From: Xylona heveae TC161 | Lineage: Eukaryota > Ascomycota > Xylonomycetes > Xylonales > Xylonaceae | Assembly (NCBI RefSeq): GCF_001619985.1 | Contig: NW_017264194.1 | Span: 2,413,511 to 2,477,510 of the forward strand | DNA: 64,000 nt | Direction: 5' to 3' | In this document: positions 1 through 64,000 of the stretch, piece after piece | How positions within the stretch are numbered: the first letter of the stretch is position 1 | Layout of the letters: every line of letters begins with the position of its first letter | Translations under genes and position numbers: made by a program | The notes under the pieces: model-generated | Told to the model about the DNA's origin: nothing | The model's database searches: none | Seen by the model: only the letters and a program-made list of their open reading frames with translations

Positions 1-713
1 GGAGGCGGCCACTATCCAGGCTTCCAGAAACGAAGGAATTTGTGTGATGGGTTGGATGGAATTGGCAGCACCAGAGTGTAGCAAATCACACAACGTTCAA
101 GGTGGGCGTGGACAGTGTTGGTCCAAGCTTTGGAATCATCTGTAGCTCCGTTTCAGCTTCACGTCACTAATCGTCAGAGTAACTATTAAAAACAAAATGG
201 ATGCGATTGCTCTCACTTGATGCTCGATGCTTAAAACATAAAAGGAATCAATTCTGTTTCCTAATTGTTCTTCCTTTCAATATCACATTCCCATCGTCAC
301 GAGTGGTGTTGTTGGGATATTGAGAGACACGCACCACTCGCGTCATCATCGAGACCAACTGGGGAAATACAACCCGAATGTAAAAGTTCCATGTGACCTG
401 TTGAATGAAAAAGTCCAAACGTGTGAGATCGTACATGAGATGACCAAAATAATCAAAAAGGGCAGTAGATGGATAATTTGATGTATTTTATTTTGAATTT
501 GAATTCCCCTTCGTCATGTCTCAATATTTGTTCTATCAAATTCAAGTGTTGATTGAAGTCTAGACCCTTCCTCGGCTACATATCTCCTTGAGATTCTGTG
601 ATATAAAGAAACAGGATCGACTTTATACACAATTCATTCATCCTTGACCAACCATTGTACCTACGACACTTACTACCTGAATACAGCCTCCCCTTGGCGG
701 TGAGAACAAGTGT
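1..713. other. Upstream region of TPC1, no gene seen
   Basis: I see no supportable gene here. The open frames are short and lack recognisable protein character. The last 110 bases form the TPC1 promoter and leader. Confidence 0.5.
601..608 (+). promoter_or_regulatory. TATA-like element of TPC1
   Basis: ATATAAAG lies 106 bases before the TPC1 start codon, a normal distance for a fungal core promoter with a short leader. The assignment rests on position and sequence only. Confidence 0.35.
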
Positions 714-1906
714 ATGTCGTCAAGTGGGAAAGGTGAACACCAACTCAAAGATGAGGTTCGTCGCAAATCTTCTCCGGTCCCTTTTTATCATTTCTCTCTC
801 CATTTTCTAATCTCGACGATTGTAGGGATCCAAGCTGCAAGTCGTCACTGCGGGTGCAATTGGCGGGCTAGTCTCACGGTGAGTTTCAATGCAGTCATTG
901 CTTCGTCTCTTTGATGCATATGCGAAATCAGTCCACGCTCATGCGATACAGATTTTGCGTCGCACCGCTTGATATTATCAAAATCCGACTGCAGCTACAA
1001 ATCCACTCTCTCGCCGACCCTTTGAACCCCGTCACCAAAGGATCTCTCGCAAGAGGTGCCATTGCAACCGCAAAACAAGTCTTGCGCGATGAAGGAATAC
1101 GGGTACAGTTCTTCCTTTTTGTCAAACAAATACTTGTCTTGTGGCTAACATGTAGTGTTTGACAATTGCAGGGCTTTTGGAAAGGCAATGTACCCGCCGA
1201 GCTGCTCTACATTATCTATGGGGGCGTGCAATTCTCTACATACCGTGGCACCGCGACATTTCTAGAATCTCTTCCGACACATGCATCCACGCCCTCGTCC
1301 GTCGAGACATTTATCAGCGGTGCCGTCGCTGGCGGTGCCGCCACCGCCGCGACATACCCGCTCGACCTCTTGCGCACGCGCTTCGCCGCACAGGGCACCG
1401 AACGCGTCTACTCCACCCTGCGGTCCGGCATTCGGGACATATACCATGACGAAGGCATATACGGCTTCTACCGGGGATCCGTAGTCGGTGTCGGGCAGAT
1501 TCTGCCGTACATGGGAATCTTTTTTGCCGCCTATGAGCAATTCCGTGTTACGTTATCGCCGCTCAATCTTCCGTTTGGCTCAGCCGATGCCACCGCCGGA
1601 ATGCTCGCCAGTGTCATCGCCAAGAGCGGAACCTATCCGCTTGATACGGTGCGCAAGAGGCTTCAAGTCCAGGGTCCAAGCCGGGAGAAATACGTCTATC
1701 ATAACATTCCTGTATACAAGGGCACGCTGGGCACAATCAGGGCTGTCTTGGCTAAGGAAGGGATCAGAGGGTTGTATCGCGGTTTGACAATTAGCCTGAT
1801 CAAGACGAGTCCCGCGAGCGCAATTATGCTCTGGACATATGAGCGCAGTTTGGAATTGATGCAGGGCATGGAAAGTATATGGACAAAGCAGGCGCGGACA
1901 TGTTAA
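714..1906 (+). CDS. TPC1: Mitochondrial thiamine pyrophosphate carrier
   Basis: Four exons (714-755, 826-878, 952-1102, 1172-1906) give a 326-residue protein, the usual size for a mitochondrial carrier. All three carrier signatures are visible: [16 protein letters not shown] and PLDTVRKR, one per repeat, each at the end of an odd-numbered transmembrane helix. The N-terminus (short polar leader, then a helix ending RFCVAPLD) and the overall wording match fungal Tpc1, which exchanges thiamine pyrophosphate into the matrix across the inner membrane for the thiamine-dependent dehydrogenases. The introns are 48-73 nt with standard GT-AG ends and phases that join cleanly. Assignment to the TPC1 subfamily rather than another carrier is by resemblance. 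Confidence 0.9.
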
Positions 1907-2634
1907 TATGTTTTCATACCTTTTTTTTTTCCCCGCAGATGCAACTAGAAGCACACATGGGCTGCATTATCAGCATGATAGATATTCCTTATAAAGCTGG
2001 AGTTTAGCACGGGCGTTTGATGACCTTGGTCAGTCATATTCGATGAAACATGTTTCCACATTTTGCCCTAGCATAACTATGGTCTCAAACCAGTCCATCC
2101 CAGAGTGAAAAACAAAATTCTGAGCCGTGGATTTCTTAACTGTAGCTAGGTAAAAGCCTTACCTACCAATTGGCGACACTTCAGCGCATCTTCTGCCTTG
2201 CCCTTAGTAGATGACAGGAGTCACCATTTGCGCAAACAGTTCCAGTCCGGCGCAACGTAAAAGTAACTTCAGTGACCCGACAGCGGGAACTTTCCTTTCC
2301 CCCTCGCCCCGCCCATAGCCGCCCCTTGGGTCCCTGACCCTTCTTTTCCGTCGTCGTCATCCCCGCTGAACTCGGGGGTTATTCTGGGCTCCGATACGGA
2401 GTACAGTATAACTTATAATTTTCAGCCCCTCGTCATCTTTTCAGCCCTACGAAATATATTCCCCTCTTCTCACGGCTGTTCACAACGTTCGCAGCTACAC
2501 AGCTACAATCTACATTGACATGACTAATAGACAATAGCATCTTGTTTTCTTATCCCTCATTTTTTATTTAACTTTTTCATTTTTATTTCCCGAGCTTTCT
2601 TTGAACCTTTGCTTGCTTTGGTTCCTTGGCCAGC
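1907..2634. other. Intergenic region between TPC1 and the inositol kinase gene
   Basis: It holds the TPC1 3' end and the kinase promoter. A CT-rich stretch at about 2295-2360 and a pyrimidine-rich leader before 2635 are typical of fungal promoters. No gene seen. Confidence 0.5.
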
Positions 2635-4276
2635 ATGTCTCCACAACAACAGCAACATCAACACTCTCTAAAGGAAACAGATTTAATAGCCTACGATAAT
2701 GTCGCCGCCGGGCAGTAAGTTTTCTCTCCTCAACTCTCCCTTGTTTCCTTTTCTGTTGAGGCAAGAAAGAACATACGATTTGTAGCTAACACAGCCCAAC
2801 TCCAGTGAAGGCGTCCTGTCCGACTCCTCAGGCGCGCTCATAATCAAGCCATGCACGGCGGCAGAAATATTCTTTTACGAGTCCGCATTCACGCATCCCG
2901 AGTTTCTGTCCTACATGCCCGCGTTCATGGGCACGCTTAGTCTTTCTCCACAGAACAATGACCCTGCCGCTGTTGCTGCACTTACAGCCGCCGCTGCTGC
3001 GACCCCAGGAACTTCTTCAGAGCAAGACACGCCTTTGCCGGTCTCTGAGCTACCTCCTATCGAATCAGCAACACCAACGATACCAACGGTACCAACGCCA
3101 CTCGATACCGTAGATCCCCATACCCCGAACCCTCAATCTTCAACGACCGACGACAGCAATATCCCTGCCACAGCCACTGCTACAGAGGACAACCGCACGC
3201 CCGACGAGCGGGATCCTGGTCCGCTACGTGGCAAAAAACTAGACACCGGACTGGCAATCGTGCTGGAAAATGTCGCGGGGAAATTCACGCGGCCAAATAT
3301 ACTAGACGTCAAGCTCGGCGCGCAGTTATGGGACTCGCAGGCCCGGCCCGAGAAACGCGCGCGACTCGATAAAGTCGCTGCGGAGACGACAAGTAAGAGT
3401 CTTGGGTTCCGCATTGCAGGGATGAAAGTATGGCGCGGTGATTCTCTTCCTCTTCCTGGCAGTAGTAGTACTCCTCCTCTTCCTAGCAGCAGCAGCAACA
3501 CTACTCCCCCTCCTCCTGGTGGCAGCACCACTACTGCGACAGGAAACAATGCCAGCAACGAGGAGTCCACCGAAATATCACAACCAGACCGATACCAGAC
3601 CTACGACAAGTTCTACGGCAGGAGCTTCACGGCAGAGAATGTGGCCGATGGCTTTGCAGAGTATTTGCGCTTCGACAACGGCGTCGCACTTCCCGGGGAT
3701 TGTCGTGCTGGAACAAGTCCTTTTGAAACCGACACATTTACATTACGGAATAGCGATACTGCAAAAGACAGATCACGGAATGAGACGGCAAAAGACATGT
3801 CACGGAATAATAACGAGACGGCAAAAATGCTGGCACGCCGATTCGCAAACGACGTGCGTGGGATCCAGACCATGCTCGAGCGCGAAGAAAGCAGAATGTA
3901 TTCTGCGAGTATCCTATTCGTGTACGAGGGCGACGAGAAGGCCCTACAGGATGCCCTCGAGGCCGAACAGGCAGAGGGTACGGGGAATGATATATCTCAG
4001 CGTCCAAATGTCGAGCCTGAAGTCCATCTCTTGGATGAGAAGGACGAGGATGAGTTTGGCCTTGACCTTGGCGGCGACGAAGAGGACGAAGAGGAAGAAG
4101 AGGATGAAGAGGATGAAGAGGATGAAGAGGATGGTCCGCCGCCGATAAGCGCGACGAAACTCATCGATTTTGCACATGCACAGTGGACGCCAGGACAAGG
4201 GCCAGACGAGAATGCATTACAGGGCGTGAGAAGCGTAGCGGATATTTTAGAACGGCTTGCTATTGCTACAAGATAG
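2635..4276 (+). CDS. Inositol polyphosphate multikinase (Arg82/Ipk2 type)
   Basis: Two exons (2635-2714 and 2806-4276; intron with CTAAC branch point) encode about 516 residues. The IPK family signature PxxxDxKxG appears as PNILDVKLG at residues 190-198, and the C-terminal metal/ATP-site motif IDFA (Asp 481) is present. These are the catalytic landmarks of kinases that phosphorylate inositol tris- and tetrakisphosphate. In yeast the homologue Arg82 also supports transcription of arginine genes. The protein is longer than the yeast one because of low-complexity inserts: an Ala/Thr/Pro-rich block after the first conserved segment (about 80-165), a Ser/Pro/Gly block before residue 300, and a long Asp/Glu run ahead of the IDFA motif. 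That acidic run is also typical of Arg82. Convergent with SUA5. Confidence 0.88.
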
Positions 4277-4485
4277 ACGTTTCCTGTTTGTAAAAATATA
4301 TTCATTTGAATTTTGCTTCTAAACCCCCACCGTGTCTATCTAATTGAATGAAAAAGCATCAATATGACCGTCTATAAAGATGTTATCAACATAAAAAACC
4401 AATGCCAATGCTCAATTGGAGGCTCCTAAGGGCATTCCATTGATAAACCCCGACTAATAGACCCGACGAATAGACCCCGACTACT

Positions 4486-6141
4486 CTAATAAACCCTGAA
4501 CTCCGCGGCTTTGCGTAACCGATTCATCACAGCCGCGGCGACGCTGCCGTCGTGCTCGTCGCTTACGCCTTCTACGAAGATCGCGTCGACGCCGCGCTTG
4601 TCCAGCTCGCGCAAGGCGGAGAAAAGTCCGCGCGCGATATCGTCCGTGTGTGCGCCGAGATGGATATCATGTAGGTGGACCGGAGCGGACTGTTCAGGAG
4701 CAGTCACATTCGCAGTCGTAGTAGCTGAGTCAGGAGAAGAAAAAGAAGAAGGAGACAAAGGAGGAGGAATGGAATCGAAAATGTAGTGCCGCGCAGGAGG
4801 CACGGCATGCGTCGTCAGCGACTGGAGAAGATTGAATAATGTAGGTGGGAGAGAGTCCGGATTGGAACTGGCATGTGTGGCGAGAGTTTTGTGGTTGAGG
4901 TCGGTATGGGAAATAGTGAATTCGGGAATGGCGCTGAGTGGGAGAGTTTGGCCGGGAATTGCATTTATAGTTGCAGCTGCGGAGGTAGGAGGGACAGAAG
5001 AAGAAGAAGTGGACGAGGAGGGAGCGGAAGAGGAAGAGGAAGTGGGAGAGGATGAGCCCGCCTCAACAAGAGTGACGGGCTGACCGAACCCCAGCTTCCA
5101 AGTCTTGGTCCTCACGGAGCCAATGCGTCGATTGGGTCCGAGTCTGCGCTGGACATCTTCGAGGGTCGGAGAGTCAGATCCGGCCTCAAACAAGACGACC
5201 GTTGCCTTTGGTGAATAATGACGATACTTCATGCCCGGCGCACGAGGAGCTTTCTCCTTTTCCGAAGAATCCTTGTATCCGATCTCGACGTTTTCCCAGC
5301 CGGGACAGTCGCGCAGCTGCTCAATGCTGATGCCGCCGGGACGAAGGATCAAGGGCGGGTTCGAAAGGCCATCGACGACTGTGCTCTCGACACCGACGTC
5401 GCTGGGCCCGCCGTCGAGAATGACGTCGATTCTGCCGTCGAGGTCATACTTGACGTGTTCTGCGGTCGTGGGGGACGGTTTCGTGGATGCGTTTGCTGAG
5501 GGCGCCGCGAGTGGTGCGCCGGCCAGCTTGATCAGCGCGAGGGCGAGAATGCTCTTGGGCATTCGAGCGCCGAATGTGTCCAGGCCGGCTGTGACTTCGG
5601 GTGCGAGAGACGAGTTTGCTGGGTTTGGGAGAAGAATTGTCAGAGGTCCAGGCCAGAATTTGCGGATCAGGGGCTTGTAGATGCTCGGGATTGGATCCGA
5701 CTCTAGGCCTGCATCGCCTGCTGAGCCATTTGTACCGGCGCTTTTGCCGGAGTCAGCAGTCCGTCTAGCGGGCTGGAGAAAGTCTCGTAGCTGTTCAAGA
5801 GAGCAAAAGTGCACAATCAGAGGATTGTCCGAGGGCCGCTGCTTTGCTTTGTAGATCCCTTGCACGGCCAGACTTCTTGTCGCGTCTGCACCAAGGCCGT
5901 ATACTGTCTCGGTGGGAAATGCAACTGGTATGTTTCTTGTGCATAGTCGTTCTGCGGCCTCTTTCAGGTTCGCGGCATCTGTCGTGTCGTCTCGCAAGTC
6001 GATTTCCCAGCTGTCTAGCACAGAGTCGGCGCTGCCTGTGAAGTTGAATCGCCCAATGCGTGCAGGGTCTACAGGGAGGATACGTGTGGATGGTCCCGTG
6101 GACCCTGCGACTCCGTTAGGAGTGTCTGTAGTAGCAGTCAT
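4486..6141 (-). CDS. SUA5: Threonylcarbamoyl-AMP synthase Sua5
   Basis: A single exon encodes 551 residues from the first ATG at 6141. The N-terminal YrdC domain contains FPTETVYGLGADAT and the substrate-binding KxRPSDNPL motif (YKAKQRPSDNPL). The C-terminal Sua5 domain follows a linker. A Ser-rich low-complexity insert of about 30 residues lies inside the C-terminal domain. Sua5 makes threonylcarbamoyl-AMP from Thr, bicarbonate and ATP, the donor for t6A37 on ANN-decoding tRNAs, used by the KEOPS complex in the cytosol and by Qri7 in mitochondria. The frame stays open for 73 codons upstream of this ATG without another ATG and encodes a presequence-like segment (see findings), so a second non-AUG start is possible. 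Confidence 0.93.
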   Translation of the reverse strand: MTATTDTPNGVAGSTGPSTRILPVDPARIGRFNFTGSADSVLDSWEIDLRDDTTDAANLKEAAERLCTRNIPVAFPTETVYGLGADATRSLAVQGIYKAKQRPSDNPLIVHFCSLEQLRDFLQPARRTADSGKSAGTNGSAGDAGLESDPIPSIYKPLIRKFWPGPLTILLPNPANSSLAPEVTAGLDTFGARMPKSILALALIKLAGAPLAAPSANASTKPSPTTAEHVKYDLDGRIDVILDGGPSDVGVESTVVDGLSNPPLILRPGGISIEQLRDCPGWENVEIGYKDSSEKEKAPRAPGMKYRHYSPKATVVLFEAGSDSPTLEDVQRRLGPNRRIGSVRTKTWKLGFGQPVTLVEAGSSSPTSSSSSAPSSSTSSSSVPPTSAAATINAIPGQTLPLSAIPEFTISHTDLNHKTLATHASSNPDSLPPTLFNLLQSLTTHAVPPARHYIFDSIPPPLSPSSFSSPDSATTTANVTAPEQSAPVHLHDIHLGAHTDDIARGLFSALRELDKRGVDAIFVEGVSDEHDGSVAAAVMNRLRKAAEFRVY

Positions 6142-7989
6142 GTCGGCAATCGGCGTCACTGGTTTGAAGGTTGAAAAGTGTCGGAGTTGGACTGCCGACG
6201 AAACAGCAGCGATGCAGCGATTTATGCTAACAGTTGTTCGAGTGCAAGCTTTGCAACCCAGCGTATTCCAGCAGGATAGAGTGAGCCTGTGAACTGTAGC
6301 AGATATTCCCGCCAGTGTCCTGATATTTCTTAACTCAGTTGGTGAAACTGAGTCGCACGTTCACACTCTGCGGAAGGTTTTCGAGTTGCGCGTTTTAAAC
6401 AGACGTAGTATAGTCAATGAAAAGAAATGATCCCGAGCAAATATGCAACTATGAAGAATGATGTCGCCGTCAATGCCCTTGGGCGCAATGGTATGGTTTG
6501 TGTTCAGCCTAATATGGCATGCGGTTCTTTGAATCTGCAATAGTATTGATGACGGAGGTGCTCCTTGTACAATTTCTTCAACATTGATGTGACAATTGAA
6601 GGAGCTAAATTCTTAACAAGTTTTTTAATTGAGTCCAGAGCTTTAGGTTTTCCTGCGGAGTTGATAAGCTGATTAAATTGTGTGCTCGTGAATTTGCAGT
6701 GGTAAAGGTGAAGCTGTGCCCGAACCGACGTTCCGAACCAAAAAATTTGGCGATGACTCAGTGTGGTATAGTCCAGGGTGCAGTGCCACATGCATGTTGA
6801 ATGACGCAAAACCTCGGTGGTCCAGACCGGCGACTTTATATCAGCAATAAGAAATAATGATAATGTATATTCTTGAACTGTCTGTTTAATTAGAATTAGT
6901 TTTGCAGATGCTAAATCCCTCGGTATATAGGAGTTATTTTAAATTTTCATTCGACACGGTAGGAATCTTTGATCTGGAAAAAAATGCAAGTAATCCATTA
7001 CCAGAAGTATTTACAAAAAAAATATTGTACAACTATTGAAAAAACAAGCACTTTAGCATATAATGCCCATATCTTGTTTCCCAGAATCGCAGGCAGTCTT
7101 CATCACATTACTACAGCAGTAAAAATCACGGTGATACGTTGACATCACATGCATAATTTCATCATCACAAGCATCTTCAAGCATGGATGCATACAAATCT
7201 TCTTTCAAACATTTCTTTGCTGCTCGTGCTTCGTGAAAACCATTTATGAAATCATGAAAAACACGTATCCTTTAAACGTGCCCGCCGTATGCAAATCCTG
7301 ATAGAAGTAAAAATGAAATAGAAAAAGTAAAGGAAAATACTGCGCAACCCCATCGAGCATCGATCCACCCCGTCCACCGCCTGGTGTGCAACCCCCGTGA
7401 GGTTTCATGTGTATCTTTCCCCGCCCGTCACAGCGTCTGTTCTATGAGCCCCTCAAGGCATGCCACGAAATGTGCATATTTTGAGCAAATTTGGCTCATA
7501 GCACGAGTGAACCAGGAGTTCGGCAGAAAGGGACGCATCACATGAACGTCGAGAATGTCAACTCCCAGTCAAACTAATCCTATCTGTCGTTTTCTCCCGG
7601 ACAAACGCCCAGACGACTTGACAGGATCTGTACGCACGTGATACAAGAGGCATGGTTCCCCCCACCGTCCACAAGATTCATAATACAGGAAAAAAAGAAA
7701 GCAAACGAGGAATAAAAAAGGTAGGAGATGGAAGAGAAAAAGAAGTAAGGAAAGAAGATAAAGAAATGGAGTATCGTGAATGGGCAGCGATGATGCCCTA
7801 TGAGGGAAAAAAACCTGCTTTCCATTTATTTCTGCCCGACATGTCCGCAACATGTCACCATGACAAAGGATCATCCTTTCCGCCCTTCTCGCCCATTGCT
7901 ACCCAAATCGCAAACAACTGCCGGGTATCGTTCCTCATTTGAAACGCACATAGACAAGTGTGCGCTCACACCAATGGATAATGAATCGT
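6142..7989. other. AT-rich intergenic region, no supported gene
   Basis: The SUA5 leader occupies the first few hundred bases. The remainder is AT-rich. A 101-codon reverse-strand frame (6504-6809) with a Lys/Leu-rich C-terminal half resembles nothing I know, and I do not call it. Bases 7650-7750 are purine-rich. Confidence 0.45.
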
Positions 7990-9840
7990 CTATTTGTCAG
8001 AAGAAGGCTTGTGCTCCTCAGAAGTGGATGATTCTTGAGAAGGGCCCGAAGATTCGTGAGATTCCGCTGCGGGTTGCTCCTTCTCCTTCTCCGCGTCCGC
8101 ATTGTCTTCGTCCGAGTTGGCATGGCGTTTGTCAACCTGGCTCGCGAGGTCCTTGTCTTCCTCAGAATGGTCAAACATCTCTGCATCGTCGGAGTCGGTC
8201 AAGACCTCGGTCCCATCACCGAGCAAGATGATGCGGCCAGACCGCTCGCCAAATCGGTGACCGCGGTGGTCCATGTCGACATCGTAATCTTCCGAGCTGT
8301 CGTCAAAGTTATGATGCACTCCGGGGCCGCGGAATTCAGCTACACGGACATAAATGGTTAGCTAACATTCGATGGCACGGGGGTTTGAGGTGTTCAAAGG
8401 ACTTGCCATACTCGGGCGGAGCGCAAGGGCCATCGCCATTAGCTACCCGGTCCGCAACCTTCTTGTACCAGTCATCCATGCTCTCCTCTCCTCGAAGCAA
8501 GGCGACAATGACCATGGTCATGTTATCGCACCCGACACCACCAGTGTCGCTGTTAGAGGCCAAGCAGTTGTCCATCATATTCTCGCAAATCGATTCCAAG
8601 GGCTGCTTCGCGGCAATGCCACGGCGCACAAACTCAATCACAGCCTGAGATGATTGGCAATCCCAGATACCTACACATCCAAGAAACAAAACATTAGCAA
8701 GACACAATTATGGAGCCAAATACTTAAAACGAAGAAAGGCGTACCGTCACAGGCGATGACTAGGAACTCGTCGTCATCAGAAATGTCGTGCACAATAACG
8801 TCCGGAAAAGCGGTCACGATTTGCTGCTCGGGCGAAAGCTCGGGGCTCTTTTTGAATTCGAAGTCACCGAGGGCACGGGACAACGCGAGGTTGCCATTGA
8901 CTCGTCCAAAGTCGACGAAACCGCCTGCGGCACATATTCTTGCTTTCTCGCCTATAAATAGAGTCAGCATAATGTTCTTCGGGCCAACGAAACAGCCAAC
9001 ACCAATTCTCACCCTCGTTTTGCGGCTTGTGGTCAAAAGACAGCGGCTTTGCTCGGCCCTTGACGCCGAGAACGGTTCGCGAGTCACCCGCATTGCCCTA
9101 TCAAAATCAGTATGGAGCGTTTGCGATGTACACAATCATTGCCACGTACAACAAAGATTTTGTCTTTTGAGATGATGCCGACCGAGGCCGTACAACCAGA
9201 AACCTCTTCCTGGTACCGATGATCTAACAAGCAATGTCAATCACTTTTCATGACTCATTCCATTTGATACGGGACGCAGAGGACATACCCGCAAGTATTG
9301 CTCGGTCTGTTGCAAGAAAGCCGTCCTTGAGGGCTTGTTCAATGTCACCACGCTTGAACGCTTCCTGTCTTGCAATGATCTTGTGCACGTTCTCTCCACA
9401 ATAGATAGCAACACGGTCACCTCCGTGGCCGTCATAGACACCAAAAAAGCTGTAGGGGGTCTTATCCGATCCTACGCCATTTGGCTCATCCTCGCCTTCA
9501 GGCTTTAGATCTAAGATACAAGCGTGGGCGTCTTCCATGCTGATACGCCATCCTTGCATGCACGAGAATCCATATGCGAGACGATTATTGTGGCCCGAAT
9601 CCGACGTCTGGAATGAGAAGGGAACCGGTTGTCAGCGACTTTAACTAGGCCTCAAGTAATGAAAGACGAATCAGGATCTTGTGGGAGGGTTCCTGGAAGC
9701 ACCTCTCAAGGAGAACCGCGGCGAGACGAAGGCGGGGAAGAAAAGGGAGGTAAAAGCGTAGAATGAGGCCGACACGAGCAGCATCGCTACCTGGGAGCAC
9801 AAACCTTGTCGACGACGGGCTCGGAAAGAGTCTGACCCAT
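7990..9840 (-). CDS. PP2C-type protein phosphatase (Ptc2/Ptc3-like)
   Basis: Seven exons (9805-9840, 9289-9607, 9150-9223, 9013-9097, 8745-8951, 8407-8670, 7990-8339) give 444 residues starting MGQTLSEP, with an N-terminal glycine that could be myristoylated. The PPM fold is complete: the SMEDAH motif, the metal-binding [16 protein letters not shown], [13 protein letters not shown], the CDGIWD motif, and the terminal GCDNMTM signature. Such enzymes dephosphorylate stress MAP kinases and checkpoint kinases in nucleus and cytosol. The last 115 residues form an acidic, Ser/Glu-rich tail usual for Ptc2/3. Intron 6 (8340-8406) starts GC instead of GT but has a perfect GCTAAC branch point and joins PEY to AEFRGPG in frame. 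Confidence 0.92.
8340..8406 (-). other. GC-AG intron in the PP2C gene
   Basis: On the minus strand the exon ends TATG and the intron begins GCAAGT, the usual context for a GC donor, and ends TGTAG. A GCTAAC branch site lies 25-30 nt before the acceptor. Splicing restores the conserved PPEYAEFRGPG segment. Confidence 0.85.
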
Positions 9841-12184
9841 CTTGTGCGCCGGAGAATGGTTATGCGTCTGAGCTCAGGGTGAAGATTGTAACGGGCGGAG
9901 TGAAAACGGGAGTTGCGTCTAACTTTTGGTGGGGGAGAAGCGTGATTGCAACAATCCGATGTCGTTGGTGGTTGTGGGTAGTGGGGCTTTAGATTATGAC
10001 GTTGCCAGGAAAGGCAAGTTTAGAACAGGGGTAGGAAATTTTCAAACGAGATTCAACGGAACGTTGGCTGTCAAACGGAGAGAGGACAGAGGGATTGCAG
10101 CAACGTCCGAAGAAAGTCGCGTGGTGGGATGTGGGAAGAGGCGAAGAAGAGATTGTGAGGTGCTGATGACGGATGGGAGCGAAATTCTGAGTGTTAGTGG
10201 TAGCAATAGTAGTAGCAGCAGGCGCGGCGGCGAGAAGAGGCAGTGGAGTGGGAGACCTGGTTAAACTGGCGGGCCAAGGAGAGCGAGCGAGCGAAAAGCC
10301 AAGGGCCGGCCGGGAATACCTGGGAGGTGTCAGGGTTGGTTGGCGGATGAATGAAAATGAGTGAGTTGAAGTGCTGTGCGAGGAGCACTCCGCACACGCT
10401 GCGGTACTTAGGGGATGATGAGCCACAAAAGAACCCGCCCAGGCAACTACGCCATCATCTAGATTCACATGAGCTATCTTAGACACACTCCTTGCACCCT
10501 CCTTCCACCTGCTTCTCTTCTCTTTCTCTCCCGAAAGGGATATCCAAGCGAAATGCACAAAAACAGGAACCGGGTGAGGACACGCGACCCAGACAACTAA
10601 TGATGATATCCAAACAGTAATGTGAAAAATAGATGAATAATCATGGTAAAAATCAAACACAGCAATTGGCGCGCTGGAAGGGGGATTTGACATGGAATAC
10701 TTTGTTCTCTAGCACGAGAGAAACCTAAGGTTCAGATGGAGAGATGGGCCTGTCCGAGGAGAAAGGGTTCCATTGTAGACACCAGTGCTGGTTCTCGGGC
10801 TTCCCAAGGTGGGTAAACAGTCAAGGCGATCACCACCTTCCCAATGTTCTCGACCACGTTCTAGACGTGAGGAGTCCACCACCTCGGCGAAGACGGAAGA
10901 ATTGGCCCTCAGAACAAATTAGGAGTAGCCATCGCCCTCATCATTATCAGAGGGTCACTGGAATTTAACACTTGGAGTATTCGCCTTATGCAGTCACTAT
11001 ATGGGTATGGTCAATAGACGGGATTGATGCATACAGAATACATTACCAAGTACTTGATTCACTTATTAGGAATTGATCCCTGCGTAGGGCTCATTGTTAA
11101 GTAGTACCCACCGTGACTGAGGGAGAGTCGGTGCAGCATGACCGAGCTGTTGAGAAGCGCACCCCAGCCCCATCCGTGTCCCTCGTCTTGGTGGAGATGG
11201 ATTATCACGGCCTGCCCCGACACCCCCTCTCTTACCGCCCCTCGGCCAGATATTTCCCCAGCCACCTCCGCCATAACGTACATTCGCATTAGTCATGGCA
11301 ATGCATGGAGAGGTCAGTGGCACTCCATTCAGCTAGGGATTGGCTCATTCGATTGATAGCTGAAGGAGTGTATCAATAATTACTCGTACTCTTTTCTGTT
11401 CTTTGGTTATTGAGCTTCTCTATTTGGGCAATTCCAGAGCTCGAATATCCTCTTCAGCTCTCCTTCTTACTTGTCTTGCAAAGATGCTTTCTGGTGGTTT
11501 CGATGCGCATGGTTCAAACGGGCAGTTCTTCATCTTCATCTGAGTGATGGCATTAGATTCACAAATTTGCGCAAGTTACTCGACTTATAATGAAGGTATG
11601 TAATGGTGAGTTTACGTCATCCAGAACAATCCAGTTATCGAAAATGCATAACCACGGGGAAGCCTTGCAATGGAGAGAGAAAACAGTGTAGAGTTCGTAA
11701 CTTCGCTGGTCCGAAGGACAAAGAGGGCAAGGACAATCAGTAGAATTGTCCCTAACAACAGCGCCAAGAAACGGACCGAGTAACTACTTAGGCCTCTTCG
11801 ACGTGTGTGAGATCAAGGCGGAACCGAAGATCGAGTGATACTTCGTGTCCTGGCATGGCAAGCTCATTGCATTGGTGACCGTAAGCAGCGTAGAGTCGGG
11901 AAAGAGGCGGCCGTTCGGAAAATGTTCGAGAATTGAAGCCTATCGTGAGACAAATGTTTCCACAGACGCAGACACAAAACACGCGAGAATTAAAAGAGTG
12001 AGACGACAGGGAGGAATTATCATTTCAATGTGACATTTGTGATTTAAGACACATCCAGTCTCTCGCTGTGGATGACACAGATGCAATTTCCCACCCGCAA
12101 CATGCCATTTATCCACAACCACGACTGTCCTCCGCGACGAAACAGAAACGCCTTGCTTGATTGACCATATGCCGTAGTCGCAAT
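9841..12184. other. Leader/promoter of the PP2C gene and downstream region of RPS23
   Basis: On the minus strand, 9841 to about 10700 is pyrimidine-rich and carries a 234-codon open frame of low-complexity Ser/Pro/Ala composition. I read it as an untranslated leader or promoter. From 10700 to 12184 I find no coding signal. The last part should be the RPS23 3' region. Confidence 0.45.
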
Positions 12185-12809
12185 TTACGAACGGGGCTTC
12201 TCCTTCTTCTCCTTCCACAGGGCGGAGAGACCGACACCAGAGACCTTGACGACCTTGAAACGGACACCGGGAATATCACCCTTGGCCTTACCCTTACGAC
12301 CGAAACCAGCAAGGAGGACCTCGTCGTTCTCGTCAACGAAGTTCAAGCAACCGTCGTTGGGGACTAATAAAAATGACTCCGTCAGCTATAACTCTTCTCG
12401 TTGCTGATATAGACCCTCCAACGCATATTGAAACCGATATTCTTCTTCCGCCTCTTATGGATGAACGTCCAGCCCGTTTTAAATCCATAACCAATTGTTT
12501 CCATCGAATCCTATTCCAATCTCAACAAAGGAAAATTCTATCTCACGTACCGAAAGCGGTGACCTTCTTGCCGTTCTTGATCAACTGAACACGGACACAC
12601 TTCCGAATGGCCGAGTTGGGCTGCTTGGCCTCGACACCGACCTTTTCGAGGACGATACCCTTGGCGTGGGACGAACCACCGAATGGCGAGGACTTGTAGG
12701 CGGTACCCAAAAGACGCTTCTTGTAGTGAAGGTCAGCCCACCGACCCTCACGACGGTGGTTGCGCAGCTTGCGCGCGGCGTTGAGTCCTCTAGGCTTTCC
12801 TTTACCCAT
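12185..12809 (-). CDS. RPS23: 40S ribosomal protein S23 (uS12)
   Basis: Two exons (12551-12809 and 12185-12363) encode 145 residues, exactly the eukaryotic uS12 length. The start [16 protein letters not shown], the decoding-centre loop [10 protein letters not shown] (the proline hydroxylated in eukaryotes lies here) and the end [19 protein letters not shown] are all present. The protein sits at the decoding centre of the small subunit and contributes to accuracy. The 187-nt intron is among the longer ones in the window. I looked for C/D boxes of a hosted snoRNA and found none convincing. A TTTAG just upstream of the start codon could be the acceptor of an additional 5' UTR intron, common in fungal ribosomal protein genes. 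Confidence 0.97.
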
Positions 12810-13330
12810 GTTGGCGGTCTAAATGTCGTCGGAAAACGTAAACAGTCAGTGATGGATGCTCTTCTCGGAGACGGCCCTTCTTCGTATCTCTTTTCTTGCG
12901 GAGGTGAAAAGAATAGATCGAAGAGGCAATGATCGTGGATAGGGCGGCTTACCGGTCGATGAGATGGTCGTCGTCGTCGTACTCGGGTTGAGGAATCTTG
13001 CGCCCCGTCACGAAGTTGGACAGTATGAGAGCGGTTCGCTAAGCGAGTGTGTGCGATGGTGGCGTTTATGCCCTAATCACCAGGTAACTTAATCACCCCA
13101 TTGATAACATCCAGCTTCGAGCGGTACGTACCTCCTCCTTTGCTGCTGCTGAACCTCTCGGTAAATCGTTTAACCGATCCACGGTCCTTACCCCAGATTG
13201 GTCTCCGCTTTGTCCGAAGTGCAGTAATACGCAGCATGCTCAACTGCTCCTGCTGTTACTGTAAATCATCCCATAGCTTATACAAAGGTCCTGCACTCAA
13301 TCGTACCTTCCCTATAGAGTGCTATCAGTC
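12810..13330. promoter_or_regulatory. Divergent promoter of RPS23 and the disordered protein
   Basis: This 521-bp interval separates two divergent start codons and so must contain both promoters. No individual element is assigned. Confidence 0.5.
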
Positions 13331-14137
13331 ATGGCATCCTCCTCCAAATTAAAGCCCCCAGGGGATCACAAGCAGAGTTCTCGGCTTCCACCGCCCTCTC
13401 TCTTCCTTGCGCCTCCCAGCCAAGCCGCTTCCACCAACTCATTGCTTCTGCAACCTACCAACTCTGCCACTGGACAGCCTGGCATACCGCCCTTACTGCG
13501 CTCTCGCTCAACGCGGGACCAGCAGGCCGCATCTCATCAATCTGATACATCACGCCCTTTAGAGCATTTTCAATCTGCGCCGTCCCATTCCCAGCAGCAA
13601 GCATCTGAACAACCCCCACCACTTTTCTCTAGATCATCTGGGCAGGCAGCAATGGAACGCGCCGATGCCCTCTGGGCTGAGATGCAGAACACGCTGGAAG
13701 ACGTAGAGCTGAGTGCAGCGAGCAGCACACATGTCTTTGGTGCAGAGCATTCTCGAGCAATCGAGGAACTAGGACAAAAGCAAATTGCCTTGGCGCAGGC
13801 TTGGGCGCACGGCGAAAGGGATGGCGAACAAGAATTGGAGCAAGAAAAGGCCACTCTAGCGGCCGATGGAGGTGATGCTCGAACGGGGAGAGCGCAAACA
13901 ACAAAACCAGAAAGTACTACAAAACACAGTGAGCTAGAGCTTGGCACGGATGATGATATTGTTCTCGCTCGAAGACGACGTGAAGCAAATGACAGATATT
14001 TCCACAGCGTAAAAGCCGGGGTACAAGACGTTGTAGCAAAACTTGAGGATGTCGCCGTTGCAATGCGTGGTGTTGAGCAGGCAAGTAAAGAGTTGTGGGA
14101 AGACAACGACAGTGTGACGGGTAGTTTGGCTTCGTAA
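13331..14137 (+). CDS. Conserved fungal disordered protein, function unknown
   Basis: A single exon of 268 residues begins at the first true ATG (13331). The first 105 residues are Pro/Ser/Gln-rich and presumably disordered. A more ordered, acidic helical segment follows (ADALWAEMQNTLEDVELSA, then an Ala/Glu-rich region). The C-terminal 70 residues look helical and possibly coiled-coil (RRRREANDRYFHSVKAGVQD onward, ending with repeated Val/Ala heptad-like spacing). The pattern resembles a Pezizomycotina family listed as a domain of unknown function (DUF5315 is my best guess, unverified). No function is proposed. Confidence 0.75.
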   Translation: MASSSKLKPPGDHKQSSRLPPPSLFLAPPSQAASTNSLLLQPTNSATGQPGIPPLLRSRSTRDQQAASHQSDTSRPLEHFQSAPSHSQQQASEQPPPLFSRSSGQAAMERADALWAEMQNTLEDVELSAASSTHVFGAEHSRAIEELGQKQIALAQAWAHGERDGEQELEQEKATLAADGGDARTGRAQTTKPESTTKHSELELGTDDDIVLARRRREANDRYFHSVKAGVQDVVAKLEDVAVAMRGVEQASKELWEDNDSVTGSLAS

Positions 14138-14483
14138 CAACACATGATGACATAACCATTGGCGCATGAGATGGCGTTTTCGGGCCTGTGTTATGATGTC
14201 CTTTGCTTTTCTTCGGGTGATATCCACGTTTGTACCTCTTATACTGCTCTCTTATCAAGAACTGCTCCGTGAAAATAGAATCATTTTCTGGTCAACTGTT
14301 CAATAAATAATATACATAGAAATCTTCATATGCCCATAACTCCAGATGCTGAGACGGAAACGAATAAACTTTACACAATCAAGGCGAGAACTGGAACTGA
14401 TGTGACTGCGTCAGTTCTCACCAGAGCATCGAAAATAAGATTTAAATCTTTCTCCCTGTCCTCCTGTGTGTTGATTGAGCACC
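14138..14483. other. Convergent 3' region
   Basis: This is a short AT-rich spacer between two convergent genes. Nothing else is seen. Confidence 0.5.
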
Positions 14484-15158
14484 CTAAGGCTTCTCCTTGT
14501 TGACACCCATCTGCTCAAACTTGCGGACCATCTTCTCTAGCGCCTCCTCACCGTTCTTCCGGAATCTCGTCACCTTTCTGATATTCGTCGCCGTGATTTC
14601 ATTGACTTCTTTATTATCAGCCCGTACCCGCGCCAGGGTCTTCGCCGTCATGGCAAATCGCATGTCCTTTGGTCCGTCGACGAGCTCCAGAATAGCAGAG
14701 GGCGCTTGGTCGTCCTTCAGGGGCTCAATACGGAGTACGCGTGTGTATCCTCCGTCACGGTTGGCATATCGTTCGCGGAGAGGACCAAAGAGTTTAGGAA
14801 TCAATTCGACGGGTTTCTGCAATTCAATCCGTTAGCGCGCCCTCCTGACATCTTGGACATCCTCAAAAATTTGTTGGTGCTGTCCATAAGTATCGGGCTC
14901 CAACAATATCATATGAGACCCGGAGAGCGGAAGATGACCTACATAGAAAATACTTGTCGCATTCCGTCTCGATGCCTCAGTGTTCTTCTTTCCCATGGTA
15001 ATCAACTTGTCGGCGAGCCGCTGGGCTTCCTTGGCTTTGGGCCATGTCGTCGAGATGGTCTCGTGTTCGAAGAGAGATGTAACAAGGTTTCGTAAGAGAG
15101 CCTGACGGTGCGAAGACTTGCGGCTCAAGTGCCTGTATTTTGCTGCTCCTCCGGCCAT
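14484..15158 (-). CDS. Mitochondrial ribosomal protein bL17m (Mrpl8)
   Basis: Two exons (14943-15158 and 14484-14816, intron donor GTAGGT, acceptor TGCAG) encode 182 residues. The N-terminal half (YRHLSRKSSHRQALLRNLV, then HETISTTWPKAKEAQRLADK) is the bacterial L17 signature. Exon 2 supplies LFGPLRERYANRDGGYTRVLRIEP, the second L17 motif. The C-terminal extension (KVTRFRKNGEEALEKMV) is characteristic of fungal mitochondrial versions. The product is a structural protein of the mitochondrial large subunit near the exit tunnel. There is no long presequence, as in other fungal L17m proteins. Confidence 0.92.
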
Positions 15159-16453
15159 GGTGGTTTGAGGACTGGTGGAGATTGAACGTAGTAAAATGTA
15201 GTCGGCGTGTCACTTGGCAAGAGATTCCGAGTCCTCAATCAAAGAATTAGTGCATCGAACAAGAAAAGCTTTCGGACCCGACAATGCAAGAGGCGATTGG
15301 GCTTGGCGTCACAATTGATCTGGAAATCTACTTGGCAGTTTGGCACAGGAAAGTTGATGATTGGATTTGTCCGTATATTATTACGGTGAACTAGAGCGAC
15401 CTTGACTGAAAAAATCTTACCGAACTTTAAGCGGCCCTTGCCTCGTTGTTTCTTCAAGGTGCTTCACTATAAGTTACTGATACCCTCACTACATTTAGTT
15501 ACATATCTCAGCTACAATATCAAGTTTCAGCGAGGATCTGTAATAGCCTTAACTGTAATTTGGCAAGACTAGCAGTCCCAACAACGCAACTTCTGGTGAC
15601 CGCAGAGGTTCGTGAATACCGAGTGTTTGACTATACAACTTGGGGCATGAATTCTTTTTCTTTATGGTATTATTTATGTCTTATCAGAGGCAAGTGAGGA
15701 AAAGAAACTTAATCCAGTGCCTCTGCAGAATATACAATCAAATGAACGGTTTCAGTGGATCAAAGGATGAACAGTAAGAGGATAATTGAGAAATTTTGAG
15801 ATTAGGGCACAGTCAAGCTTGGGAGCGATCTGTCTTTCAAGCAATGTCATAAATGCATTGACCCTCTTAAGAGTCACAATCTTGTCAGTATTAGTCCGGT
15901 CAGACCACCATTGTTGAGTTGATTTGAGGGACCGTTCTGTGCTCTACGACGTATTTACTATCCCTCCAACCTCGGATCGCCGGATGAACGGTTCCTGCGC
16001 ACAGAGTAAGGATTTCCGTTGCCTCCTCATTTAAAAGAGGAGTCAGCAGGTTCGGGGAACCTACGTTTGTCAGAAAATAAAAATCACACTTTGAAGAGTC
16101 CATAATATTGTTCCACCATCATCACTAAGCAACCGATTCGAGTTGCAAGTGATCGTCGTCAAGGAGGCGGAGATACTCAGTAATCGGCCACCGACCACGC
16201 GGATCCTACGAGAGTCGGCCGCTGGTGCCCCACCATAGGTTGAGTCGTTGAGCGAGTCAACTCCACACTGCGCGAGTCCCTGAATTTGTCCCGTTCGTAT
16301 CATTCAGCATCAACTCAAATACGGCCCTTGCTCCTTTTTTTCCGAAACTGGGCTTTAGCCAATCCTTTTTGTCTGCGAGGCGACCATTTCCGTGCGACGG
16401 CCGTCGTGCCAATATAATATTTGGAGGGGCAATTCTTCGTCCAATCTTTCAGC
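15159..16453. promoter_or_regulatory. Divergent intergenic region, bL17m and pantothenate kinase promoters
   Basis: The 1.3 kb between the two divergent start codons holds no supported gene. Open frames on both strands are short and unlike any family. A pyrimidine-rich stretch with a CCAAT box lies just ahead of the pantothenate kinase start. Confidence 0.5.
16359..16363 (+). promoter_or_regulatory. CCAAT box upstream of pantothenate kinase
   Basis: CCAAT lies about 91 bases before the start codon in a pyrimidine-rich promoter. The fungal HAP/CBC complex binds such boxes. The assignment is by sequence and position only. Confidence 0.35.
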
Positions 16454-18049
16454 ATGGCAGACAGCGTCTTGCGCTGTCGGCCCAATCGGGCCAATACGTC
16501 TGATATTGATTCAACTATTACACACCCCGGTGCGGTCAAAATCAACGTGCAAGGCGCTTTCATCATTGATGAGGAGCCGAGCAGTCCCAGCGAATATCCC
16601 GAAGATGGAGCGCAACACGAGACCAAGAATATCCGTCTCCCGAATCACACCGCCGTCGTGAGTCACATTGCGGTAGACGTACGTATTCGAAAGAACTCAT
16701 TATTTTACGCTTCAATCTAACATTCGGTATAGATTGGCGGCTCTCTTGCAAAACTGGTCTACTTTTCCCGAGAACCCAATTCCCCAGATCAAGGCGGCCG
16801 TTTGAACTTTCTCAAATTCGAGACCGAACAGATAGACTCATGTATCGAATTTATGAGACAGTTGAAAATGAAACAACAAAAGCTGAACGGATCAATCCCT
16901 GGGGCACTCTGTGTCATGGCTACAGGAGGAGGCGCTTTCAAATATTACGAAAAGATCCGTGAAGCGCTCGGTGTCGAAGTCCTCCGCGAAGATGAAATGG
17001 AATGTCTAATAATTGGTTTGTTCTCTCTCCGAAAACCGATGCGATGCAAGCCCTACTTCTTTCCAAACAAATCCTAACGAAAATTGTTTTTTGTCCGTTT
17101 GTCTAGGTCTCGACTTTTTCATCACAGAAATACCCATGGAGGTCTTCACCTACAGCGAGAACGAACCCGAGGAACCGATGCACTTCTTCGAAGCTCGACA
17201 TGACGTCTATCCGTATCTTCTGGTCAATATCGGTTCAGGTGTGTCCATGATCAAGGTCTCGGGCCCGACACAGTACGAGCGTATCGGGGGAACCTCGCTG
17301 GGCGGAGGAACACTATGGGGTCTATTATCTCTGCTCACGGGAGCCAAGACTTTTGATGAGATGCTGGGCATGGCCGAGCGAGGAGATAACGCCGCTGTTG
17401 ACATGCTTGTCGGCGACATTTACGGCACAGACTACGGAAAGATTGGCTTGAAGAGCACAACCATTGCCAGCAGTTTCGGTAAGGTCTTCAAGCAGAAAAA
17501 GGGAATGGAGCAGGAGTCCTCGGACTCGGAACAATTGGTCAACGGAGATGGAGGAGACTCGGCGCAGGAAAATGGAATCAATGGCAATCAGCCGCGCGGT
17601 TCAGGTGGTTTCAAGGCCGAAGATATAAGCCGAAGCTTGCTTTATGCAATCAGGTGAGTTCCCTTCTCCTTTTCTCCCCCTTTTGCTTTCCAATTTTCGC
17701 CCATTTAATTTTTTCCCCCACCCTTTCCATTTCCCCCGATAATTCCTCTTCATCTTACCCAAATACTGACTTTTCCCCGCTCAGCAATAACATCGGCCAA
17801 ATCGCCTATCTCCAGTCCGAAAAGCATAATCTGGAAAACATTTATTTCGGCGGCTCTTTTATCCGCGGCCACCGACAAACCATGGCGACTCTTTCGTACG
17901 CCATCAAGTTCTGGTCCAAGGGCCAAAAGAAGCCATACTTCCTCCGCCACGAGGGCTATCTCGGTGCCGTGGGCGCCTTTTTGAAGCGGCAGCCCAGAAA
18001 CTGGGGACGGCGAAATAGTTTCGAAGAGGGCATCTTGTCTCGTCATTGA
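16454..18049 (+). CDS. Pantothenate kinase
   Basis: Four exons (16454-16678, 16733-17015, 17107-17653, 17785-18049) encode 439 residues, near the size of the Aspergillus eukaryotic-type enzyme. Landmarks are the ATP-binding DIGGSLAKLVY across the first splice junction, CVMATGGGAFKYYE, NIGSGVSMIKV, and GGTSLGGGTLWGLLSLLTGA. The C-terminus has NIYFGGSFIRGH and SYAIKFWSKGQKKPYFLRHEG, both classic for the family. The enzyme phosphorylates pantothenate with ATP, the controlling step of coenzyme A synthesis in the cytosol. A Ser/Glu/Gly-rich loop of about 45 residues before the last intron is variable in fungi. All intron phases (0, 1, 2) join correctly. Confidence 0.95.
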
Positions 18050-18784
18050 TATTTTTTTCTTTTTTTTTCCCTTCCCCTGTTCCTTTTTCCTATCTGTGTT
18101 CTGGATTGGCAAAAAGTTCATCATCTGGAGTTTTTGCATCGCATGTCGCATTGCATTGGCGTTGATAGAGACACCTATTATCATTCCTCACGGGGCATAT
18201 ATCTTGGCGGCTTTGTTTCTGTTTCTCTTTTGGTATCACGTCATGTTTTATTTCTTCTTCTTGACATTGGCATTTTTCCTTTTCTTCTTCCGAATGACGG
18301 GGGTATCTGGCATACCTCGATTCGTCAGGTACAGGTGGGCACAGAAAGAGGCATTATTTCTCACCATTTCGACGTATTTCTACAGTATTGTCCTTGGAAG
18401 CATACACTTTTCTCTCTCACATGGTATTCTTGGACCCTACGGATTCTACGAGGAAAAAATGACAAGTACGGAACACCAGATCAGAAGACACATGAGTCTT
18501 TGAATTGGCTAATTTAGAAAACTCTTCGCCATGTTTTCATGTGGTCATGCTATAATATTCCCATTTTTCTCCAGAAGTTGCAGAAAAATGTCAAATCTTT
18601 TGTCAAATATCTATTACAAATAATGTCCAAAGCTGATACCAGTATATTTTATCGCTAGAAGAGAAAAAAGCAATAAAAATAAAAATAAAATAAATAATAA
18701 AATAAAATTTACTCCAAGTAGCTTTCAAGGTTATGTTAATACGTTACATCCTCGGAATAACGTAGTCACCAGATACTCAAACTT
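18050..18784. other. 3' region of pantothenate kinase and AT-rich spacer
   Basis: The region is T-rich, then A-rich (an A/T simple-sequence run at about 18660-18710). A 135-codon Phe/Leu-rich frame at 18096-18503 reflects T-rich composition and is not called. Confidence 0.5.
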
Positions 18785-20182
18785 CTAGTACAGCGGCATC
18801 GAACCGGGCGTCGACGCAAAAGCCTCCTCGAGAATTTTCAGACCACGGTCGAGGACATCTCTCGTAATCGTAATCGGGGGCGCTATTCTAAAGACGCCTC
18901 CAAAGCTAGCATGGCTGCTCAGATTCGCCCACAAGCCGAGCTCGTACGCGCGATCACCAATGCGCCGCGCGAGCTCCAGGGCAGGTTTCTTAGTCGAGCG
19001 GTCGGCCACGATTTCGACGCCGGCCATGAGCCCGCGACCTCGGACGTCGCCGATACAGGCATATCTCTCCTTGAGGCGGTTCAGTCCGGCGTGCAGGGCG
19101 GCGCCAATCTCTCGTGAATTTTGGACAAGATTGTCTCGGAGGACAATCTCGAGCACCTTGTCGCCTACTGCTGCAGGTAGAGGGTCATTGACGTGAGTGG
19201 TGTAGAAGCAGTAATCTCTCTCTGCGGCGGTGGTGGCGATGTGGTCACTGGTAATGACGGCACTCAGGGGCAGGCCGTTTCCCAGGGTTTTGCTGAGTGT
19301 AAGGATGTCGGGCACCACGTCTTCGTGGTTAATGGCCATGAAGTCTCCGGCGCGGCAGACGCCGGTTTGGGCCTCGTCGACGATCAAAAGCATGCCTCGC
19401 TTTTCGCAATGCTGTTTTAATGCCTTGAGGTATCCGGGAGGAAGAACGTGCATGCCGGCAGAGGACTGGATGCATTCGACAATGCAGGCGGCAAGGGAGC
19501 CGCACGATGCAGCGTCAATTAAGTTCCAGCCGTAGTCTAGTTCAGTCTCCCAGTCGTAGGAGCCGTCGGGCTTGCGAAAGACGGATCGATAGGCGTTGGG
19601 CTGTGGAAGCATGTGCATTCCTGGCATCATGGGGCCTTGGCCCTTGCGACCAAAGTGATATTGTGCCCCAAGAGCTTGGGCTGTGACGCCGTGCCAGCTG
19701 GCGCCGAGGCCAACGATTTCGAATTTTCCCGTGAAGACTTTGGCCAACTTGATTGCGGCTTCATTGCTTTCGCCGCCAGTGCTTAGAAAGAAGGCTTTGT
19801 CCAGCCCTGAAGGAAGGTTCGTAACTAGCCGTTCGGCGAGGTTTATGACTGGCGGTGAGACCATGCCTGAGAAGAGATGGTCAAGGTAAAGTGCATGGTC
19901 GGCAATCACTTTGACGATTTCTGGATGGCCGTGGCCGATCAGGCATGACATTTGGCCGGAGGTCCAATCGAGAACCTTGTGCCCGTTCGCGGTAAATACG
20001 TATAGTCCGTGGGTACCTGTGATGACATCTTTCTGGAATTTGGTACCGTAATTGGCGAGATATTTTTCCACCTTCTTCTCCAATTTGTTTTGGTCTGCTT
20101 CCGCATACAATGGTGGTCTTTCCGAGATGGCTGTCGCGGACTGTTTGGCCGATGGAAGTAGAGGTTCGAATGATGGCGCCAT
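18785..20182 (-). CDS. PLP-dependent 2,2-dialkylglycine decarboxylase-like enzyme
   Basis: A single exon of 465 residues encodes a class III aminotransferase-fold protein. It follows the bacterial dialkylglycine decarboxylase sequence closely: TSGQMS (Gln 77), LDHLFSGM, STGGESNEAAIKLAK, GASWHG (Trp 163), VDEAQTGV (Asp 269), LTLSKTLGNGLP (Lys 298 as the PLP Schiff base), FYTTHVNDPLPAAVG and GGVFRIAPP (Arg 432). The Gln, Trp, Lys and Arg correspond to the residues that the bacterial enzyme uses for decarboxylation and carboxylate binding. That enzyme converts 2-aminoisobutyrate or isovaline plus pyruvate to ketone, CO2 and alanine. The fold is certain and the substrate is inferred. A Zn2Cys6 regulator gene lies immediately upstream on the same strand. 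Confidence 0.85.
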   Translation of the reverse strand: MAPSFEPLLPSAKQSATAISERPPLYAEADQNKLEKKVEKYLANYGTKFQKDVITGTHGLYVFTANGHKVLDWTSGQMSCLIGHGHPEIVKVIADHALYLDHLFSGMVSPPVINLAERLVTNLPSGLDKAFFLSTGGESNEAAIKLAKVFTGKFEIVGLGASWHGVTAQALGAQYHFGRKGQGPMMPGMHMLPQPNAYRSVFRKPDGSYDWETELDYGWNLIDAASCGSLAACIVECIQSSAGMHVLPPGYLKALKQHCEKRGMLLIVDEAQTGVCRAGDFMAINHEDVVPDILTLSKTLGNGLPLSAVITSDHIATTAAERDYCFYTTHVNDPLPAAVGDKVLEIVLRDNLVQNSREIGAALHAGLNRLKERYACIGDVRGRGLMAGVEIVADRSTKKPALELARRIGDRAYELGLWANLSSHASFGGVFRIAPPITITRDVLDRGLKILEEAFASTPGSMPLY

Positions 20183-20869
20183 GATTTTAGTTCACAAATG
20201 AGGAACGAGAGATTTATAATTCGTCTTTCTGTAATCAAAAAAGTCTTTGAAATGTTCTGCTTCAATAATGGTGAATATGCCTCTTGACCATAGTATTTAT
20301 ACAAGCTGTGGTCGAGACTTTACCGCGGGAAACCTTATCAGGGCCCGAGGGGCCGATATGGCACTGCATGTTGGCCGCGGCAAACTACCCCAAACTAAAC
20401 TATAGATGGTATAGTTCGGGGATGGCGGTCAGTGGTATCTTCGTTATCGATAGGAGTCAAACATTCGCCGCGGCAAGCTTATCCATTGGACTCAAAGGTG
20501 TTGTCCAAGCATACTAAAGACTTGCAGTTTTCAACGTCCGTTTTGAATGCAGAACTAGACCAGAGGAGTTCCATAAGTTTCCCTGCCAAATGAAATCTAC
20601 CATAGATAGCGTTAACGGTACAATACCGACCTGCCACCACATGATATAGGGCAGTTTGGTTTCCGGAAATTTTTATGTGTGCTTAGACCCTGATATATTT
20701 CCTTTTTCCGATCACTGCAATGATTGAGGGTAGAAGGAAATTTTTGCTGCCTGAGAAAGTACTTTGCCGAAACTATTCAGAAACTCGTATTCCCGTGGTA
20801 GGTCAATCGTATCACCCCGAGAGGAGCTCGGCGCATATATTGAGTAGCACATCCAAGTAAGGTCAGAAC
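20183..20869. promoter_or_regulatory. Promoter of the decarboxylase-like gene
   Basis: Reading toward the gene on the minus strand, a TATA-like GTATAAATA lies at about 20293-20302, about 115 bases before the start codon. Three CCGCGG sites lie further up (separate entry). The rest, 20520-20869, shows nothing specific and includes the regulator's 3' end. Confidence 0.45.
20323..20473. promoter_or_regulatory. Three CCGCGG(G/C)AA sites, candidate Zn2Cys6 binding sites
   Basis: Sites are at 20323-20328, 20375-20380 and 20468-20473. Each hexamer is palindromic, with overlapping CCG/CGG half-sites of the kind Zn2Cys6 proteins read, and each is followed by G or C and then AA. They sit about 140-290 bases before the decarboxylase-like start codon. 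Binding is inferred. Confidence 0.4.
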
Positions 20870-23011
20870 TCATATTCCCGGAAAGTCCCAGATATTCGGA
20901 AATAGGTCATCCAGCCCTGGAAAGTCAAACATCATCAGCTGTTCGAAATCAGGCAACGAAGGTTCGTAGACATCGCCGTTTGGAGGGCATATTTTCTCAA
21001 TGATATCGGCATACTGCCCGAGACAATTATCAGCGAGGTCCCAGCCAAACTTCCGGTGATGGGACTGCAAGGTGCAAATCATATCCTTAGCAATCGCAAG
21101 CGGGCCACCCGGGCCAAAGTTTTTGGCCCTAAGAGCGCTCCTCAGCAACAAAGTAGTTGCCGATGTCAACGAGAATGCACTGGTGGGGATCCAAAACCCT
21201 GTCAAATGATTCTCATTCAGGGCTTGCGCAAAATGCACAATATCCTCTGCAGCTTTCTCAGCCTGGATGTATCGATGCGTTATTGCCTCCTCGTCTACCC
21301 CCTGCACTTGCTTGTCGAGATCCAGTTGAATTCTTCGAAGAAGCAACCTCGTCGCTAGATATGCAAGTCGCAAGTTGGCTGCACCAGGCGCATCAAGATC
21401 ATATCCATGAAGCACTATTTTGCAAACAACAGCATCCAAAGACCGCTCCCAATGGCTGAGAAGAAGCTCCAACGTAGAAGGAGTGATTTCCCTCGCCTTC
21501 CTCTGATCTTTCTCAAGGTCGTAGAGGTATTCTAAATAGCGGCCCAAAACTTCGGTGAGAGTGGTAAGGGATATAAAAACTGAGGCAGCCAAGCGTTCAG
21601 CCGACGAAGTATTTGCCGTGCACAAATCTCTAATTGTAGGTATTGGCACATCGTGCTGTGACCTATGGATTTGAGGAGGCGTACCATACGCCAAGCTGTA
21701 CCTTTGTGAATATTTAGCCTTTAATCCCGACAAGCTAGATGAGAATAATAAAACACATACCACCTATCATGGATTACTAGTGCCCACCAGATCCGGATCC
21801 TCAGCCGCTTTTCCAACGAAGATATGTCCCATTCAGTAGGGTCACGATTGAGACCTAACGCATGGGACAATGCAACCGCAGTCCCAAGCAAGCCTGCATT
21901 GCCGAATACTGACGTACTCGGTCGTCCGCCAATGTTTAGGAGTATTGTTATGATTGCAGATGTCCCAGGAGACAGAAACAATTCTGAATGCAATGCTTCG
22001 CAAGACTGCAGCCAACAGAAGCGAATATCAGGGCAGCGGTCGCGGGAAAGCAAGGGGGAATGCCGCCAATAGATCATGCTATTTGTGTACAAGTTTGACA
22101 ACAAAGCAGGCGATATCTTCTCTTTGTTCTCTGAAAAGAGTTTCTTAAAGGATCGCTCATCGAGAAGAGGAAAGCATATATTAACCTTTCCAAAATAGCT
22201 GGAAGACAGAACTTTAGTAACAAAGGCTCCTAAAATTCAGACCCTGTATTACTTACAGATCCACGAGATCCTGAAGATGTGGTTCTACGAGTTTCTCAAC
22301 CATTTCGCACTTGTTTGAAGTGGGATTTTGGTTCTTTAATAGACCTAGCGGACGTCTTCGGGCAGTCGTAAACATAGTCGGTCTTGCATGTTGACTTGAA
22401 GTATTAGACTTTGATGAAGTCCGAATCATGCGCAAGGTACTCCCGTTATCAAGAACAGTCGAAAGATAGTTCTCCAAGATCTCACTATCAACGGCCATAG
22501 CAGGTCCGATGATATGGGAGTCTTCCTCTTCAGCACCTGCAAATGAACTGGTGAAATTTGACAACAAATGTCTATTTGCATTATTTTCATTATCCATAAG
22601 ATGAACAGGGCTGGTAGGAGACCTGGACGTGTTTATGGCGCGGGGATTCGTCCCCTCATAAGAAGGCAACAGTGATAAATCTGCAGCGGCCTCGGTCCCA
22701 TCATTGACATTAGAATTCAGTTCTATATTTTCCTGTTCGGGGTTGTCAACAGTTTTAGCCCGATTATTCGTTTTCCGGGTTCTGCGTAAATGTCTGTCCA
22801 CGCAGGAATGAGTGTTTGGAAAGATGCATTCTGTACCATGGACCTGACACATGACACACACTTCAGCAGCAGGGTTCGTTTTGCAACGGGACTTTCTTCG
22901 ACGGCATGAAAGACAAGCTGGACGTAAATGCGAGCGATACGGTCTCCCGTCATATTCATCCTTATGAAGCTGAGACCGAGGTGCTCCACTCGTATTAGAG
23001 TTCGCCGTCAT
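20870..23011 (-). CDS. Zn2Cys6 transcription factor
   Basis: Three exons (22257-23011, 21761-22198, 20870-21701) encode 674 residues. The binuclear zinc cluster is complete: Cys 33, 36, 43, 52, 55 and 62, with C-x2-C-x6-C-x8-C-x2-C-x6-C spacing and a basic RRRKSRCK first loop. A basic linker (RHLRRTRKTNNR) follows. The middle region carries the fungal-specific transcription factor domain: YFGKVNICFPLLDE, a SKR-like RIWWALVIHDRW, and SLAYGTPPQ joined across the second splice site. This is the usual architecture of a pathway-specific activator. It lies directly upstream of the decarboxylase-like gene and may regulate it. It is divergent from MIC12. Confidence 0.9.
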
Positions 23012-23474
23012 GATCCGAACAGGAAGTTATCCATAAATATACCTCAGGGGGGGGCAATTGAGATGATAAATATCCCTGCCGTTTTCAATAGATAGCAAGG
23101 TGCCGACCGGATTAGGGCAACCTGCAGCTTGGCATCCTGTCACGCCTTTTCCCCATGGGGTTTCCTTGAACGTGGGATGTATTGGGGCTGACAGTCACAG
23201 TCCAATGACAGAGGGCTGAAGGCGTGGGGGTTACCCTGCTCTCCTCCACCAAATCGGGATCCAGACCGATAGGACCCTTTTTTGATTCTTTTGCCTGAGA
23301 AACTCGCGCAACGCCGAATGAACCGCCCTCCGGGGTTTTCTTGATACCCATTGCCAGTCTATTTAAATCAGTGTCATCCCGCTCGAAATAACAATTAAAA
23401 GTCTGTGCCTGTCTATCAATCGCAGCATAATCATCGCTTAAGCAGAGAATTCCCGTCTTTCTTCCACTGTCATA
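23012..23474. promoter_or_regulatory. Shared divergent promoter of the regulator and MIC12
   Basis: Only 463 bp separate the two start codons. It contains a G8 tract near 23046. No specific site is assigned. Confidence 0.45.
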
Positions 23475-23953
23475 ATGGGCTTCGCCACGGCATTTGTACG
23501 TGTTTATTCCCATTTCTCCATCTTACTATATTGCCTATGAGAGGCATGAAGGGGATATACTTCAATTCTATCGAGACAAACGTTCTCTATACTAATGCGC
23601 CACAGGTCTCTTCAGCGACGCTGACGTCCGGAATCCTCTACCTCAGTGTGAACATTCACCAGCGCAACCGGGCATACCAATCTGCCCTAATCAGACAACA
23701 GACCGCAATTTTGGACTCAATTGTTCACCCTCCGCCTGCTGTGGCACCTGCAGGTGCCCACCAAGAACGGGCAAGTCTGGTCGAGACGGCCAAGGACCGA
23801 TGGAACTCTGAACTTGAGAATGCCGTGAAAAGAGTACAGGCGATCGACTGGGCGCGTGTACGGGAAACAGCCGAAGATAAGGTAGCCAGAGTGTGGGAGA
23901 GAGCAATCCAAAAGGGTGAAGCAGGAGTGCGCGAGATTGAGAAAAAGGCATGA
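23475..23953 (+). CDS. MIC12: MICOS complex subunit Mic12 (Aim5)
   Basis: Two exons (23475-23495, a 7-codon start exon, and 23606-23953) encode 122 residues. The N-terminus MGFATAF joins to SSATLTSGILYLSVNIHQRN, which forms one membrane span followed by a conserved basic HxRN segment. The remainder is helical and charged (TAKDRWNSELENAVKRVQAI, then DWARVRETAEDKVARVWERA), as in fungal Aim5/Mic12. The protein acts in the inner mitochondrial membrane, linking Mic10 and Mic60 subcomplexes at crista junctions. The short first exon is needed to start the membrane segment and is supported by a good GTACGT donor and a CACAG acceptor. Confidence 0.85.
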
Positions 23954-25326
23954 AATGCGGCGTAGAGCGCCGTTGTGAGACGGAATTGGAAAAAATTTCA
24001 TACGTTACGGGCTGCACATCTTTAGAGTAATACCATTTGTTTTTTTTTCCTTGTTATTGATTTAATGTATTGACATTCAGTAGCAGAGTGCGGGGCTTGA
24101 ATTTATTTGCTCAGGTGCCACTGATGATTCTCGACACAAATGATCAATTGCATACATTGCTTCGTGAACTGTTTGAGCTTCCAAACCATTTACATGTCTC
24201 TCCACCACACTCGTAGTTTGAATCCTAAGATGGGTGTCAAAACGCCATCAATTACATTGGCTCTGCGAGATATTGTTTCCTGTCTCTTTCTATTATTATT
24301 TAAATCCCTTGTTATTCCCGCTCGCAAAAAATAAGAATATAAGCTTTAGTCCTCCTAGAGGAATTGGAGAGACTTAGAAAAGAAAATATGATATTTCGAG
24401 ACGCATTTTCTTTTCATTGATTAAAACGGATATTTTCGGAGGAAATTTGAATATCTATCAACGATATTGGAAATAGAAATGGTTTCACTCACTAGCGGAG
24501 TGATCACGTAGCAACTAAAGGACAATTACATATCGAGGTGATCGTCTCAAGCGACAATATAGACATATACATTATCAATAGCATAATCTTCGAGAACAGG
24601 TTGAAAACCACTTAATGCTTTAAATTGTCGAGGTTTAAATTTTAATAACAAAATTGGAAATGACTGATCATCTCCAGTATCATTGCATACAACCTCGCCG
24701 CTCAATAGCTGACTAAGGTACCTACGATACAAAAGTAACTTTCGAGAAGCACCTAGGTCTACATTACACATGCCGTATGTACTGTACGAGTAATTGAAGA
24801 ATAATTGTGGCCCACGACGTTACTGTGATGAAATGCTTCTCCACGTCGATTGATCAGATAAGATGTTGGTCCTAGCGTGGGGCAGCATGGCAGATATGCA
24901 TTTCTGGCAGAATGCCAATACGCCCAAATACACAATCAAGATGGGATTTTAAAGTACGGTAATGCCAAAGATTTTGCCGAATGATAGACATATCAACCGC
25001 AACCTCACCGAGAAATAGGCAATTTTATAACACTTGATTGGCAATCATTCAACTAGTGACGGACAATTAGCCCTTGTTACTGGGGACGTCACTTTTACCT
25101 ATCGCTCGGTAATAGTCTTGTCTGGCCACGATGGTGTATTGGTGATATCATCGCTACGCCAGTACGACGGGCCAAAACATTAAACCACTGTAATAGCGTA
25201 TGCTGGGCATACTTAAGCAACGGCAACCCTCTCCTTTGTCACAGTCTTCGATTTCTTTACTTCTGTACCTTAAATTCTGTGAATTATCTCTATTTTCAAT
25301 TTAAGCTTTCAAGACCATCAAAAACA
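23954..25326. other. Intergenic region and promoter of the short-chain dehydrogenase
   Basis: The region is AT-rich with no supported gene. A GGACGTCAC element (CRE-like core ACGTCA) lies at about 25085. The final 100 bases look like a leader. Frames such as 24547-24771 on the minus strand have no family resemblance. Confidence 0.45.
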
Positions 25327-26473
25327 ATGGAAGCCGCAAAGAACGTCATCAAGAACGCCAAGAGCGAAGTCTCTCAGTTCCAGGCCGGTATGAGCTCTTT
25401 CCCCTTCTCTTGACGGTGCTCATTGATAGTTGATTAAATATTGCATGATAACTGACTCATCTAATTAGGACATGAGGTGCCCATCCAGCACCAGCAGCTT
25501 CCGGGCCTGCAATCCGAGATCCAGGGCCCCAAGCCCACCTCAACGCACGTTCCGGGTGAAGATGGCGGCTACGCCAAGTACAAGGCCGCTGGCAAGCTGC
25601 AGGGCAAGAAGGCTATCATCACTGGCGGAGACTCAGGCATTGGCCGTGCGGTCGCGATTTTGTTCGCCATGGAGGGCGCTGATAGCTTGATTGCTTACTT
25701 GCCCGAAGAAGAGACCGATGCACAGGAGACCCAAAAGCGGGTTGAGCAGCACGGTGGAAAATGCTACCTTCTCTCCACGGACGTCAGACAGAAGGAGAAC
25801 TGCAAGCACATTGTCGATGTGGCGCTTGAGAAGATGGGTGGCATTAACATTGTCGTCAACAATGCTGCGACCCAAACCATGATTCAAAAGATTACTGATC
25901 TCACCGAGTATGTCTAAATCTTGCCCAACACGTTGAGAGAATCCTGTAAGATTATTGTTGCTAATGTTTCTTGTTTACAGGGATCAATGGGTAGACACCT
26001 TCAACACAAACATCCACCCTTATTTCTATCTCTCTAAGTACGCTATCCCGCACCTGAAGGCCGGCGACACTATTATCAACAATGCCTCTGTCAACGCGTA
26101 CATTGGTCGCCCCGACTTGCTCGACTACACTTCGACCAAGGGCGCCATCATCTCCTTCACTCGCGGCCTCTCAAACCAATATGTCGGACAGGGCATTCGC
26201 GTCAATGCCATCTGCCCTGGACCTGGTATGTACCCCGCTCCATGTGACTATCAAGCCTATTAGAATTGAGCACTAACATTGACGATAGTCTGGACTCCTC
26301 TGATCCCGGCGACTATGACCAAGGAGGCTCAGGACCAGTTCACTTCTCCCATGGGCCGCCCTGGCCAGCCCAGTGAGATTGCCACCTGCTTCGTGTTCCT
26401 TGCTAGCAGTGACAGCAGCATGATCTCGGGCCAGTCTCTGCACCCCAACGGCGGTGTCGTTGTCAACGGATAA
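25327..26473 (+). CDS. NAD(P)-dependent short-chain dehydrogenase/reductase
   Basis: Four exons (25327-25387, 25469-25907, 25981-26225, 26289-26473) encode 309 residues. The nucleotide-binding TGGDSGIG (residues 72-79), the NNAA motif, the catalytic serine in IINNASVNAY and the YTSTK active site are all present. So is the C-terminal SGQSLHPNGG. The N-terminal extension of about 60 residues ending in GKLQGKKAIITGG is typical of the YghA/glucose-dehydrogenase-like SDR group, found in bacteria and fungi and often stress-induced. Substrate is unknown. Introns have standard ends and the reading frame joins at every border. Confidence 0.92.
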
Positions 26474-26538
26474 ATGTTCTGCGAGGAATCATAAAAAAGT
26501 AATAAAGGCATGGATAGGGATCAGGTTCAGTTTATGAC

Positions 26539-26665
26539 TATTTACTTAATGGTGTAACGAGCGCATGATGAATAATGAAAATCATTAATCTTTTCCAAAA
26601 GTCTTCACCATAAACACGACTCTTATTAATGTGATTGTACGTGGTTGACATGCAATTCCGCATGA
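26539..26665 (+). repeat. Diverged direct repeat, copy 1
   Basis: About 127 bases beginning TATTTACTTAATGGTG, in the dehydrogenase 3' flank. It aligns with copy 2 (28482-28609) at roughly 70% identity by eye, with one single-base gap. The best-kept blocks are GCATGATG-ATAATGAAA and GGTTGACATGCAAT. Confidence 0.75.
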
Positions 26666-27411
26666 ATAAAATTACCCATCGTGTCCGAGCAGCCGAGGTT
26701 TCACTGACCCATGATGAAGTGTAGGATCAAAACGCAAGTAAGATCTCTACTTTAGTACAATTCAATATTATTATTTACTATTATTGAAGTCAGATAGCTG
26801 TCGAGTTAATAGCCTTGTTAACTGTTGCGAGGTGGGCAATATGCAATATTAACTTATACACCCACATGCCAAATCGTCTCCCAGAGAAGATATATATATT
26901 GCCATTCTGTTTCGTTGTTACTTTTTATCCACCACCTCATCCATTATACTGAACAGGAAAGGAGCGACAGAGATTATGGGAGGAAGTGACCAGAAAATGG
27001 TTTGCCTTTTTCTTCTTCCTTCCTTCCTTCCTTCCTTCCTTTCGCTCGTTGGTTCTTTTCCTTTTAAAATTACCTTTCTGGGCCCGAATTCTTCGATTCC
27101 CACAATTTTCGCCGTCTCGACATCTGTTTTCGGCATTCGAAAAAGTCTTCTTTTGCTCCGCTCAATGTGGGTATATATATAAATTTCGCTTTGGCCACGA
27201 AAGTATAAAAACTTCATATAACTCCATCGGGCTTTATCAGCTATGTTTCCACATCTCCGAATATTCAGCTGCGACAATGCAATCGATTTAAGCTCGGCGA
27301 TATTTTTTGCCTGATGCTTCGAACAAGATCTAGTTGAATCCCAATTGACGTTTACCACAATTAAATACTTTTTAGTTAAATCTCAGAAAACGTCTAGGAG
27401 ATCGAACTCAA

Positions 27412-27738
27412 ATGGTAAGTTTCAGTTAATTCCCCATTTCATTCAATTCATACTAATGACTGACTTCGGAGTTATAGGCTGAAATTGGAATCAACAATTC
27501 GAACAACCTCCTGCCTACTCCAGAGACTCCGCAGTCTCGCATAGGAGGGAGGCTCAACGTAAAGAACTTAAAGTCTTATCCCGCCTTCCAAAAGCAGCAG
27601 CTTGGAATCCTGGAATCCTGGACTACAGGCGGGAATCGGGATTTTATTTACACATACATTGTACAAACTAGGAAATTTGAAGCGGACAAGGACGAGGCTG
27701 AGAAGATTGCAATTTGCCAATTGCTGGGAATCGGATAG
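27412..27738 (+). CDS. Possible small orphan gene
   Basis: An ATG at 27412 is followed directly by a good GTAAGT donor. A branch site (TACTAATGACTGAC) and TATAG acceptor lead to an open exon at 27478-27738, giving an 87-residue product that continues as AEIGINNSNNLLPTPETPQ. The splice signals are strong and the composition (Asn, Lys, Glu, aromatic residues) is protein-like, but I recognise no family. A strong GTAAGT at about 27877 suggests the transcript might continue beyond the stop with other exons. Start exons consisting of only the ATG are known in fungi. It could equally be a relic inside the repeat-bearing interval. Confidence 0.25.
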
Positions 27739-28227
27739 CCCTACAGTCTACTTATATCATGGAAAGTGTCTCAGCGGCTCTCCCGAATCTTCCCAAAGAA
27801 TGTTTTCTGGGAAATGTGAATTTGTTGCGGAGTTACATGAAGCAATACAAGCTCACATAAATGACTATAAAAAGGTAAGTCAACAATTTCATTTACTCTA
27901 CCTTTTTCTTATTCCCGTGTCGATGGAGTTTTGGAGACGCGATTTAACTCAAATAGAGGAGAGAGTGCTCTCCTCTAAGTTTTTTCGCGGATACATTCTT
28001 CGGTGATTGCTGGCCTTCATTGCCGGCAGTACAAGCAACTTCTTCGTGCCTAACACTGACGGAGAATGGGGAGGAAGACGTTCAATATACGTGTTGCTTA
28101 CGATCCTCTGCCCTCTCGTTACGGATATGAGATATACCGAAGGCACCAGGCCATGCTCGCAATTATCAAGCGGCCTATGCCAAAGGAGAATAACTAAAGG
28201 AGATGGTTCAGGCTCGGTTTCTGACTA

Positions 28228-28481
28228 CAGTCTACGCTGCAGTTAAAGAATGGGAGACGCCTCGCAAGGTGAAGGACGTGCAAGAATTCCTAGGATTTGC
28301 CAACTTTTAACGGAAATTCATCAAGAGCTTCTCTGAAATAGCAGCACCACTCACTAAACTGACACGAAAGGACAAACCATGGAATTGGACCGAAGAATGC
28401 CAGCACGCCTTTGAGAACCTTAAGATGCTGTTCTGCGCTGTACCAATCCTAGCATTGTATGACCCAGATAAAGAAAGCAGG
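28228..28481 (+). mobile_element. Fossil fragment of a Ty3/Gypsy retrotransposon pol region
   Basis: About 250 bases match the end of reverse transcriptase and the connection to RNase H of Ty3/Gypsy elements (EFLGFANF, then SEIAAPLTKLTRKDKPWNW and ECQHAFENLK). The element is a broken, truncated remnant with at least one break. No gag, integrase or LTR was identified beside it. It appears old, since so little of the element remains. Copy 2 of the local direct repeat begins immediately after it. Confidence 0.85.
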
Positions 28482-28609
28482 TATTTACTTTAGGGGCATA
28501 ACAAGAGCATGATGGATAATGAAATCCATGAATCTTTTCAGAAGATTTTCCTTTTGAACGTGTCTCGTGTTGATGCGATTGCATTCGGTTGACATGCAAT
28601 CCAGCACGA
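28482..28609 (+). repeat. Diverged direct repeat, copy 2
   Basis: The second copy of the 127-bp unit is in the same orientation as copy 1 and abuts the Ty3/Gypsy fossil. About two thirds of the differences between copies look like transitions. Confidence 0.75.
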
Positions 28610-28847
28610 CGCACAATAGAAACCAGAAAATGTTCCAATTTAATGTCGATGTCATTGTTCAATAGCAGATCTATGCACGAGTTAAAGAAATAAAATACCG
28701 CGTACGAGCCTGGACATGAATTTGCAGAATATAACGAAACCTGATAAACCGTATTCCACGAAAATGTACCCGTATGTCCTGCCGTCCTACCGTTCTGAGC
28801 CAGTTCCAACCATATCATTCTTCGTATCATAGCATATCGAATACAAT

Positions 28848-29810
28848 TTACTTTCTGTACCACATCCGGGTAATTTTGGTGTGGCGCATCTTCTTCTGCA
28901 GCTGGAAAATGCCGTACATGAGTGCTTCAGATGTAGGAGGGCCTAACGGGGGACGTTAGCCTTGGGGCCAGATAATTTTCTGATAAGAGGAGAAATTGCT
29001 TACACCCAGGTACATAAATATCCACCGGCACGATGCGATCACAGCCTCTTGTCACCGAATAACTATAGTGATAGTATCCACCACCGTTGGCGCAGCTGCC
29101 CATGCTGATCACCCATCGGGGGTCGGGCATCTGATCGTACACTTGTCTCAGCGCAGGCGCCATCTTGTTCGTCAGCGTGCCCGCAACAATCATCACGTCC
29201 GACTGCCGTGGCGAGGCACGGAAAATGATACCCATTCGATCTTGGTCGTAGCGCGGCGTAGACAGATGCATCATTTCAATAGCGCAACATGCCAATCCGA
29301 ATGTCATTGGCCATAGGGAGCTTTGGCGGGCCCAGTTGGCAATTTGATCCAGTGTTGTTCTATATAGTTATTGAGAAATTAGCATCAAATACGTCCCTAA
29401 TTCCTTTGTAGAATTGGCTGCAGACTCAGAATGACCAAATGGGACATAAATAGCAATTGCATAGAGGAGCTATCACATACAAAGCATATTGCATAGCACC
29501 CTTCTTTTGCTCTTGGCTCGGCAAGGGGACTTCTCTGCGCTCCTTCTTCACCACGCCCATGGATGGCGGAGGAGGCGGATTCCCGACGACATCGCCGGGT
29601 TTAGAGATGTGTGCAGCAGAATCGGGTCTTGATGTCGAATTGGAGATAAATGCTGCATTTCCAGCAGCGCGCAATGGAAGGAGAGCTGTGGCGGGTCGAG
29701 CTGTGGGGTTGGGGCCATTAGCGTCTGGTTATTGTGGATAGATACCCGTAGCCGTGTCGTAACCGGGAGAGCATACCGCGTAGAGCTAATGATCTTGTTG
29801 CGAGAGACAT
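28848..29810 (-). CDS. NADH:ubiquinone oxidoreductase 20-kDa subunit (NDUFS7/PSST)
   Basis: Four exons (29777-29810, 29481-29700, 29004-29359, 28848-28942) encode 234 residues. The N-terminal 60 residues are a basic, Ser/Ala-rich mitochondrial presequence followed by a Pro run. The core starts [20 protein letters not shown] and carries the ligands of iron-sulphur cluster N2: the double Cys in [17 protein letters not shown] and PGCPPTSEAL, the last assembled across the final splice site. The subunit sits at the quinone-binding site of the complex I peripheral arm. The short last exon ends with RMWYRK, the universally conserved C-terminus. It shares a divergent promoter with the TRAPP subunit gene. 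Confidence 0.97.
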
Positions 29811-30345
29811 GTTTATGTATCGTCGAACAGACTTAAATCCCCTTTCTCTATCTCTCGATAATTAAGAGACTCAAGAGAATTGAGGGACAATGATAGAATC
29901 AGCGGATCAAAGGTGGAGATGTGGATGGGTCCTGGCGGTTGACAATCCGGGGGGGGGGCGAATTATGGGGTTTAGTTAGTGCGAAGTTACTGGATAGTTG
30001 GGGATGGATGATGCTACGACTTACAGTCCTACAGTGCGGTAAAGCGTTCGGGACGAGCTTTCTTAGCAACCGAAATCCCGCCCACTTTGATTGGCGCTAC
30101 GGGGGTCGATACAATCCACTCTGTTGATTCATCACTGTAACTGCAGGTACCTCCCTCGCTATACTGTAACTTGTCACTCATCTTTAGCTTGACGCCTGGC
30201 GTGGCATGTTACAGCTATACCCGTCAAACCCTAAGCTACCTTACACTACTAAACTCTGAGGTGACGGCGCCCTTTCCCAGAGAAACCCTGCTTGCCAGGA
30301 ATCACTGAGATACCAAGCGAATCCAATTCAGCTCGACTGCTGAAG
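29811..30345. promoter_or_regulatory. Shared divergent promoter of NDUFS7 and TCA17
   Basis: 535 bp lie between the two start codons, including a G-rich run at 29950-29960. No individual element is assigned. Confidence 0.45.
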
Positions 30346-31025
30346 ATGGCGACTCCATCAATCGCCTGTATAGGCATCATTGGAAAGCACGTAAGTGAAG
30401 CTATGAGCCTTCTTAGCATCCATGGAGCTTCATACGCAATGCTTCCATGACAGCTTTTTAGATGAGATGGCATGACTGAATAAGACATAGAACAATCCTC
30501 TCCATATATCTCTCTTTCCGCCGCACTCCAAAGACCGACTCAAATTCTCCTTTCTGCTCTCCTCATGTATCGACATCTTCGAGATTCGAGCGCTCAACAA
30601 GACCGTCGATCAAGACCTGGGATTGCTGCAAGCGGTTGATGAGAGACTAGCCATGTATGGCTGGTTAACGAATACTGGGATCAAATTTATTATTGTCGTT
30701 GATATGGAGGGAAGACCTGTGCCGGGCGAGATATCGAGTGGGACTGCGGTTACCGGGTTGCGTGGGGCGGACTTGAAGCCTGTATGGAAGAGATTTGCAT
30801 ATTTGCTCGTGTGCTGCACCCCGCTGACATGTTTAGGCTTTCCGCGCGATCCAAACTGCGTATATACGACTTCTACAAAATCCATTTTACAGCCCTGACG
30901 ATCATACCCCGCTGGAGATTGCGAACAACCCGCTCTTAAAATCGTCGCAGATTACGAGCAAGAGATTTATCGATGATATGAGGCGAATTGGAGATGCATG
31001 GGCGCCGGGAGTCACAAATATATAA
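30346..31025 (+). CDS. TRAPP complex subunit Tca17/TRAPPC2L
   Basis: Three exons (30346-30390, 30491-30781, 30837-31025) encode 174 residues. The longin-fold sequence is recognisable: IACIGIIGKHNNPLHISLF across the first junction, the FSFLLSSSCIDIFE helix, YGWLTNTGIKFIIVVDMEG, and LQNPFYSPDD near the end. This matches TRAPPC2L (yeast Tca17) better than TRAPPC2 itself because of the YGxxTNTxIKF wording. The subunit helps assemble the TRAPPII tethering and Rab-activating complex at the Golgi. An insert (GEISSGTAVTGLRGADLKP) before the last intron lengthens the fungal form. All three junctions are in frame. Confidence 0.88.
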
Positions 31026-31669
31026 AGGAGGGAAAGGGGCTTGGATGCGAATCCGAATGATTCACATCTAGTTGAGAGGGCCAGAAAATTTTCTGAAGAA
31101 GAATCCCGTGCCCTTGCCGGTGAAAACACATCCCGAAGCATCGGATCCTTCTATAATCTCGCCCAAGGGCAGATAACGGGAACTGGAATAGTCGACGATC
31201 CAGCTTTATAGAGGACAGGACCGGAATACGCCTGGCGTTGTTGCTTCATACATGATACCCATAAATATGTCCAGGTTAAGGGCTGGACCTGTAAATATTC
31301 CATACGGAGAGAAATCTTAGGGCGGTTGAGTGAAGCTACTTTGCGCAGGGTAGTCCTCAGCGCATATGTGCACTTTGAAGAAACTCGCCCATGTCAACGA
31401 ACACCACATGGAAGGACGGAGACTCCCCAGACTCCAATGTATCATAATTCGGAAAATCAATTTTGAAAAATCTGCTTAAATCCTACTTCTCTTCTTAATT
31501 CATGTGAATTATCCCGACTTTAATCGCTCGTAGATTTGAAGGGCTGTAGAGCTCAAGGAACATATTACCTAATATAAGGCTAACCTATGATGACATTGAC
31601 AACCTACAGCGAAGACCCTCCACATAACCCTATCAGAATGTCCAAACTACGTCCCCACGAACAACCCAT
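31026..31669. other. Intergenic region before the AFG1-like gene
   Basis: This is the 3' end of the TRAPP gene followed by a promoter. No gene seen. An ATG at 31638 is out of frame with the AFG1-like reading frame. Confidence 0.45.
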
Positions 31670-34354
31670 ATGCCCTCAATCCCGCCATCCACCGGGCTTA
31701 CCATCACCAATCCTCTAGTCCTCTACAGGGCGCTGGTGGCAACAAAACGTATCGATCCCGACCCAGCCCAACACCGGCTCGCAATTCATCTTCAGAAACT
31801 CTACTTTCGACTCAAGGACTATGAACCAGAGATTGAGTACTGGCGGCGATTAGAGCAAATCAGCCAACGAATTGGCCCTAGGAGCAATGATGACCACACC
31901 TCATCTTCATCAGCCCCTGCGCGACAGCGCACAGGGCTATTCTCGTCGCTCCTGGCGCACAAGGAGCGGCACGATACTCTTGCCCTCACGCGAAGCTTGA
32001 CCAGCCATGAAGCTGCCATGCAATTACAATCGCCCAGAGGGCTTCTACTCCACGGCGAAGTGGGCACTGGGAAAAGCATGCTAATCGACTTGCTTGCCGA
32101 CTCTTTACCTAGCAAAAAGAAGCGCAGATGGCATTTCAATACATTCATGCTAGAGACGATTGCGCGATTAGAGGAGCTGCGACAAATCCGCTCCCTGTCT
32201 AGCATATCTTCGCACTCAAATGTCCCTGCAACTGCTCTGGGTGCACAGGAATATTCGCTTCTCTGGCTAGCTAGGGATATGATTTCCACCTCGCCGATCT
32301 TGTTTCTAGACGAGTTCCAAATACCGGATCGGACTGCGTCGAAAATCATGTCGAATCTCTTAACATGCTTCTTCCAACTTGGCGGCGTGCTTGTGGCGAC
32401 GAGTAACCGCATGCCCGAGGAACTCGCCAAAGCTGCTGGTGTAGAATTTGCGCCGCCTCCAATGATGTCGTCTTCGTTTTTCGGTCGCGGCCGCGGTGCA
32501 TTTGGATGGGGCAGAAGAGCCGGACGCAGCGAGGGCATGTTTCCCGGAAAGGGAGAAATGGCGGAGTTCGTTGAACTCTTGAATGCGCGATGCGAGAGCT
32601 GGAATATGGATGGCGCAAGAGACTGGCGAAGGAAAGAAGCGGAGGATGAACTGGAGGCGCTGGGGAATGCAACGGCCTCTGAACGTTTGCATCCGAATGC
32701 TGTCGAGGCTGTTGCTGCTGCTGCTGGTCATGGTAGCGGTAGTGGTAACGGTGAAGGCGTTGGCATAAAATCCTCAGAATCTCCTGCAGAAAAGGAAAAG
32801 ACGAAGAATTCAAGTGCTGCGGCTGTTTTACCAAAGTATTATTTTATCACCCCGTCAAGCGCCAGCCCCAGCTCCAACATCAGCAGCGTCTCTTCCTTGG
32901 AGTCCTCGACCCCTGACCAACTTCTCGGAGTCGCAAAATCCCAGACAGGACAAGACGAGGTCCAGTCACAACCATGGCAGAATGCTGTTTCTCATACCCT
33001 CGCGTCCACAAATCCCTCGGATTCTATTCCTTCCTGGACGCCATCTTCGATCCGCGTGTATGGCCGCACCGTCCCTGTACCACGCACATACAATGGCATT
33101 GCACTATTTGATTTTCCGGAGCTATGCAGCGCTGCTCTCGGTCCAGCAGACTACATCACTCTGGCATCGACATACCATACATTTATCCTGACTGACGTTC
33201 CCCTCTTGACCTTGTCCCTATGCAACGAAGCGCGACGACTGATTACTTTGCTCGACGCACTGTACGAGGCAAAATGTAAACTACTCATCCGCGCAGCAGC
33301 CGGGCCAGATGATATTTTCTTCCCAGAAACTATTCCTGGCACCAATTCTCACACAACCGCTTCATCGCCAGAAGAAGCATCCCACCCAAGAACAGAGGGA
33401 GCCGCACAGACGTCCGCACACGAGGCCGTCGAATCTCTGGACGCCGTACATCCCGAAACATTTGCCGAAATCCATCAGGACCTCACTGAACCTTTTCGGC
33501 CAAACGTCTCCTCGGATCTTTCTCCGTCCTCCTCTTCCTCCTCTTCTTCCTCACTGTCTTATTTCTCTTCTCCCTCCTCGGATTCTTCGACTTCTTCTTC
33601 CGCCTCTCGATTCTCCTTTTCTCTATTTTCCAAGCCCGATAACCATAGTCATCTTACAATACCCCCTCGGCACCTACGGCGATCTGTTCTCGCAGACGAA
33701 GATGCAGATTTCGGTCCTATAGATCGCGTAGTCGTCGGCCAGAACAATGCCGGCGTCCCTCACCATCTGGCGGTCGGCGACAGGACGAACGGATCGTCAT
33801 CAGCGGCAGCGGCAGCAGCACCAAACTTTGCTCTAACGGGCCAATTCACCGGCGAAGACGAACGCTTCGCATATAAGCGCGCCCAGAGCAGATTATGGGA
33901 AATGTGCAGCTCCAGGTGGTGGAGCCGTGGGGGACATCATCATCACTTGGATGGCCAAGCTGATGGTGGTAATTGGTGGACACCCGTGCACAAGGAGGTC
34001 AGATCACGATGGGAAGGGACTGCGTCGATGACGAGTCCGACGGTTCTGACGGATGATCCGACGACGCATGATGCTGTGACCGCAGAAGAAGATGTCAAGC
34101 CTGTTTCTTCCCCGAGCAGGATCGAGTCAGAAGCAGAACCCGAAGCAGAAACCCAATCAAGTCCCTTCCGCACACATCCTGAACCCCCGCCGCGCTTCTC
34201 ATGGACACATGCATGGGGAATGATCAAGTGGGGTCCCAAGGCAGGCACCTGGGGACAAGGCGTCGAGGGCGTCAAAGCCAGGAGACAGGAGAAAATGGAC
34301 GAGGAGCATGGAAGACATGAACGGGAAGGAGTACAAGGCTCAACAAGACGATGA
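31670..34354 (+). CDS. AFG1-like mitochondrial AAA ATPase (LACE1 family)
   Basis: A single exon of 894 residues. The family core is clear: Walker A GEVGTGKS (129-136) after PRGLLLHG, RRWHFNTFML, Walker B ILFLDEFQIPD (about 210-220), and LLTCFFQLGGVLVATSNRMPEEL. Past residue 440 the conserved IRVYGRTVPVPRTYNGIALFDF and ADYITLASTYHTFILTDVPL continue the fold. AFG1/LACE1 proteins help degrade or chaperone respiratory-chain subunits at the inner membrane. At 894 residues it is much longer than yeast Afg1 (about 500) because of low-complexity inserts: one at 330-400, a Ser-run near 610-640 and an acidic tail. No clear presequence is seen, so an upstream first exon is possible. Confidence 0.88.
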   Translation: MPSIPPSTGLTITNPLVLYRALVATKRIDPDPAQHRLAIHLQKLYFRLKDYEPEIEYWRRLEQISQRIGPRSNDDHTSSSSAPARQRTGLFSSLLAHKERHDTLALTRSLTSHEAAMQLQSPRGLLLHGEVGTGKSMLIDLLADSLPSKKKRRWHFNTFMLETIARLEELRQIRSLSSISSHSNVPATALGAQEYSLLWLARDMISTSPILFLDEFQIPDRTASKIMSNLLTCFFQLGGVLVATSNRMPEELAKAAGVEFAPPPMMSSSFFGRGRGAFGWGRRAGRSEGMFPGKGEMAEFVELLNARCESWNMDGARDWRRKEAEDELEALGNATASERLHPNAVEAVAAAAGHGSGSGNGEGVGIKSSESPAEKEKTKNSSAAAVLPKYYFITPSSASPSSNISSVSSLESSTPDQLLGVAKSQTGQDEVQSQPWQNAVSHTLASTNPSDSIPSWTPSSIRVYGRTVPVPRTYNGIALFDFPELCSAALGPADYITLASTYHTFILTDVPLLTLSLCNEARRLITLLDALYEAKCKLLIRAAAGPDDIFFPETIPGTNSHTTASSPEEASHPRTEGAAQTSAHEAVESLDAVHPETFAEIHQDLTEPFRPNVSSDLSPSSSSSSSSSLSYFSSPSSDSSTSSSASRFSFSLFSKPDNHSHLTIPPRHLRRSVLADEDADFGPIDRVVVGQNNAGVPHHLAVGDRTNGSSSAAAAAAPNFALTGQFTGEDERFAYKRAQSRLWEMCSSRWWSRGGHHHHLDGQADGGNWWTPVHKEVRSRWEGTASMTSPTVLTDDPTTHDAVTAEEDVKPVSSPSRIESEAEPEAETQSSPFRTHPEPPPRFSWTHAWGMIKWGPKAGTWGQGVEGVKARRQEKMDEEHGRHEREGVQGSTRR

Positions 34355-34826
34355 GATTATTGTAGAAGAAGAGAAGTTCTGCAGTATAGGTCTTGAGAAA
34401 GAAGTGTGATAGTATATACATATATATATAAGATATCCCAATTGACTTACTAGATATGGAATGTTAAAAACGCTGAGGATATCAAAGTATGGCTTTCAAA
34501 ATGTTTCTGGTGACTATCTTTACGCTGTATCACGCTGATTATACACTGATATCGATCCAACTTAGCGTCCTATCGACAGCCCAGGGGAGGTAGAAAAACA
34601 GATCGACATCTTCAACAGGACATACGAACATCTGCCATAGCGGGCAATTCCACAATCGAGATTCATTCAATTCATCTTGTATATTTTCCATTGTCACGAA
34701 CTTGTATAATATAGGGGAATTGACGAGGGTGAGCAGGAGCACACTGAGAGCACTACCAAAAGGAAATAAATAAATAAATAGATAGAGAGATAAGGTAGAT
34801 AGATAATAATAAAAAAAAAAAAAGAA
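34355..34826. other. Convergent 3' region with simple repeats
   Basis: AT-rich. It contains AT dinucleotides near 34420, an AAAT/GATA microsatellite at about 34764-34808 and an A-run at 34810-34824. No gene seen. Confidence 0.5.
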
Positions 34827-36168
34827 CTACTCAGTCCTAGCATTATCCGTATCCTTTAGCCCTTTAAGCATCTCATCAATGTCCCGGGGGTGGCTGATTC
34901 CCCACACCCCGCCACCTTTGACCGTATCCTTACCGCGCATGCCGACCTCTTTGCCAACAAGATTTCGTCCGACTTTCCCAGGTCCGATCCCAATCCACCT
35001 GCGCACTTTATCTTCCTGGTCCAGATACTTGATCGAGTCCCACCAGAGGACGGTCTCCACGCACGAGCGCGCAAGCAAGTCCTTTAGTTCCTCTTTTGAC
35101 CGAAACGGTCTGGCCGTGACATTACTTATACAGGGCATTTTACCCGGGAAAGCCACAACCTCCTTTTCCCTTTCCTTTTCCTTTTCCTTGCTGCCACCAC
35201 TACCACTACCCTTAGGGTTTAGAATCTTGCGCATCACATCTGCCGCGGGCTTCATGAGCGGGCTATGGAACGGACTATCGCTATGCAGGCGGACCGCGCG
35301 GGGGTCATGGCCCGCGAACTGCCGCAGGTGTGTCAAGAGGGTATTGATGCGCTCGATGCTGCCGCTGAGCACGAGCTGGTTCTTGGAATTGATATTCGCA
35401 ATCAGGACCTGCTGAATGGGGGGCACCTCGTCTGCCGCGTCCTGTTTCGAGCCGGTCGAGGCGCTGCCCAGGAATTCGTGGATCGCTTCAATGAGGTTCT
35501 CGAGCCGGTCGGGCTCGCACACCAGCGCGACCATGCCGTACTCGCTCCCGCCTTCGCGACAGGCCTGGCGCGAGCATTTCGCCATGACTTCGCCACGCGT
35601 GCGCACCATCTTGAGAGCGTCGTCGTAGCGCAGGTAGCCGCCGGCAACTAGAGCTGCAAATTCACCCAGTGAGTGGCCCAGTGTCACGTCTACCCTGTCT
35701 GCGGTCTTGAAGCCGAATTCGTTTTCGAGGATCCGTAGAATCATGACGGAGGTCGCCATGATGGCGGGCTGTGAGTTTTCCGTCGCAGTCAGGGTGGAGT
35801 TGGGGCCCTCGGATATAATCTTGGAAAGAGGCACGCGTAGAATCTCGTCGGTTTCGTCGAGAAAGGGTCTGGCCGTGCCGGGAAAGGCTGCAAGCCAGTC
35901 GTTGGCCATGCCTACTCGTTGCACGCCTTGGCCTGAATGGTGTACACCGTTAACGCTGTGCGGCAATATGATACATATATCTCGGTTTTGCTAACATACC
36001 TGGAAAGAAGAGTGCTGTACGAGGTGAACTGGCATTGGATGATGCCATTCTTTGCTGTTGCTGCTGCTGCATTGGCGCAGTTATTAACACCCTCCTGGAA
36101 CGAAATTTGGGAGCCGGGCAGCATCGGCGCAGAGACTGCATTGTACAATGAGAGCTTCTAGTAGCCAT
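34827..36168 (-). CDS. MCT1: Mitochondrial malonyl-CoA:ACP transacylase (Mct1)
   Basis: Two exons (36000-36168 and 34827-35932) encode 424 residues. Exon 1 gives a basic presequence (SLRRCCPAPKFRSRRVLIT), a poly-Gln stretch and ALFFPG, completed as FPGQGVQRVGM in exon 2. The FabD-type active site is present: GHSLGEFAAL with nucleophile Ser 144, the ENSQPAIMAT oxyanion-hole glutamine, the substrate-binding arginine in MVRTRGE, and the catalytic His in SPFHSPLM. The enzyme loads malonyl groups onto mitochondrial ACP for type II fatty acid and lipoate synthesis. A 20-residue Gly/Lys/Glu-rich insert (about residues 330-350) is unusual and probably a surface loop. Confidence 0.94.
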
Positions 36169-37841
36169 CGCGTAGGATTATTATTCATGTGCAATAGCAA
36201 ATCAGAGTCTGAACAACGCCTTCATTGCAAATCCATCAAGGCCAAGGGGCCTCCACGGTTGAAGTGCGCACAAAGAAGAATGAAGAAAACTGGGACAGAG
36301 CAATGGCGCATTGATGGCTCATTTTGTTTAACAACTCTTCGTCATCTGTTAGCTTCCTCCCTCCGTTCATGCCATGACGACGTGCATCGAAAAGTAATCG
36401 GAAAGCGCTGGATAACAAATGATGTTCTTCTTGGTAGAGTGCGCTGTTTATTTTCCCAGAAGGAAAAAAAAAGCATAAGCAATCTCCGTGCTGGTGGTGG
36501 TCATAGCGAGCTATCGTTTATCCCATAGTCAGGTATTTTAGCTAAGCTAGTTCGAGCAATTAATCACGCGTTCATCCTTAGGGGGGAAGTTACAATGAGT
36601 CCGTCTACTTTTTGCGGAGTATCTGCAAGGCGCCTCCCCCGGGGGAGGGCGGGCGGAACGTCATGCAGTTCTTACAACTAAACTTCTTTGCTCACTTCGA
36701 ACCGTGACGTTGAATTATAATTGTAAAGAGTTACCGAGGTAAGCGCTGAATGCAATTAAGCCCTCTCTCTCTGTTTCAATTCCCGCTTTTCCTTTCTACC
36801 AAGTAAGCAAAGCTGAGGATAACATCGGCCAAATTCAGCGTTTACCCTGTTACTCTATCAGCATGCCCTTGAACCGCGCGCTATAACAATCGCCAACCCG
36901 AGGAAGCAAGGTTGGCGCTAAACCCCGAGGTCTTCGCTCCCTTGAGCCGAACACGGGACGAGCAGCCACATGATTGTGGGGCAGAAAAGCCTAGAGACCC
37001 CTGGCCGAGCAATCGAGCGTGGCCATGTCTCAGCGACAACAATTTCGGAAGCAGAATGATACCTCAACCTCAGCAAAAGCAAAAGCCGGTTGATCAATTT
37101 AGACTGTCCTATAGTGATTTTTGCCATCGCCGTTCGACAAAACCCATCTCATTACTGAGTGTATCACGTAATCCTACGCCTATGATATTTGCATCAATGA
37201 CACATGAAAATCAAGCAGATATTTACCATGGAACGTGCTGAAATTTGCTTCAATCATATGTACTTCCAGATCATTCCGATTATCCGCATGCCCTATTGCC
37301 TTATTTGCCCATAGCCATGTACCCATCAAGCCATTCTCCCGTCTCTGCTAGCGATTTGATTCATACGATAGAAGAGAAAATACCCGGCATGAGAATAAAA
37401 TAAAATAAAAACCCGTAAGCTCCAGCACGGTACTGTTCAAGTACAAAATGAATAGCCCATATAAATCCACAGCAAATGTATATCCTCAATCACAATATCG
37501 ATGCCAAATTGCCAAGAAATTAGCAACAGCAGTAGCAAAGCTTTTCCGCCATCGCTTCCTAGATCCGATCCAAGTACTCTCCACCTTGCTTGGACAGAAC
37601 GGACCAGTGGAACGAGCAGCCCGAAGCTGAGTTTCAGCGTAGATTTAGCAAGTGCAATAATCCAATAGAACAAGGCAAAGTAAAATAGAAAAAGGGAACA
37701 ATGAGCAACGAGTCAGAAAACAGCTGACTGTCGGTGCTCCATGTTATAGCAAGCAAGCAAGTCGCGTCAACGCAAGATCGAGCCATGCGCGCACTGCACA
37801 TATTTCCCCTCATGGGTCCGTTATTTAAGAGGCGCCATGAT
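36169..37841. other. Intergenic region between MCT1 and the zinc-cluster/acetyltransferase gene
   Basis: It holds the MCT1 promoter, including a 16-bp perfect palindrome at 36633-36648, and the 3' end of the fusion gene. The small frames around 36900-37250 have no family resemblance. Confidence 0.45.
36633..36648. repeat. 16-bp perfect GC palindrome
   Basis: CCTCCCCCGGGGGAGG reads the same on both strands. It lies about 465 bases upstream of the MCT1 start codon in an otherwise AT-leaning stretch, so it could be a dimeric factor site. No factor is assigned. Confidence 0.5.
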
Positions 37842-40205
37842 TCATCTCTGGTCATTACCATAGATGCCGCGGAGGACGCGTGCTGGGTTACCCGCGACGA
37901 TGGTAAAGCGGGGTACGTCCTGTGAGTGAAGGGTTAGTACGCCGAGTTTTTGTAATTCCTTGGAACTTGGAGGAGAAAAGGCAAGAGGTATCGCAGAAGA
38001 GGTGACTCACCCTCGTTACAATCGAGCCGGCCCCGATAGTTGAACCCTTTCCGATCCGAACCCCTGGCAAGATGATAACGCCCCCACCAATCCAACAGTC
38101 TTCCTCAACGGTAACATTTCGACCCACCGCCGGTCCTTGACTGCCATTTCTTCGTCGAGGGTCCAAGGGCATTGTCGCACCAAAGAGGCTGACATTCGGC
38201 CCGAAGATGCATCGCGGTCCAATGATGACACTGCACGTATCGAGAATCGTGCAATTGGTCCCAATGACGACATCATCACCAATAGATATATTGTAGCCAT
38301 AGTCGCACGTAAAGGGCGCCTCGACAATGACCCGCTCGCCTACATTTCCCACCGGCGACGGTCCCTCTGGATTACCGTACAGTGACGAGTCTCGAGGCTG
38401 TAGTATTTCGCGAAAGAGACGGCCCCGTTCCTCTCGACTAACCCCGAGGGTAGGATTCGTGGCGTTATTGAACCGCCAACAAGCTGCTTTGCACCGTTCA
38501 CGTTCCTCCACCAGCTGGGCACTAAAGGGCAGATAGAGTTCGCCCGACAGCATCTTCTGTTTTTGCGTCCTCTCAACCCGTGGACGCAGTGATGCAGCAT
38601 GCTGAAGAGCAATCTGAGCCGTCTTTGCCTGCGACTTTGGCGTATTGGGACTGCTTGCATTCGAAGGGTGTAGAATTGATCGATGGCTCACTGTCGCTGG
38701 TGAGGCCGTCGTGGCGCCGTCCACAGAATCCCGGCGAGAGAGCTCATGAATCGGCGGTACTCGGACAAAATCTGTCTGCGCGACCTGTTCTGGAAGGTAG
38801 GGCGGGTTGACCGGCCGGTGTTGTGGCCATCCGGGCTTCCAGGCAGCTCGGGACCCAGGGCCGTGAGGACTCGAGTGATCATCATCAACTATAATGGGTC
38901 GCACCTGACCACTTTCAGAGATAGGGTCCGGGTGCTGAACGACAGGCTGAGCCATGCTGGTTGCATAGAGGGGTGGACTCGGATCGCGGTGAAGCCTGTA
39001 GGCGCCTTGCGTGGGTGGTGCCGGTGCCACCACTGCGGGTGCAGGATGAGCAGGAGGATGCGGTACGACAGGATAATCTTCTTTTGATTGCAGGGGCACA
39101 GGAGTACGGTTCGTCGAGGGCTTCTGCCAAGTGTTTCGCAAATGGTATCCCTCACAGACAAATCCGCCTTTTTGACAGTTGTGGCCTGGGAGGAAGAAGT
39201 GTTAGCTAAGTAAGGCCGAACCTGCTCCAAAGGGAGCCAATGGCAGAGGTTGGCTTTTCGAAGCATATTGCCGTGGTAAGAGGGATACGTACACTCAGGT
39301 TTTGCCTCATCGCACTTCTTCTTTCTCCGACGACATGTCATGCATCCCGTCTTTGTTCGATTGCTAAATACTCGCTTGCGACGTTTGTGATCAACCTGGA
39401 CGCCAGACTGAGGGGTCCGATCAGTCCCATAGCCGCCTGCCATATTCCTCTGAGAGGCTGCCTCGGCCTCGTCATCTTCGGGAGTATTTCTGTATACAGC
39501 GCGGCTCGAATCGAGATTGTGCGACTCTCTTTGGAGCGCTTCGGCCAGCTGTGCATCAGTATGGGCTGGGCTATCGGTCCGTGATCCGTTGTAGGGTGGC
39601 GCAGGGCCCTGAGTGCCCTGACCGTACCAAGGGCCGTGGGCAGCGGCAACGTCTCGCGAATCCGGTTCTGAGATGGCGGGGTATGGCAGAGTTCGCGCGC
39701 GCTGGTCATGGGTCGAGCTGCCATTATGATAGCGTCCATTTCTATTGTCTCCTTCGGATCCTTCTGGTCCTAAGCCTGAGTCGATGAAATCGGTATGATC
39801 TGCCGTTGGCGACTTGGACGGAACTTGGCTCTGATAGGATGTGCCACTTGTCGATTGACGGCCCTCAGATTCGGATCTCTTCCGTTTGTGAGGGCTCGGA
39901 TTATGGGAATTTGCGTGAGAGTTTGAAGGGGGCTGATCAGAAGGTTTGTCGGTCTCCGGTCCGTCGACATTCGGCGGTGGGCGCACCCAATCTTCGCGGC
40001 GTGTCGATAAAGTCAGGCGCTCGCCAGGCCTGCTACTAGGTGGACTCGGTCTCGACGAAGCGTGGATGTTGCCGTTCATGTCGCTGACCGCAGAAGTGTC
40101 TCGTCCATTGACCGCAGTGAACCGAGCCGGAGGAGCGTCATCAACACGCTCCCTCTCCGAATATGAGGGCGCAGGCCCCATTGGCTGCGGATCGACCGAC
40201 GACAT
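37842..40205 (-). CDS. Zn2Cys6 cluster fused to a maltose-acetyltransferase-like beta-helix
   Basis: Three exons (39293-40205, 38011-39185, 37842-37919) encode 721 residues. Residues 1-275 are disordered, rich in Ser, Pro, Arg and Asp. The zinc cluster has Cys 288, 291, 298, 305, 308 and 315, with the fourth formed across the first intron. A Pro-rich linker follows. The C-terminal half has a Mac segment (KMLSGELYLPFSAQLVEERE) and left-handed beta-helix hexapeptide repeats (GYNISIGDDVVIGTNCTILD, IGGGVIILPGVRIGKGSTIG) ending DVPRFTIVAGNPARVLRGI. It resembles sugar O-acetyltransferases, but the position of the catalytic histidine (THP in the family) reads TMP. The protein is likely a nuclear regulator with a trimeric, possibly non-catalytic sensor domain. 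Confidence 0.87.
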
Positions 40206-43200
40206 GGCAGGCAAGACCTTTTACGTGCCACGCGATTACACAGAGAGCGCCCCAATGCGACCGGAGGCGTAAAGTTATGCTTGGGCTTCGTTCAAGGAAG
40301 GTTTGACGTACAGGTGCGCTGCACGAGTGAGTCGAGTGAGTTGCATCACCAGTGTGCGATTCACTTACCTCGCGATAGAGCGCCGGTGCAGGCAATGCAA
40401 CTGATCAATGTCCTGACAGCCTGGAGGCGCAGAAGGAAATGGACGATGTTAAGAGTGCACGCCCGAAGGCCCCTGCGGGAGAGTGCTATATTAATGTCGG
40501 CTGGTTCTGCTTTCAGGTCGCTTGAAGGGTGGGCAGGCAAGTGGGCCGCGCTGAAGAGCGTCTATGCTTTCGCGAGGGATATGACAGGTCGCAATAGGCG
40601 CCACGCTTCAGCGAAATGACGATGATTTGCAGCTGATAAAGTCGCAAATCTCCGACACCTGACAGTGGAACGGAATTTGTGGTTGAAGATTGGAAAGAAG
40701 TTTGTATCCGGCAGAGGAAGAGAGGTCGTCGTTCAATATTGGCGGCTGCGGGGGTTGAACAGCGAGGGCTTCAGTCGTGGCCGTCGCGGTTTTGCCTAGG
40801 GTGGCACGAAGACGCGGGCGGTCGAAACTCACCCCAGAGCCGCTCTCGGTACCAAGTCCTCTTGGCTGGACCCTTGAACTGGGGAAGAAGATGCACGTAA
40901 CGTATAGTGAGTACTGGCAGGCCGAGAGAACTTTTTTGCTTTCGCACGCACAGACGTCAATAAAATGGAGACTGAGAGCAAAAAAAAAATAAAGGAAGAA
41001 GTTGAGCAACAATGGGAACTGAAAATCAGGGCCAAGGAGGTGAATAGAAACGAAATCAGTAGAAGGAGTGGCAGCAGTGTGTATAAAGTTCGGCCGAAGC
41101 AGAAGAATAAAAACAGTGACGCCCGCAAGAATCGAGTAATTGGAATGGGGCGCAGGGCGGGTCTTCGGGTAGAGGCGACGCTCGATGGGGTTACTGTCTG
41201 GATGGTGGTTCGGAGAAGGATGTGCAAATAAGAACCCGCCAATTGAGAGGTTTCAGTGGGCGGCAGCAACAGACGCCAGAGAGAAAGAACAGTCGGCTTG
41301 CCAACGGGTGAGTCTCTTCCGATGATTGGACCAGGGCAAGAGGCAAAGGAAACAGGGCGGATAAACCTAGCAAGGAGCCGGACAAGGGAAAACTCACCCG
41401 TCCAAAGCAACGATAACCACTATCAGAGAAGTATAGTGCAAGGGAGCGGCGAGGCATTCAGTTAAATCCATCAAATCGGTTAGTCAAAGCTCCGGGTGCA
41501 TCGTGCGCCTATTCCTCCTCTCTAGGATGATAAACGGTCTTGCACTCGTCTTTCATCTCCTCCGATCAAAGGTCAGCTTAGCCGATCAATCACGTAAATT
41601 ACCCCGAGAATTTAATTCACCTTCCTTGCGCAACCTTGATGAGGTGACTTGTGGTCGCCAGTTAGCCAAGGAAATTGGAAAAAGAAAGGACCCTAAGGAG
41701 GAGGATGGACCGGGGGTGGTGATGGTGGTGGGAGTGGTGGGTTGGTTGCGTCGCTGGACACGCCTTTCGCCCTGCTTCCTGGCCGCGGCATTGGCGCCTA
41801 AGCCAAAATTGGAGGGCCCATGGATGACTTGAGCGAGAGCGAAGCACCACAAAGGCGGCGTATCCGGCAAGCCCTGTTAATTCTGCCGTATATGTGCGGC
41901 GTAATTGCACGCACGTCGTCACCAAAGAGGTGGCTTCCCCCACCAGACGGCCGCTAAATGCAGAGGGATAGAGAGACACACAGGACAACCGAGTCCGTCT
42001 AGGCTTAGAGAGGGAATAATATGGAGATGGGTCAGAGTTGAATGCCCCAGAAACATATCCCAGTCAACGACCGTCCAGTGGGCCATGTCCCGCTCGGCTT
42101 GACCTGCGCTGGCTCTGTGCTAACCGAGGCCGCGCTGGAGACGCGGGAGGCGAGACCGGCGATAGGAGGGCAACCCGTAGCAGACCTGGAGGGGGGAGGT
42201 CTTGTTACGGGTGCGAGGGTAGTGGGTAGGGGAGAAATTTTAGTTATACTTTAGTGCCATTGCCTTCGAGCTGCCCTGCGCTCACGGCCGATGTGGAGGG
42301 GTCAAATGAGGACAAGCTACGCTTTCCATGCCCATCTTGCGAATATGAGCCGCTCGTCGTGGTCTTCTTCACAATCCTCGTGGGCCCCATCTCCTTATGC
42401 GTCACAAACGATAACATTGAGACAATAGAGATCACTGGTAATCTTCGATACTCAGGGCCTTCTTGTGCACCCTAGGCGCCAAAAAGAACTTCGAACGGTC
42501 CCTCAACGCCAGTGGCCTACCGAAAGTAGTGTTGCACAACAGAGCAATGATGATCAGCATTGGCCCTTGTGTCCTTGCTGTCATTCTCAGATGATGTTCG
42601 ACTTTTATCCGCATCTCAATCAGCAGGGATTGGCATATGACGAAGATCAGCTCGACCCATCCGACCGTGGCCATTTTGCACTTCAATTTCCCTCTTGCCA
42701 ATGATTTCAAATGCTCATCCCGACAGGGGCAGGTGGGGAGATGATCATCGCTGTTCGGAGCAGCGCCCCTGGAATTTTGTCCGGAGGTCTTGTGCGGCTG
42801 GGATAAGAGCTCCACAGAGCGCTTATTCGCTCTATGATTGTCAGACTTTGTCCAGGCACTACTCAGCGCGGCATAGCATGGACATCACCCCGCCCCTTTC
42901 CCATTTCCTTGTCCAAGGACACCCAGTGCAGAGAAACCCGAGCCTAAAGGGGACGTCAAATCATGCAAGCGCTGATAGTGTCGCAAAGTGTCTAGGGTAA
43001 TGGTAGTTGAGAAGCCCCCTGCGGTCGGACATGCATGTCACATCCCGGGCCAGATCCCGGAGCGTTGGCGGGTCACAATCAGTAGCTTGAAGGTAATACT
43101 GTGGTCCTGCTCGTGCCCAGGGCCGCCTCTCGCGTGGGCGACCAAGGCCCATCTATCCACTCCAAGCTGGGCGAAGCGAAAAGAGAGATTGACCTGCATG

Positions 43201-43250
43201 AATCTTCAACCGTAGCAAAGTAAAATCGAGTGTTTGATATGCACATCTGA
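40206..43250. other. Gene-free region I: probable long leader and promoter of the fusion gene
   Basis: On the minus strand, 40206 to about 41500 is pyrimidine-rich and is probably leader. Open frames there encode Leu/Ser/Pro-rich peptides without family resemblance. G-rich tracts lie at 41700-41760 and 42190-42240. I see no supportable gene up to 43250. Confidence 0.4.
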
Positions 43251-46200
43251 ATTTTGTTACGACTTTTTGATTACTATAAGAACTGTCAGCAATACCTACG
43301 AGGTGTCATTGGAAAAAGTTCCCTGAAATCGCTGCTGCAAGCTGACATGTGGCCGTGGAGGGTATATTTCCCACTCTCCTGCCACCCTCCATGAGGCGAA
43401 AAAGCCTCCCGTGATTTGCAGAGGACTTTAACCCCATTTATAATGATTGAACCAATCACATACCAGGCCTTAACGAAAAAAAAAAAATATCTAACACAGT
43501 CGAACAGTTATTTCAGAGCAAAGGTAGATTTCAACGGTCACTACAAATAGTTTGCTGGACAAACAAGCTTCATATCTGATCGAGAAGTAATCTCATTCAA
43601 TACATTGTCAACATAAACGTTTTGAAAAGAGGTAAAAGAAAAAGAAAAAAGAAATAAACGACAACGTTCCAGCGAATTTAGTCTATACTTTCCTCTTCTT
43701 TGCAAAATTCTCAGCGCCACTTCGTCTAGATAAAACGGGTTGGAATCAGCGGACGCTGGGTAGAAAGGTCAGGTTGCCCCTCGTTCGCGGCTAACCTGAC
43801 TGCCTCAAGCGCTAATTGGATAAATCTAACGCGACACAAACCCCTACTGCCTGTTCTTCGGAAATTGTATTAATCTTTTCTAATGCGATGTACGAGAATG
43901 AATTCGAGAGTAAACAAAACATAATATTATAATATATATATTCAACAAAAAAAAAAAGAGAATTTTTCACAAATTTTTTAAATTTTTTTCATTTGCCTTT
44001 CCTGTTCATGGCGGCAGCGAATAAAGGACAAAGTGATTCTGCCGCAGACGAGGGGAGACCTCATCGGACCGTTGGAGCGCCTCGGGTAGCAGGTTCGTAT
44101 CGCGATTGCGGCGGGTGCGAGTCCGGAAAACGCGCTCAAAGTCGGCAAAGGCAGCGACGAAGCGAAGGGGGTAGACAACAGAACGAGACGAGTATCAAGC
44201 AGAACGGAGGGATGTGGCCGTGGCGCCCTGGCGCGGACGCGAAAGCGTGCGCGGCGTCCTCGACAGCCAAATGATCATCGGGTTTAGCGTCAGACCACAC
44301 AAGGGATGCACTCAATGACGCCGAGATCATGGTCCAGATCGAGTGCGGCCCGCTCTTCGAGGGCATATCTGCCATGTGTGCATTTGGGTATCAACGGTCT
44401 CTAAAGTACAGCCTAAGCCAGCCAACCAGAAATGTTCCCCACTCTGAGCACACGGAGCAATTCGACACTACTTCCATACTTGTCCATTTCGCGTGACTGG
44501 TTCCCATGCAAGCAAGGTCCAGGGAACAGGGTAGGAAGAAAAGGGCAAAGCGAAAAGAGAATGTGCACGATGCTTGTCAATCTCTTATTATTGCTTTCTC
44601 TATCGAATGCATTGTGACCAAAAATCTCTCCATGCTTGCTCAATTCACCACCTTCATTTGCAACTGTCCAGTACCGCATTTTGTCCTTTATGGGGGGAGG
44701 GGGATGGGGGAAGGGTGAAAAGGCCTGCTTGGATGGGCGGTGACGGGCCGTCCGCTCACCGGTGACCCTAGGCGCCGGCCCGCGCCCATTGGAAAAATGT
44801 CATGGGCATCCCGCCCGTTCATTAACACCCTTTGGTGACAATTGCTCCAAGGCTAAGTGGCACCAAGAGTATCAGATACACCGAATTGGCTCTCGAGGAA
44901 ATTTTCAATTTCGTGACTCTCCGATGGCACCGTCTCATGATTGGCTGGTGGGCATAACAGCGTCCCATCAATATGGGTCTTCCGTCGTTCCTGGCCAATT
45001 TCACCTTATTCTCGCCAAGTTGTTAAGTCTTGCATCTCATGTTATCTTTTGTTGATCAATGACAGAACGACGACCGATGAACGAGCATAGGAAGGCTTGA
45101 TTTTATCTTCTCAGCCTAGCAAGGCGTCTTTAACTACTGATAGGTAAGCTTAAAGCTACCTTCTCAATAGTGTTTACCGACACATTCTTTTCCAATTCAG
45201 TCTACGGAATACATACGAGTGTTTCTGACTCTGCTTGCTTTCTATCGCCAATCGTGGCGGAAAAATCCGAAGAAGAAAATCAAATGAGCGCAGTGGCCCC
45301 GTCCATATTCTTTGAAAAGACAAATGCGTCATGTGCTTAGAAGCGGCTGCAGCCTGCGATGCATGGCATCCTTGCTGAATCCCCAGATATGCGTAAGTAG
45401 GGCCCCGAGACAAGCCGCAGCTGGAAAGAAGTGCGCCGCTGCTATAGAAGAGATTGCAAGGTGCTGCCAAACGGTGGACAACCAGAGAAGGACCTTGACG
45501 ATCTTATTCTCAAGAATGGTGCGAGACTAAGTGAGGGACTGGCCCCATTACCAAAGCTCAGGTAAATTTTGCCGATATTGAGCACCTATCCTCCGACATG
45601 CAGCCGCGGGCACGAAATGGTTTCGTCGGTTGCTCCACTTGTCCTGCTCCCGAGCTCAAAGCACGGCACCACATCCTTTAGCCTTCTCTGACCAAATGCT
45701 TCTATCCGCCGCCTACAAGCGCAGCCCAGCCGATCTTAATCGACTAAGGTCCTTGGGGAAGGCAAACTGCCATATCTGGCGTCGCCTGGTAGAGTACAAT
45801 CGAATCTTTCCGGCCGGCTCCTGCTTACTACGTACGTTCCAGCTCATCGATTGCCCCCGATGACCGATGAGTGCTCGCGCGCAGCACATGAGCGACCACG
45901 CTGGACAGAACAGGGAACGGAGCTGGCCTGAAAAAGGATCGCACGCCGAACCGGCCACCCTCCGTCATGGTGACTATAACGGCTATCACCAAAGAAACGT
46001 GCGTGCCAAAGGGCAGCGCAGTTTGTTCCTGCACCCTCATTCTTTGTCAGAACGATATTCGCCTTTGATGATGAGCTCGTCGGGATGCTGCATCCCTTTG
46101 GGGTGGAGATTCTCGCACCCTATGGGCTCCTATTGCTCAGGACATTTTGCGAACCCTGGTCCACTTAGTGTGCTTGCTGCAGCCGTCACATATGTAACAC

Positions 46201-46800
46201 TGAACGCTTGCATTTTTATTTGATTCTTCGTTGGACTGGACATGCGCACGCCCATTGGCTGCGCTAATTTCATCGGTCCTGTACTCCTCTGGTTTCTCAT
46301 CCCCTTTCACCTGCGCGTCTCGCACTGCGCTGGACTCGGTAGGGGGAGGCCTGCCCGAGCGCCCCCTTCGTGCCTGCCGACGTGCTTACCGCTTGGCCGC
46401 CCTCCCCATCCCCCCTCGCGGCATTTTATCGCTCATCAGTCGCGGGCGGCTGGCCCCTGCCCGCGGGCGATGGGTCAGGAAGGGTGTGGCGACGACCCCC
46501 CATCATGCCTCGTTTCGATTACGAGGGCGTCTCGCGCAAATCCTCTCTTGCCTTTCGCGCGGACTTTAGCGGGGTCCATTGGCTTCCGATCAGCATACCT
46601 GCGCTCTTACGGAGTACACTATTTCCTAACTTTGACAGGGGCATGTGAAGCTTTGAACTCTCGAGAGGACCTGCCCTTTTTCTCCACCCCTTGACGCACG
46701 CTATTCTCACTCGCTGAACGCAATAGTCCGTCCTTAGCTGCGTCGGAATATTACTTGAACTCATCACGTACTTTGTTCAGTCCACATCAATTGCCACTTG
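43251..46800. other. Gene-free region II
   Basis: It starts AT-rich (A-runs at 43480 and 43950) and becomes GC-rich from 44700 to 46700. A hairpin and palindrome lie at 44738-44765. Several overlapping frames at 46230-46700 come from GC-rich composition and have no recognisable motif. Confidence 0.4.
44738..44765. repeat. Hairpin and overlapping palindrome built from CGGTGA/TCACCG
   Basis: CGGTGA-CGG (44738-44746) pairs with CCG-C-TCACCG (44752-44761) around a 5-base loop with one bulged base. TCACCGGTGA (44756-44765) is a perfect 10-bp palindrome, so the CGGTGA half-site occurs three times in 28 bases. Confidence 0.5.
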
Positions 46801-49800
46801 CTATGACTGACACGGGCGGCAATTTGAATCAAGGGGAGTGCATCAGAATATGGTAGCGTAGCCCCTTCGATGGGTGCTCAACACAGGCGCGATCTTCCTA
46901 TCGAAGCAATGTGTGACGATCATCGGGCTTGTCCTCCGAACGGTACTTGGCATTATCAAGAAATTCAATACCAGGACGCCATGACGGTGCCATGTAGGAT
47001 GCCATCGACCTGACATGGGGTGATTTGATTTACCTACACACATCCAACATACAACTAGTCTCGAGCCATAGGATGCGACTGGAGAATGTTCAAGCATCCG
47101 CCTGGTTTCTGTCATGTTCATGTAAACTTATTGCCCAGCATTGTCTCAATCTAGAACGAAATTTCCTACCATACGGAACTATACAATGACTACTAAATCC
47201 TTGCCGTCGACATCCTTTTCAAAGCTGGCGTGGTCAAGCAAAGGACTAAATCGATTGGAAAGTGGAGCTTTGGTAGTGAGCCATGAAGGAAATTGGAAAC
47301 AGACCTCCTCGCCTAGACAGTGCCGGCAAAATGCTGACGGGCAAGACCTTTTGGTTGTTACGAGTCTGGTTGGAACGACTCGAAACTCGGACAGAATTGA
47401 CTTTTGGATAAAGAATTTGAGCTAAGGTAGACCCACCAACTTGACCAGTTAACACCAATCTCCGATCATGCTTTCAGTTCACAGGGGGTACACTACTACA
47501 AGTCACCCCTCTGGACATTCTCCGGGTTTCTGTTGAGGGTGTTCCGCAGTCTGTTATTGGTAGTTATCGTATCCAGCTCCAGAACATCCTTCGGCCGCGA
47601 TTGTTGTGGTATCGTGTATACCTGTCAATGATGATCGCGGATCTTGGTAAAATGGGTAGCACTGAAAGAAACAAGAAACTGTATGTTGGTCAAGAGCCTG
47701 AACGTAATTCTTCGTAACATTTGGCCGATTTCGTAGACTATCGTTCTCATGGAGAGCTTAAGATCAGTAAACTTACCTACGGTTTGCATCCCGCCCACAT
47801 TCTTTGCTTTACATCACTTTGGAAGGTTGCGCAAATACTGTGAGGAAGTTTGAAGCTCTTGGCCAGCGCGATGAAGCTTTCTCCGTAGAGGAAATTGTCC
47901 CTTTTATTACAGCATTGACATTTCCCTTTTGTCTGATGCTATTACACAGATGCTGTCCACCATGGGCGGCAGCCGGTTCCTTCGTCTTCCTCAATAGCTT
48001 CTTACGCACTGGCCAGACTCAGGCTCATGCCCCCAGAATTAAGGCATTTTTGCTGGACGCCATAGGACATCTTTACTCTTCTGTACAGCGAGCTGCACTG
48101 ATCAGTGTGTTGGTCAAGAAGAGCTTCTTGCCACTAAAATTTCTTATCCTCGTCGGGCAGTTTTTCTGACTTTGGAACCAACATCAAGCTCACGACGCAG
48201 TCTCCCTCCTCTGAGTCAATCCCGATGCAGAATTTTAGGGCCGTGGCATGGTGGTATCTGTAGGAGGCATTTAAGGCTCGTCGCTTTAAAGCTTGCAGGA
48301 TGCTTCTCAAAATTCCACCTCTGAAACATTACGCCCATTTCTGCTTGGCAAACCAACAAACCCAGAGCCTTGTCGATGCGGCTCAGACGATTGCTCTTCT
48401 TCATAACTCCTCCATACTGAGAGACTGATAATCTCAAGTTAGCTACTAATCTCGCGCACTTTGCACCTTTATATGAATGTGACGTGGAGTTGTACTTGGA
48501 TTGTTGGACCCAAAGAAATTCCATTTTCCACATGCAAACTCCGGGTGGTCTCTGGAAGTTCAATGCTAATAGATACAGACACAATACAGCCATGGATGGT
48601 TCTTGATGCGATCTCTAGGTGCTTTGCACCCAAATTTCAGAGTCTCGTTCGTCACAGCGATAGAAAGCCTTCTCCGTCTCAGCTCCTTGACTTTGACTGT
48701 TTCTCGATAGATCTACCAGGCTTCGAAAAGGAAGGAGTCGTCTTCACCTTCACATAAAACATCTCGGAAAGTTCATCGAGGGTCTGCATAATGGGCGAGG
48801 GATCTCAGGCATACAATGGTTGTAGGAGTACGCGGTCGTCGCTTTGCGAAACTTTGTATGAAGGCTTCGTGTCCAAATTTCCCTTTCCGCCCAATTAAAC
48901 CCGCGCCTGCCGTTGGATCTCAGCATATGGCCTTTACGTCTCACGAAGCAAATGGGTTACTGGCTGAAGCTAGGTTCATTGCTTGCCTCTACTTGCGCTT
49001 TGTTGCACGACGAAAGTGGTCCCAAAATCCGAATCTTGGGTTCATGGACTCTGGAAAGACAAGAATCGGACGGACTTCAACGGAGGAATACTGATGCGGC
49101 ACAATGCTCAAGTTGAATGCCTAAATCGCTTCTTCAACTCTCCTAGAGTCTTGGACGATTCGCGGACTCCCGGTAAGAGGCGTTATGTTTCTTGCTACCT
49201 CAGGTGTGTACATCCTCATCAAAAATGGATCGAATGGGAGGCTGATGAACTGACCACAATGTCGTGCAGAAACTGCCGATCTTATTTCGCATTCTCTTCC
49301 ACGCCCAGCAAGCAGTTTGAAGGGTTTAGAATATTGGATTGGTGCTTCCCTTGACGGTGAAATTTTTTGGCTTTGGAGGACAATCAAATCGACTCAGTAC
49401 GCCATGGCTCATTTCGTATACCTGGATTGCAGTTTTAGGATGCTTGATAATATTTATCTGACCATGGGTAACACATTGTGGATTTTCTCTTCTGCGCATT
49501 ACTGCGAGGAGGAAAATGTCCCTTTCAACTTTTTTTATCTACTCAAAAAGCCCGAAGCTTCTTCGTATTTTATCACTCCTATAACGGCATATATATTGTT
49601 TCAACTACCATAATCATATTTCGCATTGCCAGTGCCTCGAAATTATGGCCTGGACTGCATCCAACCGAAGTATCATCACTTGACTCTAAAAGTCCATTGA
49701 CGGTGGGAGGCTGTATTTAGAAAGCTTCATCAAATATCTTCATCTCCAATTCATTTCTGCCAGAGCATACACTTTAATTGGCAGATTTGGTTGAACACAC

Positions 49801-50205
49801 GACAACCTATAGCTGATATACCGGAAATGGATATGCCTCGCTATGGGAGTGTCGAAGCCTGAGATGAGCTTTATTCTTGACAGTAAGCCCATTCAATCTA
49901 CTGACAATCCAACCACGTAAATTTTCAACAACATTAAGCGGTGAAGCAACTACGCAAGGGGGTTCACTTCAAGGGAGATATCTACCCGTCCCGTTCTCGG
50001 CATGGTTTTCAAGACATGCCATGCATCATTTATGTCTCAGTCGTTTCGGGCGAAAAAGAACCATTCCTGCCAGTGAACACCTGTGCCCCTGTTCGGCGTT
50101 CTGCTGGTCGGTCATTTCCTTCGGGAGGGTTGAATTGGGATGTACTTGGCAATTGCACCTTCCCTCTTTGCACAACAACGGAACTGGGTCCGCTTCGGGC
50201 CGAAC

Positions 50206-50242
50206 TGCCTCGCTGCCGTGCCTTGCCGCAAGGGGCGAGGCA
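50206..50242. repeat. GC-rich two-part hairpin
   Basis: TGCCTCGC (50206-50213) pairs with GCGAGGCA (50235-50242). Inside, CCTTG (50221-50225) pairs with CAAGG (50229-50233) around a 3-base loop. This is a compact structure in a region without genes. No RNA family is recognised. Confidence 0.5.
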
Positions 50243-51540
50243 ACAGGGCAATCAGGACAACAACGCAATATACATTTTTCCTCGAATCATCTTTTACCTT
50301 TTTCGGCTCAATCGGGCGTTCAAAACTTTTGCTTTGATATCCTTCTAATCACACCTGAATGCTTTTTGTGAGGTGAAGATTGTGACCCTTGTGAAAAATG
50401 TTTCAACCGATTGATTCAAATGTGGACCAATGGCACACTGCGAAAGTGATGACGCGGTGGCCGTTGGTGGAGAAAGAATCGTACTAGGATAGGGAGAATT
50501 GACGAAACTTGACTGAAAATTTCTGGTCGCCGTTTTCTTGGCATTGAATTCATTTGGCTTAGGCGTAAGTTTGGAAGAGAATTGCCAAAGAATGGCGAGA
50601 AGAGATTGGGATATGGCAAGGGCAAGGTATGAAATCCTATGGAATATTTGTCCCAGATGGCTGGAGCATTATCGTACGAGCGCAGGACATGACACACTGA
50701 TTTGAACGTGCTAGCCTACTGTATCTGTCACTTTTCCGGTTTCCGGGACCCACGATTATGCCAGGATGTGTGGATGATCTCGGATATACTGTGGTAGATA
50801 TGGTCATTGAATAAAGGAATATGCTTGCACCGTACTTCAATACACAAGTTCAACCAAAGCTAATGAATCGACGGCATCCAAACGATATCACAAGACTACC
50901 GTCTTGTGAACCATGGTTCATTCCATATACCCTGGAAAGACCATGGATATTCGAACAAATACAAAGGCTAAGTTAGCTACAGTATTTAGAGCGAATACTC
51001 CCAACTAAATGATTTACTAAAATGGGCGAGCTGCGGAACAAACGCTATACGCTTTTGTATAGTACTTCCCGAGACTCGGACAATTGCATCATGAGAAAGA
51101 CTTGTTGAACAACCAACGCTCGGAACTAATACTCTAGACTTGTCGAACGGGATCTTCAACTCGATTTTTGATACTTCAGGCAGACCCTTCGTATCCAACG
51201 GCGTAGTTACGTAGTAGAACGCCACAAGTATTCCTCCAGTTACTTGTACGTAACATGCTCTACCTCCCTGCAGCCTTGATTCTTAAGTCAGCCGGTACTA
51301 GTTAACCAAGCATTACGGCCCCTAGACTGAATAAAACCTCTTAGGAAGGAATTGCTATGTCAGATGATTGCTCGTAAACAATTCACATTACATATTCGTC
51401 CGTGGTGTCTTGCTAGCATTCTCAAAGCAATGTGGAGCTCAACGAGTACGCTACGGAAGACTCTAGTACAATTGCACTACCGTGAGACCTTGAGACTCTG
51501 CACGAACATGTGGGGCTTTGCTGGTATATTCATCTGCTAC

Positions 51541-51607
51541 TTTGCCGCATTGCTACTTTGTTAGTTTTGCCGCAATATCCCTTTGTCACTTTGCCGCTTT
51601 GCCGCAT
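51541..51607 (+). repeat. Imperfect cluster of TTTGCCGC units
   Basis: Four copies of TTTGCCGC lie within about 67 bases, with CTACTTTG/CACTTTG spacers. It is a degenerate minisatellite-like patch. Confidence 0.5.
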
Positions 51608-51900
51608 TCCTTGGCCTCCCCGTCTCTTAGTACGAGAAAGACATTACTAGCTTTTGGTCGTGCTGTGTGCATAGTGCCCTGTGCAATTAACAAAAGTATT
51701 CGTCCCCCCTTTTTGCCTTAGCCCCAAAATGCCCCACTGCCCTCGGGGTATTATTGTTCTTTAGAGACCTTTGTATGTGATATAAGTATATCGTAATAGA
51801 GATTGACTGTGGACGGGCCAAGCGGCACGGTCAAAAGAATTGAGGAGAGAGTTTGAGGCTTGTAGAAGCCACTGTATCGAAGAAATAATCTTGCCTATGG

Positions 51901-54900
51901 GAAATTTTTACAGTGTGTGAATTGAATAGATTGGCATGAAATAGATTGAGGTAATAACCGTGATATAGTGATGTTATAATAGCTCGCTTTAAAATTCTGT
52001 ACACATTTATGCTAGTTTACGGCCTGAATGAAGAGATTTTTGTCAACAAGAGCCTTCTAAAGCAGGCAAGACTGTATTCTCTGCATTCCAGCGCAGTATA
52101 TTAGAATCTGGAAGAAAATGGACAAAATCTTCCTGCATGACACTATCATCTTCACCATTTCGGGTAGTTGTCAGCCTGTCGTATTATTGTGGCGCGCACT
52201 CTGTTTCTATTAGACATATATGGTTCGGCCGTGGAAATTTTTTGGACTTCACATGTCTTCATCTCTGCACGAGTAATTCAGCAAATAATAAATCTAGAAT
52301 GATAAAGCAATGTAGACATTAAACGTCCATTCTCTCTGAAGGCCAAAGATTTTTGCTTCTTGGATAACTGCCGTGAAATCTTGCCAGTTGAATATAAGAA
52401 AAACATATCAAATCGAGGAATATAAGAAGCTCGAATCAATCTGCGAATCCAGGCTCCGGACCTACATTGCTTATTACCATGTCACCGGGACAATATTATA
52501 TTAAGATAATTTCTTCTATTGACATTTTATTTTTATTGACCATTTTCCCGCCTTATTTCGAATTTATATATTCTGTACACTGCTTTACGGCCGGCATCGT
52601 AAATTCACATCCGCAGAGAAATGCCGTTGACTTGGGCTTCTTGGTTTTATTAGAGTATTTTCGGACAAAAAAGAGTGCTGGAAAGGCCAATTTTGCAATC
52701 CTACGATTCTAGCCGTCGAAAGGCTCTGGCACCGGACTGAATAACGGTCCTAAGGGAACATATTGACCAGTTGTAAATTGCCCAAACCACCGCCTCGACA
52801 CTGACAGATGGTAGGCAAAAATATATCGGCAAGGCTCAAAGGTGAGACTCAAGAGTATGCGCCGGTCCGCGATTGTTCCGCGCGAGGGAAGAAGGATCCC
52901 GGAAGTCCACTTATTTGCGTAGCTCACAGCCGTCGTCGTTGAACTCTGGACTATGGAGTAAATGCTGCGTATGTCATTAGCCAGAAATAGAGAGATATCA
53001 TGACACTCTCCGCCAAGGATCAGGAGAATAAATCAATCCAAGTTTGAAATATTGGCTGCCGGGCTTTCAGTCGCCGACGAGAAGCCCCAACATCATCAAC
53101 GTCGGGGGTAAATCTCGAATGGTAGGACTGGATGGGAATATCTGTTTCGGAATCCAAATATCAGCAAAACGAAATTAGACAAGGAAACGCTGCATGGAGT
53201 TTTGGGCTCTAAATACTTTTTGGAATGTTGTTAGGCACCCGTCGCGAAGCTGCCCAACTTTTCCGCATGTTTATTGCTCAACATCCACACCACTGGCTGA
53301 AGAGAAAATTGGCCGGACGAACTGAATCCACTGCACTCCAGCTGAAGGGAGTCGCCGCGGACTCGAAATTTTTTTTTGTTATTGAATCATGTTCTGTCGG
53401 GTGAGACCATATTCATCTCGAGCGTGCAAGCGGAATAAGCGCAGTGAGCGCCGTGTATGCGATATGAAGGGCGTTTGGGGAGAATTGGGAAACTTGGTCG
53501 ACAAAAGTCGTGCGTTCCCTAAGCGGGCGGTTCGTGTTCAGCCGCCTGTAGCGGACGCAGTTGGCGCCTGTGTTGTAGCTGTATAGGTAAAGCATTCGGC
53601 TGCCCTTTGGCGCCGCGAAGCGCTGAGCGCCAGCGCTGTTTGCCTTCCCTCTCGACAGAACCCCTTTCACAACAAAACGTGAATTACCTGCCTTATATTC
53701 TTCTCAAATCATTTATTGAAAAATTATTCATTCGACAATCAAAAATATAGAGCCATCAGGTATGGCGAGGGCGAACATCGAAAACACTACTGTGTGGCTG
53801 CCGTTAGGATGACTCGCTGCCGGTCAAAGCTTAGGACCTCCCTGAGCATTTTCTGTCAACCAGGCTGACCTGCACAAATCAGGCTTTAGTGATTTATTTA
53901 ACATCTAGAAATGTGAGTAGATCTTCTGCTCTTTAGTGCTTTTCACAATGCTAACGAGCTTTTTTCTTGTTAGAATCAGTCATGGTCCTTGCGGACGGCT
54001 GCGAGTCCGATTGACAATAAGCCTCGAAGATTTCCAACTTCATCAAGAACGCCGGTCAGCATTGACACACTTTTTCAGAGATCAAATCAGGCGGTCTGAT
54101 AGAACACGTCCTTTGTGAAGCGGGATGGAGTCCATTCCAAGTTCATGATCGAATGTGGATGCCTTGACGATTTTCCTGCTCTACGCCATGTTGTCCAAGT
54201 CCTACAAAAGAATCTCTACGCATAGATACCTTGTGCACTCTCCCTCGAAAAGAGCCCCTCGATCGACAAGATAATACTACTGAAAAACTTTGGCTTGGTG
54301 GTAAAAGACCTATCAGTACAATTCCGACGGCCTGTCAAATATTGTACCAGGGACAGTCTATTTGGACTGTACTCTGTATATCCGGAAGTTAGCCCGTTAC
54401 AAATATCCGGACGCCCAAAACCCCTCAATAAACCTTCAAAAAGACGGGGGAAAAATTTATAGAAGTTTCTTATTTCTTATTTTTGAAGGGGCTTTGGTTT
54501 GGAACGCGGACACTTGAGTTCTATATGCAAAGCGGTGCTCGCTCGCACACATACCTTCCCCGGCTCAGAAAAATCACTATTGTTATCACGTTTTCCTGAG
54601 ATGTCTCCTCCGGAGCCTGGCCAAATGCCAATAACACAATGATCATACCTCCGTACTGAAGCATGTAAAGGTCTAGAGAAGGAGATAATATTGAAACTGT
54701 CCATAGCGCGGCGTAGTTTCTAGATAGCCCTCTTATACAGCTGATTTTGCTACCAAGGCCCACATTATAAACATTACATTCACTTAAAACAAACACTTGA
54801 GCATTGCGAATTTGGACTGTATTGAGTTTCTGTTTCCACGGAAATACGTTTTACTAGTATTAAAATATTATACATAGAAATGATTCTTATCTAAACGGAT

Positions 54901-54933
54901 TCATCTTTCCCCAAAGGTAGAAATGTGCGACGG
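51901..54933. other. Gene-free region IV
   Basis: AT-rich up to about 52700. A minus-strand frame open from about 53034 to 52709 encodes roughly 108 codons of balanced composition but matches no family I know. Short inverted repeats of AGCGCT lie at about 53620-53640. The final kilobase includes the PPR gene 3' flank. Confidence 0.4.
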
Positions 54934-57447
54934 CTAGGGCAGACTGGTTTCACTCTTGCTCTTATTACCCAGGTCTTCCAGAGCCACATTGGGATCTTCA
55001 GCAAGACGTCCTTCAGTTGTAGCGTCTGACAGAGGTGTCCCGTTACTATGCTCAGGATTCACATCTGATTGCACCGTAATCAATGGAGTGTCGGAATCAT
55101 GACTCCCATCCACATGACCATCTTCATTCCGTGCACCATGCTCTGCATCCTCAAACGCATCCATCAAGCTCTTTCGATCTACGACCTTGCCTAGACCTTC
55201 AAGCGTCCAATTATCTACTTCCCACCCTTCCTGCTCCATTCGCTTCATTGCACTCACGACACCCTCAACGTCCTGCATCTGAGCGTACCCATTCACGAGC
55301 GAATTCCAAGTAACTTGATTCGCACACACTCCACGCTTGCTCATCATGCTAAGAACTTTTTCAGCAGCCGCGGGTTGACCGTGGCGGTGAAAGGCGTAGA
55401 GGAGAATGGACCAAGTCTGAACTGTAGGCTCCGCCCTGTGTCCAGTGCCAACTGGAGAGCCATGGTGTGAAGAAGACTGGGAAGAGTCCGTAGGCGGTCC
55501 AAGCATTTGCTCGATTACCATTGGACAGAGGTGAAGAGTTTCGGAGAACCTGCCAAGACCTTTGAGAAAACAATTTGCCGTGTGATCTGTCTCGGCGAGC
55601 TGTGAGATGAGAGGATGACCCTGATCGATAAGCTCACGGTACCGAGTAAAAAGTTGGGAAATAAGTTTGTGAGAGGGACAGCGCTCGAGAAAAGCTGTCA
55701 ACATGATAGTGAGAGATTGAGGAGAAGCTTGCATTGGAGAGAAGCCTGCATCCTTTTGGGCTCCTGTCTCATAAATAGGTTCAATCTTTTCAGTGGCACT
55801 GTCGACGCTTTCTGGAGTTGAGCTTGGCTGAGAAGTTACAGGAGCGAGGCCGAGATCCACGAGAGGCTGAATATCAAAAAATGCTTTGAATGCAGAGAGA
55901 AGCGCCTGGAAAGCATCAGCCCGCGTGCGCTTTCGCTTTTTGTGAAAGGCATAAATGGCGCCAAGGAGTTCCGTGATGACATGTGGATTATTGAATAAAA
56001 CACCGTCATTTCTCGCATTCGTGGCGATGCGGTTGATGACTTCGATATTGGCGCTGGCCTTGGCTTCCTTCATGAGAATAGAATATGTGAATTTGTCTGG
56101 TTTGACAGCATTCTTGAGTAGCAGGTCATGGACACGCCAGCCAGTCGCAGAGTCGCCAGCCTCAAACGCATTGAGCATGATGACATTGTAAACAACGAGA
56201 TTGGGGCGCAGGCCAATTTCAAGAAGCTCTGCGAGGATCCGCGAACTTAGACTGTAACCATTGCCTTGCTCCGCACTCTTGCGTAGTAATGTGACAGAAA
56301 CGCTGAGGACCTTATCCGACGACAAATCCGCTTCCTGCTGAGCGAGCAATTGAAGTGCTCGAGTAGCCCGCCCAAAGTGTGCCGTTCGTGAAAAGAAGGC
56401 GGCGAATTGTAGAAGAGTATTTTCATGTAGGGGTACTTTGGCTGTATTTAATGCGTCATATAGTGTGATTGCCTGCTTTTCCGTGCAACGTTGCAGAAGC
56501 CGATATATTGTCTGCTGATGCAGATCAGGCACAGGCGACGGGCCTCGATTTAAAAGCAAGCAAATGGCTCGGATGAGTTCATCAATAACTTTCTCTTCAA
56601 TGGCATCCTTGCCTTGAAAATAATAGCTAATGATGTGATCAAGACTGTCGGCGACCGCATAGCCTGGCGGAAAAGGGGCCATATGCGTTGCTTCCAAGAA
56701 AACAAGGGCATACTCTGGAGAATGCTGCAATGACCATAGCATGATATGAGGCCAGCGTTGCCTGCGTGCAGAATCGCTCAATTCCCTCCACTCCTCTGAC
56801 ATGCCTTTTCGGTCAAATCCGCTGGCCAGTATGCCTTCCACCCAATGCTCCTTATTTCGGTGAAATTTCACCGGTCGGCGGAGTGCAGACGAAACATTGT
56901 GATGATCGTATTCGGAATTGATGGCCGAGAATGCACGAGTCCATTCCGTAGAAAGAGATTCGAGGATAGGCGGGTTGCTGAAATCTGACGTGGTGTACGT
57001 CGGCTTCAACGAAACATATCTTGGAGGTGTCTCAAATCTAGGGAGAGAAACGTAGTCCCGGCCTCGAAATGAAGCAGGCGGGTGTTCCTGTTCCCCGTCG
57101 GCACCCAGAAAGCCGTTATTTGGAAGTTGCGATCCAATCGGAGGCTCTTCAGAAAACGCCGCAACTGAAGAAGCCTCCACAGCGTTTCTCGACGCTGAAG
57201 TAGCCAAAGACCGTCTCGCCCCCCTCCATTGGCTATGGCTTCGCTCTAAAGGCTCGTGGCTTCGAAGAGAGGGTTCATTCTCCCTGATGCGGACTCGAGA
57301 TCCATTGTTGCGTCGATGTGTAGCGAAATTGCGATACGATTCCTGATCAAGGTGCAATTGTCTGGCAAACCTAGGCGCTAGGAAAGGAAGAACCGGGAGA
57401 TCAGCGCCAGAAAGGCGCCGAATACTACCAAAAGCACGGGATGGCAT
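54934..57447 (-). CDS. Mitochondrial pentatricopeptide repeat protein
   Basis: A single exon of 837 residues starts at the first in-frame ATG (57447). The N-terminus is Arg/Ser/Leu-rich without acids (MPSRAFGSIRRL), a mitochondrial presequence. PPR units are visible in two blocks: one in the middle (LRPNLVVYNVIMLNAFEAGD and VKPDKFTYSILMKEAKAS) and one near the C-terminus (VQTWSILLYAFHRHGQPAAA and NQVTWNSLVNGYAQMQDVEG). Such proteins bind organellar transcripts to control their stability or translation. Neurospora CYA-5 is one analogue but orthology is not shown. The frame extends 44 further codons upstream to a TTG, also Arg-rich, so the true start may lie in an upstream exon. Divergent from CWF18. 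Confidence 0.85.
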   Translation of the reverse strand: MPSRAFGSIRRLSGADLPVLPFLAPRFARQLHLDQESYRNFATHRRNNGSRVRIRENEPSLRSHEPLERSHSQWRGARRSLATSASRNAVEASSVAAFSEEPPIGSQLPNNGFLGADGEQEHPPASFRGRDYVSLPRFETPPRYVSLKPTYTTSDFSNPPILESLSTEWTRAFSAINSEYDHHNVSSALRRPVKFHRNKEHWVEGILASGFDRKGMSEEWRELSDSARRQRWPHIMLWSLQHSPEYALVFLEATHMAPFPPGYAVADSLDHIISYYFQGKDAIEEKVIDELIRAICLLLNRGPSPVPDLHQQTIYRLLQRCTEKQAITLYDALNTAKVPLHENTLLQFAAFFSRTAHFGRATRALQLLAQQEADLSSDKVLSVSVTLLRKSAEQGNGYSLSSRILAELLEIGLRPNLVVYNVIMLNAFEAGDSATGWRVHDLLLKNAVKPDKFTYSILMKEAKASANIEVINRIATNARNDGVLFNNPHVITELLGAIYAFHKKRKRTRADAFQALLSAFKAFFDIQPLVDLGLAPVTSQPSSTPESVDSATEKIEPIYETGAQKDAGFSPMQASPQSLTIMLTAFLERCPSHKLISQLFTRYRELIDQGHPLISQLAETDHTANCFLKGLGRFSETLHLCPMVIEQMLGPPTDSSQSSSHHGSPVGTGHRAEPTVQTWSILLYAFHRHGQPAAAEKVLSMMSKRGVCANQVTWNSLVNGYAQMQDVEGVVSAMKRMEQEGWEVDNWTLEGLGKVVDRKSLMDAFEDAEHGARNEDGHVDGSHDSDTPLITVQSDVNPEHSNGTPLSDATTEGRLAEDPNVALEDLGNKSKSETSLP

Positions 57448-57747
57448 TAAGGCATATCTTTTTGAGTAAACTGGCGCCTCGAAATGATACCGGCGAAAAG
57501 TTGACCGAGATGTTTGAGGCGAGCGAGATGCGCGCGGCTGCGGCGAGGTGGTAGACTGGAAGCGCGGATACGCTACCAATTTAGGAAACTAGCCACAATA
57601 TTCTTGCATCGCCAAACAAACTAAAGCCCCTCGGACCCATCCAAATCGAAGCGGTCACCTGCAAACCTCAGCTTGCTAGTCGCAATCCCCTTGCGAATCT
57701 TCTGCTGCTTCTAATCTTACCTGTTTCTTCACCACAAGAATCTCGCC
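57448..57747. promoter_or_regulatory. Shared divergent promoter of the PPR gene and CWF18
   Basis: Only 300 bp separate the two start codons, part of which may encode an upstream extension of the PPR protein. Confidence 0.45.
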
Positions 57748-58338
57748 ATGTCCAGCCAGTCGTCATTAGATGCCGCCGCGAACGAGCGGAAGGCTCGTTT
57801 GGCCCAGTTGAAAACCCTCAAGAGGAAACAGGAAGACATACAAGAAGACAAGACGGAGCCAGCTGATTTGGCGGTCGAGGGAAAGCCAGCGGATGTTACA
57901 ACAAAGTTTCTGTCGGGGCGTAATTATGACGCTGAAATGCGCGCCCCGAAACTAGGCTTTGAAATGGGCCCCAACGATAATCAAATCACTCTCGAAGACC
58001 AAGCCCGGGACATTGCTGAAGAAACTGCGAAAAAAGCCGAAGAGGAAGAGAAGGCGGATAAGCCAATCGATTTGTTCAGATTACAACCAAAAAAACCCAA
58101 CTGGGATCTCAAGAGAGACCTAGACAGGAAGCTTGAGATTCTCAATGTCCGGACAGATAATGCTATTGCTCGATTGGTTCGGGAACGGATCCAGGGAGTC
58201 CAACCGACAGCCAATGGCCAGGGCGAAAAGAATGGAAATCATGGGCTGGAGGGAACCTCACTGGTCGAAGGAGTGCGTGTACGAGAAAGGGAGGAAGAAG
58301 AGGACCGGCGGTTAATGGAAGAGGAGGATCTAGCATAA
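57748..58338 (+). CDS. CWF18: Spliceosomal protein Cwf18 (CCDC12)
   Basis: A single exon of 196 residues. The family is recognisable from the N-terminal coiled-coil (ANERKARLAQLKTLKRKQ), the central KFLSGRNYDAEMRAPKLGFE, and the C-terminal IDLFRLQPKKPNWDLKRDLD with RKLEILNVRTDNAIARLVRE. These are the conserved blocks of Cwf18/CCDC12. The protein joins the activated spliceosome with the Prp19-associated (Cwf/NTC) set of factors. The Glu/Arg-rich C-terminal tail is variable. It is convergent with the zinc-knuckle gene, 298 bases apart. Confidence 0.93.
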   Translation: MSSQSSLDAAANERKARLAQLKTLKRKQEDIQEDKTEPADLAVEGKPADVTTKFLSGRNYDAEMRAPKLGFEMGPNDNQITLEDQARDIAEETAKKAEEEEKADKPIDLFRLQPKKPNWDLKRDLDRKLEILNVRTDNAIARLVRERIQGVQPTANGQGEKNGNHGLEGTSLVEGVRVREREEEEDRRLMEEEDLA

Positions 58339-58635
58339 AATAAGATCGGAGGGAAGTACGCATATTAGGAATTTGACATACGGACCGGGCAAATTAAGGC
58401 GTCTTGGTTACATAGGCGACGGGCCTGAGATGAACAATATCTTGGGTTCATTCATCTTTTGAAATTGCAAAGAGAAGTGGGCTGTGACAAGATACATTCA
58501 CAAGCGGTGGTACGCTCCATGGAAAGCAACAAAAAAAATTCGAACCTCCGCACCAAACTCCAAGCAGAACACGGAGATGAAATCCAACCGCACATGCCGA
58601 ACCATCCAAACAACAAAAAAAAACCCCCTATAACC

Positions 58636-59687
58636 TTAGCGGCCCATGTTCATGGCCTGAGTCAATGCTAAACGTCTGCTGTACGGGCTTAAGCTTCTCT
58701 CTCTAGGAGCAGGAGGGGGTTCCGGGCCACGTCTGTCCTGCGAAGAGAAGTCACCATCCCGATAGCTCCTGCCGTATCGATCGTGATTGCTCGAGTACCT
58801 CCGCTGCGCCCTTCGTCGAGATCTTTGCTCGCGCTCTCCTTCGGTGTCATATTCTTCCGGTGTCATGGTTCGCCGCGTGCGAGCGATCTTGCTGCGATCC
58901 ATACTTCGGCTTCTGCTTCGCTTGTGATCAAAGTTGGCGGTGGGGCCCGATCGACTCCTTTGCCGTCCGCGCACAACAGGGCTTGTGGAGCTTCGGCGTC
59001 TTCTTGTGTTTCGACCACGGGCTTGGGCTGAGTCCCCTTTCTCAATAGAAGAGCCAGAGCGATATGAACCAGAGGACAATGATCTCCGTCTCTTATGACT
59101 GGCTTTCGTGCGAACGGGACTCACCGGCGACCTGCGACGACGGGAGCTGTGTCGGCCGTGATGATGTCTACTACTTTTCGGAGGGCTGGGCGAGCGGGAT
59201 AGGGAGCGATTGGTAGATATAGTAGAAACGGAACTGGATGAGAAGGAAGATGCTGATCTCGAACGGCCTCGTCGGGAGTCAATGCTTTCTTCCCTTGCGC
59301 GTTTTCGACCTCTTTCTTCCTCCCGCTTCGCTAGCAGTTCATCGGCAACACCCTTCCTATATGGAAATTATGATTAGCCCCTGTATAAATTAATTTTTTT
59401 GTATAAAATGTTGCGTACTTTCTTAATAAATCATTCGGCACGTCACTTGTCAATTTCGGAAGCAGCTTTGGGTCTCGCAGCTGTTGTGTTCGAGAAGGCC
59501 GACTCAAGTATGGCCGTTCTTGGGATGGAGTTTTACACTCATAGCTGTAGTGTCGTGCTGTCTTTGTCAGTGAGGAGCGTGCCTAACGGTAAAGCTAGCA
59601 CTTATCTCGTTGAAGACATTTTTGGCATAGAGTTGATGCCGTTGCTTTGGACGGATTGCCAAGTGTAGGCCCGCGATACCGGTTCAT
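58636..59687 (-). CDS. CCHC zinc-knuckle, RS-rich protein (ZCCHC10-like)
   Basis: Three exons (59606-59687, 59419-59554, 58636-59356) encode 312 residues. Exon 1 provides CQKCLQR and exon 2 provides HYSYECKTPSQERPYLSRPS, which continues RTQQLRDPKLLPKL. Joined as CQKCLQRGHYSYEC they form a perfect C-x2-C-x4-H-x4-C knuckle of the ZCCHC10 type. Exon 3 has GVADELLAKREEERGRKRAR followed by 200 residues rich in Arg-Ser, as in RNA-processing proteins of nuclear speckles. Intron 1 must be read with AT-AC ends (59555-59605). The only GT-AG alternative I found that keeps the frame (59545-59601) would replace the Gly-His-Tyr-Ser segment and destroy the knuckle. Confidence 0.82.
59555..59605 (-). other. 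Candidate AT-AC intron in the zinc-knuckle gene
   Basis: On the minus strand the exon ends CAACGAG, the intron begins ATAAGT and ends CAGCAC, and the next exon begins GACACTACAGC. A CTGAC branch-like site lies near the 3' end. The borders cannot be slid in either direction without changing the product. The length is 51 nt. Confidence 0.65.
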
Positions 59688-60565
59688 AGAGTCGATGCTT
59701 GGACCGAGCGCTGTAGAGTCTTTGATTTATTGCCAAAACAGCCTCCACGTGCAAAGGGGTGAACAGTGGCCCTTTCTGTACAGCCAAAATTTTAAGGTAA
59801 ACGCGAAGACAGTCGCAATGGGCAAGCAAGTAAGCGTCGTCAGTTGTTTGGGAAACAGCAAGGGCTTGAGGTCACTCGCGCGGCTGAGATTCGACTTGAT
59901 TCGATAATTTTGGATTAAGCGCTGGCGCGCACAATGACGGCCCTGCCCTTTGTACCAGTACAGTCGCTAGCCTAGTAAATTTGTATGTATTATAGGGTAA
60001 CGGAACTACAACCACTCTCATCATAGCCGACACACTTTACATTTCAGCCTTTTCGTCGATGTTGGCCTAACGCTGCCACGCTCGACTTTGTCCGTCGGGA
60101 CATTTTCGATTCTCCACCCTGCCACCGTTCCCTTTTGGCACAGCCTCTAGACGGCTCGTCACACGGACGATCCGGGGAATTGTCTTTTTATTCTCCAGAG
60201 GTTTTTATTCTTACCTCCGCTCCCTTCCGCGATTCCTCGCTGATTTCGCGTGCGACTGAGCGGACTGTCTACAGCCCGATTCTCTGCAACGACGATCCTC
60301 TTCGCATTGATTGTCGTCCAAGATCCAGCTCCTCGATTTCCTTCACCCGTTGCGGAGTCTTACTGTCCCTCTCCAACCATGCCGCAAGCTTCTTTTTCAA
60401 TCCTTTTCGTTTGGTCTGAAACATCCGCTGTTTGACTTGGATTTGCGATTTACCTCCGTCCTTACATTCTTTCGTGGACATTCCCTTTAGCTCAGGGCAC
60501 TTGGATTTTCGACTCGTCTACTGTACTCGTTAAACAAGCTGGACTTTGTGAAACCGAATAGCAAA
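59688..60565. promoter_or_regulatory. Divergent promoter and long leader of the R3H-SUZ gene
   Basis: 878 bp lie between divergent start codons. The right half (about 60040-60540) is pyrimidine-rich and is probably the R3H-SUZ leader. The frame at 60135-60419 is low-complexity and not called. Confidence 0.5.
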
Positions 60566-63323
60566 ATGGCTAGCTTGACAGATAATGCAAGCGGTGCGAA
60601 GCTGTCATTTGCACAGGTAAGAACTACTTGGATCTTCGCAAGATCCTTTCCACAATGTACTGACCTTACAACTCCAGATTACAGCTACCACTTCTGCAAA
60701 TTCTTCGCCGCCTGATGTCAGCAAAAGCATGCCTGTCCCACCACATTCTCTGGCCCCCATGAATAGGCCCGCGGAGGTCTCGATACAGGCGAATCCTGAT
60801 CGCTCCAAGAGGGTAAATCCGGATGATCTCGAGGGCGTCACCGAAGACCTTAATGCCGTTCAAATTAAGAGCCAATTTGATAGTGCGCATCCGAGAAATA
60901 TCGAGAAGCCACATACTCCCATTGTATCCTCAGTCCAAGAGGACGATCAAATACATACTTCTGCGTCGGATGTCTCGACTAAGGCACCCAGTCTCGATGG
61001 CAAGAGCGTAGCTTCTGTGACGACGTTTGCTATGGACGAAAGAGAGTCACTTCGTCCGGACGACAGTGCCAGCGTGAAAGCCGCTGAAGATGACGAAACA
61101 TATTCCGGCCTTGGCTCCGGTGCCAATGGTTCAAGGTTGGGTTCAGATAACGGTGGTCGGCCTTTCCGAGACCAATTTCATGAGATCTCCGAGCGCATGG
61201 GTCCCTCTCCCCATCGAGGAATAATTGCAGCCCGCTTCAATCTTCCCAACTTCCCGCCTGCAGGACCCCAGGCTCTAGCGACTCCTCCTTCCTCTAAGAG
61301 TGCTGCGGAGGGACAGTCTTTGCCCGGCCATGTGCCTCTGGAAGGCCCAGGTGCTGCTTACTTCTCAAAACAGGCCCCAGACGAGAAATTGCTGGAAGCT
61401 CTGGAATCACCAAAGGATCGTTTATTTCTTCTTCGTTTGGAGCAGGATGTCATATCCTTCGTAAAAGACTCAAAGTAAGCACCTCTCCGAGTAATATGGG
61501 CGGAGCAAATCGCTAATTAGAGAACTCGCGCCAGAGAACCCACGCTCGATTTACCCCCGTGCAATTCCTTCTACCGTCTTCTATCCCATAAACTTGCCGA
61601 TTATTATTTCCTCACACATTTTGTGGATAATACGATTAGCGCTGTTCGGCTTTACAGAACGCCATTCTGTAGACTGTGAGCGAGTCTATTTATCCTTTAT
61701 TTGTGGAAAGAAGCCAAGCTGACCTGAGTTGGAAGTCCTCCACCTTTGACTGGAATTTCTAACCCTCCAACTTCGACAAATACACCACCACCTAATACGC
61801 CACCCGTCAAAATAATGCGACGAGGGGAGGAAGACCCGAATAAGCTCAACTCTGCGGGAGACTCTGTGCAGAGCTCCAAAGACGCCTCAAAAGCTGTCTC
61901 GGAAGCTGGAGGCGCAAGTGGAACTGAAGGTTCCCCTGAAGGAACCAAGTCACCGGGTGGATCGATTCCCGCCAAAGATAAAGCATCAATGTCTCGTGAA
62001 GAGCGAGAAGCAAAATACAAAGAGGCACGGGATCGAATTTTCAAAGGCTTCGAAGGCTCTGAGAGCGGCGAAACGAGCAATGGCAGGGACGACTCAAAAG
62101 GTGTCTCTCGATCGAGTTCTGCAGCAGGTAAAAGAAAACCCAGGAAAGCAAGAGAGGCCGCGGACGATGGATTTGAGGCCAGATCGCAGTACAATGTGTA
62201 TTATCCTTCCCCATATGGCATGTCGCCGTACCCTGGAAGCAACTCTCGAGGATCCTTTCAGCCACCCTTTGCGGTCTCTTCCCAGGCTCCCGTCAACCCA
62301 GCACAGGGAATAATGAGCCCCGCGTATGGTCAAACAACTCCCTCTGATGTTCAGTATCAAAACGCGAACCAGCAATCCTTTTCAGGACTGCCGGCCGCAT
62401 CCTTCAATCAGAGTCTTCACCAGACACCTCCGATGGGCTATTCTCAACCGGTTGGTTCTCAGCGGCCACTTCTACCCCAAGCCTCGAACCCACAACAGTA
62501 CCCAACGTTCAGTCCGCCATCAATCAACGCATTTCCATCAGGGGACCGGCCGCCATCCCACCACGGCCCACAACCATGGGGTCAATCATACTACCCCAGC
62601 GGATTTCAAGCGCAGTCACCTCAATTTTCGCCCCAAAGGCTACCCCACGAAACACCTCCTTTCCCGTCCGGCGCTCCTTCCGGTCCTTGGGGATTTGGAC
62701 GCTATAATCCTGGACCATATGGTTCTGGATCTCAGCAAAACCCACAACAACCTCCGCTGCCGCACCATCCTATGCCTGGTAGCTACAACCGCGCGTCCTT
62801 TAATCCGCAGACACAGTCCTTCATTCCTGGAAACTCTTTTGCTCCAGGATCACCTGCTGGTATGGACGCTCGTCCATTTCCTGGGAACCCCAATTTCTCT
62901 CCCATGAACGTTTTGAGCAACCGCCAGGACGCAATGGGGAACGAGAGACCCAGCTATAATCAGTTCACTGGGCCTAGGTACGGCCCTCAAACTCCGCTTC
63001 AAGGTATCAATGGAATTCCTACGGGGCCCATACAGCATTTTGGCTCCCCTGGAAGCCAGGCGAGGTTCATCAAGCCGCAACAACCTCCCAATTCGATCTC
63101 AAAATGGGGCTCGCCCTCTCATCTTCCATCCAAGCCACCTGTGTCTCAATTCTCAAATTTTATGGACAGTCAGCGCCCGTTTCAAAACCAGCCATACCCT
63201 GGCATGGGACGTGGTGGGCCTAGCCCAAGCATGTCTTATAGTGCACCCAAGCCCTACGGTGCCATGCAACCGATCGGTCCTCTCAACGCTGGCGTGAACT
63301 TGCCACAACAGCCGGGAGCGTGA
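60566..63323 (+). CDS. R3H and SUZ domain RNA-binding protein
   Basis: Four exons (60566-60616, 60678-61474, 61535-61675, 61736-63323) encode 858 residues. The N-terminal 265 residues are disordered. The R3H domain is built from three exons: LEQDVISFVKDSK, EPTLDLPPCNSFYRLLSHKL with the R-x3-H signature, then a DYYFLTHFVD helix and AVRLYRTPFCRLP. A SUZ-like segment follows, beginning VKIMRRGEEDPNK and ending REEREAKYKEARDRIFKGFE. The last 370 residues are Pro/Gln/Gly/Ser-rich and prion-like. R3H-SUZ proteins (Drosophila Encore, human R3HDM1/2, yeast Rbs1) bind single-stranded RNA. The third intron acceptor is GGAAG, a weak but frame-correct site. Confidence 0.9.
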
Positions 63324-64000
63324 AGTAAACATGGGCAAGGACATAGAGGACGCTTCCCTCACGAAAAAAAATCATCTTTGAACGCTTTTTCTAATAAGTC
63401 AGTATCAGAGCGCCTTACAAGCGGCTCATCTTGCATGTTGTGGACGGCGCGAACCTTTCCTCATTTTCTGAATTCTTTTGATACTTGCATTACGCCTCTT
63501 GTCATGTTGTAAGCCTCAAGCGCTGTTCGACAGCACACTGCGTGTTCTTTTCTCATATTAGATGCAATATGCGGCATTGACCTCGGTGCCTGAGGACTTG
63601 AAAATGGGACAGTTACAAGTTATTTGACAATAACCAAAATCAAATATGTTTATATTTTCAGTTGTTAAGACCTGTTGTAATACATGTGACTTTTGATTTT
63701 CCCTATAGTCTACCTGATAAATTCGTCAACGGTTGTACACCATTTCCCAGGGTATTCAAGATTCAGGCTGCATTTTAGCAAGGGTTGGTATCAATGCCAT
63801 TGTGAAATATGTCAAACATATACTTGAGTAGAAATAGATTATGCATATTCGTTATACATTGAGCATGACGTCTCTTATTCAACAATAAATGCAATGCAGT
63901 GTAAGCGCATTTTAACTGTCTTCCCCGGTATTGTTTTGAAAATCCCCCCCCTTACAAGATGCACGGCAACAGGGAACTCAAGAAGTTAAGTGAGCTTCTG
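63324..64000. other. 3' flank of the R3H-SUZ gene
   Basis: AT-rich with no gene seen. A C-run lies at about 63945-63952. Confidence 0.5.

Follow-up and report, generated by a model that had tools for sequence, protein, structure and literature searches.

The window analysed here is the whole stretch of 64,000 nucleotides, part of which is shown above (GC content about 49%), and it belongs to an assembly of 24.3 Mb in 17 contigs. The spliceosomal snRNAs, the short introns and a Telomerase_Asco match are in keeping with a filamentous ascomycete. It contains a gene coding for a zinc-knuckle protein, in which the knuckle is interrupted by sequence bearing an in-frame stop codon. We consider that this ZCCHC10-like gene probably has a U2-type AT-AC intron as its intron 1 (59605-59555), with a rough probability of 0.78.

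Gene layout and neighbouring genes

The open frame begins at an ATG at 59687 on the minus strand, which translates to MNRYRGPTLGNPSKATASTLCQKCLQR. If intron 1 is taken out as an AT-AC intron, 59687-58636 (minus strand) codes for a ZCCHC10-like zinc-knuckle/RS protein of 312 amino acids, with the following parts.

59606-59687, minus strand: exon 1 (coding part), MNRYRGPTLGNPSKATASTLCQKCLQR plus the G of a codon divided by the intron; the PF13917 match has its first section here
59555-59605, minus strand: proposed intron 1, 51 nt, AT-AC, phase 1
59595-59597, minus strand: in-frame TAG, the stop if intron 1 is retained; 30 amino acid product
59419-59554, minus strand: exon 2, (G)HYSYECKTPSQERPYLSRPSRTQQL...; 41.8 bits with PF13917 by itself
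59357-59418, minus strand: intron 2, 62 nt, ordinary GT-AG (GTACGC...CTAAT...TAG)
58636-59356, minus strand: exon 3, RS-rich C-terminal region up to the stop codon

Modulo three, exon 2 (HYSYECKTPSQERPYLSRPSRTQQL...) is in the same frame as exon 1. A profile search of the whole genome with PF13917 (zf-CCHC_3, cut-off 27) gives a single match, which is this gene: 70.9 bits are obtained with the AT-AC removal and 41.8 with exon 2 alone, both above the cut-off. The name ZCCHC10 is an assumption, taken over from the human protein. An RS-rich zinc-knuckle protein of this kind probably has a role in RNA processing.

Other searches added little. No convincing relative was found in PDB (best E 0.012), the peptide YSYECK has no match in a literature text search, and two collections of genome and viral contigs, which are not meant for fungi, gave no relatives; that no orthologue was found in them weighs against the AT-AC reading. 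Rfam elements gave 0 matches in 57500-60700. Models of genes and introns in the window were also built de novo from codon statistics. Owing to the weak codon bias (some 3.8 bits per 90 nt), they either predicted too much, detected next to nothing or were dominated by noise.

Several neighbouring genes can be recognized. A single-exon gene for the cwf18 pre-mRNA splicing factor (57748-58338, plus strand; PF08315, 142.5 bits) is convergent with the zinc-knuckle gene, about 300 bp from its end: They are probably two adjoining RNA-processing genes. A long uninterrupted frame at 54934-57588 (minus strand) codes for a PPR-repeat protein, possibly related to organellar RNA. On the plus strand, 61728-63323 codes for a SUZ-domain protein (PF12752), with further coding sequence upstream that appears to be located around 60569-61478.

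Reconstruction of the zinc knuckle

On the minus strand, intron 1 reads G/ATAAGT...CTGAC...CAGCAC/GA, flanked by ...CTTCAACGAG on one side and GACACTACAGC on the other. With these ends the terminal dinucleotides are AT (59605-59604) and AC (59556-59555). Removal of 59605-59555 gives CQKCLQRGHYSYEC, in the frame of the 312 amino acid protein: The G joined to GA creates a Gly codon and a knuckle of the form CX2CX3GHX4C. The earlier note had described a 51 nt AT-AC intron at this place whose removal rebuilds the knuckle, and its coordinates and sequence are exact.

In order to see how many other removals would do the same, we enumerated all frame-keeping removals that start at 59640-59576, end no lower than 59516, are at least 21 nt long and leave the frame stop-free to 59440. 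There are 984 of them. The C-x2-C-x4-H-x4-C arrangement is restored by 13, all of 51 nt, and just one of these 13 has Gly directly before His: the AT-AC removal with the ATAAGT donor. An exact CX2CX3GHX4C knuckle, with ligands C, C, H and C at x2-x4-x4 spacing and Gly before His, is thus rebuilt solely by this placement among the 984. The Gly before the His is generally regarded as invariant in zinc knuckles. Among the other 12 x4 placements, GA-AG (59608-59558) is alone in having termini previously listed as conceivable. The same AT donor also has other frame-keeping AC ends (27, 36, 54 and 90 nt), none of which restores the knuckle; the 54 nt removal gives CLQRDYSYEC.

The earlier note knew of only one frame-keeping GT-AG choice. 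In fact, there are two in the enumerated range, and both break the knuckle: 59601-59545 gives CQKCLQRDNYEC, where the knuckle His is lost, and 59617-59558 gives CQKSRHYSYEC, where the second Cys is lost. An AT-AG removal (59605-59558) results in x5 spacing (RARHYSYEC).

PF13917 was scored on N-terminal stretches of 106–112 amino acids from 14 truncated proteins (4 + 10). The AT-AC version has the top score, 70.9 bits. AT-AG reaches 59.0, GC-AG (59599-59558) 58.6, and the GT-AG versions 55.6 (59601-59545) and 44.7 (59617-59558). The other x4 variants score 65.2, 64.8, 68.6, 69.4, 63.9, 62.2, 63.4 and 58.8; these eight proteins stand for 11 of the 12 other x4 placements, as some share their product, the set scored being all but 59615-59565. 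The two runners-up have Asp (69.4) or Glu (68.6) in place of Gly and trail by just 1.5 and 2.3 bits, which counts against the AT-AC placement; their termini, AA-GA and TA-CG, are unrecognised. An invented knuckle with x6 spacing (RDTRH, 59.5 bits) was dropped: It is produced by none of the listed removals.

Splice signals

The signals in and around intron 1 are the following.

59600-59605, minus strand: ATAAGT donor, following a G at 59606; pairing with the U1 of this genome at 8 of 9 positions
59600-59601, minus strand: GT nested in the AT donor (its positions +5/+6); combined with the CAG at 59558, it makes a 44 nt intron, with a frameshift and a 34 amino acid product
59566-59570, minus strand: branch site CTGAC; its A, at 59567, is 12 nt away from the AC end
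59558-59560, minus strand: CAG, 9 nt past the branch A; in-frame AT-AG, RARHYSYEC; predicted to be passed over
59555-59557, minus strand: CAC acceptor, the AC end of intron 1
59545-59547, minus strand: CAG of the GT-AG choice 59601-59545; RDNYEC

Two U1 snRNA genes are found, at L002:1501 and L003:1501, with 65.9 and 58.7 bits, both below the Rfam cut-off of 69.5. Both copies start with AUACUUACCUUG, an ordinary 5' end, and a U1 variant fitting AUAAGU is ruled out for them. When pairing is counted position by position, G-U included, the AT donor and its flank pair at 8 of 9 positions, intron 2 of the same gene at 6 and each rival GT at 4. Free duplex energies are −3.6 kcal/mol for the AT donor, −1.9 for intron 2, and −2.6 and 1.1 for the rival GTs; the −2.6 duplex, that of GT 59601, forms in the AT donor's register. 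ATAAGT is therefore a U1-compatible donor, unlike the U12-type ATATCC, and CTGAC is a U2-type branch site at a normal distance. The last bases of the possible acceptors lie 9 nt (first CAG), 12 nt (CAC) and 22 nt (second CAG) from the branch A.

A canonical GT-AG intron at 59601-59545 (57 nt) would keep the frame, has the same CTGAC branch site inside, and would give a protein of 310 amino acids, CQKCLQRDNYECK, without the knuckle His. Nevertheless, its donor GTGCTA pairs with U1 at just 4 of 9 positions, and even its best free duplex (−2.6 vs. −3.6 kcal/mol) is formed outside the GT register, with the UAAGU that belongs to the AT donor. Its Pfam score is 15.3 bits below that of the AT-AC version. 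Moreover, a CAG only 9 nt from the branch A (at 59558) would have to be ignored in favour of one which is 22 nt off. We regard this choice as quite improbable. An AT-AG intron (59605-59558, 48 nt) is about as improbable. It would use the same strong donor and an ordinary CAG acceptor 9 nt past the branch A, and it keeps the frame, giving 313 amino acids (CLQRARHYSYEC). On the other hand, its knuckle has x5 spacing and its Pfam score is 59.0 vs. 70.9 bits. Furthermore, according to the available text on the A. niger telomerase intron placed in S. pombe (PMC4299874), A at +1 combined with AG blocks the second step.

Rarity and chance expectation

The earlier note considered AT-AC introns to be very rare in ascomycetes, which agrees with the literature as far as the accessible texts go (PMC7072748, PMC10639083): AT-AC makes up 0.019% of annotated fungal introns (PMC7072748). 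Excerpts of RNA-seq studies give 69 AT-AC junctions among 14,305 in Trichoderma (PMC4324775), 0.09–5.19% in human fungal pathogens (PMC6176087), and, for Fusarium, place AT-AC under "other" non-canonical sites (PMC3577648). The higher RNA-seq figures may include mapping artefacts. In our literature search, where full texts were mostly outside the search, we did not find an AT-AC intron described in a ZCCHC10-like fungal gene.

This rarity can be set against the evidence for the knuckle. A priori, rarity costs AT-AC roughly 12 bits (0.019% to 98.7%). On Pfam, the better of the GT-AG choices falls short of it by 15.3 bits, and the donor comparison adds further weight. This is a rough sum, no calibrated probability.

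According to dinucleotide shuffles, the 64 kb window should contain 0.19 occurrences of the pattern ATAAGT-N22-50-CTRAC-N3-14-YAC; it is observed at intron 1 only, as two overlapping matches. In a Markov simulation of 400,000 segments, ATAAGT..AC falls in one of the 13 knuckle-restoring placements with a frequency of 1.6e-4, and of 5e-6 if CTRAC is added (two trials, imprecise); the comparable figure for GT..AG with CTRAC is 1.1e-3. All these chance figures are post hoc, as the site was picked for its match.

In the whole genome there is no enrichment of the tight pattern: GATAAGTN{22,50}CTRACN{5,12}CAC has 6 matches, vs. 12 for the backward-read control, which speaks against the AT-AC reading. 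Of the 6, intron 1 alone requires AT-AC ends for its coding segments to be connected. The other five lend no support. L033 is low-complexity sequence, and a 75 amino acid frame runs straight through it. L034 is flanked by two long open frames, which are connected in phase by an ordinary intron using the same branch site, with a perfect GTAAGT as its donor (1506) and AAG as its acceptor (1578); AT-AC would cause a frameshift there. At L035 (minus strand) the upstream frame stops just before ATAAGT, and there are a GTAAGC donor and a TTTCAG acceptor of its own. L036 has no frame of at least 60 amino acids near the site on the matched strand. L037 is antisense to a 647 amino acid frame with a WSC domain; this open frame (L037:537-2477, minus strand) also has an ASH-like match. 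A looser AT-AC pattern was tried on 31 loci: only the intron 1 locus matches, and a GTAAGT..YAG control matches 6 of the 31. No second AT-AC case was found in these searches, and AT-AC introns do not appear to be a widespread class in this genome.

An error in the sequence or assembly, or an allele that has only recently departed from a canonical intron, would also account for unusual ends, and the locus is known from a single assembly. Nevertheless, this explanation needs both +1 and −1 to be wrong, and in the combination (A, C) which is known to cooperate. If only +1 were altered, GT would be combined with the CAG, and the spacing would be x5. The earlier note had thought that a one-base difference might restore GT-AG at these ends; both 59605 and 59555 must differ. 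We find this explanation improbable.

It is very improbable that the locus is decaying, that is, a pseudogene or an unproductive gene without efficient productive splicing. The unspliced product and that of the nested GT-AG (59601-59558) do end at 30 and 34 amino acids. Against this, the frame is intact beyond intron 1: Intron 2 is canonical, exons 2 and 3 are open, and a 312 amino acid protein results. The gene is also the sole PF13917 match found in the genome.

Spliceosome components in the genome

U6 is above its cut-off and carries ACAGAGA. U2 is also above its cut-off, and the complement of GUAGUA is seen on the printed strand, which is the complement of U2. A partial U6-like stretch (L009:1501-1556, 22.2 bits, below the cut-off of 44) is probably a U6 fragment or due to chance.

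The search for the minor spliceosome took in U12, U6atac and zf-U11-48K. U12 has no match in the genome (42 of 890 candidates scored), the best U6atac match has 18.5 bits vs. a cut-off of 33 (46 of 1163 candidates scored), and the best zf-U11-48K match in the genome has 16.4 vs. 21.1. Prokaryote controls match as well: U1 in 3 of 14, U6atac in 8, U6 in 7 and U12 in 3 (none over the cut-off), and zf-U11-48K in 2, one of them over the cut-off. Weak matches therefore carry no meaning. With this partial scoring, and with U1 itself below its cut-off, a diverged minor snRNA could escape notice.

A U12-type (minor) intron would fit the AT-AC ends. However, the donor is ATAAGT, not ATATCC; of the three minor parts covered by the search, U12 has no match, and U6atac and U11-48K are below their cut-offs; and a survey, in its accessible part, finds Ascomycota without convincing minor introns (PMC10639083). 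This reading is extremely improbable. Given the results for U12, U6atac and U11-48K, intron 1 is likely removed by the major spliceosome. At the level of sequence, the assignment by the earlier note to the U2-spliced class of AT-AC introns is sustained: The exact knuckle is unique, the Pfam score is the best, donor and branch site are U2-type, and none of the minor parts searched is over its cut-off.

Telomerase RNA of the same genome

The same genome offers an AU donor with a different 3' end. A Telomerase_Asco match (33 bits, cut-off 30), over positions 1593-1690 of 1858, is found at locus L038, and about 365 nt 3' of it there is TTT/ATACGT...GCTAACTACCGACATAG.

L038:1955-2017 (contig C13 of G000, downstream of 457558-457650): apparent telomerase RNA pseudo-intron, AU...AG

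The pattern for this element was composed after the sequence had been inspected. The telomerase RNA of this genome seems to have the +1A/−1G (AU...AG) arrangement, as in the step-1-only 3' end processing of Aspergillus. Available excerpts on Aspergillus telomerase RNA give its 5' splice site as AUA(A/C)GU; in S. pombe TER1, the A. niger sequence undergoes mainly step 1, and when +1 A is changed to G in that construct, the spliced product becomes dominant (PMC4299874, PMC3603654). The stall is ascribed there to an interaction between the first and last intron bases, citing Parker and Siliciano 1993. A point against the AT-AC reading is that A at +1 inhibited splicing of tif212, an S. pombe protein-gene intron whose 3' end is not given in the excerpt (PMC4299874). 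A cleavage intron of the telomerase RNA type would have an AU donor, an AG 3' end and a U-rich Sm-like site just before the donor. Intron 1 has an AG 3 nt upstream of the AC, but its donor, unlike that of L038, is not preceded by a U-rich stretch, and it does not belong to this type.

Proposed splicing route

We infer that U1 and U6 would read G/AUAAGU as they read a normal GUAAGU, the +1 position being mismatched, and that the branch would form at CUGAC. In step 2, the A at +1 should find no productive partner in the CAG close by, where −1 is G. The spliceosome would then advance 3 nt to CAC, whose C is expected to be a compatible partner of the +1 A. G would be joined to GA, giving a Gly codon and CX2CX3GHX4C. 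If A at +1 requires C at −1, CAC would for that reason be chosen, which is exactly the choice that rebuilds the knuckle. Our analysis supports this route with the sequence anatomy, the unique placement, the Pfam ranking, canonical U1, U2 and U6 boxes, and no U12 or U6atac over the cut-off. The literature contributes the fungal +1A/−1G stall after step 1 and the interaction between first and last intron bases.

It is possible, but unlikely, that intron 1 is a "join or abandon" switch. The AU donor would commit the spliceosome to step 1; the CAG, which is reached first, would be a dead end leaving a cleaved exon 1, as expected for the telomerase RNA of this genome; the nested GT-AG would give a frameshift, and functional knuckle protein would be obtained only by docking at CAC. 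In that case, the protein level would depend on step 2 fidelity (the state of Prp18, Prp22 or Prp8), and the zinc-knuckle protein could feed back on itself. A regulatory role of intron 1, which the earlier note had suggested and which would follow from the layout, is speculation.

As a putative U2-type AT-AC intron, intron 1 would be a natural test of the rule of compatibility between first and last intron bases. A single genome contains an AU donor with a G end, in its telomerase RNA, where cut and release are expected, and a second one in a protein gene, for which a G end and a C end are available at a distance of 3 nt. Here, a working zinc knuckle would result only from the C end. Gene finders which only accept GT-AG would misannotate this protein: The knuckle would be lost or the protein truncated.

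Comparison with known systems

AT-AC introns as such are already known, and intron 1 is probably a further U2-type member. In human SCN4A, intron 21 has a U2-like ATAAG donor. Like intron 1, this U2-type intron has AT-AC ends, and it is removed by the major spliceosome, according to the available text (PMC2831892); the same route is likely for intron 1. Intron 1, which is predicted from sequence, differs from it in being fungal and 51 nt long, in a genome where none of the minor-spliceosome parts searched is over its cut-off.

The closest layout is that of a GFP reporter in Arabidopsis, as described in the accessible excerpts (PMC5473141, PMC5873924, PMC6283158). As in intron 1, a GT-AG intron is nested in a U2-type AT-AC intron, with 3' sites 3 nt apart and the AC outside. 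The AT-AC product is the only translatable one, the other two forms having premature stops, and it amounts to about 17.5% in the wild type. The reporter is a transgene for which the proportions of the forms were measured, whereas intron 1 belongs to an endogenous fungal gene and is read from genomic DNA.

The protein itself resembles other ZCCHC10/zf-CCHC_3 proteins, which also have a CX2CX3GHX4C knuckle followed by an RS-rich tail. As for the donor, the telomerase RNA of Aspergillus, AUA(A/C)GU...AG, shares with intron 1 the AU donor class and a CUAAC/CUGAC branch site, again from partial texts (PMC4299874, PMC3603654). That RNA stops after step 1, its last base being G, as in L038, whereas intron 1 offers a C at −1 and is predicted to finish step 2.
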